Assembly (NCBI RefSeq): GCF_947623445.1
Contig: NC_135246.1
Location: 19,216,288-19,280,287 of the forward strand
Reading direction: 5' to 3'
DNA: 64,000 nucleotides
From: Clavelina lepadiformis
Lineage: Eukaryota; Chordata; Ascidiacea; Aplousobranchia; Clavelinidae
The translations under genes and the position numbers were made by a program. Of this stretch, positions 1 through 64,000 are shown piece by piece. The notes beneath the pieces were generated by a model. It had not been told where the DNA came from. It searched no databases and saw only the letters and a program-made list of their open reading frames with translations. Every line of letters starts with the position of its first letter. The stretch's first letter is position 1.

Positions 1-161
1 TACAGAAAATTACAGAAATTTTCATCCATCCTCATCTTTCATTGTGGTTAAAACGGCACAGTATACAATTCAAATACAGGAAGGCGATGCATAAACTACA
101 ACATACTTCATAAAATCTTCTCAATTGTGTACAACAGCCATGATAAAGTTGCAACAACATT

Positions 162-2839
162 TTAGGCACATTTCCTAATAACTATGGCACTGGCACCACC
201 ACCGCCATTGCAAATGCCAGCACAGCCAAGCTGACCAGGGCCAAGCCGATGAGCAAGATGGGTGACAAGCCTTGCGCCGGACATGCCGATTGGATGGCCA
301 AGTGACACAGCCCCTCCATCGACGTTAACTTTTGACGGGTCGAGATCCAAAAGTTTGATGTTTGCAAGCGCAACGACGCTGAAGGCCTCGTTTATCTCCC
401 ACATAGCAATGTCGTCTTTTGTCACACCTGCAGCTTCTAGTGCCTTAGGGATGGCGTATGCGGGTGCAGTCGGAAAGTCGATCGGTGCCAGTGCGGCATC
501 TGCGAATGATACAACAGTAGCGAGTGGTTTTACACCAAGTCTGTCAGCTGCCTGTCTGGTCATTAGCACAAGTGCTGCAGCTCCATCATTTAAAGTGCTT
601 GCATTGCCGGCAGTTACGGTTCCTTCTTTGGGTTGAAATACGGCCCGCAGTGTGGCCAACTTGTCAAAATTCACTTTCTTAAATTCCTCGTCTTCAGCAA
701 CCGTCACATCAGGCTTGCCTCGTTTGCCTGGAAATACATCATCGGTGTTGCAACGATTCAGTAAAAACAGAGTTGAGAATAAACATTTGTAACTTCTTTC
801 ATAAGAAATTAGACATTCATTAAACACCCAGGTAAACACTAGGTTACCACCGTTACTGGCATGTTTGACTTTTTGGACTGTTTCACCATACAGACAAAAA
901 CTGCTGCATAAACACAAAATGTTGCAAAAACATTAAGAAAGCTATATTAGTGGAAGATTAGATGATCAAATACATTGGTAGTGACCTACCTTCGATGGTG
1001 ACTGGAACAATTTCATCGCTAAACTTGCCATCCTTTGTTGCTTGGGCACTCAACTTATAAGACGAAATCGCATATTCATCTTGCTGCTCACGAGATATAG
1101 AAAACTTACTGGCCGTGTCCTCACCACATATTCCCATGTGCATCTTCCCGTAAGCGTCGGTCAAACCGTCATGCACGATTAAGTCGAGCATCTTAATCCC
1201 TCCGTACATGGGTGGGGTTCGAGGCATGACAAAAGGAGTGTTGGACATGCTCTCCATTCCACCGGCCACCATCACTTCCTGGTGACCACACATAAGTGAC
1301 TGCGACGCCAACATGATCGACTTCATCCCGGACGCACAGACTTTGTTGATGGTGGTACATGGAGTACTTTCAGACAAACCAGCTCCTGTATCAATATGAC
1401 ATTATTAAAATTCCGTGTGGAAGTGACTGTTTGCAGTGAACGTACCAGTCAAATATCATGGGCAATCTACCTGTGGTTGGTTTACTATAAGCAAATTTAT
1501 GACAATTGAAAATGAATACACCATTTAATCACAAGGCTAAAAACAACCAGTACATATATATGTGTAAAATCGTTTGGAATGTTTTGATTTAGTGTCAAAA
1601 ACCTTGTCAATTTCTAAGGAATACATCAATGGGAAAAGGAACAAAATCGAGTTTGGTAGCTGAGGCTCAAGCAATGAAGAACACATTACCACGTTTAAGT
1701 CGAGCAAAAAACTTTTCTCAGACCAAGAATAAAGATCCTGATACAACACAATACCAATTAGATTAAATTGTACATAAAAGAAGACTAAGTTAAAACACTA
1801 TCTATAGTCATCATTACTTGATGTGCATATACCCAACTGAAAAAAAGCTGTCACCACTGGTGTCAATATTTATATCTCTATACCCAATTTTTGCTGGAAA
1901 AAAGGCCGCCCTGAAGAGAATCAGATTTTAAATGGATGCCAGTTTATTCACCACACAGTGAGTTCAACCTGTTGTGTTTTCACTTTTATAAATGACCATA
2001 TGAAGACCTAAATGGGAGGGGCTTAGTGTGAAGTAAAACAAAAGAAAGTTATGACGTAATAATTCCCCGATTTTTCTGGATTTCATATGTAAAGGTGAAA
2101 AAGACATGTTCATGCCATCCACGCCTAAATAGTAAACTGCAGAAAATCACAGGTGGGAGGCATCACTCACGCATCGTGGCATGCTACACCCGATCATATT
2201 GCACATTATATAGTCTATCGACATAATATTGCCTGGATTCAGATGTTACTTGTGTACACTTAAGTACAGAAAAAACAGCATTTGCGTTGATAGCGGAATT
2301 GTCACTGTCACAGGCATAAATATATACACACTAAATAATATAGTTTATAAGCTATGCAAAATAGTAGTCGGGTTAAAATGAGATGATTTAACTGCGTAGA
2401 GAGTGCACACTGTTTAATTTATTTCGTTAAAAACTAATCTTAGCATTACTGCAAATGCGGCAATTTGCCAATCAGTAGTAACAGATGATGCAAACACAAA
2501 CTTAACAAAGTAAAATAAAACTTTAAACCCGGCTATCATATATGTAGTACCTAATGCAGCTTGCCTAGTAGGAGCTTGGCCCTGACCAGCCTGTAGTACG
2601 TTTCCCATATACACTTCTTGTACATCATTGGTCGATATTCCTGCTCGCTCAACAGCAGATTGAATTGCAATGGAACCCAGTTTTGTAGCGGGAAGAGAAC
2701 TCAGTGAACTATGAAACGATCCCATCGGCGTTCGAGCTGCGCTGGCAATTACAACTTCATTCAAAGATAACTTTGATGAAAATCGAACAGAGGCTTGACG
2801 AATTCGAGATAGGCTTTGCCTCGCAAACTGTGGGTTCAT
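162..2839 (-). CDS. ACAT1: mitochondrial acetyl-CoA acetyltransferase (thiolase), 3 exons, complete
   Basis: Exons (minus strand): 2839-2551, 1385-990, 727-162; phases close and give 416 residues, against 427 for human ACAT1. The enzyme interconverts two acetyl-CoA and acetoacetyl-CoA in the mitochondrial matrix (ketone body and isoleucine metabolism). Seen in the sequence: an Arg/Ser-rich, acid-free N-terminus ([20 protein letters not shown]) typical of a transit peptide; the nucleophile motif [26 protein letters not shown]; the histidine motif [17 protein letters not shown]; and the C-terminal CNGGGGAS with the second active-site Cys. The junction between exons 1 and 2 restores LGAGLS, and that between exons 2 and 3 restores the EGKRGKPD segment, both as expected from the vertebrate protein. 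The start is the first Met, just upstream of the transit peptide. No clear poly(A) signal is seen before the window edge, so the 3'UTR may run past position 1. Identity is firm; it could only be confused with cytosolic ACAT2, which lacks the transit peptide. Confidence 0.95.
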
Positions 2840-4020
2840 TTTGTAGGTTTATGAGGTAAACACAATTATTAAAAAATCTGCCAGAGAAAAAAGTAGAACC
2901 GATTAGACAACACTGGCATAATAAAGTAAGATAAATATCACGTCATAGATAGCTTCAGCTTCCAAGGTTTGCATGCGATATTTAAAACAGTGCATGCCAA
3001 GTCAATAAACTTGAACTATATACAAGCTAGCCTTTGCATTTAAAAATGTCGTAAAGGCGTAGACATTAGGCTACAAGTAGCCTGGCTGTCTGGGCTAGCC
3101 TATGAAGCAGATGGGATTTTTTGGCCTTTTTCAACAAGATCTTGGGTGTGCAAAAGACCTAAGAGTGCACACTCATAGGCTGCCAGGTGCTGCTTTTTAT
3201 GCTGTAGCAAACCCAGAGCTGTCAGTCTGTCGGCTCTGTGACGTAACGGTCACAGTGATCAATTGCTTCAATTGTAACATTATGATGCCCGTATTTAAAT
3301 GGAAATTTTGGGTATAGTGTAGAAGCGCACAACCAAATGACGCCACAATTTGGGTATTAGGGGTCTAGTATATATATGCATCACACGGTTGTGCACTTCT
3401 GCACGAGCACTCTACGTCAACCTTGCTTCTCCAGCAGCTTACAATCACATGAGAAAAGCCTGTAGGTGACCGGCCGGTGAAATAGGGCGAAAATAAAAGA
3501 CGGAGATAATAATTTATGGTGAAGGTAGATCAGAATATTCATCCTGGCACTTAGTTAGGAAACTTTTAATCGTCGCCGACCAATAGCGGCATTGGGTATC
3601 GAACACAGCCAACATTATAGCGACTCTGCTCACAGTCTCATGCCAAATCGACACAAGACTACCACTACAACGCACAATCATACGGAAACAAACAATCCGT
3701 TTCAAAATTATATAAAACTTGCTTTGTCATACCGGTAATTACGTGTGGCGGTCAAGGCCATCATGAGTGTCGTAAATTTATGTAAAAGAATCGTAGTCTT
3801 GTTTTTGGAAAATTTTCCTTTAAATTTAAAGTACTTTACGTTTTCGTTTATCCTTGCGACCTTGTTTGGTTCACTTTGATCAGCAAATGCTGAAGTGAGG
3901 ACGTTCTCTCTTCCGCATAGTTTTGCTCTGTTTAGCCTAAACCAAATGTTGAAATAGAAGTTTTGTTGGCGTTCTCATGTTGAAGTGCGTGGTGGGAAGT
4001 ACACTCAGCCTTCTTGAGAA
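2840..4020. other. non-coding stretch upstream of ACAT1
   Basis: This should hold the ACAT1 promoter, on the minus strand just above 2839. No TATA box is obvious. Short open frames here lack splice context and protein-like composition. Nothing else is recognised. Confidence 0.5.
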
Positions 4021-4258
4021 GTCAGAGTATGTATAACTTTCAGTTATAAATTTTCAGTTTATTTTAGGCTGCCACTATTTCAACGAAAAAAAAATCGTGC
4101 GTTCAAAGCTATTTTTTACAGTTTTTTGTTAACCTAACTTAACTTAACCTAATCCTATACCATAGTAACCTAAATGTACGTTCAAGTCAAGTCTTACTCC
4201 TATAACTAAAATCGACTTTCTGAGCTTTTCTCCTAACCTAACTGCCTATATTTAACAA
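4021..4258. repeat. interspersed repeat, family unknown, copy 1
   Basis: This stretch shares ordered blocks with 19801-20015: atcgtgc[g/a]ttcaaagct, then aactaaaatc[g/a]ac, then ctaacctaactgcctat followed by tttaaca. A weaker relative lies near 60422. The copies have diverged and no terminal inverted repeat or coding capacity is visible. It may be a MITE or SINE tail, but the class is not established. Confidence 0.45.
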
Positions 4259-4261
4259 GCT

Positions 4262-4286
4262 ACAACAACAACAACAACAACAACAG
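4262..4286. repeat. (ACA)n microsatellite
   Basis: About eight perfect ACA units lie between the interspersed repeat and the SINE, and could be the tail of either element. Confidence 0.9.
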
Positions 4287-4317
4287 GCTAAGTGACCTAC
4301 ATACGAATACAATGAAA

Positions 4318-4546
4318 TGGTATGGTATGATAATGTTTATCCTCGGACTAAGAAAAGTCTTTGCACGGCTCAACCGAACAATGATTCAGACCCGACGACA
4401 CCAGACCTACTGAACAGGAGCAAGTGTCGTAATTGCCTTGCCCAAGTGAATATGACGGTATGGCGCTACGGGTATCGAACGCGGTACCTGAGCCGCAATT
4501 ATTGCGACGCCAGTTCTCGAACCACTCGGTTGACGAACTATCAAAT
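4318..4546 (-). mobile_element. tRNA-derived SINE, copy 1
   Basis: Read on the minus strand, the head near 4546 has an A-box-like block (caaccgagtggttcgagaac) and a B-box-like block (gttcgataccc), the RNA polymerase III promoter of tRNA genes. The body contains cttgctcctgttcagt and ends with cgtgcaaagac. The same order recurs at 10480-10790. This arrangement, with no intact tRNA fold, points to a tRNA-derived SINE. Ciona is known to carry such SINEs (Cics-1 type), but assignment to that family is from memory. Confidence 0.65.
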
Positions 4547-5244
4547 AAGCACTCTTTACTTTCTCTTTATTTTATGAAATATTCACTCTCTTTATGCGCC
4601 ACAAGCGTTACACCTCCAAATGATGATTGGCAAGCCTCGATTTTGCCAAAAACTAAATTTTACAAGCCCATTCCTATATTCTGTATCAAAGTTACCATTT
4701 GACATATAGATAGCCTACGCCACACCCCGTCGTTTATAACTTGGTTTAGTTGCCGTACTAAGACAGTAATCTGCCGTCTTTATAATCAGTGGGGTGTTTG
4801 CAAAATGACAAAATGATAAAGCCTTGTAACGGCTGGAACACATTATCACTACGTCATGAACAATGACGATGACGTCTTTGATTAGGGACTTTTCCGCAAG
4901 TTCAATTTATAACACTGGACAACAGCAAAATTATTCCTCAAATGAAAATAAACTGCCTAGACTAACTTTGGGACGCTGATTCCAAATCTGAAATCAGAAT
5001 TGGTCTATCACGTCAGGTTTTCAAGATATGAAAATTCACGAAATTCGGATTTTGCATTGATTGGCACTATATTATAAGGTTCTACAGTACAAGGTATTGT
5101 GCAATTTTCTTTCCCAGCGAATTTTTGGTCATATTATGTCACAATGCATGTTATGTAAGATTAATATTGACATTATTTTGTAAATGCAATGTTCTATCTT
5201 TTCACAATTAATGCATTCTTGAATGTTCTTGGCCATGACTATAG

Positions 5245-5276
5245 AGGGGAGGGGGGGGGTAGGGGTAGGGGGGGGA
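5245..5276 (+). repeat. G-rich run with four or more G-tracts
   Basis: Tracts of 4, 9 or more, 4 and 8 G are separated by one or two bases inside the transposon, just before its ORF. The pattern could form a G-quadruplex on the plus strand. Confidence 0.8.
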
Positions 5277-5298
5277 CATATGTGGAGACCTTAAAGTT

Positions 5299-6030
5299 GT
5301 GTCACTTTTGCTCGGATTGCAGTTGGGTTACACCAAGCATATGTGCTTTCTCTGTTTGTGGGACAGTCGAGACGATGCAAACCACTATGACACAACTGAA
5401 TGGCCAATGAGAACGGACTACATTGTTGGAAGATATAATGTTAAGTGCCAACCCCTAATTGATCCGAGCAAAGTGTACTTGCCACCACTTCACATTAAAC
5501 TGGGCCTGATCAAACAATTTGTGAAGGCAATGGATTTCAATGGAGATGGATTCCTGCATATAAAAGAAAAATTTGGTGCAATACCAAGTGATGCTAAACT
5601 GAGAGCTGGAATATTTGTTGGCCCCCAAATACGTGATTTGATCCGTGACCCAGTATTTCCATCCAAGCTTAATTCAATTGAATTAAAAGCCTGGAATGCA
5701 TTTGTACAGATTGTACAAAATTTTCTTGGGAAGTACAGGGCAGAAAATTACTCGGAACTAGTGGACAATTTGCTGGAATCATACCGCGAAATGGGCTGCA
5801 GAATGTCGGTTAAACTGCATTTTCTTCATTCACACTTGGAATTTTTCCCGCCAAACCTGGGTGATGTGAGTGACGAGCATGGGGAAAGATTTCACCAAGA
5901 CATCTCTGTGATGGAATCGCGGTATAGAGGTCGATTTAACCCAAACATGATGGGGGACTACTGCTGGTTTCTTCAGCGTGAAACTGACACTGAACATACT
6001 CGAAAGAGCAAGTGTATAAAGCACTTTTGA
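5299..6030 (+). CDS. transposon-borne protein, 5'-shortened
   Basis: The open frame of 243 codons opens on GTG; the first ATG is at codon 15 (MCFLCLWDSR). The protein matches, from memory, a multi-copy uncharacterised family common in arthropod, hydrozoan and other animal genomes. Typical segments are LWDSRDDANHY, LPPLHIKLGLIKQFVKAM, KLRAGIFVGPQIRDL, MSVKLHFLHSHLEFFP, DVSDEHGERFHQDI and MMGDYCWFLQRE. The family is repetitive and mobile-element linked; the acidic and histidine residues may form a nuclease-type site, but this is inference. Relatives are longer at the N-terminus, so this looks like the C-terminal half. Its frame is intact over the conserved part, suggesting fairly recent insertion. 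No host function can be assigned. Confidence 0.7.
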   Translation: MSLLLGLQLGYTKHMCFLCLWDSRDDANHYDTTEWPMRTDYIVGRYNVKCQPLIDPSKVYLPPLHIKLGLIKQFVKAMDFNGDGFLHIKEKFGAIPSDAKLRAGIFVGPQIRDLIRDPVFPSKLNSIELKAWNAFVQIVQNFLGKYRAENYSELVDNLLESYREMGCRMSVKLHFLHSHLEFFPPNLGDVSDEHGERFHQDISVMESRYRGRFNPNMMGDYCWFLQRETDTEHTRKSKCIKHF

Positions 6031-6331
6031 GGGAATATAATGTTATTTTTGTCTGATTTAATTATCCTGGGTTGTGTTAAATTGTGCAGTATGATAATGC
6101 TGTTATTTTCAATAGAAATTACTGGGTTGATTACATGTAATGTTTTGTTCCGCTCAGCCAAAATTAGCCAAAATCACAGTTATGGGTTGTCGTGAGCATA
6201 TATCATATCTCAAAAACGTGACGTGTTAGAAAAAATCTAAGACCAGATTTGGATTCAGCATTGCAAAATTAGTCTAGGTAAACTTGAAATGAGCGAGGAA
6301 TAAAAAATAAGTTGTAAATTGTTGTCCAGTG

Positions 6332-7758
6332 TAATTAATCAATTCTTACCGGAAAGCGGGGTTTCCATTCACGAGTGAATTCAACAAGTGTAAATTGGTT
6401 TACGATTTAAAAACTTGTTTTAGATTGTAGCGGCCTGGGTGGCATTTTTAATACACATCATCACATCATTTCTTGGAAAAGTGTTTTCTAGTTACTGATT
6501 GAAGTTTATGAATTTGTTTTTTGATAACACTTCAACTGTCGTTTGATATTTGGAAACCTACTTTGAATAACTTCGTGTAAACAATCCCTTTAGTATGTTC
6601 CCAGGTTGTTTCCTGCACCTGTGCTGATAAGAAATCTTCACTGCAAATGTCCCCTTCTTAACTTTATACTGATTGTATTTATCTACGTGTCAGCTTCAAC
6701 TACATGTAACTCCCATTGCCAACACATTGCTTTCTTCGCTGCACATGTTTTGAAATGCTGCGTTTTTTGTCGAATATTTTTACTCCCATCGCTTCACGTT
6801 TTATAAGCTCGCACTTCTACCAGCGAGCACACAAAGACGGAGATAGAATCAGATGACCTTACTACGCTAGTCATGGTGTTTGCAACTCAATAGACATCTT
6901 ATAAGTAGTGCTGTTACTATGTTCTTGATTATGCGTGATATTGAGAAAGTGTACAGCACCTACAATAAAAACCTTTTCTTGTAAACTATTATGACACATT
7001 TTTTTATTCGTTTGTGTATTACTTGTGTGAAGTATTACACAACAAACTCATCTGTCATAAAGACCGCGTATGCTGGCGGTTATTGTTGGAATATGAGCGA
7101 GGACGATTGATGGTTGACGACTTGTTTTGCTTCTGCTTCGATGATATGAGTTTTCATTTCTCAAATTGCGTGACTATGCTGTTAGTTGCTTAATTCTGTC
7201 TATATAAATTACTAAATTATAAAGTTCCCATTTTATTTATTATAACACAAAGGCTTTTGCCTTCGGGCAAATCTTGCTGAATGTTACATCGCGTTCAGTA
7301 ATCAGTGAGACAGTAAAAGGGAAAAGGGAAGTTTGTAAACAAGACATCGGTATTTATATGTGGCATACAAGTTCAATCGAGGAAATTTATCTGACGTCAT
7401 TACGGAGAACGCAAATCTGGTCAACAACTGAATTACAAGATCCCAAATTAAATTTCACATATCGAAAACAACTCGTGACTCGTGACGTAATCGTCACACT
7501 ATATCTGTTGTAATATTAAAAGCTTTCGGCTGACAAGAGGTTAGAGTATTCTAACCGCACGCAGCAATAGAGTCAGATTAATTCAACAGGTAAATTAAGT
7601 TAACATAACATAAGTTAAGACAGATAAGCTCTGCATTAAACTAAGCTCTGCAGTAAGTAAGCTCTGCATCTGCATTGATAAGCTCTGCAAGATAAAGGAA
7701 CTTAGCAAGGCAAAACCTTTCCTTCAATTTTGATTCAAGTATCGATTAATTTGTACAA
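6332..7758. other. non-coding stretch
   Basis: AT-rich DNA without a convincing exon. A short direct repeat of the word taagctctgca occurs between about 7620 and 7690. Nothing else is recognised. Confidence 0.5.
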
Positions 7759-7766
7759 CATAGGCC

Positions 7767-7924
7767 CAGTGGTGGGATTCAGACGGTTCTTGGAATTTTA
7801 ATGACCTCCGCGAACCGGTTGTTAACAAGCGTATGTATAAGCTTATGTGTATATCGGCCCCGGGTCAATATGATATTCTGCTAGTGAGAGAACGGGATGT
7901 TAAAATATTTGAATCACACCACTG
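7767..7924. mobile_element. hAT-type MITE, 158 bp
   Basis: The ends are CAGTGGTG and CACCACTG, with inner similarity (ggattca and gaatca). The flanks form an imperfect 8-bp target-site duplication, CATAGGCC at 7759-7766 and CATAGGTT at 7925-7932. The length, the CAGTGG end and the 8-bp duplication fit a non-autonomous hAT element. It has no coding capacity. Confidence 0.85.
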
Positions 7925-8606
7925 CATAGGTTGCTATAGCACGTGACACGATCATAAAAAGTAGTGGAAAATACTGACAAAATGCTGGCACCGACAATTA
8001 AGCCTTTTCTTATGACAGTTTTCGCCGATGTTCAGTTGCTTCATGTTGCACAAACTGAGGTTATTTGTTCTCATTTTGCGTTGTTTTGAATTAAAAGATG
8101 ATTGTATTCTGAGAAATCTTCAAAAGTTTCCAGGCAAAACTAATTATCGCTCTATTGTATTTATATTTAAACAAAATTATGATAAAATTTCACAAGGTTA
8201 AACAAACCTTTTATCTAGAGTTTCTCTTGCCATGTAGGCCATCACTTGACATGCAATAACTTATAACGTAATGAATGTTACTGATATAAAAATTTGTAGT
8301 GAAAATTGGTTAAGATAAGAAAAATTCCATTGTAAAGTTCTAGTCTGACTGGTTAATTCAAACACGAGTGATCGTTTTAGCAAATGTTGGTTTTCAATTG
8401 GGAAGAATTTGTAGAGACGTTTGGTTTAAAACAGCAATTTTCAACAAACGAATTCTTTACTGATGTGACGCTTGAAATACAAGCACTTGTTTTGGCGATT
8501 TTGTGTGTTTAATTGAGCGTAAATGGCAGTACAATTTGTCTTAAAAAAGCAAATTTCGAAAAACAAATTTACTCTGACGCATTGCTGTCAAAAGAGGTGA
8601 GACTTT

Positions 8607-8790
8607 TTACCGATAACGCGTTTTCAATAAAAGGCATTCGGAAGTGAAAATCGGTTTAAAATAACATATTTCAACGAACAGGTTTATTCTGACAAGAAGA
8701 GAAAAGTTTTACCGATTGCGTTTTCAATGCAAGGCGTCTAGGAGTGAAATTTAGTTTAAATTAAGAAATTTCAAGTGTTGTGGTGGTGAA
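8607..8790. repeat. degenerate tandem repeat, unit about 100 bp
   Basis: Two adjacent units share tttaccgat, gcgttttcaat, aaggc, ggagtgaaa, gtttaaa and atttcaa in the same order. A weaker related unit may precede them from about 8410. Confidence 0.55.
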
Positions 8791-9120
8791 CAGTCTGGAA
8801 GCAACAACTCAATGAAGAAAAATCACAGCTAGATGTTTTAGAATGTTATTGCAAACGAAAGATAATTTTCTGGTTAGAAAACTGCTATATGAGCCTAAGT
8901 GCCATTTAAAAAGTTAGTCTGTGATGAGAAACTTGTATCCCAGCTTGTTTGAAGCAGACTTAAGCCTAACTACAAGGAGAACTATAGCCTATAGTTGCCC
9001 GAAAGGGAAGCTTAAACTTCTTTGAATTATTCAAGCTTTGTGATTTTGATATTATGTCGCGTATAAATACAAAATTAAAATAGGCTGCTTAGTAGGCCTA
9101 TACCGAGTACCGACCAAACT

Positions 9121-9151
9121 AACAAACAAACAAACAAACAAACAAACAAAC
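9121..9151. repeat. (AAAC)n microsatellite
   Basis: About seven perfect AAAC units. Confidence 0.9.
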
Positions 9152-10479
9152 CGACATAAAACTAAAATGTCAATTCTCTGGAATAACTACTGTACACAAT
9201 AGCTCATCAGGAGGCAAAGATAAAACGTAAGTTGTATTTAATGGGGTAGTTACAGGGAGCTCACGAACCTGATTTTTTTGGGCCATAAGCCTTTTTAGGT
9301 CTATTTTTTTGCGTCGTATATTTCCTTTTCGCGCTTACTTACGATTACTAAAATTTATAAGGAAACATGCAAAAAGCGCGGGTCCATCAGGTATTTCAAA
9401 ATCGCTGTATATATGCCACGAATATTTTAGTTGTTTTGTTTACTATTGTAGCTTTGGCTTGTGTTTTTAATGTGTACTGTGTGGTCGCCATTTCACCTTA
9501 CACGTATAGGTTAAATCTTTTAAGCTTTTATTTTCAGCTTGTCGCTTTTCTCACTATATCCACGATCACTATGTTTGGCAGCAAAAAACCGTCTTAATTG
9601 CATGCGTGGTTTGTACGGTTTTGTTTGCAACTCCCAGAGCACTAATTCTGCCCAAGCGTCTGACTTAAGCTGATTGCTATTAAGTGATGATAATAATTAA
9701 TTGTTGTATTGGTGATGGCGAGAGAGAACAGTCAGGCGGAGACGGTACGAAGGTGTAAAGGTCGGTGACGTTCTGCTGAGTTGTTTTGTGAAGTCGTTTT
9801 TACTGGTATTAAAATTAGACGAGTACCATCTTAAAACAAAGCCGTTGAAAGCAAACTTTCCAGCGTTTTATCGGGCTGTAACAAGCAGCCGTTACACAGC
9901 AAGAGCCTGACAGAACGGACCGACCAAATTCCGTTACATTTACAACCTTATAATAACACGGCATTTCAAAAGTTACATACAGTACACAACCTTACAAAAC
10001 ACACGACGGTTCAAAAGTGTGCACCATAAATTGGCAACTTTTATATAAGCTGCATGTAAATATGAGAATACATTTTTTTTCAAGGCGTTTTAAAGCAATT
10101 TTTGAGACTTAAAAACTCTAGATTTTTGTGTTTGCGCGTTTTTGGCATTGACATACTTGGAAAGTTTGCTAAGCTTTATAAGTTATAAATTTTGTCCCTC
10201 CCGCAACGCAATCCTAAATATGCTAATAGCTATATTAATAAAATCTTTGTGACAAATTACTGTGTGACTTTGTTGCTATAACCATGCGGTTGAGTGACTT
10301 TGAGTCAAGAAGCGATCGATGCACTTACAAGCTTTCATTGTAAACTGTAACTCCGATAAGTAAGCTAAATTCTAAGCAGGACACCAGCACCAAACCTTCA
10401 TGTTTTAGAGCGTTCATGTGTCATGTTTCATGCTTTTCAATCAATTTAAATGCCGTGTTGTTCGCAGAGGTGGTAGCCT

Positions 10480-10790
10480 ATGGCGTGGTCGGACCGAGGA
10501 AAATCTTTGCACGAATTAAAAACGTCAAACATTTCTCATCGCTCGAGCCCCAGTTACCGAGCTAGCTTATGAGTAAATTCCGATTGTCGCACATTTTATA
10601 ATCTGTTTTTCTGATTGTATATGGTTTTGTCCGAATTTAAAACTGTCCAGAAGATCCACTGAACAGGAGCAAGAGTCGTTAATCCCTTGCTTGCTCAATG
10701 GCATTACAACAGTGGCGCCACAGGGTATCGAACACGGGGACACGGGCAACATTTACGCCAGTGTTCGAACCACCGATGTCTCGTTGGATT
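10480..10790 (-). mobile_element. tRNA-derived SINE, copy 2
   Basis: It has the same order as the copy at 4318-4546. On the minus strand there is a head with gacatcggtggttcgaacac and gttcgataccc, then gactcttgctcctgttcagt, and a distal block with cgtgcaaagattttcctcgg. Internal spacing is longer than in copy 1, so one copy is deleted or the other carries an insertion. The polymerase III box A and B positions support a tRNA origin. Confidence 0.6.
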
Positions 10791-11305
10791 ACTTCATTGA
10801 GGTTCTGAATCAGAAAAACATTTTGGCAATCTGTGAGGAAATAATTAAGGTAATGTTTCGTCCTTCGTCTAACAGCGTATCAGCAGGCTGGATCGTGTGG
10901 TCCCTTAAGAACCTTGGTCTTGTGGCATTACGAGCAGAGCGCTTGATTTAATGTTACAGTCAAGACTCTTGACTCAAGAGTATCCTGGCAACACAATTTT
11001 ATTCAAGTGAAATCTGTCTCAACTTTTTCTGTTATCCCCAGGCAATTTTTCGACAGCACCAACATGCAAAATTTTCGTGCTCTCCTGCGCTCAACTGTTG
11101 ATGACTCGGTTTAAACAAATTTTACCAATGCATTGTCGGTCTGTCTTTTCAATTTTTTTTTTAAAATATGCAACAAGTTGTACCAGATTTACAACTAAGA
11201 GTAATAGCCACGAGTCAGTTTAAGCAACGTATGCCAACGCTTCGGTGTTGTAATTTAGTGACGTGAGCATCAAGTAATGCTCCACTGAACATTCAGAACA
11301 TTATA

Positions 11306-11316
11306 CATATATATAC
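11306..11316 (+). promoter_or_regulatory. possible TATA element of discoidin gene 1
   Basis: The run catatatatac lies about 100 bases before the start codon. It is AT-rich and plausible as a TATA box, but unproven. Confidence 0.25.
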
Positions 11317-11412
11317 AAACGAGATGACACCAAACCAAGCTTTTAACAATCTTATTTTCAGCCTAAAAATTAACCGAAAGTATCAAATTTCGTAACAACT
11401 AGTTGAACAACA

Positions 11413-12701
11413 TTGATGATGACGTCGGTAATAGCGCACGTCTTAGCATTGGCGTTGGCTGCTAATCTGGCGACACTTGTGCTGAGTCAAAATGAACAAA
11501 TTTGTCTGAACGTCCGACGCGACCCGCAAGGAGTAGCTAATATTAATGGTGTGCCAGGGCCGCCTGGAAAACGGGGAATACCCGGAGTTCAAGGCCCGCA
11601 AGGAACCAAGGGAGACCCTGGTCCGCCAGGTCGATGTGAGTGCGATCGAAGCGAAGTCGTCGAACTGAAGGAAATGTTATTTCGCTTGCATCCAAATTTT
11701 CGAGGTAAACTGCAAACAGTTTTAAAGTAGGTTAGATGCGTTGTGACAAAAAGATATGTTAAGGAGGGCCATATGAATATATTTGCATATACTTGGTCTA
11801 TAACAAATACGCTATTTTATACGCGCAAACAATAAGTTGCTATTGACTCAAATACTTCTGATATCGTCTTTTAGTGCTTTGTTGTAGCAGAAATACTTAC
11901 TTTAAGTGATTTTATTGTTCGCCATGTATACGAATCGTAACTTACCATTTGCTACGATCCAACGAAGAGCTGTATTAAATTTTACAATATCTGGTTGTCA
12001 GTCCTGGAGATCCACCATATTTGAAAATTTTCAGCAATTTTACCTCTTTTTCAGAAGAAATGTGCTCGGTGGGTGTGAAGAGCGGGACAGTCCGGGATGA
12101 GGATATGACAGCATCGTCGAACTACTGGGACAGACGCTATATCTCATATGCTGGAAGATTGGACGGAGATAAATTTTGGCACCCAGATGCATCCAAGTAT
12201 CGTAAGTTTTTTTTTTTTTTTCAGTAACTATTCTGTCCAAGCAGACAACACGGACGAAAATCGAAAACTGTGATGCATGGTAATGAGTAATGACGCAATA
12301 TTTTAACGACGTAATATTTTCATACAGAGTCACCAGGCGAGTGGCTTCAAGTTGACTTGAGAACTCCGACCACAGTGACAGGTATAGTTACACAGGGTGC
12401 TTCTGGATACTGGATGACAAGCTTTAAGGTATCACTTGGAAATTCCACCGATCAGCTTCAAGTGATACAAGATGTCGATGGAAACGACGTGGTGAGCTTT
12501 ATGCTTGAGCGCAGGTCGTGCTTTACAATCTTGTTTATTTCAAACTTGTTTCTGACCCTACAGATTTTCCAAGGCAACACTGACCATAACACTCACGTGC
12601 AAAACATGTTCCCGAACCCGATCAAAGCCAGATACTTTAGGCTTATTGTGGTCACTTTCCACAGATACATCGGCTTACGCTTGGAATACCTGACTTGCTG
12701 A
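11413..12701 (+). CDS. secreted collagen-discoidin protein 1
   Basis: Exons 11413-11704, 12055-12201, 12328-12491 and 12564-12701 join in phase to 246 residues. Order: signal peptide (about 1-25, ending LATLVLS); a Cys-containing linker; ten Gly-X-Y collagen triplets (46-75); CEC, then a short acidic heptad-like neck (80-92); and an F5/8-type C (discoidin) domain from C101 to the terminal C246. Domain signatures seen are [19 protein letters not shown] and the [10 protein letters not shown] and SFKVSLGNS stretches, plus the paired outer cysteines. Discoidin domains bind sugars, lipids or proteins; a collagen stalk implies trimers, as in collectins and ficolins. First of three tandem copies. 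Function is inferred to be soluble recognition or matrix binding. Three ATGs in a row open the frame; the first is used. Reading past intron 1 would end the protein at once. Confidence 0.88.
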
Positions 12702-13367
12702 GACCACGAAACGACCGATGCTGAAAAGACCGACCGACGCTGAAACGATTTCATAAATACCGATCATTAATTGCTCTTATAAAATATAACTATACCACTA
12801 ATTATAGCTGCTAAAATAACTACTCGTGTGTGTATACAGAAACAGAAAAAAGCGTATAATAAGTCTATAATATCTTATTGTTAATACAGAAATCTAATGA
12901 ACAGCGTGGGCATTGGGTTGCGTAAATGCAAAGTGACCTTTGTGTGTATATAAACTTTTTCTGCATCTGACGCAATAATCAGCCACCTTTAATGACGGTA
13001 ACAGTCGATTTTGATACTGGTAGGAAATGAAGCTGCCGATATTTTTAGGTTTCAGTTGCTCCAGTATCATAAACTAACAAAATTTTTTGACACGAGATAT
13101 GTACTATAAGAAGGGATTGACAATCTCGACTTGAAACAGAAACTTTCCTTCAACGAGCGTACAGTTAAGCAGGGAACCAATGCACCAGACGTAATTAGCA
13201 CGTAAAGCGAAAATACAGACATCAATTGAGATTCGGGCAAACAACAAATTAATTAAAAAACTCGGTGAATGAATTAAACGTCAAATGTTTGCGAAACGAA
13301 TCAGAGGTTTTTCTAATTTATGCGTGAAGCACATTGATTGAAACACATTCTCGTATTCAGACTCCGG
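12702..13367. other. non-coding stretch after discoidin gene 1
   Basis: This is the expected 3'UTR of discoidin gene 1. No canonical AATAAA is seen close to the stop. No other feature is recognised up to the minus-strand gene. Confidence 0.5.
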
Positions 13368-15297
13368 AATTAGGATAAACATGATCAATTTGAGCTTTGA
13401 AATATCCGTATTGGAGCCAAGTAAAGTAATTTGGTTTTCCATTCGTTGTGAAATTGCAACTATTAAAACGATCGTTATTTTGACCAAGCACGAAGCTTGA
13501 TCCATACCTATGTCTGCCGATGTGATGACGAACACCAACTACGCTTTGGTCTGAAATAAGTTTGCAGAATTTAAAAGTTAACAACAAAATCAATTTTTTA
13601 GAACTAAAACATAAAAATCAACCCTTTCATTGCTATTAGTCTTCAGCATTTTTAAACATTTTTGCGACAGTTCATTAACATATAATTGATAAACCTCAAC
13701 CAGATTAAGCGGAACAGATTTCTGTTTAACTCTATTCCTAATTCGACCACCACCTAAAGTAAAGAAGATCGACCTACAGAACCCTAACCATTATGCCTAC
13801 ATACATGCATGTAATCTGAAGAATTGTTTCATCAGAACAACACATTAAGCTTTTAAATTACAGCAAAGGTAATGAATTGACCAAAACTGACAAGCTACGA
13901 CATGACGTGCCAGCCCTAAATAGTATGTTTCTTAAAACGGATACCGGTATGCAAATGTGTCCAAAGATTACTTCCGTAATCTGCAAAGACGAGAATGCGG
14001 CTAACACTCCTCTATCCGTGCTTTGGTTGTGCTTCTGTGTTTCATTAAGTTGTCTATTCTTTTATAGTATTGTAATTATTTCTCTTATTCAACTATATAC
14101 GCCAGAAATGTTCATCATCTTTGGAAAAACTTCCCTTTTTAGTGGATCTCACCTTAATTTGAATCTGATGTGGTCTACCGCAGCCATTATATGGCTGTTT
14201 TCTTGGTTGATGATTATTTTATGCATTTTTTTGAAGCATTTGTATGGAAAAGTTTGTTTACACTTTTCAAGAAGTTTCTTTCCCAGAAATGTATAACTTT
14301 ATCGTTTTTAGTTTAAACGAACAAAGATAAAATATAAAGCTGTAAAACCATTTTGCTCTTTAGGTGGCGTCAATGGGTCAAAAATTGGTAATTTTTTTCT
14401 TTCTAATGTATTTTTCTTTCTCTTTTTCCGAGTGTGTATCTTACCCTTTTTACCCTTTCTTACTACTATCCACAATACGCGCAGCAGGTAGCCGGTAGTA
14501 CGATGTAGCAACCTGTTTTTTTCTTTTCGTGCAAGCCGACGTCAAATATGTGATTGTGTCTGTTATAGTTTGAATTAAAAAACAAATACGTTTCAAAATT
14601 TAAAATTTTTCACTCAATAACTATTTTGCGACCTACAAAATTTAATTCCAACAAACTTGTTTATCACAGTTGAAACAAAATTTCCATCCAACAATTTTCC
14701 ATTTTACTTACTGTTACCGTCACAGGCACCAGTTTTACTGCTAGCGAATTTAAAAGGGGAAATGTTTTCAAAAAATCTTCCCTTATCAGCAGCAAACTTT
14801 AACAAATAACTTTCGTTCTTAGAAAGAAACCATAACAGGAAACCATCGGCATTTTTATTGCTAAAAAGTTTACCAAATATTTCCGGATTAAAAACCGACT
14901 GATTGTTTCCGCAGGTCTCAGTTCCACAGTAAGGCAGCCAACGTTGCCAACTTTGTGTTTGAAACTGGTAAGAGTTGGCTGTAAAATATTTTTTGACGAT
15001 TTCAACAAACTGATATATCCCGAGCTATTGTTTAAACGCAGGCTCCAGGCTTTCCGTTGTCGGGGTTATATTGAGAAATGTTGGCGGTGAGGTTTGGCTA
15101 AAATCAATGTAAACCAACAAACAAGTTCCGTTTTTGACGTAATTAAGCTGCCGTATGAGGAAACAATTAGAAGTGTTGTTGACAATTTCCAGAATTGTCA
15201 ACTTGACCGTTTTCAAGTTCCAACAAAGTTTCCTGCAATCAAGCTTTTCCATTTCTTCAAGCCTTATAAGGTGGAAAGCGAGTTCTTGAAAATCCAT
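13368..15297 (-). CDS. unidentified extracellular-type gene, partial, with one in-frame stop
   Basis: The minus-strand frame runs from about 15297 to 14712 and then splices (donor gacg|gtaaca, acceptor cttatttcag) to 13554-13368, closing in phase and ending PNSGV. The upstream frame contains NNTSNCFLIRQLNYVKNGTC, then a TAG at 15027-15025, and continues in the same frame into CGTETCGNNQSVF, DGFLLWFLSKNESYLL and FASSKTGACD. The terminal exon gives DQSVVGVRHH and YFTWLQYGYFKAQIDHVYP. Many Cys residues and NxS/T sites suggest a secreted or surface protein; I do not recognise the domain. The TAG may mean a pseudogene, a sequence variant, or that two exons abut a small intron. No convincing first exon was found. 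It lies between discoidin copies 1 and 2 on the opposite strand. Confidence 0.4.
13864..14296 (+). CDS. possible terminal exon with two membrane segments
   Basis: After a good acceptor (ttaaattacag) the frame runs open for about 144 codons. It contains two strongly hydrophobic stretches, LSVLWLCFCVSLSCLFFYSI and STAAIIWLFSWLMIILCIFL, and ends FPRNV. The first in-frame Met is in NSMFLKTDTG. No upstream partner exon was found, and the stretch lies within the intron of the minus-strand gene. It may be a real membrane-protein exon, a gene remnant or chance. No family is recognised. Confidence 0.25.
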
Positions 15298-15763
15298 TCG
15301 ACTGTATTGCCGTGGGTCACCTCACAATTGCTAAACAATGCAAAACAAGTTCTAATAGTTTTGGTTAAGACCTGAATAGTTTTACTCGGAGTAATTTTAT
15401 TTTAATTGTATTAATTTATATTAATTATTATTTAACAGAGACTCCGTTTTTATTGAACTTTTTACATAAATATTCGTTTTTAATTTTAATACAACTTTAT
15501 CCCGTTTTTCTTTTATTTACCAACTGGTTTTATTTTATTTTGTTACGTCATTAAGTACTTTGTGATTGCTTGGATCCATGTAGATATTACGTCACAATTG
15601 CATTTGTTGTTTCCAAGCAGATCTGTACCAAATAATTTTGAAATATTTTTTGCCATTTCTTAGTACACCTGTACTAAGACACCTGACACCTGAAAGTTCT
15701 TGTAGAAAAATCAAAATAAAGTTAACCTTCAGAATGCCAACTTATATCTTGTTTTTATTTTGC

Positions 15764-15946
15764 TATTTTTATATTGGTGTCGTTGACAAATTTCACAAAG
15801 AGCATTTTCATTACCGCATTCTGTGATGTAATAATAATCATTCTGACGCACTTGCGATGTCCAACAACCACGTCCTGTAACGTTTCTTGTGTGTGGATAA
15901 TGTGTGTTATTAACAACGTGCGCACTGTACGTAAAATGTTGCTTAA
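15764..15946 (-). CDS. possible exon resembling the end of a C-type lectin domain
   Basis: After a minus-strand acceptor (ttttacgtacag) the frame reads HTRNVTGRGCWTSQV, YYYITECGNENALCEI, then CQRHQ. The spacing of an N-glycosylation site, W, and Cys residues ending in LCEI resembles the last third of C-type lectin domains (W...C...fiCE). The fold, the partner exons and whether it belongs to the minus-strand gene below 15297 are all unproven. Confidence 0.25.
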
Positions 15947-16082
15947 AACTTATAAGTTTTCTCGACTTGTGGAAAATTGTGTGGCGGGCCCTTGCCAATT
16001 GGAAAAACGTTAACTTATAAGTCGAGTATTCAAAACAGCTTTCTTCAAAACTCTGCTTTGTGGTATATTTGTACAAAAACAT

Positions 16083-16721
16083 TGTCTTTTGAGAACAGAT
16101 TAAGAAAGAATACTGTTATTTGCGAGAAATAAAAATTAAATTGTTATTTTTGTTGTGCGGGACCCAACGAAATCGCGTCGGCCGCATTGGCTTCAAGCCC
16201 TGCTTGCATCAAAACAACTTTCCTGTAGTTCCATTTTTAACTTCACGCGCAAAAGAAAAAGATTAGTGGCTGGAAAATTTGCTTTAAAAGCGCCATTTGC
16301 TGACTGAGCTCTGGTTCAGTGAGATGTAGTTAACTCGTGCTTATGGTCGGCTCACAAACTTGGTACTTTTGTTCGATGACATTTGCAAAAGTGACAGAGT
16401 CAGTTGTTTTTCAGATTTAAACAAATCTGCTGACTGCATTTTATCTTCCGCTCAAGTCTGCGTTTATCTCTTAAACTTTTTCGTGACTAGGTAGTTTTAA
16501 TTTCGTAATTTTTCAAGACGGTTTCTTGACAACTTCAGGTTTCAACGTGCTGAAGGCAAAAGTACACTTTATTTTAATTAGATTTTTATATAAAATATAA
16601 CAAATAAAATCGCCTAGAATAAAGTCAAAGGCTAATCTTGTTATTAACCACAAGATGCCGCTAAGATCCAAAATAAGTTAGTTGGCAGATCCGTCAATTA
16701 CTCCTACACTTTATTGGCCTT
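16083..16721. other. upstream region of discoidin gene 2
   Basis: Non-coding, AT-rich. It presumably contains the regulatory region of discoidin gene 2. No repeat is recognised. Confidence 0.5.
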
Positions 16722-16729
16722 TATAAATA
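16722..16729 (+). promoter_or_regulatory. TATA box of discoidin gene 2
   Basis: TATAAATA lies 35 bases before the start codon, leaving room for a very short 5' leader. Paralogue 3 has CATAAAAT at 20946-20953 at a similar distance. Confidence 0.45.
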
Positions 16730-16763
16730 TTGTTTCAGTTCGCAGAGGGACTGTCAATTCAAG

Positions 16764-18640
16764 ATGACGTCATTGACAGCCGCCTGCTTAGCACTGGGGT
16801 TTGCTGTTAATCTGGCGACGTTTGTACTGAGTCAAAATGAACAGATTTGTCTGTCTCTTCAACGTGGTGCTCTAGCGCCACCCCAAGGCAGAGGCCAGAA
16901 CGAACAATCTGAGAGACGGGGAATTCCAGGACCACGTGGCCGAAAAGGAATGAAGGGGAATCCCGGTCCTCCCGGCCGATGTAAATGCGATCTGAGTGAA
17001 GTGGTGGAACTTCGAAAAACTTTTGATCGTTTGCAAGGTAAAAAACTTAGGTTCACCCAAGTTTTCTGAAATTGTTTTATCTGAACTTCTGTTGCTGATA
17101 TAATTTGTCTTTTCATTTCTGAAACACATTTCTGTGAACTTGTGGATAGAATTGGGTTCAAGTATCATGGCTTGTGCTTCCTGTATAGTTTTAAGTAAGA
17201 GAAAATCGCTCTTTTTCCATGGCACGAGTATAAATAGAGCAAAGTTGATTTTGAGAACGCAGAGATGTTCTAATATCGCACCTCTTAGTACGCACCTGAT
17301 GAAGCTTTTGCTTGTGAAAGCCCGTGAAGTACAATTAAAAATAAAAGATAATCTTATAGAGTGCCACATTGTATTCTGTTTTTGTGTTTTACTGATATCT
17401 GCAGTAACTCTTCTTGGTTCTGTATCGCAGTAACTTAATCTTGTCCGTGTTGTTTGAAACAAACTTTGCTCACAAATAGCGGACGTAAAAGCGCAGATAA
17501 GTCCAGAATATTTGAGCTCCAGATCTGTCCTAAATTGTTACATTCAAGAATTTATCAAAAATTTCAAATTTATATTTTGCAGAGAAATTTTGCTTTGCTG
17601 GTGTGAAAAGTGGGAAAGTGCGAGATGACGAAATGACCGCGTCGTCATTCTACGACCAAAACATGGCCGCTAGTGAAGGAAGATTGGATAGTTCAGGCAG
17701 AATAGGAAACTTTTGGACGCCTTATCATTCAAGATGGGGTAAGTTGTACTTCTCGGCAATAAACAATCCATGGTGGCATCCACGATAAGATGACGTAATA
17801 ATTTCTTGCAGAGACGCCAGGCGAGTGGCTTCAAGTTGACTTGAGAACTCCAGCGAGAGTGACCGGTGTAGTTACCCAGGGAGGGGCTAGCTGGTGGGTA
17901 AAAAGCTTCAAAATATCATTTGGAAATTCCACCGAACAGCTTCAAGTGATACAAGATGTCGATGGAAACGACGTGGTAGGTTTCAAACAAGACGTAAGTT
18001 CAATTGTTACCACGACGCCCTTTCTTGACCTCGGTTGCACGCGTTGCACAGAACGTATCTGCAGATCGTTGTCTGTGGAATAAAATCTACCGCATTCTAG
18101 AGTAACTTAAACTCCAAAACTCTTAATTGCCTCTTGATCGCAAGTTTTCAAGCAAAATCAAAATTCAGAAACGATTTCAAACTGAAGATTGCTAACAAGC
18201 TTGTGCGGTTTTTCCGCTTTTTCGACATTTATTTGTTGTCTCATTGTCTGTGGGAATATTTACATTCAGTTACGCTGTGACGATGCTAGCGATATTGTTT
18301 TCGCTTCCCACAGTGGCCTGAAATAGACCAGCATACGAATTAGTCGTGCTATCACCATACACAGCTCTGCTGTTTATATTAATCGTGTTATAATTAATTA
18401 GTTATATTTAGTTATATGGTTAATTAGTTATTATCGCAACTAGTTCTAGTTAATTAGTTATAGTTAGTTAGTTAATCGTTAATCGTGTGCTTTACTTTGT
18501 AGATTTTCCCAGGCAACACAGATCTCAATAGTCATGTACAGAATATGTTCCCGAAACCAATTGAAGCCAGATACTTCAGACTTATTGTCCTCACTTTTCG
18601 TGCCGTCATCGAGTTACGCTTGGAGTATCTGACTTGCTAA
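16764..18640 (+). CDS. secreted collagen-discoidin protein 2
   Basis: Exons 16764-17037, 17583-17738, 17812-17975 and 18503-18640 join in phase to 243 residues. Architecture as in copy 1: signal peptide (1-23, ending TFVLS), a linker with QNEQICL, seven collagen triplets (53-73), CKC, a neck (SEVVELRKTFDRL), then the discoidin domain from C95 to the terminal Cys. The discoidin part has [42 protein letters not shown] and ARYFRLIVL. Third and fourth exons have exactly the same lengths as in copy 1 (164 and 138 bases) and all intron positions are shared, so the genes arose by tandem duplication. The collagen stretch is three triplets shorter than in copy 1. The start ATG is followed by ACGTCA, forming the octamer TGACGTCA. 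Confidence 0.88.
18391..18482 (+). repeat. TTAGTTA-type AT-rich repeat in intron 3
   Basis: Irregular repetitions of ttaattagtta, ttagttatat and tagttagtta lie in the last intron of discoidin gene 2, just before its acceptor. Probably a decayed microsatellite. Confidence 0.6.
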
Positions 18641-21002
18641 GTTCGCGACATCTGAAGTCCACAAGACGAAAATTGTAAAGTTCACAACAACATGACCAAC
18701 CGATGTTGAAACGGATATCCTATAATTGCTAAAGTCATGAATATTTCCATTATGTTTTCTTATATACCTCTTTTATTCATGTGTTTATAGAAACTCAACT
18801 ATATAACGTGTCCAACTCTCCATGTCACTGCTCAAAGTGAGCGGCAAGTCCAAAAACAAATTGGCCTTAAATCAAAGTGTAGTTGTCGGTAATTAAACTT
18901 CTCCAAACAGACTTCACAATTTCATCACTAGCTCCGATTCCCACTTCACCGGGGAATCAACACCCAGAATGGTCTGGGTAAGTTTGACCGCCTGCGAACC
19001 GACGTTTGGTTGTTTCGCCCAACCCGTGCAAATGGGGAGATGCAAATGTTGCCGCTAGTGGGCGTGTCACGAGAAAGCAAACCGCACACTGTCGCTTTAA
19101 AGTTTAAACCAAGGGGTCGCAAAATATGCTAAAATGTACAGTGCAAATAGAAACAATCGTTAAACGAAACTTTCGTGAACCTGAACGTTTCTTAAACATT
19201 TTCTGGAGAAAGTTGTCTACGCCCCACTTAATTATACCATAGAAAACTGACGGTTAGGTTATAGGCACAGATTTCATAGCCCAAACTAATTTATTGTGTC
19301 GCCTGAAGCCTAGTTGGGTCGTGGTCTCGTTTTATCGTGGCTGCTTGCCTTGTAATTAAGGCACTGACGTTTTTTTCTCTTTAACTGAAGCTCATTACAT
19401 TTAGTTTGTTGGTGCCGACTTGAGTGTAGGTTTATGTTTATTGCCAAGGTATTTTACTTTTAAGTAATATTGATCAATATACGTGGCATCATTGGGCTCG
19501 CTAGGGAATTATTTTCCTTGAATGGCAAGATGACCAAAATTTTCAATGGCTTGCCACACTGTAAGTCGACGAAAAAGAAGCCCAAGTATAGCAATAGAAG
19601 TGCACTCACGGTAAGATTTACGGTCTCTGCCTCTTTATCTGTTCACTTCACGAAGCCAATTGCAAATGCGAGGGCAATAGAGAACGTTTCGGGAAACGAT
19701 AAAAAGACAAGAAAAAAGAAAAGTTTTTCTTTTTTTTAGTAAGTCTCGTCAATCGTAATTTTTAATAATAATATTATATATTAATTATATAGAATAGATT
19801 ATAACCTGTCAGCATATTTCACGCGAACAAATCGTGCATTCAAAGCTGTTTTTCCTGTCCTATTAAACGAGCTTAAATTTTATAGCATTGTAACGAAAAT
19901 CTTTCTTCCCGTCTAAATCTAATTTCAATGTTTTAATTTAAACCCTAAATAACTAAAATCAACATTTACGAACATCGATTCTTCTTACCTAACAACCTAT
20001 CTTTAACAATGGGCTGCGTGGCCGATATATATTTACGGCGAAATAGTTACTCAATTTTGAGTAAGCCAATAATTTAAAGTAGTGCAGTCTGGAAGGTAGT
20101 GACGTAACTTTGATATAAATATAGCCCAAGCTAACATCGATAACTGGAGAAGAGTGGAAACGGACTTTTTGTGCTTATGCCGATATCCAACGAAAAACAT
20201 GACCCGAAAGTTGCGCAAGATCCAGCACTTAGATAGGGTCAGGAACTTTTTTGTACTACTAAAGATCTTGCGTAGCCAGCAGCCTTGCGTGTGCACCAGC
20301 GCTAGTGCAACAATAACGTTTTTGTTAGGTGTTTGACACGTTTAGTTTAATTATTTTACGGTTTTTTATGTTAAATATGTTTATATGTTCGTTACTTGTA
20401 GATTTTTACCGGTATCTGGCATATTGTTTGCTGGTTTCTCTGTCGCCACGTACTTTTCATTTTATCTATTTTGTGCGTTGTTTTGTATTGCACGAACAGT
20501 ACAGTGTTAGCATTCCCTGCAGCACAAGCTTTTGTAAGTTTAGTTGTTTTGCCTTTGGCCGCGTAGCGTCATCCTTAATTACAGCAGCAGTTCCGCATCG
20601 TTTTGCTTACGTCACAAACTTCCTCTGTTCGGTTGTGAGTGTTGGTGAGAAGACAGAACAAGTCCCGTAGTTCTTCTCAGTTAACCTGTCGATCTGGTCA
20701 TAGTATTTCTACCTCGAAATTTTAAAACACGTTGTGGTTATAGAGATTTTGCTGCGCCCCAATGTACTAGCGTAGTGGTTGCCGTTGCTGCTTTATCTTC
20801 CCTTAGATTTGTTGTTTGATGTATTCAAGTTTTATACTTCTCAGCCGGTCAACACTCAGTCGGGCAAATGCATTTCCTTAATTGCTTTGAAACGTTCTTT
20901 TGTTGATCGACTTGATCATGAAAGGTTGTGCGCAGATCTGTGTTGCATAAAATACTCGTCTCAATTCATATTTTGTTGCATTTTGCAGAACAACAATTGA
21001 AT
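18641..21002. other. spacer between discoidin genes 2 and 3
   Basis: Non-coding apart from the interspersed repeat at 19801-20015. Short open frames at 19470-19739, 20051-20336 and 20329-20670 have no splice or homology support. The segment before 21003 should hold the promoter of copy 3. Confidence 0.5.
19801..20015. repeat. interspersed repeat, family unknown, copy 2
   Basis: It shares the ordered blocks atcgtgcattcaaagct, aactaaaatcaac and cctaacaacctatctttaaca with 4021-4258. Ends are unclear. Confidence 0.45.
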
Positions 21003-22993
21003 ATGACGTCATTGATAGCTCTTGTTCTAGCATTAGTGTTCGCTGTTGTGCTGAGTCATAATAACCACGAAATCTGTCTCTCTGTTCCTGAGTGGGGGGC
21101 ACCAGGGCCTCGCGGCCCGGAAGGGTTTAAGGGCGATGTCGGGCCAACTGGCCAGTGCCAGTACAATCTAAGGGAAGTCGTCCAACTCAGAGAAGAGTTG
21201 TTTCGTTTGCTCGAAGCTCTTCGAGGTAAATTAATTATCAACGAAGGTATTAGTAAGTTGGTTGCAATATGCTAAAATTTTATTAAGATGTGTCGGAAAT
21301 ATATTGACGAAATAATAATTTCAACATCCTGAAAAAAGTAACATAAAAATGTTTATACTATATCTATGGTGAAGAATAAATGTATTTCTAAAATATGATG
21401 TCACGAAAAAAATTAATCTGTTTTTAAAGTTGATATGAAATCGAAATTTTAAAACTTTCACTCAAAAATTTTCCGCTGACCAGTTTTATCAATGCACTGA
21501 ATCGTAATAATCGAAGCATCCCCTAATAAATGTGCTGTCTATGGTTTTAATTTCATTAATCATTTTGCACACGAATAGTGGGCTCTTCTTTCCGAAGAAG
21601 TGCATTCAATCCTGAAACTCCTGGCCATGGGTTTTGGAAACTCTCACACTTAAACTAATCCAGCAATAGCTTTACATATGTCGTTTACATTTTGCAGAGG
21701 ACACTTGCTTGGTTGGTGTGAAAAGTGGGAAAGTGCGTGATGACGAGATGACCGCGTCGTCATTCTACTTGCAAATTTATGCTGCTCATCAAGGAAGATT
21801 GGATGGAGACGGTTTTTGGCATCCTGACGTATCGAAATACGGTAAGTTTGCTTACTGTATAGTCATTAGTCATTACACATTAGAGTCATGCCACGCGACA
21901 GTTTAGGGAACTTCCCGCTGTTAGGGCAAGTCACTGAAGCCGAATCTACAATTTCCCAAATGCCGGCATCTGCCGACAGAATAAAAGCAGCGTTTTTGTG
22001 TAATTTTCGTAAAAACCTTCATAATTGGGGCAGAACTTCATTCAAAATCACTTTTCGCAATCGCTGCTATCACTAGAAATGAATCTAAAATCAGCCAAAA
22101 TCCAGTGCGCCGCCCAGCAAGCTAATTAAGAATGGAGCGTTCCTTGTCTCGAGGGGGAAAGCGTAAATGGATTTCGAGGCAATTCCGCACCTTAGGCTGA
22201 TTACGCAATTTATAAAACGTGAGAGTTTCAATCGCAACTTAAACAAGTGATTAAAAACAAATAATATACTTTAACTCTGTGCGCGTTCTAAATGTTGCAT
22301 CTGTGCATAAAGACACAAATGAGAAAAGTTTGACCACAAACTTACTCTACGTGGAGTGGAGAACGTCGCTTGCAGCGACAAGCAGACACAAAGCGACCAT
22401 GCGCGTGCATGACTGTACGACAATTAAACAAGCTATATATGACGAACGACACGAAACGTTAAAAACATACAAAAGTACAAAAATACAAAACCTACATTTC
22501 GTTACAGTCATTTACGGACGTTACAGTAGCTATTAAAACATCTGTCAATGCTGCCACGATATAATGACGTAATAATTTCTTGCAGAATCGCCAGGAGAGT
22601 GGCTTCAAGTTGACCTAAGAGGGCCGACCACAGTGACAGGTGTGGTCACCCAGGGAAGTGGAGGGAGCGCAGGTTGCACGACTTGCTGAGTGTCGAGCTT
22701 TAAGATATCGTTTGGAAATTCCACCAATCAAATGCAAGTGATAACAGATGTCGATGGTAACGAAATAGTAAGTTTGTGATTCAGCTCCAAGCTGTTACCT
22801 GTTTATGTCAGGCTATACTGATCTGTTATGGTTAATCTTGTGTTTCTTTTTCTAGATTTTTGAAAGCAACACTGATCGTGAGACTCGTGTGCGGAATATG
22901 TTGCCGAACCCGATCAGAGCGAGATACTTCAGACTTATTACCGTCACCTTTCACGGCCGCATCAGCGTACGCCTGGATTATCTGACTTGTTAA
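21003..22993 (+). pseudogene. collagen-discoidin gene 3, with nonsense codon
   Basis: Exons 21003-21225, 21698-21841, 22586-22767 and 22856-22993 keep the phases of copies 1 and 2 (229 codons). Signal peptide (ending AVVLS), seven collagen triplets (32-52), a neck (LREVVQLREELFRLLEALR) and the discoidin domain are present. Exon 3 is 18 bases longer than in the paralogues and contains an in-frame TGA at 22687-22689, codon 157, where copies 1 and 2 have Trp (SGYWMTSFK and SWWVKSFK; here TTC-stop-VSSFK). The rest of the frame stays open and conserved to a normal LTC end, so the loss is recent, or this is a null allele or a sequence error. If real, the product would lose the second half of the discoidin domain. 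A poly(A) signal follows at 23229. Confidence 0.7.
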
Positions 22994-23720
22994 GTCCGGT
23001 TAAATCCACTCCGAGACCGGCCTGTATAGAGACTACCAATGTTGAAACGGGTTTCTTATTTACTACGTCATAAATATCTTTATTACAACTGTTATATATT
23101 TTTGCGTATAAATGAACTTCAAATAATGTCTACAATCACGTGAGCTTTTTACAAAATATTTTTAATTTTAGCACTACAGCTAGAAAGTAACAATGCTTCA
23201 TATTTATTTTACTTCTGCGATGGTTGGCAATAAATATATCAAATTTCTGCTTTTTGTAAATTTGTACAAATTAATAAAAATCTAATGACTCTTGAATTTC
23301 TGGCCAAGCCTCAAACAAGTAAACGAGTCAGTAAGTGTAGAACGGATGAGCGCAAAGTAGATTTTCACTTAATACTTTGGAATTTCTTGGAAAATTGAGA
23401 AAAAGTTCAAAGAATTGGGAGAAAAGCCTAATTAAATGTTGTCATTCATCGATTAAGTCGAAATATTAGCGCTACCAAGAGGTTTACCAGCGTAGTCATT
23501 TACTCCGCCAGATGGCGATGAAACAACGATCAATCCATTAATCGTTATGATGTCATAAACGGATAGGCAAGCGCAAATTTTGGAGATAAAAATTATGACA
23601 ATTTTCAGCTGATCACGAACTTACGGACAGCTAGGCACCATTTTCAGACATCAAATTGAGGTAATAAGTGAAAAAGGAAGTGAAAAACCGTTCACGGAAG
23701 TGACGTATAAACTGGCATTG
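22994..23720. other. 3' flank of discoidin gene 3
   Basis: It contains poly(A) signals and an otherwise unremarkable spacer. No coding sequence is recognised. Confidence 0.5.
23229..23234 (+). terminator. poly(A) signal of discoidin gene 3
   Basis: AATAAA lies 236 bases after the stop codon, and a second copy occurs near 23273. Confidence 0.5.
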
Positions 23721-23797
23721 ATGCAGCCGATAAATTGCTACGGAGGTTATGGCGGAGATTATCAATCCGAGAACAAAACTTCACTGCTTAACTACGG
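23721..23797 (+). CDS. candidate first coding exon of an unidentified gene
   Basis: ATG opens a protein-like run, MQPINCYGGYGGDY then QSENKTSLLNYG, ending at a strong donor (GG|gtgagtg, phase 2). A phase-compatible acceptor at about 24456 (attcgtcccag) would add only CRLRKRKKYFLIQ before a stop that overlaps an AATAAA, giving a 39-residue product. Alternatively the next exon is elsewhere. No family is recognised. Confidence 0.3.
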
Positions 23798-26651
23798 GTG
23801 AGTGACTTGTTACAATCAGACTTACAACAATCCGCTTACATTTGCTGTATGCTTGATGGCGGTTGATCTTGAAGTAATTTGAACTTATCTCAAAGTTTGT
23901 TCAACTTGGAAATGGTTTGTGCAAGTTTTGGTTCTTTAGCGCCATCTCGAGTCCAGAAATAACAACTTCGCAGCGTGATTTACGAAATATCGAAGATGAC
24001 AAAGATAAAAGGCAAATATCTCAATTTGCTGGTGTATGTTGATCGATCAATGCCTGGTTGATTCTAACACAGATATCTTATGACGTAAAACCGTCAATAC
24101 TTGCGTATTTTATTGTTTTTTCAAAGCTGAACGATTGTGACGTCAGAGTGTATACGACTTTGAATATTTTCTACCACTGCCCAGTGTCCAGTTTGGCAAA
24201 AAGTGCATTTTTTCTAAATATTTTTGCAAATTAAAACAAAATTATGTTTTTTTTTACAAGTGTTACAGCAAAATGTACGAAAACTGAAACTGTTACTGCA
24301 AGTTTGTTGCTACTGTTCGTGTGTTTTTTGACGTGCTTTGGTCGCAATAACTAAATTGTGGCAATGAATAAAATCGTTTTTTGTTGACAAGCTTGCTTTA
24401 ATAACACTTTTGAATCTTTTACGTGAGAGCTCTTAAAATGATTTCATTCGTCCCAGGTGCAGATTGCGAAAAAGAAAAAATACTTTTTAATTCAATAAAT
24501 CCCGACCTCATCCGTTTTACTTTCCGTTAAAATAAAAGAGTATCATTTATATGATGCGCCGCCCCATTCATATCCAAGCACCATCGTCGCTGGTTCTGAA
24601 TTCTAATTAAGTACCACTTGTTGCAAATTTAATATAGTCAGGAACCAGCCGACATTCATTTGAAGTGCGTCAGCAGCATGAAAATTTGAACACGAAGTAG
24701 CACTCTCGCCGCCGACTTTGCGCGATTTCACTTCGCAAACTCGCGATGAATGATCTAGATGGGATTGGTTTTGTGTTCTTCAAAAACATCTGCTCATCAA
24801 AGCGCACTCATCAAAAAGAACTTCTTCAAAAACAAAACCGGATATTTTCTATAAAGAGGATGCACCGCAAAGCGATAAATTGTTGCATCATCAAATCATA
24901 TGGATTCGTCATACGCAAGTCGTACAAATAAAATCAGCTTCTGCCAGTGCAAAGTATAAACAATCTGGCAACCGACAGATTCTGATGACGTAGACACGTT
25001 TTTATTTTTGCAACAGAACAATTTCACAACCGTCATAACTTCAAAATAGCCTGGAAACGGCCATCAAAAGTATAAATTCGTTTATGCTCATAGCAAAAGT
25101 ATTTTTCCAAAGTTAATTCAAAACCATATTTATTGGTCCTTCGCTATTCGGTGGTAACCTCACTTTAAAATTTATGACTTTTTCTTGATGATTTATTCGT
25201 TTAATGGAATCACGATAAGGCCAATGATACCTGCTAAACTTCATTTTTGCCACCCGGGTTCCAATACACGTTGCTTTACTGACAGCAAATTGGTAGTCAG
25301 AAACGAAAAATGAAAAATACTACACTACAGTTTTGTGTTGCAACTTGCAGAGCGCCGTTTGATGACTTATTTACTTGAAAAACATAACCTATAGCTGTTT
25401 GCTATGCAAAGCCTTGTATTCACGTCACATTTTAGGTTGAGGTTATAACTTTGACAAGCAAGCCTTGCTTTTTAACATATAAAACAACGTTCCATTTGAA
25501 CAATATAAGGTATAGCTTGTTTAGTCATTGCGTGATATCTTTTGTGATGTAATAATTCTGTGCCAAGACTTTCGGCGTTTTATGAAAATTTACCGCTCGC
25601 TGTTGCGTTGCTGTGATTTGAACTTTGTCACTTTCGTTGCGGAGAAGCTTTTTTGTTTAAAGACAAGCTACGTGTACAGTGTACAGTGACCTGTACAGCA
25701 AAGTGAAGGTTGGACTTCACGGAGGAAGCTGATAGAAGTGGAAACATGAGTCCAGGTATGTGATGCTTGTCTTGAAAGATTTTAAAGTTTCAGCCAATGG
25801 CAGTCTGTAGCGTTGTATGAAGTCTTAGTTAAATTTCTTATAAAAGTTTTTGTTAAAATTGTTTTATTTGTATCTTTAAAATTTAAAGTACATTTTAGCT
25901 TGGGTGGTGAATTGCTAAAAACGTCACCTGTTAACTTACATGGAGTTATCGTAAACGGTGCATTGTTAAAAGCTACGGTATTCAGATAATGACACCGCAA
26001 TGTTGCCTTTCAAACGTCAACAAGCCGATGATCTCATGCTTCATATTAATGACGTAACAAACCGTTTTCAAGCGTTCTTGTTTTAGCTTATTGATTTGTT
26101 CTTTTGCCGTTTAGGTTGCAATCATGAGCTGGTAACTTTGACGTTTTTCGTAGAAATGTTTCAATATAAAGTTTGCGGTTTCCGGTGATGGAAAATACGT
26201 GCGAATCACTCTATTTGTAATAACTTGACTCACGGTTCAAAATGCTGTGACTTGTGTTTCATTTGGTCAGTATTTATATTTGATTTGATAGTATTTGATC
26301 AGTATTTGCTACGGTATTTGTTTTGTTTATCAGTATTTGCTTTTCAAACTTGTGTTTTCGTTTTTTCACGCTCTACCAGGTATAATTACATACTTTACGG
26401 CAAACTTATGTGTTGGAATTCACGATAAAGATCTTAACGAGCCATGCGCTGAACAAGAACGCCACAATTTGCCCTTTCAAGTTTTGTTACTATTTGTTTA
26501 CCAATTACACGTCATCGTTAACATATAGCACGACTGCAAGCAATTTGCTCATCAAAAAACCGCGATTGTTTACCGATTTATAAACAAGCTTGCACATAAC
26601 TGGTAACTCGGTCGTTCATCATTTCGCCCATAATGAAAAAGTTAGGGCTCG
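23798..26651. other. non-coding stretch before Prdm1-related gene A
   Basis: No convincing exon. A short ATG frame with a donor at 25746-25755 is too brief to call. At 26270-26345 the word cagtatttg or gtatttg recurs several times. Confidence 0.5.
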
Positions 26652-28976
26652 TTAGATTTTTTCAAAAGTGATCTTGGTCGGAAATTTATCTGCAACTGAT
26701 CCAACGTTGTTCGAAAGATCTCCAGATGTGGTCGCTCTGGTCGAAACGATTCCATCGCGATGATATATTTTACGTCCAGTTTCGATTAACAGCGCTTTGT
26801 TGTCATGGAAACTTGGAGCGAAAGCGTTGTTTGCTAAATGTGTTGACATGGGACGGCACGTCGTAAACCCGCCGTGCGCATGCGCGGAATTTCCTCCCGG
26901 GGTTAGATTTCTTTGATCGCTGGTGTCGCTGTTGATTGAAAAGTGGCAAACAGCTCGAGGCAGATTCGCGCAAAGATCGATGCGTTTCAATCTTTGGTCG
27001 ACGTCACTGCGCGCTTTCAACATTTCATCGAAGCCGCTATTTATACGAGAGGAATTCCCGGGCATCGATGGCCGTGTGTTGTCGCGCTGGCAAACTCTTC
27101 CCGGTGAGAAAATGCTAGAAAGAGAAAGGCGGATGACGCTATTTTGTTATTACGAGATTGAAACTGATAAGCATAATCGTTAATCGATAATCGTTTTGGT
27201 TGCTAGGCAACACCCCTCACCTTGCATGGAGCCTCATGTGGGTCTTGAGGTTGCTCGTTGAGCTAAACCGCTTATGACAAACAGCGCACTCGTGCGGTTT
27301 CTCCCCAGTGTGGACGAGGTGATGTTTCTGGAGGTGGGCGAGTTGGGTGAAGTCTTTGCCACAGACGCTGCATTTGAACGGTCGCTCCCCGGTGTGAACA
27401 CGAAGGTGAACCTGGTAATGGAAAAAAACGATTAGATGCACCACAATAGAAAGTAAGGATGTGTAAGTGACAGGTTTTTTTTAAACTGGAGTCCACGGAT
27501 CCCAAAGTGGTCTTTGAATGAATTTTAAGGGGCTTCGTTTAAGACCATCAATATGATGGAGATTCGCAAAAATCAAACAATTATATTTAGGGCTCCGTGT
27601 TCTAAAACCTCAACGACCTTTGCCTTGGTCACATATGCAGTTGACACGTGTCGTCTAGTTAAGTTGGGTTTTACCTTTAAATTGGAAAGTTGTCCGAATC
27701 TCTTCATGCACACGTTGCACTCGTACACGATCTTTCCATTCTCCTTGCGCAGCGGATAAGGAAGCGATTTGTAGCCAGATCCTCTACGGTTCTGTAAGTT
27801 CAGCTGAACCTTCTGCTCCGTTGAATGGGACTCGCTGCTAGAAGTGTGGCGTGTTGTCAACATTTCAAGTTTTTTGCTGTGTTTTTTGTCTCCAATAACG
27901 GATGATTTTTATTTTACCGTTGATAGAGGGCCAACGTGCTTTCACTGCTTTCTTGTTGTTGGGACAGCATGTGAGTAAGATGTCTATGAGAGGGATGCGA
28001 GATCTCTGCGACGTTTTGATAGAGACTAGTTCTTCTTAGAGGGGCTTTCCCATATGATTCTAAAGCAGACAAATCAAAACAGCGCAATCATCCAAGGCTT
28101 GTTTTACTTTAACAAATATTGCAAAAAACATTAAAATGCAAAACTTTATGTGGCGTCAGAAATCTATCAACTTAATGCTCCATTAAGTTCATTGTAGAAG
28201 CGACTTCATTATTATAAAGATCGTGGTTATTCGTGGTCATTATATAAAACGTCACTAATTATTAGGCATCGGTGTGCCTTGTTACGTAATAATAAGTAAC
28301 GTTGCAGAAAATGTAATGTCTAACCTGGTAACGCCGCTGTATGCTGCCGAGCTTCGTTGAAACGCGACGTCGACATAATTGCGTCACAATGCGCGCTCAC
28401 GTCCGGTTTGTAGGAGCCTTCGGGGCCTGCATTGAACGCACCTTCTTGGTGATTCCCCACCGAATTACCCACGGCGACGTTGGCGAGCCAGGAACGCAGC
28501 AAGTGGGGATAGATGGCGGTGGCGGCGGCAAAGAAGGCGTTGTAGTTGTCGCTGTAACTCACCACATCCTCCGATGTCGATCGGAGCGGCATCTGGTTGC
28601 GGACAAGGGCGGTATAAAGCTTCGCGAAATCGAGCATTTTCCTCCAGGGAGAGGAGAAGGAGGAGGAGGACTGCGTTTCGTCGTTCTTCATGACGCGCTG
28701 ATCATTATGACGTTGGTTGTTATTCTGGTCGAGTCTCTCCCTCTTCGCCGCTGAAGATAGCGAGAGGTCAAGTGGACCTTCTTCTGACGTCATAGGCGGT
28801 GCGTCGGCGGTACTTCTTGCGTGATTACTTGAAGTCGAATCCCACGCGTGGCATTTATACGGAAGAGTCGAATTTTCGTCTTTTGTCGCGGTGTTTTGCC
28901 TTTTGTTTTTGCCTACGTCATTTTCGTTGTCGACCTGCCAGGGCTGCCAAGTTTTTTTTGAAAGTTTGTTGTTCAT
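26652..28976 (-). CDS. Prdm1-related zinc-finger protein A (third paralogue)
   Basis: Minus-strand exons 28976-28325, 28059-27918, 27876-27675, 27411-27221 and 27114-26652 close in phase to 549 residues. Three C2H2 fingers (about 316-395) begin with [17 protein letters not shown] and continue with [18 protein letters not shown] and [16 protein letters not shown]. The preceding [15 protein letters not shown] is the PRDM1/Blimp-1 hallmark. No SET/PR domain is seen. The N-terminus has PLDLS (68-72), a CtBP-binding PxDLS motif, but lacks the eh1-like motif of B and C. The fourth exon can also be read to a TGA right at the donor; the spliced form (donor aag|gtgagg, acceptor tttctctttctag) adds a 154-residue tail unlike B or C. 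Probable sequence-specific repressor. The finger exons are firm; the last exon is less so. Confidence 0.82.
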
Positions 28977-29344
28977 TTTATCCTGAAATACTTTGTAGAG
29001 TGACCAGAAACGAGAAACAAAAATTAAGAATCTTCCAAGGCTGGAACATTGCCGCCATGACGGTTCTGGCTGTTTTATTCCTGCTTAGAAATTAGAAGCG
29101 TTAGCGTTTCTCTTTAATTGTAACAAATTATAGCAAAATATTTGATGATGTCTGAATCGTGTTAACCCAGGATAACATTAACATAACAATAACATTACTT
29201 CTATTCCTAATTTCTTCACACAAGCTTTCGCAAGCATCGGCTTCATTGGGCGTATTAAGAGATGATTGTGCTGCTTCAATTGTATCTTTTCATTGATTGT
29301 ACAACTTCATTAGGCGTTCTCTTAGTACACCTGATGCAGCAATC

Positions 29345-29626
29345 TTATGCTCGAGAAAGCTTGTTTAGAGCAGTGTAATAAAAGTTACTCCTAGAGCCCC
29401 ATTGAATATCCTGATTTTTCATTTTACTAACGAAATATTTGTAATGCGGTTTAGGAAGAGTCGAAATCAGTTTTAAAAGCTTCACTGTTGCAATGAAAGC
29501 AGTAAATGCAAGAATCCTATTCATCTGGTACGTATCTTGCAGTTTTATTCCGTTAATAAATATCATTTCTAAATTTATTGCTTCGTATTGTAACCGCATG
29601 GTTCTTAAAATATCCGCAACTTCCAT
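29345..29626 (-). pseudogene. possible polycystin-like fragment
   Basis: The 93-codon frame reads MEVADILRTMRLQYEAINLE, then IFINGIKLQDTYQMNRILAF and TAFIATVKLLKLISTLPKPH. The stretch LAFTAFIATVKLLKL resembles the membrane segment of polycystin-1-like and PKD-type channel proteins (lflatlKllrll). No partner exons are seen, so it would be an isolated exon or remnant. The resemblance is short and from memory. Confidence 0.22.
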
Positions 29627-32600
29627 GAACCAAAATCCTATCTAACTTCCAAAGTTATTCCTGGAACGCTTTCTAGCTTTTTAAAGTCAAAACTTACTCT
29701 CCCCACAAAATTTACATTTCTGACTTTCAGTGAAACGTTTTCTTGAAAACTGTTACAAGCAACTTCCAAATCTTGCGCGCTTTCGCTCCAAGGTGCAGTC
29801 AATAAACTCGCTGATTACAAAATTCCTCGCGCGTAGTGAAGGTGCTTTTCAAATTAGCTCAGTATAGTCCGGCGTACTCGTTGTCTCTGTCAGGTTCTTG
29901 CTGCATGGTCAGATATACAGCGCTCATTTTGTAAAGTTTCTTTGGTACGTAGGCACTGACTAATTTGTTCAGCAAACGCTGTTTATTGATTGATTGAATG
30001 TTTGTGACTTTAAAACTTCTGAATAATGCGACGTTGTCAACGTTGATTAGTGATGAAACACCAAACTATATTTTCAACTTCAAACCGTCAACATACTCGC
30101 GACGCCTGTGTTGCAGAAACATAAAAGCGCGACCTTCGCGATTGCATTTGAGCGAGCGCTTTATGGTCATTGCCTTTTCCTGTCAAACAATCGCAATTTC
30201 ATCTCGATTTTGCAAAAGTTCTTTCACAATTTCCAAAAACTATCGCAGACTCTGCACCGGAAGTGACGTCATGTCGCCGGTTTAAAAGTTCCCGTCGAAT
30301 TGAGTTGTTTTTTAACGCGCATAAGAGTTGGTGCTGCGCTGTATGTAGATGTTTTGTTGATATTTGGTTTAAAAACATTATTTTTCGTTTCATTTTTCTT
30401 GCTTGCAGCAAGTAGTAATTAACAAATGAGCAACATTTCTTAATTATTAACCTTTATTTATGCCCGAGCTTGGAATGCGCTTTGCCGTATTTTGATTGAA
30501 ACAGAGTAATTACCTGTTGCCACTAGGTGGAGACAAAGATGCTTGTGTTGCTTGTTAAAACTTGGTTTTCATTCCTTTTCTGACGTCACATGATAACGAA
30601 ATAGAATCTTCACGTGACTTGCCAGCCTTCTTCTGTGCAAAACCCCACTTTAAATGTCCGACGTTCGGCAAAGTTCGATGGTGGGATGAAATTATATGAC
30701 CTTGAACTGCAAACTTGCCTGCGTGTGACGTGGCTCGGACCCTGTCATAACTCACGGTGCCACATGTCTTTATACCTACAGCGTCACCCGCTATTCCAGA
30801 ATTAGGTGCAATAGAAATAGATCTAACTGCGGAAAGGGGGCAGTACTTTGTTACGTCACACTGATTATCGAAACTTGCTGAACAGCTCGTTGGTTCGTGT
30901 TTTAAATGCAAACAGTGAGTAAGATGTACAATTGTTCAGGTATAATTAGTACCACCCCATCAAAGACCCTTTCCGTTGCAACTATTTTAGTTGCAATAAA
31001 CAAAGAGCTGTTTCATGTGTAGTGTAGGGATGCATTTATATTTGTGTTTTGTGTAGGTGGTTTTCTGTCGAGAATGTTCTAAAATGTTGGGAGACTTTTT
31101 TTATCTCGGCCCCGTTTTTATAATGACACTTCATGACGTAACCGAACCTTTATCTCCGCTGAAAGCGAAAATAATTTTAAAACTTTTTCTGAATATTGTT
31201 TTTTGCTAAAATTCTTATGTAGGTCCGTCTTTGGCTATTCCTGATTCAAACAAAGAAGTTGATGGAAAATTGTTCAAGATTGGGTGGGATCTATATATAG
31301 CGGGGTCACTATTTACTGGGAAGCGGGGAGAATTTTCAATTAGGTTTCATATTTCTTTCCTATTTTGCCTCATTTGTCCACCCTGTGTGAAATCAAGCCA
31401 GGTTAAGTGACGGAGGAAGATTAATGACAACTGACTGCGGTTTGTTTTTTGTTTTCATTCGATCAACTTATTCTAACATATGTTCATTCGCTACACTGAG
31501 TGTGATTGGCATATTTGGTCCTTGTAACTTCGCCATTCTATGCAAAAAGGCTTCTGTTCCATCGGGATAGTTTCCGAACTCTCAAAGATAATAAACTGCT
31601 TTTCCTTTGAGGGTTTTTGTTTCGGTTTCAACGAAGGATACGCCCACGATGCCTCTTTCCGCTGCAAAGTGCTGCAACTCTCGTGATTGTTGCGCGGGAA
31701 AACAGATTTTGCAGAGTTCTTAATTCCCCAGCAATTTTTTATTGTTGTCATTACTGCGCATCACGCCAATCAACTTGTGAAAGTAAACATGAAAACAAAC
31801 AACTTCAAGTTCCTTGTCTGTTACGTCACAAACAAATGGCTGGCATGTCGATTTGCGAATTGGCTTGTTTCCAATGATTACCAGGTCTTCGCTCCTGTTT
31901 ATGCCGCTGCTGTTCTACAGTAGGGCAAGAAATAGAGATGATTAATTACTCTGATATCAAGTCATTAATCACTTGCTGCAATGAAACCTTAAATAGGCGA
32001 ATTGAATTTAACAAAATAGAAAGGAATACGGAAAGGAATTTGATCGTGGAAAACGACGCCAGCAGATCGCTTCGAACAAAATTATGTAACTTAGCAAATA
32101 AATATAACAGCTTTAAACCAATCAAACTCAGTCTTAAAAGAACAACAACTATGGGAAAACGACCCGGTTATGCTGTATATCATAGCAAGCGATTCTCATA
32201 AAGTTTGCATTCTGCTGACGTCGCTCGACGACATTTCCGACAATAATTAATAAGAGCTAACAAACGCGATTGTTTCGCAAAATACGTGAAATCATAATCA
32301 GAAAATTGTACTTATCGAAGCGGAAAGTTGTCTTTGCACGACAAGATGTTACAATTGCTTTACATTTGTGTGTTTTAACTCGACACGTTCGTGAAATATT
32401 AGAATAATCGCCATCGCACATCGAGCCGTGGTTTGTATTGCACTACTCGATGATACTATAGGTGCACGTGCAAAGAGGAAACGAGTCGACGCGTAGGTTG
32501 CATTGTTTGCACTTTCCGTTCCGTTCCAGCGATTTGATTATCACGTCATAATTGAAACAACGTTATAGAGTGCGCGTTGTTATTCTATGATTGTTAATCT

Positions 32601-34060
32601 TGTTCGCTTGTTGTTGCCTCTGTTTCATGTCGTCTCTATTGCGATACACCCTGTCCAGTGGCGATGTAATTTTTGATATGAATCGACTACACTTCGTGGG
32701 AACATTAGCCACTCTGAATTCTATTGGCTTTTGACTGGTACAGTAACATCGAAATTTGATTTTATTTCAATTATTCCTGGAAGTATGCCTTGGTTATGAG
32801 CCTAGTCTCATCAAACGAAACTAGTCCTGTTAGTTACAGCCCATACTGTTACATGATAGGTTGAGTGCAACTGCTGTTCTGTCCGGAAAGGGGCTGACAG
32901 AAGCAGACCTATTTTGTAGCACACCTCCTACAATTTTCTTAGAAATCGAATTTAGCAGCTACGAAAAAGAGCATGTTATGAGAAAGTCGTTTGCCTGTAT
33001 GACGATGTAAGACGTTTTGGGTTTACCTTGTTTTGTTTCGACCCTCGCTCTTTTAGGCGAGTTAAGCTACTGTTTCATCAGCTCATCGCAATCTGCTGCT
33101 TCGTTGTTGTTTATTTTCGCCGCCACTTATAACTGTCGATGTGTAATCTCGCTTATACGCAGGTGCACTTTTTACTCGGGTCGTTTATACAAGAATAGTT
33201 AGTTTGCTTAATTGCACTTGCGTTGCCAATAACATGAGACTGGCCTTGTGATAACAACCTCTCCCTGACTTCCACCTCGCCGTGCAAATGTTCCTGCGAC
33301 GCCCTAGCAACAAGCACGCCTGCGTCACAATCATGCATGGCAACAGCTTTCACCGCCCCGTAGAAACCGACTTCGTTGAGAGCACTTGAGATCAAAGGCT
33401 ACATCCGATGCGGCTACCATGCGACTCTCCCAGTGACGTCACGATCATTTTGCGTGCGCGATGCGTCGTTAGAGCAAGACGCCATTTTATTTTTGCGATG
33501 TCTGCTCTGTCGCATTGGAGACAAATTTTGGATTCATTCGGATTTTTTGACGACTGCTTCCGAATCAAACTGAATTTCTTTGAATTTTTGTATTTTCAAT
33601 TCACATTTGCACTTCCGCTGCCTGGTCTATATCAACAGCTTATGATTGTGTTGTATGATTGATATATTACACTTTCTTGAACTATAAGCGCATATATAAA
33701 CTTGGCTAAAAGAACAGAGTATAACCATACACGTGGCGTAATGAATTTCAAACGCATAGACGTCACGTGAAATCTAAAGTTATCGACAAAAGGACAGTGG
33801 ACGTTCATGTTGCTGTGTAATATCATGTCTATGTATAGGAAGTTCAAGATATACAGTCGATTGGTGGCGCTAATTTTTCTCAGTGGATCTGATCTGCTTT
33901 GCCGTGATTACATCAGGATCATATCTGTTGGTTCGATCTTATTTCATCATTTGCATTCATCAAACGCAGAAGCAGCGACGTGGATTATTACGTCATAATT
34001 GATTTCTTCCAAAACACGTCTTCTGTAAAATCAATGGGATATTATTAGACCTGTACGAGT

Positions 34061-34066
34061 TTTATT
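34061..34066 (-). terminator. poly(A) signal of Prdm1-related gene B
   Basis: AATAAA on the minus strand, 78 bases after the proposed stop at 34146-34144. It supports the spliced final exon. Confidence 0.5.
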
Positions 34067-34143
34067 TTCCTTGAGTGGAACCTAATTCTCGTTACAATCG
34101 TGCTCCTGTTACTCCAGGGATTAATCGCTTTCCTCACCTGGAT

Positions 34144-36363
34144 TTAGAACCATCGCAGGATCTGTGGAATGCTTCCTTGGTGGAACGGATGCGAGGACGC
34201 TGAGTAGGAAGATTTTGTGGAAACCGTCCTCATCGGATTCGACGAGAATTCATTGCTAAATTAAATTTACTCATTAAGAGTGACGTCCATCATATGATTT
34301 TAGACTTGCTTCCATTTGTAACTAAACCTGGTTTTTACCCACCTTGCATGGAGCCTCATGTGGGTCTTAAGGTTGCTCGTTGAGCTAAACCGCTTATGAC
34401 AAACAGCGCACTCGTGCGGTTTCTCCCCAGTGTGGACGAGGTGATGTTTCTGGAGGTGGGCGAGTTGGGTGAATCCTTTACCACAAGTGTCGCATTTGAA
34501 CGGTCGCTCCCCGGTGTGAACTCGCAGATGAACCTGGATGACGATGAGGCCACAATAAAAACTTTTGCCCTTTGAGCTTAAATTAAACTGGATGTGCTGT
34601 TCATAAAACGCGAATACGAATTTCCTGTATGTCTTAGGGATGACTATAAAAGCTTTTGGCGTCAAATTGTCGAGGTTTTTACCTTTAAATTGGAAAGTTG
34701 TCCGAATCTCTTCATGCACACGTTGCACTCGTACACGATCTTTCCATTCTCCTTGCGCAGCGGATAGGGAAGCGATTTGTAGCCGGAGTTGGGACCTCGT
34801 TTGCACCGCGTCGAGCCTGGCGTCGACGATTCGCTGCACGGAGAGATATTTATCAAGTTCAGGTTTATCAGCAGTTTATCAGCTATTTTCGCGTTATCCA
34901 CGCGATTCGTGTACCTGCTAGTTGGGGAGGAAGCGCCTCTGTTTGTCGACTGGGCTGGTCTGGGGAGGTTCTGGTGAGTTTGGAATTGACTCGAGTTGAA
35001 CCTAACAAGTGGGTTGTTGAGCAAGTTGAAAACTCTTTGACCACTTCGCCACGTATCTGCTGATGATGATGATTTTTCGCTCAGAGCCGCGCGTCGTGCC
35101 GAATACGGGAACGGAATTTCTTGATAAACAAAAAAGAGAAAAGAATTATTTGCCGCATTTCACGACTCTCAACTTGTAAAGGTGGTCTTTCAACTCACTT
35201 GGGAAGGTCGAATGAGTGGAAAGGCCCCAGCTAGGAGATTGGAGCCCAACACCCAACCCCGACGTTGGGAGCTGGAATGTCGCGGGATTCGGAGCATTTT
35301 TTCCCGAGGTTTCCATCAACTTCTGGAAGTGGTCGACGTAACTTGATCCCTGGAGTTGAAGTGGAGGACGTTTTCCTGATGCCGATGAAGAGTGGAACAG
35401 AGCGCTATCCCACAACATCTTGTTCATCTGCATGACGTAGTAATCATGCGGGAGCACCGGAACAAAACCGGGGTTGGCAAATGGAGGGACGGGGACCGAT
35501 GATACGGGCTCACGGGCTCCATCATCAGCGGGTTTCGCCGGCTTCACTTCTTGCTTCCCACTTTCCACAGCGGCTTCTACGCTTGAGGTTCTTCTGCTCG
35601 GCTGGGAGCTGGACTTTATTTCATCGCGTTTTTCAGTCGTGGAAAGATTTAAGGCTTCTTCTTGACAATCCGAAGAATCTGATTTAGCCGACAATTCACT
35701 AGAAGGTGGATTAAGTTTGTCATCTGCGCCCATTTTTCTATCTTTACCCACACGTTTGTCCGACTCGACCGGTTTTGTTTGAGAATCGACGTTTTGGCCA
35801 AATGTCTGCGGGGCTTGGGAATGCTCAGATCCGGCCGGCCGAGCATATTTTTTCTGTTCCTCGGCTTGCCTTGCCAAAAAATGCGAGTTCATGGCATAGA
35901 GGAGGTTTTGGTAGTAGACAGGCAGACATGTCGTGTTCTTTTCATCGGTTGCTGTCTCGTTTATATCTCCGGTCGATTTATTTCGCCAAAATTGTTCGAG
36001 AACTCGGTTCCGGGGCAAGTCCTTCCACGTCGACGGAACATGGGTGTTACTTTCATTGGGACTGGGGCTACCACTTCCGTACCCACTATCTGAAGGGGAT
36101 GTGACGTCTTGATCGAGAAGGGACTTCACCGAAAAGTTGCTGCATCGAGACTTGCCCGGAAGCTTTAGGGACGGCAACGAAGCGATCGCGTTTCTTCGCT
36201 TCTCGGGCGACCTATTCGCGAACTCTTGGGTTTTCGTGTCGCGTTTCGCCATAATGTTGCACTTGATGTCGTGAGTTGCTTTTCCGGTCTCCGGTTTCAC
36301 GGTATTAGCTTGACGGGGAGCCGTCCACAGTACGACGGGTCGATCAGCCCTAGCTTGACTCAT
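34144..36363 (-). CDS. Prdm1-r: Prdm1-related zinc-finger repressor B
   Basis: Minus-strand exons 36363-35199, 35119-34915, 34833-34683, 34533-34343 and 34255-34144 close in phase to 607 residues. The N-terminal half has an eh1-like Groucho-binding motif FSVKSLL (77-83) followed by [16 protein letters not shown], and [19 protein letters not shown] further on. The [15 protein letters not shown] block precedes three C2H2 fingers (about 491-570). The last exon, after acceptor taatttag, ends PQILRWF; skipping that splice would give a short tail ending KWKQV. No SET/PR domain. Ciona Prdm1-r.a and Prdm1-r.b (formerly BZ1 and BZ2) are tandem early-embryonic repressors; B and C are the best candidates for this pair, but which is which cannot be told. 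Its finger exon is a mosaic of C-like and A-like sequence. Confidence 0.87.
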
Positions 36364-39300
36364 GCTTCGTGCAGAAGTTTATGCAGCGGTTTATTTTCAG
36401 TTGAGTTTGAATAAGAATTTCTAAAATGAAATATAATTCAGAAATATTTTTTATGTTTTTATTATAATAGTCTATGTTCATATAAGGCTTAGTTCTCCTG
36501 TCCAAACTAAATAGCCAAAAAACACTTCACTTTTCACTAAAATTTTGTTTCAGTTTTCTGTAAATATTACAAAACGTCAATCGAAAAAATGCCTAAACTC
36601 AATAAAATCTGCTGCATTAACAATGACTGAAAATTTACCCAAAATAAAATCAGTCTGTCTCAAATCAAGCTTGTCTCTCTTTTGCTGACAGCTTCGAAAT
36701 TACGCAAATATCTCTGCATTGCATTGTCAGTAATTGCTCTACAACTTAACTTAATTATGATCCCAAGCTAAAGCGACTAACCGCAAAATTCAACTGACAA
36801 CTACAACTGCCAGGGCGTAGGTTCATCTTGTTACAAGTAATTACACATCGATGAGCTTTCTGTGTCGCTTATTCGCTTTTATTGGGCTGTGCGTGTAGAA
36901 GCGACGATCGCTTGTAACCGCTTAATACTTATTCCCACTTAACCCTTTTTCTCACGCAACTCGCTGTTTCCACTTCGCCTTTTTCTCGCAACAGACCTGA
37001 CGACTTAATCATTTTATTAAAATAACTTGAAAGGTTTTGATCGTATACTTTTAAAGCGCGCAATGCAATATTTTTACCCCCTTCGACAATCTACAACCCA
37101 CAGATTTTTACCGCGTAATCATAGTCTGAGCTCTTCCTCATTTATGGGCAAATTTGTTGATTAAAATTGACTTCAACCTGCAACAAGTAATTGTGACGTA
37201 ATAATAAAGTGTTGCTTTTGTCACGTGTAGGGGTAGAGCATCGTGGGGATTAAATTTAGAGAATCCTTTATGAATTTCCACCCCTGCGCTCTGATGCATT
37301 GTTTCGAACGCGTAGGCAGGTGAGCTATGATGGCGCACATTCTTCCTGTTCATAAACCAACTTGCATTATATGACTTACTGGGCTTTTGTGCTTTTAGAT
37401 TTTGTGATTTAAACGCCACATAACCGCCAGCGATCCTATCCACTTCGTTACGTCATAATATGTCAATTGTCTTGTTTATTTGATTTGTTGAAGCCGATTT
37501 GTGCGCCAGGTTAGGATTAGGAGTTTGTCGCGTGAAAGTTAAACAAACAGGGCCGCTTTATCCGGCCTTGTATTTGCAGGTTTGTCTTGAATAATGAAAA
37601 ACAAACAAAAACATTTTTCCTCGTCGCCGGCAATCGGGGACAAGTTGATTGTTGCTTTTTCATAATGTTATCGCTTTTTGCCCGCTCTTAACAAAAGCAA
37701 CACTGATAAGAACTTGCGTTGCGCGGAATTGTTTTTGACTTGTCTCAAAACTCTTCTTTGACGAACGAAGCTTGGAATAAAACGACAACTTCCTCATCAT
37801 TGTCTAGAAAGGGTGGTATCTGCAATTAGCGGATGCGACAATTAATTCACATTTTCAAGTCCGGTGAAGATAATTAACTTAAAATTACACTCGCGCTGTC
37901 TTTCGCTTTCAACAGCCTATGAACGCAAACTACGTCATTCAAGCCTAACCAAAGCGATGGCGTCACACTGACGTCAACTACACTTGTAAGCATTTGATTA
38001 ATTTCACATTCTCAGTTCAGTCGCTGCTGGCCTCAAAGCGCCAAAGCCTTGTTGCGAAAAAACACCAAAGCGTTGGTGCGCTATTTTGATAATGACACAT
38101 TTCGAGCGGGTGCTGCGCTCATAACTTTCTCATAACAATATGGCGGAAACGTACCAGGCTTCGTTCTACTGTTGGTTTGTGACGTCACATTGTTATGCTG
38201 ATACTAATCTTTAGTGAAGATAAATTAGACGACAAGACTGGTTGGGTCTAATGTCTGTATCATAGACTTTGAGCCTCGATCCCCTGAAACATTTCCTATT
38301 CTAAATCCAGTTTCACAACTACTTTGACGGCCGACAGGTGTTGGTTTTGATTTTACATCTGCGCATGTATTCTGTGTCCGTTGTTGGCGAGGAAAGGCCC
38401 CGATTTGTGAAGCGATTAGTTGTCCTATAGAACGTTAATGCGACGAACAAGTGTTTTGACCCATTGTCTAACTTCTATCTCCCGAAGCGGGGCCGATATA
38501 TTCGCACGGGCGAAATACGCATCGTTGCCGACTCTTGCTTGCCGTCGTTTCGTGGAAAACATTTTTGTGAATCATTCGCGGTTCGCTATTATGCCGTCGA
38601 TCAAGCAAATAATGTCTTTTCCTGAGCAGAATCTGTTCTCCGATTCGGCCAGAATGTTCGGCTCGTGTATCGCGCCGAAGAACAATTGAATCCCGATTGT
38701 CAGTTTGTGCGCGTGTTGCCGGTATTATGCCGTTCAGTTTAAAGGTAATTATGCGAAGATAAGACAATATACTTCCTAGGCTGTCAGGTGGCTTAAATAG
38801 ACCTCACCTGATGGGCTGACTGCCTTTAAATATTAAAAGAATCGACTGAATGCAAAATAACAATCGCTTCAGCTTTTTTTTTCAATAAATATCGACTGAG
38901 TCTTTGCCGTTAAAACCATTTAAAATCTTTGTTTGTTTCATTTAAATCAAATTGTGGCTGCTTTGCGCCTTTTCAACCGACTTTACGCGATGGTTAATGT
39001 GATTTCTATGCTTGCATATAGCTATATGACGTAACTGGTACGAGGGCAGCCGGTGAAAGGTCGCCGCTTAATGTCGACAGAATAACTCACTTCCTACATG
39101 ATCACGTGATCCTACCCCGAAACATTTCCATTCATAGGAGACAAGAAATGAAATGTTCGACCCAGTTTTTATGCTTTCGATGAAATCATCAAACAATGAC
39201 GTCATAGCTAATGTTTTCATCTGTGTTTGTGCCTGATTGTTGCAAAATCTCATTTCCTAAAGAAAGCTCCATTTTTTGAGTCGAAGAACATCAGCTTCAC

Positions 39301-42300
39301 ATAATTAGATTTTAAATGACGTAAAATGAGCAACTGGTGAAAACCTAACAATGGGCATTGCTGTAATTTGAGTAAATAACTCTTTGCTGCCACCACATGA
39401 ACGGATTTTATTGAACGAAATCAACCACGAACACGCTCGGGGCAATTTCGAAAATAAAATCATTAAACGTTGAAGTGACCGTGGCTGAAACTGATGGACG
39501 ATGATTTTTTTGAAACGTTTTCGCAAAAATAATCTTTTCCTGCCATCGATTTTACTTCTTGGTAGGTTTTATTGTTCTATTTATACCGGCAGTCAGTAAG
39601 AAAACAGTTTTATTGATTCAAATCAACAACGAACAGGAAAACACGCTTTAGGCAATTTCGAAAATACAATTAAGCATAATTAACCGTGACTAAAAGTAAA
39701 AGTTGGTGTTTTTGTTTGAATTGTTTTCACAGAATTAATCTTGCTCGCTGATAAACGAGTTGTTTCCTGATGGTCGTTATGTTGCCCCATTCATATTCAA
39801 TGTGAATTGATAATAACATTGCGGTGCTGGTACTTTAATTAGCTCAAAGTTCTTTATCAGAGAATGCTTTGTTTTTCCAAGCTTTGTTTCTTTTTCTACG
39901 CCAATGAAGCTGTAAATATTGACTCGAATAAATAAATGTCAGATATTTTGACATTTTGCTCCAGTGAAAGTGACAAAAATACTCGATCTTGTTCAACAAA
40001 CTTCGCTCGTGCAATCTGCAAGTTGTCATCGCTCTCTCGGGCGAAGCCGCTAATGACGTGATTAAGTTCAAGGGTCAAGTTGTTGAGCTTCTAGAATGCA
40101 ACCGACGACTATCACTTACAGGATGACAGGTGCGCGCGATGCGTCCGCGATGGTGAAATCGGGTTTTGCATTTCTGCCGAGCCCGGACGAGCTAATTACT
40201 TCAAGTAGCCCGATACCGAATATCCCGAGCATAGGTTAACAAGCTCGCGGGAAGCACGCCGTATCACCTTCGCTAAGTCGATCGCTCTTGTCACGAAGAT
40301 GTGACCAACTTACAAGTCTTAAAGGGACCTCCCTTACCAGCGCAGAGCGTTGCCAAATCCTAACGTGCGTTTCGTCGTTTATCTGCAGAGGCCTTTCTAC
40401 CTTGACCTCAAGTTGCCGTGGAATCCTCGATGGATGACGTATTAGTTGCTGTAGTGAAAAGTGACCCGCTATGTCAAGTGCTCTGCAAGTCTTGGTAATC
40501 CTAAACCACCAGCGATCGGCGAGTTATGCCCGAAACTTTAAGTGTTATTCTAGGAGAGTTTGGTTTGCAAATTTCGGGCTTCGTCCGTAATTGCCGCTAC
40601 GTTTTATACAAATCAGTTTGTTTTATTTCGGCTCTTCGATGATAAGCGTCTTAATCGTGCTCGCAGCTTGTCAGTTGTCATTAACAGATTTGCTTTTCCG
40701 CTTTGGTACTTTTTTAATTGTGGCGTCACAGCTAAAATTCACTCCATCAATTCAACCGCTCCAATAGGAAGATGCGCTGTCCAATAGGAAACCCTGCAAT
40801 CTGTTGCGTCACAAACGGTGTGGCAGTGGAATCAATCGATATTAATCTGGCATCGAGAACTTCCATCGGCGCGAAATGTTTCCTCAAATTATTTTCCACG
40901 CGAAATCATCCAGGTCGGAAATGTTCGAGTTTCTCGGAACTCGTAAAAACAAACTAAAATTTTCACTTTTCGACCTTCATCGAGGAAGAAAATGAACTTC
41001 GTCGCTGCTTCACATTTCATTGTAGATCTTCCGCATCTTTGCATTTTCCTGGTTGGAGTTTGATGGATTATCTGCGAGTTAGTCGGCCAAATCATCGGCT
41101 GCTTTCAATCAATCATTTTACAAAAGCGACCAAACTGTAACTTATATTACGACAACACTCTGTTTTGTAAATTTGTGCAATTGTAATGAAAGAACACAAG
41201 ATACATTAAGATGCACAATGCAAATTAAATATACCTTATGATTTTCATTAACGCATTAATTGATTTTGTTTGTGACGTATCACAAATTTCCCAGCACAGT
41301 GTAAGAACTGAAACAGGACCGGACTTTGCATTGATTCCCGGTTTTTACGCGGAGCTATTTTTAACACCTGCGGAATTCTCTGGCGGAAATAATACTTTGA
41401 AAAATTCCGGACATTTTTGATAATTGTTTCCGCGGTTTTCCTTCCGCGCTCCCATTCATTGTACCGGTTTGTTTTTTACCCCCGCCCCCTACTTGGCAAA
41501 GCTTCTTCACAGAGAAAAGTCTAAAATTCACTCTTTTCTTGTCCCTGGATGACTTTGCGAGTCTCGTCTTCCAAATCGCGATCAGCCGGTTTAAGAACAT
41601 CCGAATGTCACGTCACACTCGATTTGGTTTGTGACGACATAATTAGATGCAGATTCTTCGTTGTCTGTTTGTGGTCGAGTTTAGCGTTTCACTTCCGACT
41701 CTTTGTCTTGAATTTGACAAGACGCGCATTTGCGTGCAAAGCGCGGTAATTCAATCTCGAAGTCTTAGACCCACGAAGGCGTCCATTGAAGCAGATGACG
41801 ACCCGGGTCGTATTCGAAACCACTTCGTGCTAAATCGCGAAATTTGGGAGATGTTTTCATCCCAAGATTGATGAGATAAAAAAGACGATTTTTGAGGATA
41901 ATTCTCGACCTGAAAACTCCCGCGTCTGCTTTCTTCTTGCACTTCCGCTGTACCAAGTGTTTCAGTGATTATTGCGGAGACTGACGCAGACGTAACTCTT
42001 ACCCAAATCTCTATGGTTGGGATTCTCACGTTTCTATTGGAAGTTTAATTAGAAGGTAACACTTTAGGCAAGCTGAGGAGATTTTTAGCGGAGCTATTTG
42101 ATTTATTGAGACTTGTTTTCCTCGTCGCCTACGTCACGTGCTCGCAGAGATCTTGTTGCTTTCCGTGAAAAGTTGTTTTGTGGGGGACAGGTTCTCCTAC
42201 GGTAATTTAATACACCCTCCCTTCTGCTTGAACAAATCTTTATTATTCCTCCACTTTCCGCTCTGTAATTGCTCGAGTTTTGACTTGTACTGTTGAATCT

Positions 42301-45046
42301 GCTCAATGTGGAGCGGAGAATCGCTCTGTGGTCAAAGTCCGAGTCGCGAACGCCGTGTAGAGAAGTCCCTGGGATACTAAAACTTGTTGAGTTCTTCTAA
42401 TTATCCGATGCGGCGTATTGGAAGTGCAGTGAGATGATTTATAGCCCGGAAATTTCGGTTAAGCTTTAGTTAACAACACATCCCGTTGCTGGAAATGAAA
42501 TATACACTTTAAAATTTTCTTTTTCGGTGATGCGAGGTCTCGGTTGTACATATTGAGCTGGAATTTTCTTGGCATTCGAATAAGTTGTCGCTCATTGTCG
42601 CTGAGAATAAGTTGTCCGTTCTTCTAACGGTGCATTTGCAAACACTTTCCCAATTTTTATTTCTTAAAACATAATCACGCTATTCCACAATACACAGGCT
42701 CTGACGTCACAAAGCGATGGAACACGACGCGAACAGGTGGTCGTTGGTGGCGAGATTGAAAACAGGAAAAGTCAAATGGCGAATAACTTCGATTAATCAC
42801 ACTCTACTTTCGGAAAGAAATGATGTTAGATGCAGATTTACGCGCAATATATGGTGTCATCTTTCATTGGACCGTGTAATTTTTTCAAAAACTTGTCAAG
42901 TTTGATCAAGGCAAAGCGCCATCGACAATTCGCTGTCGAATATTCGCGACTCGGCCGCCCGAATTACATCTAAATTTCCGATTTCATGTGACGTGAAACC
43001 TGTGTAGGGCGGCGGCTCACCTCAAATGGCTTTAACGTGTTCTTTGAACTTGACAATGGGGCTAAGTTTTATTTAATAACACACAGCTGGGTACGCGGTG
43101 GCTCGAAATGTCAATCAAATCAAATCCAAAAGAATTGATTCAACTTCGTCGATTTACGGCGTTGGCAGATCCTGGCGCGTGAGAAATTCGGCTTCGACCT
43201 CAAGTGGGCGAGTGTTTACAGTGACATTTAGGAAACGGAATTCGATCATCCGTAGATTCCCTCCCCCCCCCCCCGACCACTCTCGCTTGCTGTCACGTGG
43301 TGTTATCGCGATTGAAAAGGAGCTGATTTTCTACCAAAATCTTGAAAGGAAGCAAATTTTCTTCACGTTTGTTTCTTTTTTGTTTTGAGTCGCGATTTAT
43401 TTATGACGTCATTGTCTGGTTTTAATCCACAATTTTTTTCAGATTTAGAAAGATTTTTTATTTCGGTTACAAAGTCACAATTATGGAATTATTCTCCGAC
43501 ATATTGCTGACGAGTTTTTGAAACATGACGTCACATCCGGTATCGATTTCACGAGAAGTATCCGTCTCTTCACTCGATTAACATCGTCAGCTCCTTGAAA
43601 CTTTTCGTTGCGCTATTCCTTTGTCGACGTCACAATACTTAATTGTGATGTAGCGTTCATCTTCGCACGCCAACACAAATGACGCATCGATCTTTGCATT
43701 TGTGACGTATTGAATTCTCCTTAAAACATCGTTTCACCAAAAATTTGTTCGACATGATTTACGCGAAACGAATGATTATGATTTAAAAATGAGCATTGTT
43801 ACGTCATAGATGTTTGGTGTTAATTACTTTCCCGCCAATCGTCGACATGGGAACTGCAAGCACTTTCTACACTGCGCAAGGTATGTCACGCTTCACTGAT
43901 TCCTTGATTAGATTTGTTTACCTGATACTCCGGTTACGTCACTAACTAGCTCACACCTGATTGGTTGAAATAAAATAGAAATTATTTCTACATTTTGACA
44001 TTAAAAGATGTTAAAAGACATTTTTATCATTAAAACGACTATGAATCATCTGAAGTAATTTTTCGTTGATTTCGTCACGCTTGAGTTGAACAGGTCTGCG
44101 ACCTGTCACTCAACGCGCCTTCATAGGTGTTATGACAACTTAGGGCTTGAGAGAGAGTTCACATTCTCGCTTTGTCGATTTTGACAACTTTTCAAAAACG
44201 TTTTTTTGGATCTCATCCGTCTCACGTTCCGCTATATTCGATAATAATCGCGATTTTCTTATTTCGCGTTTCTCGCCGAAACTTTCGACGCCGCTGACAG
44301 AGTGAACGTAAACTGCAGATGCGAGAATTTCTTTGATTTTCTGCCGCTCTTTCAAGCCAAAGTCACCCTGACAAGTTCATTTGTATACATCTCGGTCGCA
44401 TCTCCGGCTCACATCAACGAAAGTTGGTCTTTTGGGAGAGTGCCAGCATCGTGCCCCCCACCACCTGCCCGATATCGCGCCCTTGTCGGTGCTGATTCAT
44501 GCTACGTCACAATCTAATTGCGTTATGATGTCATTGTTCAATTTAGCGCAACCTGAAACCTGTAGAAGCAAACTACAACGGCTCATACGTTGGATATAAA
44601 AGATTTCCTCGCGCCAAGCTCAATTTTCTTCTCACTCCTATGAGTGACAGGTCGGTTTGAAATGTTTATATAAATGCGCTCCTGACATATTTCAAAGCAC
44701 GATCGTCTTTCTGGTGGAACTAATCTGCCCGGTTTATTAGGTTTAATTGCGTTTCTGATGTCACAATGCACACCTTCTGATGTCATAATACACGCATAGG
44801 CTCCGAGATGGAATCAAGGGCTTATGTATTTGCATAGGCAGACATAAAACACAGAAATGTGAATTATTCTAAAGCGATTCAGAAAACGCAACTGAATAAA
44901 AATATTAAATCAAACAAAATCTACCATTGGCGCCTATTCTAAAGCTATTGAAGCCAAACCAGTGGCCCAACCACCATGGAACGCCACACTTGCCGATTAA
45001 AATCGTAAGGTGTTTGTGAGGTAATAGAAGGCGGCTTCTGGTTGAT
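36364..45046. other. 8.7-kb spacer between Prdm1-related genes B and C
   Basis: No coding exon recognised. Open frames are short and lack splice partners; a possible 11-codon first exon at 43847-43880 is listed under rejected. The stretch includes the promoter side of B and the 3' flank of C, a GC-richer island at about 40100-40450, a C-run at 43263-43274, and TGACGTCA at 38180, 39197, 43404 and 43526, among others. Likely cis-regulatory DNA. Confidence 0.5.
43263..43274 (+). repeat. poly-C run
   Basis: Twelve consecutive C, a hotspot for length errors. Confidence 0.9.
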
Positions 45047-46692
45047 CTAAAACCACGGCCTCAGTGGAACGGTTCGTGATTGGTGGAATTTTGTCACGTG
45101 AGCTGCATCGGGGGTTTGAGATAGCGGATAACCGATGTCGGTGACGTAATCGCCGCTGTAAGAAACGAAATGGCGTTAAAATCGATATAAGGATCGATCC
45201 ATCATCTTCAAAGCGATGTTACCCACCTTGCATGGAGCCTCATATGAGTCTTGAGGTTGCTCGTTGAACTAAACCGCTTATGACAAACAGCACACTCGTG
45301 CGGTTTCTCCCCTGTGTGGACGAGGTGATGTTTTTGGAGATGGGCGAGTTGGGTGAATCCTTTACCACAAGTATCGCATTTGAACGGTCGCTCCCCGGTG
45401 TGAACTCGCAGATGAACCTGGATGACGATGAGGCCACAATAAAAACTTTTGCCCTTTGAGCTTAAATTAAACTGGATGTCCTGTTTATAAAACGCGAATA
45501 CGAATTTCCTGTATGTCTTAGGGATGACTATAAAGGCTTTTGGCGTCAAATTGTCGAGGTTTTTACCTTTAAATTGGAAAGTTGTCCGAACCTCTTCATG
45601 CACACGTTGCACTCGTACACGATCTTTCCATTCTCCTTGCGCAGCGGATAGGGAAGCGATTTGTAACCAGATGCTGTCTTCTTCTTCCAAACAGTTGGCG
45701 AGATCAAGTCCTCACTGTGAAGTGAAGAGGTTCTAGTTGAAAAATCCAAACATCTACTTTAGTGTAAAATGCATGCGCGCAACTACCCTCTCATCCGGTT
45801 TATTACCTGCTGCTCTCAGGTGACTTGACCATCACGTGGCCAACTTCTCGCGTCGTTAAAGAAACTCGACCTAAATAGACATCATATTTTAAATCTATTT
45901 AAAACAAAAATGAAACCCGGGTTAAGATAGAACGGATGACGTCAACAATATCTCACCGTCACATCCGGATCGGGAGTATTGGTGATGTTGTTTGTCATCA
46001 ACCGATGATCCATTCTTCCTCATCGAAGTCAAAAAATCCTCCGTGTTCCTCATCTTGATTTGAGGAGGAGCGACTCTGCTCGCGATCAGGGCGTTCTGCC
46101 AGAGAAGCTGCTTTAGATGATTTGCGTAAAGCTCGTCGGCGAGCGGAAGGGGCGGAAATGTTGCGGGAACCAAAGCAGCTCCGAAGTTCAGAGGAGGCAA
46201 GCTGTGCCGGTGTTCTCGTTTCACTTCTTCGCTTAAAAGTTCTCGTTCGGGTTCGGGGAAAGAAAACTCAGACATCGAGTCGGATTTGGTCATCGGCAGC
46301 ATTTTCCTCGGCCATGACCCGGCAGGAATAGTTGGAAACGCGCCGGGGTTCTGCACGAGCATCGCGTGGTTCACGGTATTCAGAAAGTGATGGTAACACA
46401 TTGTCAGCATTGGGTTTACGAGCGCCGGCATGGAGGAGACAGAAGTTTTAGGATGAAAATCTTCTCCAATCTTCTCCGAGTCTCCTTGCTGCGTCCTATC
46501 TTCATCATGGCAGTCAACAGAAGAATGAAGAGGGGACGGGCTTGAACTGCTGTACCCGCTGTCCGATGTAGGTGACGTCACGCTTCTGCTTAAAAGGGAC
46601 TGAATTGAAAAGTTTGACAATTTTTTCTCCTTTTCGTTTTCGGGCTTCGTCATTTTCTCAGATTGCATTTTTTCAAAAGTTGTTCGATCCAA
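45047..46692 (-). CDS. Prdm1-r: Prdm1-related zinc-finger repressor C
   Basis: Minus-strand exons 46692-45957, 45870-45807, 45714-45567, 45417-45227 and 45155-45047 close in phase to 415 residues. There is an eh1-like FSIQSLL (28-34), then [17 protein letters not shown]; a second conserved block, [20 protein letters not shown], matches [16 protein letters not shown] leads into three C2H2 fingers (about 300-379) identical in protein to those of B. The final exon (acceptor tttcttacag) ends VPLRPWF, comparable to the LRWF end of B. Without that splice the protein would end HARWVTSL. No SET/PR domain. Exon 3 could start at 45732 instead of 45714, keeping the frame. Likely a DNA-binding transcriptional repressor in the early embryo, by analogy with Ciona Prdm1-r genes. 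Confidence 0.87.
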
Positions 46693-49600
46693 ATGAACTT
46701 AATGCGGATTTCACTGCAGCTGAGGTCTTTTATAAAACCTACGAACAGCAAGTTTGTCTGTTTTCCAAATACAAATTCATGACTTGCTTTAAATCAACCA
46801 TCTTTGTATATATTTATACTTATAAACAAAACTTAGTTCACCCTCTTTTTAAAATTTAAATTGAATTGTTTCACTTGATTGAGCGTCTAAAGCTCAGCCC
46901 AATTTATTGCGGAGCTGAAGATGCCGACATTTTGACGCATTCGCTTGAACTGGCTCACCTCAACCCTATCTCGGCTGCACTGGCTTATAAATAGTCTGGG
47001 GTTGGGTTTCTTAAAGCCCCAGACTCAGAACGTTTTTTCCCAAGTTGCCGTTTGGGCTGAAAACGTTTTTCTAGAAGCAAACAACAACGCGGTATCTCGT
47101 GGTTTTTCCTCAAATCTATTATTACGTCAGTTTGTTATATTTTTAGTGTCTGTCGCTATCCTAGTATAAAGTTTACGCGCTTCTCTGATATAACAAAATC
47201 ACGCTTTTAATCAGTCCATTGCATGAATTCGTTTCGTCACCTGGGCCACCGAATAACTAAAAATAAGGTGCATCTGAAAGAAGTTGAGCTTACCCAACCT
47301 ACTGTGGTAATATGCGAGCACTTGTCGTCGCCGCGCCTGCTTAAATCGAGGACCTGGCAAGAATTAACGCGCTTATTGTGCCAGCAGCTAGGTCGGGGTC
47401 CCCTGCAGAAAATAATTTTGTTTGTATAAGTGGCACTGGTGTCAAATTTATGTCAATACTCTCCGCGAAAGTTAAACACAGTGGTCACTATCGCTCAACC
47501 TGATTGTCTTCTGTTTGTTTAAGATAAAGTGCATTATGGTGGAATAACTTCGCCAAAGTTTAGAAATCTAATGCACCGTTGGCTGACTGTGTGCATTTGT
47601 ACCTGGCACCATTGATAAGGAGCTCAAGTCGCATGCGTTTTATTGCAGTTAACGCGATTATGAGATATCTATGTGCGCTGCATGGAAACGAAAACTCAGG
47701 AATTCTTAAATGGCCGATAAATCTGTGCTAAAACAGAAAAAATATTATTCTGATTATTTTTTTTCTCTGCTCAAACTTTCATTCACACAAATCGGTATTG
47801 ACACGGATGTTGATTGTTTACTGTGGTGGTTAATGTTCCCAGTCATATAAGCCGTGGAATTTGTTTTTCCTTGTTGTTAAACTGCCGATGCATTGAGCTT
47901 ATAATATCCCGGCGGATTATTGGAAAGTTATAATTTGTTTGCATAACCCCATAATTTCTCTTTAACATTAACAATAACCCGTCGTATGAGTCTCTGCATA
48001 TTTGCCGAGCACCTACACTAAAAAAAACAAGTTGAATTTAATCAAACAGCGAGTTTGCTTCCTGCAATTAATCATATCAACCTTTGTTTGCCGCACGTCG
48101 GAAATTAAACAAGTTTTCCGTAAATTATTAATAATTCCTTGCAGAGAATTATTAGGTTGAGCGATTTCGGCCGGGAACTTACGGATTTTCGCAACAGCTT
48201 AATGTTTAAAAGTGACCGTATTTCTGGTTCATTTTACTGAGCCCTTCGCAGAAGTCTTTTCACAGAACATCTGTTTGCATCTGCCTTCTACATACGAGTA
48301 GCTAAGTGACGTGTTCACGTCGTAACAATGGGCGTTAAAGTGTCGATGTCAATTCTGTCATTCCGCCGCGCGAAAGCTGAACTATTTGAATCGTTTGCGA
48401 GTTGAATAATATGTCAATTAAATATCTGATTTTTCCACGAAGTGAGCAATCCAGGAACCGCTTCCCATCTCGGATTTGATTCTTCCATCTCGGCTTTCGC
48501 GGAAAAGATTCACAGCATCTTGTCTCCGCCCACTTCACTATAGGATACGAGTTGAAAACTTTTAGGAAAATGTTTGTGACAACTTCTCCAGTATCTGCAG
48601 ACATCTGGTCCCCCTACTGCTTCGTTCTCAAACCTTCCATTGATTGTTATCCGTTCCCAACGTCCCGGTGTGGATGACGCAATACAGGTTATGACGTATC
48701 TATTGCAAGAACTTTGTTATGGTCGAAGTTTGCCAATGATATTGATCAACGAACCGTTCATTGCAAGTGTAAAGTTGTTGAACAATTCTCTGATTGTTTT
48801 CTGATTTTACGTATCGAGTCACGCGAAGTCGATTTCCGAGCGATGTCAGATCAGCATTCACGGCTTGTCGACGCCGAAACGCGATTCGTTCGCGGGCCGC
48901 TGCACCCCAAGCTAGCCCGGAAATGTTGTGACTTTACACCCGATTCTGTTGCGGGTTGTTGAGCACAGGTGCGCGCTAGCCTAACTCTGACGTCACTGAT
49001 TAATTCTGGTTTGATTTGATGCCGACCGGTTGGTATAAGATTAACGACTAATTACGACCCTTATTGTGATATCATAATAATTAAACTTTTATAAAAAAAA
49101 TTTGAAGTTTTGCGCGCCGATGACTTGGACCCAATCACGTAACGTCACACTTCAGTGCACGTCGTATGCTGATGACGGTTTCATTTCCGAGTTTTTTCGC
49201 GAAAAAGAATAGGATTCGCGTGCAAGGGCGCGTAATCTAATATTATCGCGTTCAGTGATGACTAAAGTTAGTGCTATAGCCCAGTGACCTTGTTTCGTTG
49301 GGTCCTCTTACTTTTCCGTATCCTGTTACCAGTGTGGGGGTTTAACCCGAAAGCTTGTGTTACTCTGGAAACTTGTCTGCTCGAACCGGGACACGTTCTA
49401 GCGACCTCTTAAACCTTCTAAGCTTGACACGGTCTTTGAGAAACCTCAGTAGCTACCACGAGCGGCAATAAATAGCTTCAATATTTTATATTCAGCGGTT
49501 TGTGTCGTCACGAAGCAAGGTGCGGAAATTTTACTGATAAAAGAATTGTGACGTCACAAGAGTTTTTATGTTACTTGATCCCACGAATTTCCAAGCGATA

Positions 49601-50099
49601 AGTAGTTGCTAAACTGCATGAGGTGAAACCAAAATTTTTTCCAAGTATGAAACGACGCGAATGCAAAATGGCGATTATTTGGACACGCACAGTATTTGTC
49701 CTGTTAAGCTATTGTGACGGCATAATGTAGGGTACAATAGATTGCGAGAGTAAAAAGAATAGCAAAGAATCTCATGGCATATAGACAGTCCAGAGCAGAG
49801 ATTAGATTATTTTCAATTTGGTTAAATGATTCGCTTTTAAAGTAACATCGTGTAACAACTGAAAGCAAAAGCGAGCACAATTTTTTTAACACGTCACCGA
49901 GAGATTGTTACGTAAGAATTTATATGCGCCGAAGCAAAAATTGTTGATTAGCAAATCCTGGTTGGATGAAATGAGGTTTAAGCTTCCAGTTTGTCCTCAA
50001 AAAATCTGAACTTTTTGCTCAAATAATTTCTGCAGCGGTGGAATGTATTTTAGTGTTAAATAAGAATTGTTGACTAGCTTTGTGGCTGCGCAGCGCCAT
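46693..50099. other. spacer between gene C and the FN3-galaxin gene
   Basis: About 3.4 kb, non-coding as far as can be seen. It contains the upstream region of gene C. Frames such as 48714-48962 and 48335-48604 lack splice support. Confidence 0.5.
46728..46737 (-). promoter_or_regulatory. TATA box of Prdm1-related gene C
   Basis: TTTATAAAAG on the minus strand lies about 36 bases upstream of the start codon, leaving a very short leader. That spacing is tight but possible in a tunicate gene. Confidence 0.4.
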
Positions 50100-53000
50100 C
50101 TAGGGAATCTCGCTAGGGCATCCCGGAATCTTCGGGTGAACGAGATCGTCCCCGCAACAAACGAAGTCATCCTTCCTGTACGGTCGCTCCCCACAGCAGA
50201 GTCGTTCGCCGTCTGCGAAGAAAGTTCAATCGAGTTCACAACGGTAAACGTCGCCAGAAACCGATCTGCATGCTTTAGTACGCAACCGTTATGACGCAAT
50301 AATCTTACTCTTTTGAACTCGAATGCCCCCGCAGCACTCCTCCTTCGCCGAGTGATAAGGGAGATCCCCACAACACGCGTCGGGTCGGTATGTGTCTGGG
50401 TTGGTCGGGCCCGGGTGAACTGCATGTGGGTGGAAGAAAAAAGGCGACCGTTTTGAGCGGACTAAATCACTACATAAACATCCTATTTCAATAAATATAC
50501 GACTGCTTAACGCTAGAATAATCGACGTTTTGTACAAAACAATTCTATTTCTAAATTAATGACAGTTTTTCCAGTGCATTTGATATGTCTTGCTTAAACT
50601 CTTCGAAAATGTCGGTATTTTAACGGATCTAAATTCTTGAGCGAGTCTCGCATGTTTCTGGCGGGGTGATTCCAGCGATACTTGAGCGTTCCCATGGCAA
50701 CATAGCCTGTCGTTAGCGATGCTCACCTTTCTTGATCAGGCACGGGACGAACATCTCGGCCGGGGTGTCGTCCGGACCGCGAGATCCGCTCAAAATGTCC
50801 GTGAATTCCACGTCTTCTTCGCTCTCCACGTTATTACTCACGCATCGAGCGTGGATGGTGTACAGGGTATTGCGGTTGGTCCCGTGAAAGAAAATGGTCT
50901 GAAAACGTCGACAAGCGTCATATTTGGTCGCATTTTTAAAGCGATTATTTGCCCGGATTAATCGCTTCGTTTTCCCGCAAGTTTTAATTCGCTTACCGAT
51001 CCCGTTTCGTAAAGCAACGGTCGTGTCTGCTTCCCATCCTCACCCGGGCTTAAACTCACTCTCACGAACGGACATTCCCCTTCGTCGGGGGGAGGCCCCT
51101 CAACCAGAACTTGAAGTCCATCATCCGTGACGTTCAGAAGGGTGACGGTGGGTTTTGGAGGAACTATGACGATGAAACGCTTGATAGGCTTTTTTTCCAA
51201 GCTTAACTTGACAATGAACTTGCACTGATTAGACCTAAACGGAATTCACAAATAACTCACCAGTTGTGATGGTGAGTTCTGCTTGCACCTCGCTTCTTAC
51301 GTCATCAGTCACCGAGAAGACCATTAACTTGTACGTCACACCCGGCGTTAAACCCCGCAGTCTGGTGTGAACCAACTGGCCACCAGGTGGCACCACACCC
51401 GTCTCGGTGCTCATCACTTCTTCCGGGTTCTAGCGGAAAAATTGACGTCATAATAGACATTTGTTGTCTAACAAGCAACTCCACACGCGGTAGAGGGTTA
51501 CGTTGCATTTAATTCAAATATGAGAAATGGAGTGGTTGTGATTAGCCGCAAGATGACGCCCTGGTTCGTCATGACGCATTTTTGGAGGTTATTGAACTTA
51601 CTCTGATGTCTATATATTCGATGACGTATTGTGTGACGTCACCTTCCATCACGTTGGCCGGTGGCTCCCATTGCAGTTCCACTGACGTCATATCAAAATC
51701 GGTTGCTTCTAATCCCATTGGTGCGGCAGGTTCTATTATGATGTCATAAAAGTCAGTAAATTTGAAGTTATTTTCTGAATTTTCCCAATAAGTTTCAAAG
51801 TGAAAACCAGAGCCGCACAGCTGCACTGTGCCCTTCACAAGCAATAAACATCCCTTCATCCAATAAACAACATCATTCATCATCAACAGCCCTTCACAAG
51901 CAATAAACAACAGTTCGAATGAACTCACTCGTCTTGAATCTAATCGTGAAAGGTTCCTCGCTGAGGACACCTTGCGACGAGGTGAAAACGTCGATCGTGT
52001 AGCTGGTGCTCGGGGTAAGATTAGTGATGGAGTACATGTCGTAAGTCTGATAAACCGGGTCCGGCTCCGGGCCCCCCACTTCCCCGCCGTCAGGCTCCAT
52101 CTGGAACACCCTGTCAATGAAATGACGTCATCAGTGACCGTTTTGTGACGTCATTGTGTTTTTTATTCAGTAAACTCACAGTTTGTCGTGGATTCCGTTC
52201 ATTGGACCGATTGCTCTGATCTGCGCGGTCGTGGCCCCGATTGCGATTTCGTCGACCGTAAATGGCATAATGGGAGCTATGACGTTACAATAAAACATTT
52301 TCTTATATCAAAGCAACAAAAGGTACAAAAGCATACCCACGTGCAGACAACAAGTGAAATAACTTTTTACTGATTATTTTGTAAAATTAACGTTTCTTGT
52401 TTCACTGGTCCCGCATCACAATCACAACGTTAAGATAAATGAGACCATGTGGTAAGAAACATACATCTGCACGGTCTGGGCAATGAATTCAAGTCTAAAC
52501 TCCCGAAGTTATCCTCCGATTGACAACCATTGACAATTTGTTTAATTTTTAGTTCGCTTGTGTTTTGATATCATCCCTACGCAGATATATTTAAGCGCTC
52601 AGTTTCACAGAAAATCATTTTGATCACAGCATAATGACGTAATAATGGCTTTGTTTGTCTCAATCGCTTTTTCTCACCGCTTTTGAAGGTATGGTCACGT
52701 GCGAGAGTTAATTTCATGTTTATGACAAAAACTATGAAGTCATACATTAGCGATAGTGGCCAGCATTATTTCGACATAATAACTCAAACAATTCAGCGCT
52801 TATGACATCATAATCATTAGTTTGAACCAAGGTGGAGCTTGAGAAATTTTTTGTTCGAGCCAAGTTAATTTTGAGCATCACAGTCGCTGAGTGTTGTGCC
52901 TTGTCTTGTAGGCCGCGGGCGCCTCGGGCGTACGCTGAGGCGAAATGATTGCGGCACGAGATTTATCAGCAAATTTCAGGACAAGCAGATACTGTACATA

Positions 53001-56000
53001 GCGCAGCCTGCGGCAAACCACATTTTGCGAAGAATTTTCGCAAAATGTGAAAGCGTTCGAACTCGCGTCGATTATTTCCCGATTGAAAGATTCTCGCTGC
53101 TTGCGATGCGTCTTTTCTGACGTCACAAAGTAGTTTAACATTTTGCGCCACTTTTGAAGTGTTTTCCTATATTTTCGCAAAATGTCATCAAGAATTAAGC
53201 GATGTTGGTCAAATGTTGATCTGACGGTTGGATACGTCAAGTGGAAAATTATCACTTGTCAAACTACACGATACCGTGACCAGGTTTTGTTCAACTAAGC
53301 GGTTGATGTTTTTCAAATTTGAGCAAAAAATAACTTTACGGAAAACTTTAACCGATTTAAAGCTGTGTAGGCTAAAAATTTAACATTTTTCGCAAAACGC
53401 ACGAACAGTTTTACCTCTAACCAACGCTTTTTGAAGTGCGACGTTTTTTAGGAACCGAAAGGGCCGCTTGGATGTCTCCAACAGTCTCGCAAAATTTATG
53501 CTTCTGCAACTACAGCAGAAAAGTAGAGAAAAATAATCTTCTTTTAGTCTTTAAAATTATTTAAAAACTGTGCCTCTGTCTTCCCTGAAACAGCACACAG
53601 TCAGATAGCAGCGTAAACCTCAGATTTATGGAAAATTCTGCCAATTTTGGATATCTTTGAAAATTTATCACAGTTTGAGGTATGGCCTACAACTTAAATA
53701 TTTCCCGATAAGTGTTTATTATTTTAAGAAACTATAGTTATCCCAGCGTTGATTGTAGGCCAGTAGGGGATGAGATGGAGGTTATTCTGTAATTTTGCGA
53801 TTTTAATCCATCAAATAGTTTTCACAATTTTTATATTTTAATTCGAAGTTCATGCTCAAAAAACCCCATAATATCATAAAACTTCTACTCACGTATGACC
53901 ACATTCATGGACACCGGCTCACTGAAGACCAGGTCAAAGGGAAATCCCGCCTTCGTTCGGACGGACACCGTGTATTCCTCCCCTGAAACGATAGTGACGT
54001 CATTATCATTATGACTTAATAATTTCTCGTTTAGATCTATGCTTTACCCCTTTCTATTTTGTGGGGCATTAATATGAAATTTATTTCTATTATGACGTAT
54101 TGACAACATTATTAGGGATGACAGCGGTTAATTATGTTGTCATTATGGCATCCAGAACGAAAAGAATTGTGACGTGATAATTATTTTTTCGCCAACCACT
54201 AATTTCATGTCGTTGCTAAGAATAAGTGTGATGACTGCAATAACACAACCGTTGTTCGTGACCGCCACACAAATTCAACCTGGCTTCTAATTGTTACGTC
54301 ACAACGCAGCAGTAGTTAATAATTTTTAAGTCAGACTCATAAGGAAATGCTGCTGACGTCATACCTGGGGTCAGTCCGGTGAATACCCTGCTGGTCCCGT
54401 CGAGGTCATCTTCGGCGAGTTCCTGTGGGTAGAGTTCGGTCCCGTGTTTGGGGCTGATTCGTACGTCATATCCGAACGAACCTGGGTGAAAAAGTCGACT
54501 TCAATTTTGTGGGCTGGTGGGTTTAAATTTTACTTCAAACGCAAAGGCGTGTAAATTTAAAGCCGACATTTTTTTCGTCTTAAATTGATAATTTACACGA
54601 GGAAGTTGGCAATGAACTTGTCGATTGTTGGTTAAGCCCTAAAAATTAAAGACGTTTTCATCGAAAAAATATCGAAAATTATTGACACGTATTGAAACTG
54701 TTTCTAATATGACTTAAGTGGTTCACAAATAGGTCATAATTACTGTTCATTACGTGACAATAGATGGTAATTGTGAGGCAAGATTATAGATATTTTATCT
54801 GCCTGCTGGCCAGGGTAAGGTAATATTATGATCTCTCTTCCTTGTTCCAAATAAAGCCGCTGTTGCTCCTCCACAAAAATGTGGCCTGGCTGGTTTTTCA
54901 ACTCGACTCAGTTATGAGATGTTTATGAGCTAAGTATCCGACCGTATTCTCGGCAGCTTTGAATTCTTACATACCGCGTTTTGGTGGAGTTTGTCACGTT
55001 TAGAAAACCCGCGATTTTAATATTAATGACGATGCGTTTTGTTGATTTGAATTCAACAAATAAAACTAAGGGACAACCTGATCAAAACATTCTCGAATCA
55101 ACTGAAAATTACAATATGGCCGAAAGGGAAATCTAATTACCTATTGCTACACAATCCACGTAATAATTGACAATTAGCGTAATATTACGTTATAACAGAT
55201 ATTGTTGTACGACTAAAACATAAAACTGGTAATATCTTAACGCAATTGCGTCATAAAAGGCGTTGTTTTACAAAAATAAAAATAATAATCGTTTTCAAAC
55301 CGATCATTCCTTCCGCTGCGTCCCAGTCCGCGTGAAGTCCAACCGTCGCTACCGTATACACGTGATCATATTCAGCCAATTGGATAGAAAGCATCACCTC
55401 GCTGACCGTTCTTAACCTCAGGTTGCTTGGGGATAGAGGTTCTAAAATGAAAATAAAGGTTTGATTGTGACGTCACATTAGATAGAGACCGACACTTGCA
55501 TATGATTGAGTGGAATTATTTCTGTTCGAAATCGCTTGAAGAATGCATAAGTATAGCTTATTTGGGTGAATTAAGTTTTAATAAACTTATAAATTTACTA
55601 AATACATAATGCAGCCGTTTTTCCTGTTTTTTAACTCATTGTTTAGTTCTAATCACAACAGATGTGAAATCCGGTTTGGCGTTGTACGTAAAAAGGCAAT
55701 GTCTGGCCGTTATAATCCATCTCATCGTGTTAATCTCGAACAAAGATGGTTTATCGTCAAACTGAATCGTCGTCTAATCTATTTTTGTTTAAAACTAAAA
55801 ACTTTTCATAAACATCGATCAAGTAAAAGTGGTTGTGATTTCTTAATGCTTTGCTCTATTAGCGAATAAACAAGTTTTTATTGCGTATTTCCGCTTTTTA
55901 TATGAGTTTTCTTCTCACAGCTCAATCAATCAATCAATCAATCAATCAAAAGAGAAACTGCGATTTAGACCACGTCAAAATAAATTCGTCCAATAAATTA

Positions 56001-57481
56001 GGTGCACCTGCTTCTGCATAACCATGCACCTCCTAATCACAAGGCAAAAATCTTCGTTCGCAGAAGTATTCCTTATTTTTGTGACGTCATAATGAATTTA
56101 TCTGTTAATAATGATGTCATAATGAAACGTACGGCTCCAGAGTGGGAAGGTCAAAGGAGGGGATCTTTGGAGTCGCTCCGTGACCCCGACGATGCTGACG
56201 GTGTACCTCATTCCGGGCCGGAGGTCGCTGAAAGTTCTGCTCGTCTGAGAACGACTCGACGGCCGACCGATGCGCGCGCGCGGTCGGATCTGCGGAATAC
56301 ATGACGTCATAAAACATTATTTTAACTACAGAAATTGTGAAATGATTTTGCAGTGTGCGAGGTACATGGCTTCGTGTACTGTGGTATGCAGTTGCCAACT
56401 TTATTTTTAACATTTTTCGATACATTTTGAAATTCCTGAATTATTGTCTTTTGTTTAGATTTAGCCAGAGTCTTTGCCCCGCGGTAAAATTTCGCCCACA
56501 TGAAAGATTTCGGGTGATTCATTATGACGAAATAATTGCGGTTGTCCGTCTTTTGTTTTAATCACGCGGCATAAGTCGGCAGATTTCAATCAATCTAAAT
56601 TTACGTTTAAAAGACTGACCCTAACGTTGAACTGAGCGTACGTCACTCCGGGAGGTTGTCTCCATTCCACCTGGACGGTGGTGGGCGTGCGAGAGAGAAT
56701 ATTCCTGCCCACCACAGTAGGAAGTCGTTGGGAAATTCCTGCAACATTTAATGAAGTTAATAATACTATGGTTATAAAATAAGCGGTTTGCCTCTAAAAT
56801 ATTTCACCTTGCCCTGATGAAGTTAACCCGAGTGAGTTAACAAAACTTTGACAGATGCGAATTTCTGTATTTCACCAGTTGTGCCTTTTATTTGATTCAA
56901 TAAAGCTGTTTTATTTCTCAATTCAGGTAAAAATGCATTGAAACATTCGCTTTCGCTGACCATATTTGTTCTTAATTTTACCACAATATTCCACTTATAC
57001 GGTTATATCGATCTATACTGGCTGAAGTAAATTTTGCGCGACCAGTCTTAAAGATAAACATTTCAAATCACATTATCAGTTCAAAACACGAAAATTTCGC
57101 GATAATCCGTCGCTTTAGACGCAAATATGTGAACGTTTGGTTTTCTACACTTGAAAGCGTTAGTCATGCACTGAAAGTACAGATATAACCTTTAAAGGAT
57201 GTAACATGTAGCAGTCCATCTATAGCAAGAGTTGCCGCCGATTAAATGCTTTAATGAACTTTCTCAGTTATAGTTCTTAAGACTAAATTAAAAGTTAAAT
57301 GACTTCAAACATTCCTTTACAAGTTCCGAGTTTTTAACAAAACTTTTCTCTGCACGTTTTTAGAAACCGTAGGCTCTCTTTGTTCGCATCTCACGTCATT
57401 AATATGAAGTTATGTCGTAACAGACTCACCACTTCCGGTCAAACAAAATAATCCAATCAGAAATAAGGTCAACTTCATCAT
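50100..57481 (-). CDS. secreted fibronectin type III protein with galaxin-like C-terminus, 14 exons
   Basis: Minus-strand exons: 57481-57430, 56738-56620, 56289-56133, 55441-55301, 54481-54365, 53982-53893, 52276-52180, 52110-51929, 51732-51602, 51429-51261, 51163-50997, 50898-50727, 50419-50309 and 50212-50100. Phases close to 605 residues. Signal peptide MMKLTLFLIGLFCLTGSG; then five FN3 domains, each split by one intron and bounded mostly by phase-1 introns. FN3 hallmarks are VQVEWRQPP, FSDLRPGMRYTVSI, ITNLTPSTSYTIDVF, VELQWEPP and LRGLTPGVTYKLMVFSV. The C-terminus carries paired Cys motifs, CCGDLPYHSAKEECCGG and CCGERPYRKDDFVCCGDD, the galaxin-type di-cysteine repeat. No membrane segment follows, so the protein should be secreted, perhaps in matrix. 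Usherin-like proteins combine FN3 and Cys-rich modules, but orthology is not claimed. The product ends CPSEIP. Confidence 0.85.
55922..55948. repeat. (TCAA)n microsatellite
   Basis: About six and a half perfect TCAA units in intron 3 of the FN3-galaxin gene. Confidence 0.9.
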
Positions 57482-59602
57482 CTTCTGATTCGTGGAAGCT
57501 TAAGTTGATCTTGAAAAAATTCGCTTAAAAAGCTTCCAAATTCAGGTTTGTCCTTACAGCCAAGTTTATAACATTCGCTTATTCCATTGGTGGATTTTGA
57601 AAATTTTCCACCAATCCTTCAACTACAAAAAAAAACATTAAAACTTTTTAGAACTAACACCACAGCGCTATTACTACTAACTAAACTGTGACAGAACAAA
57701 TGCTCATTTAATCGGCTAATTGTTTCCTATAACAACTACCATAGTCTCTGAAACTGAACTGCGCAAAAAGAATTCTCTCCGTATAAGGAACTGGACCAAG
57801 CAAACAGAGTTAAACTTTTTATCGAGAATCTTTCGAAGAAATTTCACTTTTTCGTTAAATTGAAGTCAGTTGAACATATCCAGGACACTTTGTAACTTGA
57901 ATCTTAAATTGCGTACAACTCGCCTCTCTTTACGGTATTCCTTTCACGATTTCCGCTACCAAGTGCGTTTGGTCTCCACTTAACGACTTTTATGTCGTTT
58001 TGAACGACATTTGCCCTCAATTGTTGCGACAGACGATTTTTTTTTGTCCCCAAACTACCTTGATTTTTATTAATCTCATGCATTTTATTGTCTCATCGTC
58101 CAGTCTCATCCAATTTGAACTAACCTTGACTGACCCTAACCAGCCAGCCAATTAGATCATTTATCTCCATTTGGCCAAAATGCTTGTGATTATGCGCGGT
58201 ATGAAGAATTAATTTAACCTTGTTGTTTTGTACAGGGCTTGTTATTAACTCCTTACAAATATCTCGTTTAAAAATCTGTTTTGGCTAATTATATGATTTA
58301 CGGTCCACTGATGCCTGCTTCAAAGAAATATTCTCAGCCTTGAAAATCACTGAAACACGAAGTCGATCTTCAAAATCGCTCCGGACTGATGATCAAGTTA
58401 AAAATTCTGCAATCGCTTTGACTTTTCTCGTTGTTATTTTAGAACTCGCCCGAGGCCAGTTAGCTAGCAAGCGCAAGAGCAACGACTAATGCTAACGTCA
58501 CGTAATAGCCATTGTTACACGTCGTGATGTAACAAGAGAACCTTGTGACTATGCTTTGCAAATAAACGGTCGCAAATTTGTTGGGTTGATGGTTATATGA
58601 CGTCGTAAAATATTTTACACATTAGTTCGCGATTTTACTGGAAACTTTGGATTAATTCGTAATAAAATTTATGGGATGTCTGCACAGTAATGACATCATT
58701 GATCTGATTTCATCCAAAACGAAAAGGATGACGTAATAGACAACCGCTGATGAACTCAAAATTAAGACTGAGATCGCTTTTGAATGTGAGAAGCCTCGAT
58801 TTTGTCCGGAAAATTTCCGGTACAAAAACGTTCAATTACGAGTGGACAACGTTCAAAATTTTAGGAAATATTTTACCCTGAAAATGGCAGCGACGCCTCG
58901 CATTGAACCAAAACCTGTTCGACTTGGTAATGAACTTGTCTGCGCCGTGCCCGAGATTAAAATAAACATTCTTCGAGGGAGAAATTTTTTCTCCTGTTTA
59001 TTTTTCCAACGCAGCTCAGATGTGTTATCTCGGTATTCGTGGACTTGTACAACGAAACCTTCCATAATTTTACCCCGTGTTTCGTCGTCAAGACACAAAG
59101 TTGCCAATGTATGACTATAAGTATAATCCAAATAGACAACTCTGCCTACACCGGTTTCCAAGGAACACTTCCCGACGAAAGGTTAATCTCTGACCACGTG
59201 ATTAAAACTCGCGTATACAATAGATTGAAGAATCGATTCTGGTTTTAATTAAATAAACCAAAATGACATCGTAATTCAAAGGTTGACAATCTCTATCTGC
59301 AGAAAGTATACACAGTCCTGTTACATGCTGTTCTGGTATTGCACCGTGACGACATAGACATCACTGTGTAATGAATCATTTTTCGTTGAATTTGCACGCG
59401 CTTTGACCCCCGTAGTTCACCCGCGCATGAATCCACACCTGATATATCATCCGCGCAGTTGACAAACGGTCCTTCAATAATTCTAGAGCACTTTAACCGT
59501 CGTCATGGTGACCAAAACGTGGTAAAACGGTAAATTTAAGGTGGACGTAAATCACGTGAATTTGTAAATTGCTCGCTTTGACCTCACAGTGGACACAAGC
59601 TA

Positions 59603-59637
59603 GGTGTGTGTGTGCACGCGCGAGTGTGTGTGTGTGA
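59603..59637. repeat. alternating purine-pyrimidine run
   Basis: The sequence is tgtgtgtgtgcacgcgcgag followed by tgtgtgtgtgtg. Such runs can adopt Z-DNA. Confidence 0.75.
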
Positions 59638-60149
59638 GTAGCGAACGCCAATTTTCTTAATTACCCTTCGTTTGAAGAGAAATTTTTCAGACTCAATTAA
59701 AATATTTTTAAGCACATAGGCTGGGCAGGTTGTGGGCGATGTTGTGTCAGGTTATGCCCAGCACTGAGCTTTTTGTATCAAGCTTCATATAAAGCCACTC
59801 CCCTTTACATTGGGCGTGGGCTATTTAGCTTTTATGGCATCTGCTTCTATTGTTGTTTTTTACACTTTTTAAATTTTTGTGTAATTGGCGAATTTATAAA
59901 GCTATCTAAAATGATATTATTTATTTTTGTCTGTTCGAAATATTTCTTCGTGTCTTGTTTTTTGCATTTTTTCTCTTTGCCAAATTTCAAGTCACGCTTA
60001 AAGTTGTTCGAAGGCTTTTACCATGAAAAAGAAAATTTTGAAAAATTTCAAAATAACTTCATAGATTCTTTCTTGTGCGTTGACCTTTGCTTGTGATCAT
60101 GCAAAATAGTTAAGAAACCTTAAAATATTGTTCTATTTTACGATAAAAT

Positions 60150-60480
60150 GTTTCTCTCTTTTTCAATAACCGTTTTTACATCGCGATGACGTCTGAATTG
60201 CCCCCGAGGGTTTCACGTTTTTGCATCTTGTAAAAATTCGTTTTAAAAAATTTTGTCGTAATTTTAGTAAAATATCGTAAAAGTCGTAAATTTTTATCGT
60301 AAAAAGTTTTATCCCCGGTGTTTCATCTTTTTCAAGCTTGTTCGTAACCCCGCTGCTCTTCAATAACCTAAATCTACCTTCTAATCTAAAACTAACCTTA
60401 ATTTACTTCTAAAAAACTAAACAACTAAAATCGACTTTTTTCATTCTGCCCAATTTCAAAAATCAACCCCCTAGTTTAAA
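60150..60480. repeat. possible third copy of the interspersed repeat
   Basis: It shares aactaaaatcgactttt and the preceding run of ctaa-type words with the copies at 4.1 and 19.9 kb. The similarity is weak elsewhere. Confidence 0.25.
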
Positions 60481-62779
60481 AATGGCGTTGCGTGACTGAC
60501 ACACTTACGATGAACTAGTCACTTCTTTAATAAAAGTACAGTATTATTCTTCTAATGAAGCCATACTTTTGCGAACTTTTGTTCGTTTGTTTGTGAGCGG
60601 AAATTACGTTACATCTTTTTGCGAATGCTTCTTCCGGTTTATTCCTGAAATAAAAATTTGCATATTGTTGCAACGAGGTTTTGAGTAAACGGTAAACACT
60701 GGTATAGGCCATATCCAAGTTTAAATGAAATATCGAACTAATGGTATATTTCGTTGGGATGAATGAGAGGAATGCCATATGCTACCACCGCTGCGTACTC
60801 TAGAATCATTTGGGTAGTTTTTGTAATAAAGTAGCTTCTTGTGCAATTTTTTCTGTTTTTTTTTAGTTGAACTGAACCGTAGCCTATGGCTGTATTTGCA
60901 GTTTTTAAGATCGCATTTAATTTCATATTTACGCTTGATGCAGCCGCTAGACGGTGCACAAGAACAAATCTGAAAGAAACAAAAGGCGAGCGCCTTCGAA
61001 AAGCGTCTGAACGAGACAAGTCCTCTTCAATGGAGTATGGTAATGATATTGACTTCAGTTAACAAAGCGAATACTGTAATTAATATTTGATGATACCCAG
61101 TAACTTCCGGTGTGACCCCGTCTAAAACCGTCCAACAAAAGATTGAAGGCAGGTGACGTCATTGTACAAGTACAAAGTAGCAACAAATTAACCAATTATT
61201 CTTAAAAGGTGATGCGTGAACGTATTAATCCATCAACTCAATAGCTCTTGAAAGATAAAGGCAAAGAACCAACAAAGCGAATAGTTAGTTAATAATGAAC
61301 CCGACATTCAACGCCTTCTCTGTGAATGAGACAGAGACAGCTGAACCTTAATATTCTCCATTTTAAGAGAATACACGTCGACTTCAGCGGCACTTCACAC
61401 AATAAGTTCGACTCTGAGTGCGCTGTTTGAAGAAAAGTTTTACTATTTCGTCGAAGCGGGCTTGTTAAGGCAAGAGCTTACATACCGAGCATTGTAAATC
61501 GCGAGTTTAAGCCCGTAGTGTTAGAAGCAGAAGTCAGCGGTGATATTTGTTTTGCTTCTATGCGGCGCGCTATGGTATTTTTAATCCGAAAGTTTTGAAA
61601 GCTCTCTGTATACATTTCAGCTGGTGGTATGGCATGTTTCAACTTTTTATTGCTGCCACAAAACTTATAGCTCTAGGCCTCCGCATTCTATTGCGTCAGT
61701 AGCAGGTCTGAGTAGAACCGAAAGCATCCTTTTTGTTGCAATCTGCTTAAAAGTAACTGTACCTTCCACAGTTGGCTGACTGAGTTGGATTGCAGGGTAG
61801 GCCGCCACTATATTTGAAGAGCAACTTATGAAAAACCCCAAAAAGTTTGGGAATCTCCTTAAATTCAGATATAGGTGCCAGGTTCAAGAGGCCTATTATG
61901 AACTCTATCTGACAGAGACAACACGCGCTGCTTCATTCGAAGCCTACGATGGGGCAACCAAATCGGGTCATAAAACCCGGGACGTCAGCAAATTACTTAG
62001 CAAACATCTGTAAATTGAAGTCGTCAGCCAACCAAGCATTGGAAAACCTATCAACGTCAGTGCAGGAAAACACGACCTTATGTTGTCGAGCACGAAATAA
62101 TGCGCACTGTGTAAACAGTGAACCACCCTTGGATTAATATATAACCAAACCCGGTTTTATCTGCGTGGTTATAAACGCGATATCAATTTGCAAGTTACTT
62201 GGAAAAGTTTAGGCTTGAAGATAAAGTGAGCTGCCTATTGCAGTTGATGATTATATCGATAAAGACAGAAATGTGTTGTAATGCTGTAACTGAACATTGC
62301 AACATGTTAAAATGAGATAGTACTTTGCTAACAGGTTAAACGTAAAAAGCGCAGGATAAAGCTAGAGAAGTGATCAAGACATTTGACAAAGAAATTGCCC
62401 GGAGGGTTTCATTGTAAGAGTCTGTCAATATAAAGATTAATCTGAGCGTATCATCCATTCCATTGTCATTCAACTTATCGTTTCCTATTGATTGTTACGT
62501 CCCGTTCCCATGAATAGAGTCTATGACGACACAAATACAGCACTCGAAGTAGCGACAAGAACATTCGAAAGCACTCACACATTTATGACGTTACAATTCT
62601 AAATTTATAACGAACTTGTGCTTTTTCCAGAAATTTCTTGATTAATCCTGTCCAACCTGATTTAGATCAATGCAGTTTTCAGTAAGTTCAAAGGTAACTC
62701 ACGTGATTTTTATGGAAGGACGATTATGACCAAACATGGATAGACAAGACCTAAAACAAAAGAAGTCATGGCTCTAGAT

Positions 62780-62977
62780 CAGTGGTTCTTAACCTTTTTT
62801 CGCTTACGTCACCCTGCAAACAACCAAAAGATTTGGCAGCACCCACAGTCAAACCAAAAAAGTTTCTGCATTAAATTAAAACAATTTTCGCAACCGTTTT
62901 CCTGGTCTAGTGATTAGTGCACAATAACTTGCGGCACCCTTGCTAAACGTAAATGGCACCCCGGTTGAGAACCACTG
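62780..62977. mobile_element. hAT-type MITE, 198 bp, perfect target duplication
   Basis: The ends are CAGTGGTTCTTAACC and GGTTGAGAACCACTG. The flanks carry a perfect 8-bp target-site duplication, CTCTAGAT at 62772-62779 and 62978-62985. End sequence, length and duplication are typical of non-autonomous hAT elements. The intact duplication suggests a younger insertion than the one at 7767. Confidence 0.93.
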
Positions 62978-63613
62978 CTCTAGATCAATTCAATCCAGGA
63001 TGATTACACCGAGAACGACCCAACCAACGCCCATTGGTTTAATCATCTTGGGTTAAATCGTGCGAGGATTTAATTGACCTACCATCTGAAGTTAACTCAC
63101 AAAGGGATTTAATGCAATCTTTAATGAGTATTCGTTTCATCGGTCTGTATTCTAATGATCAACATTTACTTACAGCCAGGACAGGAACTTGTGGCTTATT
63201 CTGGAATGCCATCAATAATAAACTTGGCGTGGTGACGTCACTTTGAACTTTTAAAAAGTTTTCCACCACTTTTATTCCCGTGAACAAATCATTCCCACCT
63301 TACGTTTACTTAATTCTATGGAGAGACATCACGTTCTCACGGTACAAAAACATTTTGTTTTAAAAACTTCGAGAAAGGTTTCCTAGTCAGAGTGACTTGT
63401 AACCGAGTGGGACTTGCTGAAGTGCTCGTGTCAAAGTGAGAACTTGTTTGGTTTAAATTTGAGATTATTCCCGTGGTATTGATACGGCTTCCATTCCGAA
63501 CATAGAAGTTTTTTTCTTTGGATTTGAAACGATTGAATGTTGTTTGTGTTTTAGGGTGTGGTAGGTTTTGTGCAATATTCCTAATTGCTTAACTTATTGA
63601 AAAGCCACTTAAA

Positions 63614-63655
63614 ATGGATGAGCCCGGGGATAACGTGTACGAACACCCAGAAGAG
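63614..63655 (+). CDS. candidate first coding exon at window edge
   Basis: ATG in a good context (ttaaaATGG) opens MDEPGDNVYEHPEE and ends at a perfect donor (GAG|gtaagt, phase 0). The rest of the gene would lie beyond 64000. No family can be named from 14 residues. Confidence 0.4.
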
Positions 63656-64000
63656 GTAAGTCATGTTGTTTGATGTGAAATTCATAGAATTAAACTCGTT
63701 TATTTTAAACTACCCAACAACACTTAAAGAGTAATGACAGGTACCCTTTCCGCCACTAGTGGGCGAGAGCGGGTCCTTTAACTACAGTGCTAGACAATGG
63801 TTAAGGAATTAAGCACAATGGTGGAGGTTGGAAGAATGACGTCACGACAAAAAGTACCACAGTAATTTACGGGGTAATATTGGCCAAAATATTGCCCATT
63901 TCACCGAAATATGAAACTTAAAACACTTGTGTTTAGGATATTTGTCGCAGTAGAAAATGTTACAGTTACATTGAGTTATAATGTCATTTAAAATTTAAGA
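63656..64000. other. window edge, probable intron
   Basis: If the exon ending at 63655 is real, this is its first intron. It contains a TGACGTCA octamer at about 63838. No exon is seen. Confidence 0.3.

Follow-up and report, generated by a model that had tools for sequence, protein, structure and literature searches.

A near-identical zinc-finger cassette inside old tandem duplicates suggests probable gene conversion among three linked C2H2 genes of Clavelina lepadiformis

In Capitella teleta, conversion within a pair of Dlx genes was centred on the DNA-binding part and took in some adjoining intron, and the relevant passages of that report speak of a mosaic (PMC3199776). The same passages cite Peel et al. 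2006, whose title names 'concerted evolution', for gene conversion in the hexapod homeobox genes engrailed and invected (PMC3199776). For the duplicated mammalian homeobox genes TPRX1 and TPRX2, the sections cited here describe repeated conversion that homogenises the two copies, especially in the homeobox (PMC8208926). In ascidians, several early regulatory genes occur in small multicopy sets, for a reason that the authors of the Ciona HT genome, in the passage concerned, did not know; their assembly holds three Prdm1-related copies, Prdm1-r.a-c, near one another (PMC6836712). A later paper mentions, in its relevant part, two copies of Prdm1-r (PMC10530022), and the Prdm1-related genes also appear under the names Bz1 and Bz2 in the text cited (PMC5453608). 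We found no report of conversion in ascidian Prdm1-related genes in the open literature, a search that lay mostly outside subscription journals.

The window, i.e. the whole stretch of 64,000 nucleotides analysed here, corresponds to positions 19,216,288–19,280,287 of contig C7 (NC_135246.1) in the 209-Mb assembly of Clavelina lepadiformis. It contains three genes, A, B and C, which all lie on the minus strand in the same orientation, with neighbours 7 and 11 kb apart. Each consists of a long N-terminal open frame followed by a cassette that comprises exons 3 and 4 with intron 3 between them and encodes three C2H2 fingers (Pfam zf-C2H2, 3 stretches). The exon and intron limits of the three genes are splice sites read from the sequence only; the locations that the preliminary description had assigned to them were correct, and its difference counts were right within one or two. 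The features were as follows (positions are those of the window).

27221–27411, minus strand: gene A exon 4, from sequence comparison.
27412–27674, minus strand: gene A intron 3, 263 bases, with no clear alignment to B or C.
27675–27779, minus strand: gene A exon 3 core, from sequence comparison.
28320–29084, minus strand: gene A N-terminal open frame, ATG at about 28976; best matches to B and C at E 0.5.
34335–34342, minus strand: eight bases past gene B exon 4 (GTGGGTAA), shared with C; 4 of the 8 are different in A.
34343–34533, minus strand: gene B exon 4, 191 bases, with the end of finger 1 and fingers 2 and 3.
34458–34343, minus strand: gene B exon 4 bases 76–191, A-like by sequence comparison.
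34533–34459, minus strand: gene B exon 4 bases 1–75, C-like by sequence comparison.
34490–34781, minus strand: lowest-divergence B–C tract found by the scan, delimited by differences in codon 2 of exon 3 and in codon 15 of exon 4.
34534–34682, minus strand: gene B intron 3, with 3/149 differences from intron 3 of C.
34683–34787, minus strand: gene B exon 3 conserved core with the first finger; 2 differences from A and 3 from C, all silent.
35146–36378, minus strand: gene B N-terminal open frame, ATG at about 36363; no Pfam match at E ≤ 0.001.
36046–36153, minus strand: gene B N-terminal motif pair, the best N-terminal match to C (22/37 identical, E 2e-9), with silent sites saturated.
45227–45417, minus strand: gene C exon 4, from sequence comparison.
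45418–45566, minus strand: gene C intron 3, 149 bases.
45567–45671, minus strand: gene C exon 3 core, from sequence comparison.
45922–46698, minus strand: gene C N-terminal open frame, ATG at about 46668; a stretch with the motif SNFSIQSLL lies within about 46629–46519.

When the cassette of B was used as a DNA query against the whole assembly, the four matches obtained fell only at the A, B and C loci, all within the window, and no fourth copy or donor of the cassette was detected. Three matches to the exon 3 peptide had 100% identity, and the best one below them was 52% identical (E = 0.001; 150 of 881 candidates scored).

Judged by their fingers, A, B and C look like ascidian Prdm1-related genes, and we take the exon 3 peptide to resemble the first finger of Prdm1/Blimp1. 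Among the best 60 of 261 matches to solved structures were other C2H2 proteins, e.g. ZNF568, PRDM9 and CTCF, and none was named Prdm1; in none of the three N-terminal open frames was there a Pfam match at E ≤ 0.001, whether to a PR/SET domain or to any other family. When the genome was searched for the PR domain (PRDM2_PR), 25 matches were obtained, 24 on contig C4, one on contig C2 and none on C7. The 24 on contig C4 lie within a 250-kb stretch (4,190,882–4,438,193; loci L041 and L043–L050 included), some of them with internal stops, and this stretch resembles an expansion of PR-domain genes within the lineage. Generic C2H2 zinc-finger genes form large arrays on contigs C1, C3 (1.47–2.08 Mb) and C7 (18.41–18.62 Mb), one of which is about 0.6 Mb from the window. 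In the N-terminal frames, a motif of the form FS[VI]xSLL occurs in B (36046–36153) and C (46519–46629), and PLDLS occurs in A (about 28776–28762); we assume that the former resembles the Groucho-binding eh1 motif and the latter the CtBP-binding motif. This difference suggests that different co-repressors may act behind the same fingers.

Intron 3 of B and C differed at 3 of 149 positions, close to the about four counted in the preliminary description, which had called these introns near-identical and that of A unrelated. The latter also held, as intron 3 of A is 263 bases long and has no clear homology to those of B or C (the best local alignment was reached by 43 of 300 shuffles for A–B and by 3 of 300 for A–C). 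With the intron included, the cassettes of B and C were 96.7% identical over 453 bases. Outside the cassette, B and C have short N-terminal motifs in common (best 22/37 identical), and in the two aligned B–C motif stretches the silent sites were saturated (15.25 of 19.5 differ), while the N-terminal frame of A had no credible match to those of B or C (best E 0.5). Of six comparisons between the 600-base flanks of the cassettes, five gave alignments no better than those of shuffles, and the one between the B and C upstream flanks was marginal (1 of 100 shuffles). Thus, B and C are old duplicates with a young shared cassette, since their N-terminal silent sites are saturated and their flanks do not clearly align, yet their third introns are near-identical; a young shared tract lies inside old genes. 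In contrast, a second tandem triplet in the window (11.4–23 kb) is only 70–85% identical in aligned pieces.

The members of that second triplet, on the plus strand at 11412–12705, 16757–18645 and 21684–22998, are secreted-looking with collagen-like stretches, and no homogenised tract was seen in them. Reading off the translations, we presume that their exons resemble a discoidin (F5/8 type C) domain.

The exons of the cassette form a patchwork, and here too the affinities proposed earlier were recovered. The exon 3 core was nearly identical in all three genes, with 2 (A–B), 3 (A–C) and 3 (B–C) differences per 105 bases, all silent. Over bases 1–75 of exon 4, B differed from C at one position and from A at 11 (12 for A–C), and over bases 76–191 B was A-like, with one A–B and eight B–C differences, all silent (seven for A–C, likewise all silent). 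By hand count, six unmixed codons in which B equals C were followed in perfect order by seven in which A equals B; the exceptions were codon 15, which is mixed, and codon 55, where B alone differs. The neutral divergence between B and C was 3/149 in the intron, 1/~19 at proximal silent sites of exon 4 and 8/~23 at distal ones, and the silent divergence between A and B went from 5.5/18 in proximal exon 4 to 1/23 in distal exon 4. That B–C divergence jumps just where A–B divergence falls is the best single argument for a mosaic.

Exon 4 of A carries three amino-acid changes (S, V and D in place of D, T and G), all before the second-finger helix by a helix numbering that we assume, and the helix itself (TQLAHLQKH) is the same in A, B and C. 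All three proteins would be expected to read the same DNA sites, since the second-finger helix is identical and the changes in A all precede it. Another C2H2 gene was considered as the source of the divergent exon 4 start of A; all matches to a 91-base DNA query fell on the three loci of the cluster, and a 26-base pattern with ≤3 mismatches matched only A, so that this donor was rejected at that sensitivity. Immediately past exon 4, the sharing of GTGGGTAA by B and C hints that a B–C tract may once have run through and that the A-like stretch was laid over it later; being a splice donor, it is a weak marker of a tract.

Seven distal exon 4 sites are changed only in C (B 34343–34458 compared with C 45227–45342), and at six of the seven A and B have G/C and C has A/T. 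This pattern could reflect GC-biased conversion in A and B or A/T drift in C, and the seven silent changes could stem from faster change in C. GC3 was 0.68 (A), 0.66 (B) and 0.53 (C) in distal exon 4, and 0.63 (A), 0.53 (B) and 0.55 (C) in the N-terminal frames, which is not conclusive as a hint of GC-biased conversion.

All p-values reported here are nominal and per test, and they come from an unrooted comparison of three sequences, in which changes are not assignable to branches. A scan of B–C neutral sites, intron included, picked out a tract that starts behind codon 2 of exon 3 and extends to codon 15 of exon 4. This tract comprised 85% of the neutral sites and 4 of the 15 differences, and none of 5000 simulations was as extreme; the scan assumes the same freedom to change at intronic and at silent sites. 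The B–C divergence of 3/149 in the intron differed from that of 8/~23 at distal silent sites (Fisher p = 4e-6, with the segment picked post hoc); the segment scan allows for that choice and still gave 0/5000. A single-breakpoint MaxChi test on the same B–C pair gave p = 0.0076, with the break near the 5' edge. Within exon 4, a 3SEQ-like permutation for B as the mosaic gave p = 0.0019 when every site was used and 0.016 for the silent ones, and for exons 3 and 4 together the values were 0.0029 and 0.16, respectively; C as the mosaic reached p = 0.032 with all sites of both exons and was otherwise not significant, and A as the mosaic was never significant.

Single-breakpoint MaxChi on silent sites of exon 4 gave p = 0.0026 for A–B, 0.56 for B–C and 0.11 for A–C; with exons 3 and 4 it gave 0.17 for A–B, 0.93 for A–C and 0.041 for B–C, where the break fell on the 5' edge of exon 3 and not in exon 4. 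Free-breakpoint scans of silent coding sites without the intron were not significant for B–C (0.13; exon 4 alone 0.37), for A–B (0.12; exon 4 alone 0.07) or for A–C (0.72 and 0.76). Intron 3 carries much of the statistical weight. Overall, the case for B–C conversion is strong and that for an A–B exchange is moderate (p = 0.002, 0.016 or 0.16 depending on the sites used).

The A-like distal exon 4 of B could also be a state kept by A and B, with C changing faster there and conversion limited to B and C (together with an older event in exon 3). This account is in keeping with the lack of significance in the silent-only coding scans, and A/T drift in C would fit the six of seven C-only distal sites at which C has A/T in place of the G/C of A and B; the account has more difficulty with the 8 of ~23 distal silent differences between C and B, set against 3/149 in the intron and 1/~19 at the silent sites just before, and with the A–B ratio of 1/23 distally compared with 5.5/18 proximally (Fisher p = 0.03, with the segment picked post hoc). 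We consider it unlikely, although it deserves to be taken seriously. If the finger exons were under strong selection at the nucleotide level (for codon use, splicing or a regulatory element), such selection could, without any conversion, account for an exon 3 that is almost identical in all three genes though the intron of A is unlike the others, but it leaves unexplained both the near-identical intron 3 of B and C and the silent differences that C shows at roughly one in three distal sites, and we judge it improbable.

N-terminal motifs that are common to B and C and not found in A would also be expected if B and C were a recent whole-gene duplicate in which the other parts evolved very fast. 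This is largely contradicted, as the silent sites of those motifs are saturated (15.25/19.5), which rapid protein change does not bring about, the flanks are not clearly alignable and intron 3 differs by 2%; it strikes us as barely credible. Near-identical short tracts can be mis-assembled through collapsed or misplaced reads, and an artefact of that kind seems just as far-fetched here, given that the copies differ from each other and lie 7 and 11 kb apart, each in its own flanks. Moreover, the assembly, if it is kaClaLepa1.1, has 117-fold HiFi coverage, a QV of 67.4 and purged haplotypic duplication, according to the relevant part of the Clavelina lepadiformis genome note.

Ectopic gene conversion between B and C is, on this evidence, very probable and, once it is granted, an A–B exchange that spans distal exon 4 is likely. 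The preliminary description had held that conversion homogenises the zinc-finger module while the rest of each gene diverges; for B and C this is well supported, and for A and B it is only likely. If both are right, there were at least two events, and it is their number, order and direction that we infer from the pattern. The full reading, in which old tandem duplicates underwent B–C conversion and a separate A–B exchange, with exon 3 of A homogenised as well, we put at a probability of roughly two in three.

Under this conversion reading, A, B and C would descend by old tandem duplication from a three-finger C2H2 gene, most probably an ascidian Prdm1-related one, and ectopic gene conversion would have overwritten their zinc-finger cassette. 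The B–C event would have spanned about 290 bases, from within exon 3, of which it took in the greater part, through the complete intron 3 into the first part of exon 4, and it may even have extended over the entire cassette of 453 bases; what remains of exon 4 would derive from a separate exchange between A and B, and exon 3 of A would also have been homogenised with that of B and C, its intron being left out. Purifying selection on the fingers may keep the exons alike enough to pair during repair between neighbours, and the flanks, the effector regions and the intron of A would have diverged too far to pair.

A conversion-homogenised cassette offers a testable answer for one of the multicopy sets of ascidian regulatory genes, namely one DNA specificity with freedom elsewhere. 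Phylogenies based on the zinc fingers may misdate the duplications that gave rise to these genes. It is a possible, if doubtful, extension that the three-copy Prdm1-related cluster predates the Clavelina–Ciona split, and that conversion has kept all three DNA-binding cassettes near-identical since then while the effector halves, and probably the promoters, diverged. If true, this would give one target list with three separately controlled outputs.

Like Prdm1-r.a-c of Ciona in the cited part of that report, the genes described here are three linked copies, all within the window (PMC6836712); unlike the present account, the main text of that paper contains the term 'gene conversion' 0 times (PMC6836712). 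The Dlx genes of Capitella, in the passages cited above, are two homeobox genes in inverted orientation, whereas those studied here are three zinc-finger genes in the same orientation (PMC3199776). The engrailed and invected genes, as treated in the same passages, differ from A, B and C in both domain and lineage (PMC3199776), and for TPRX1 and TPRX2 the sections cited report conversion across many species, compared with one genome here (PMC8208926). Linked transcription-factor genes in which conversion focuses on the DNA-binding region have thus already been described, and the cluster in Clavelina is a further case, with zinc fingers and three copies.
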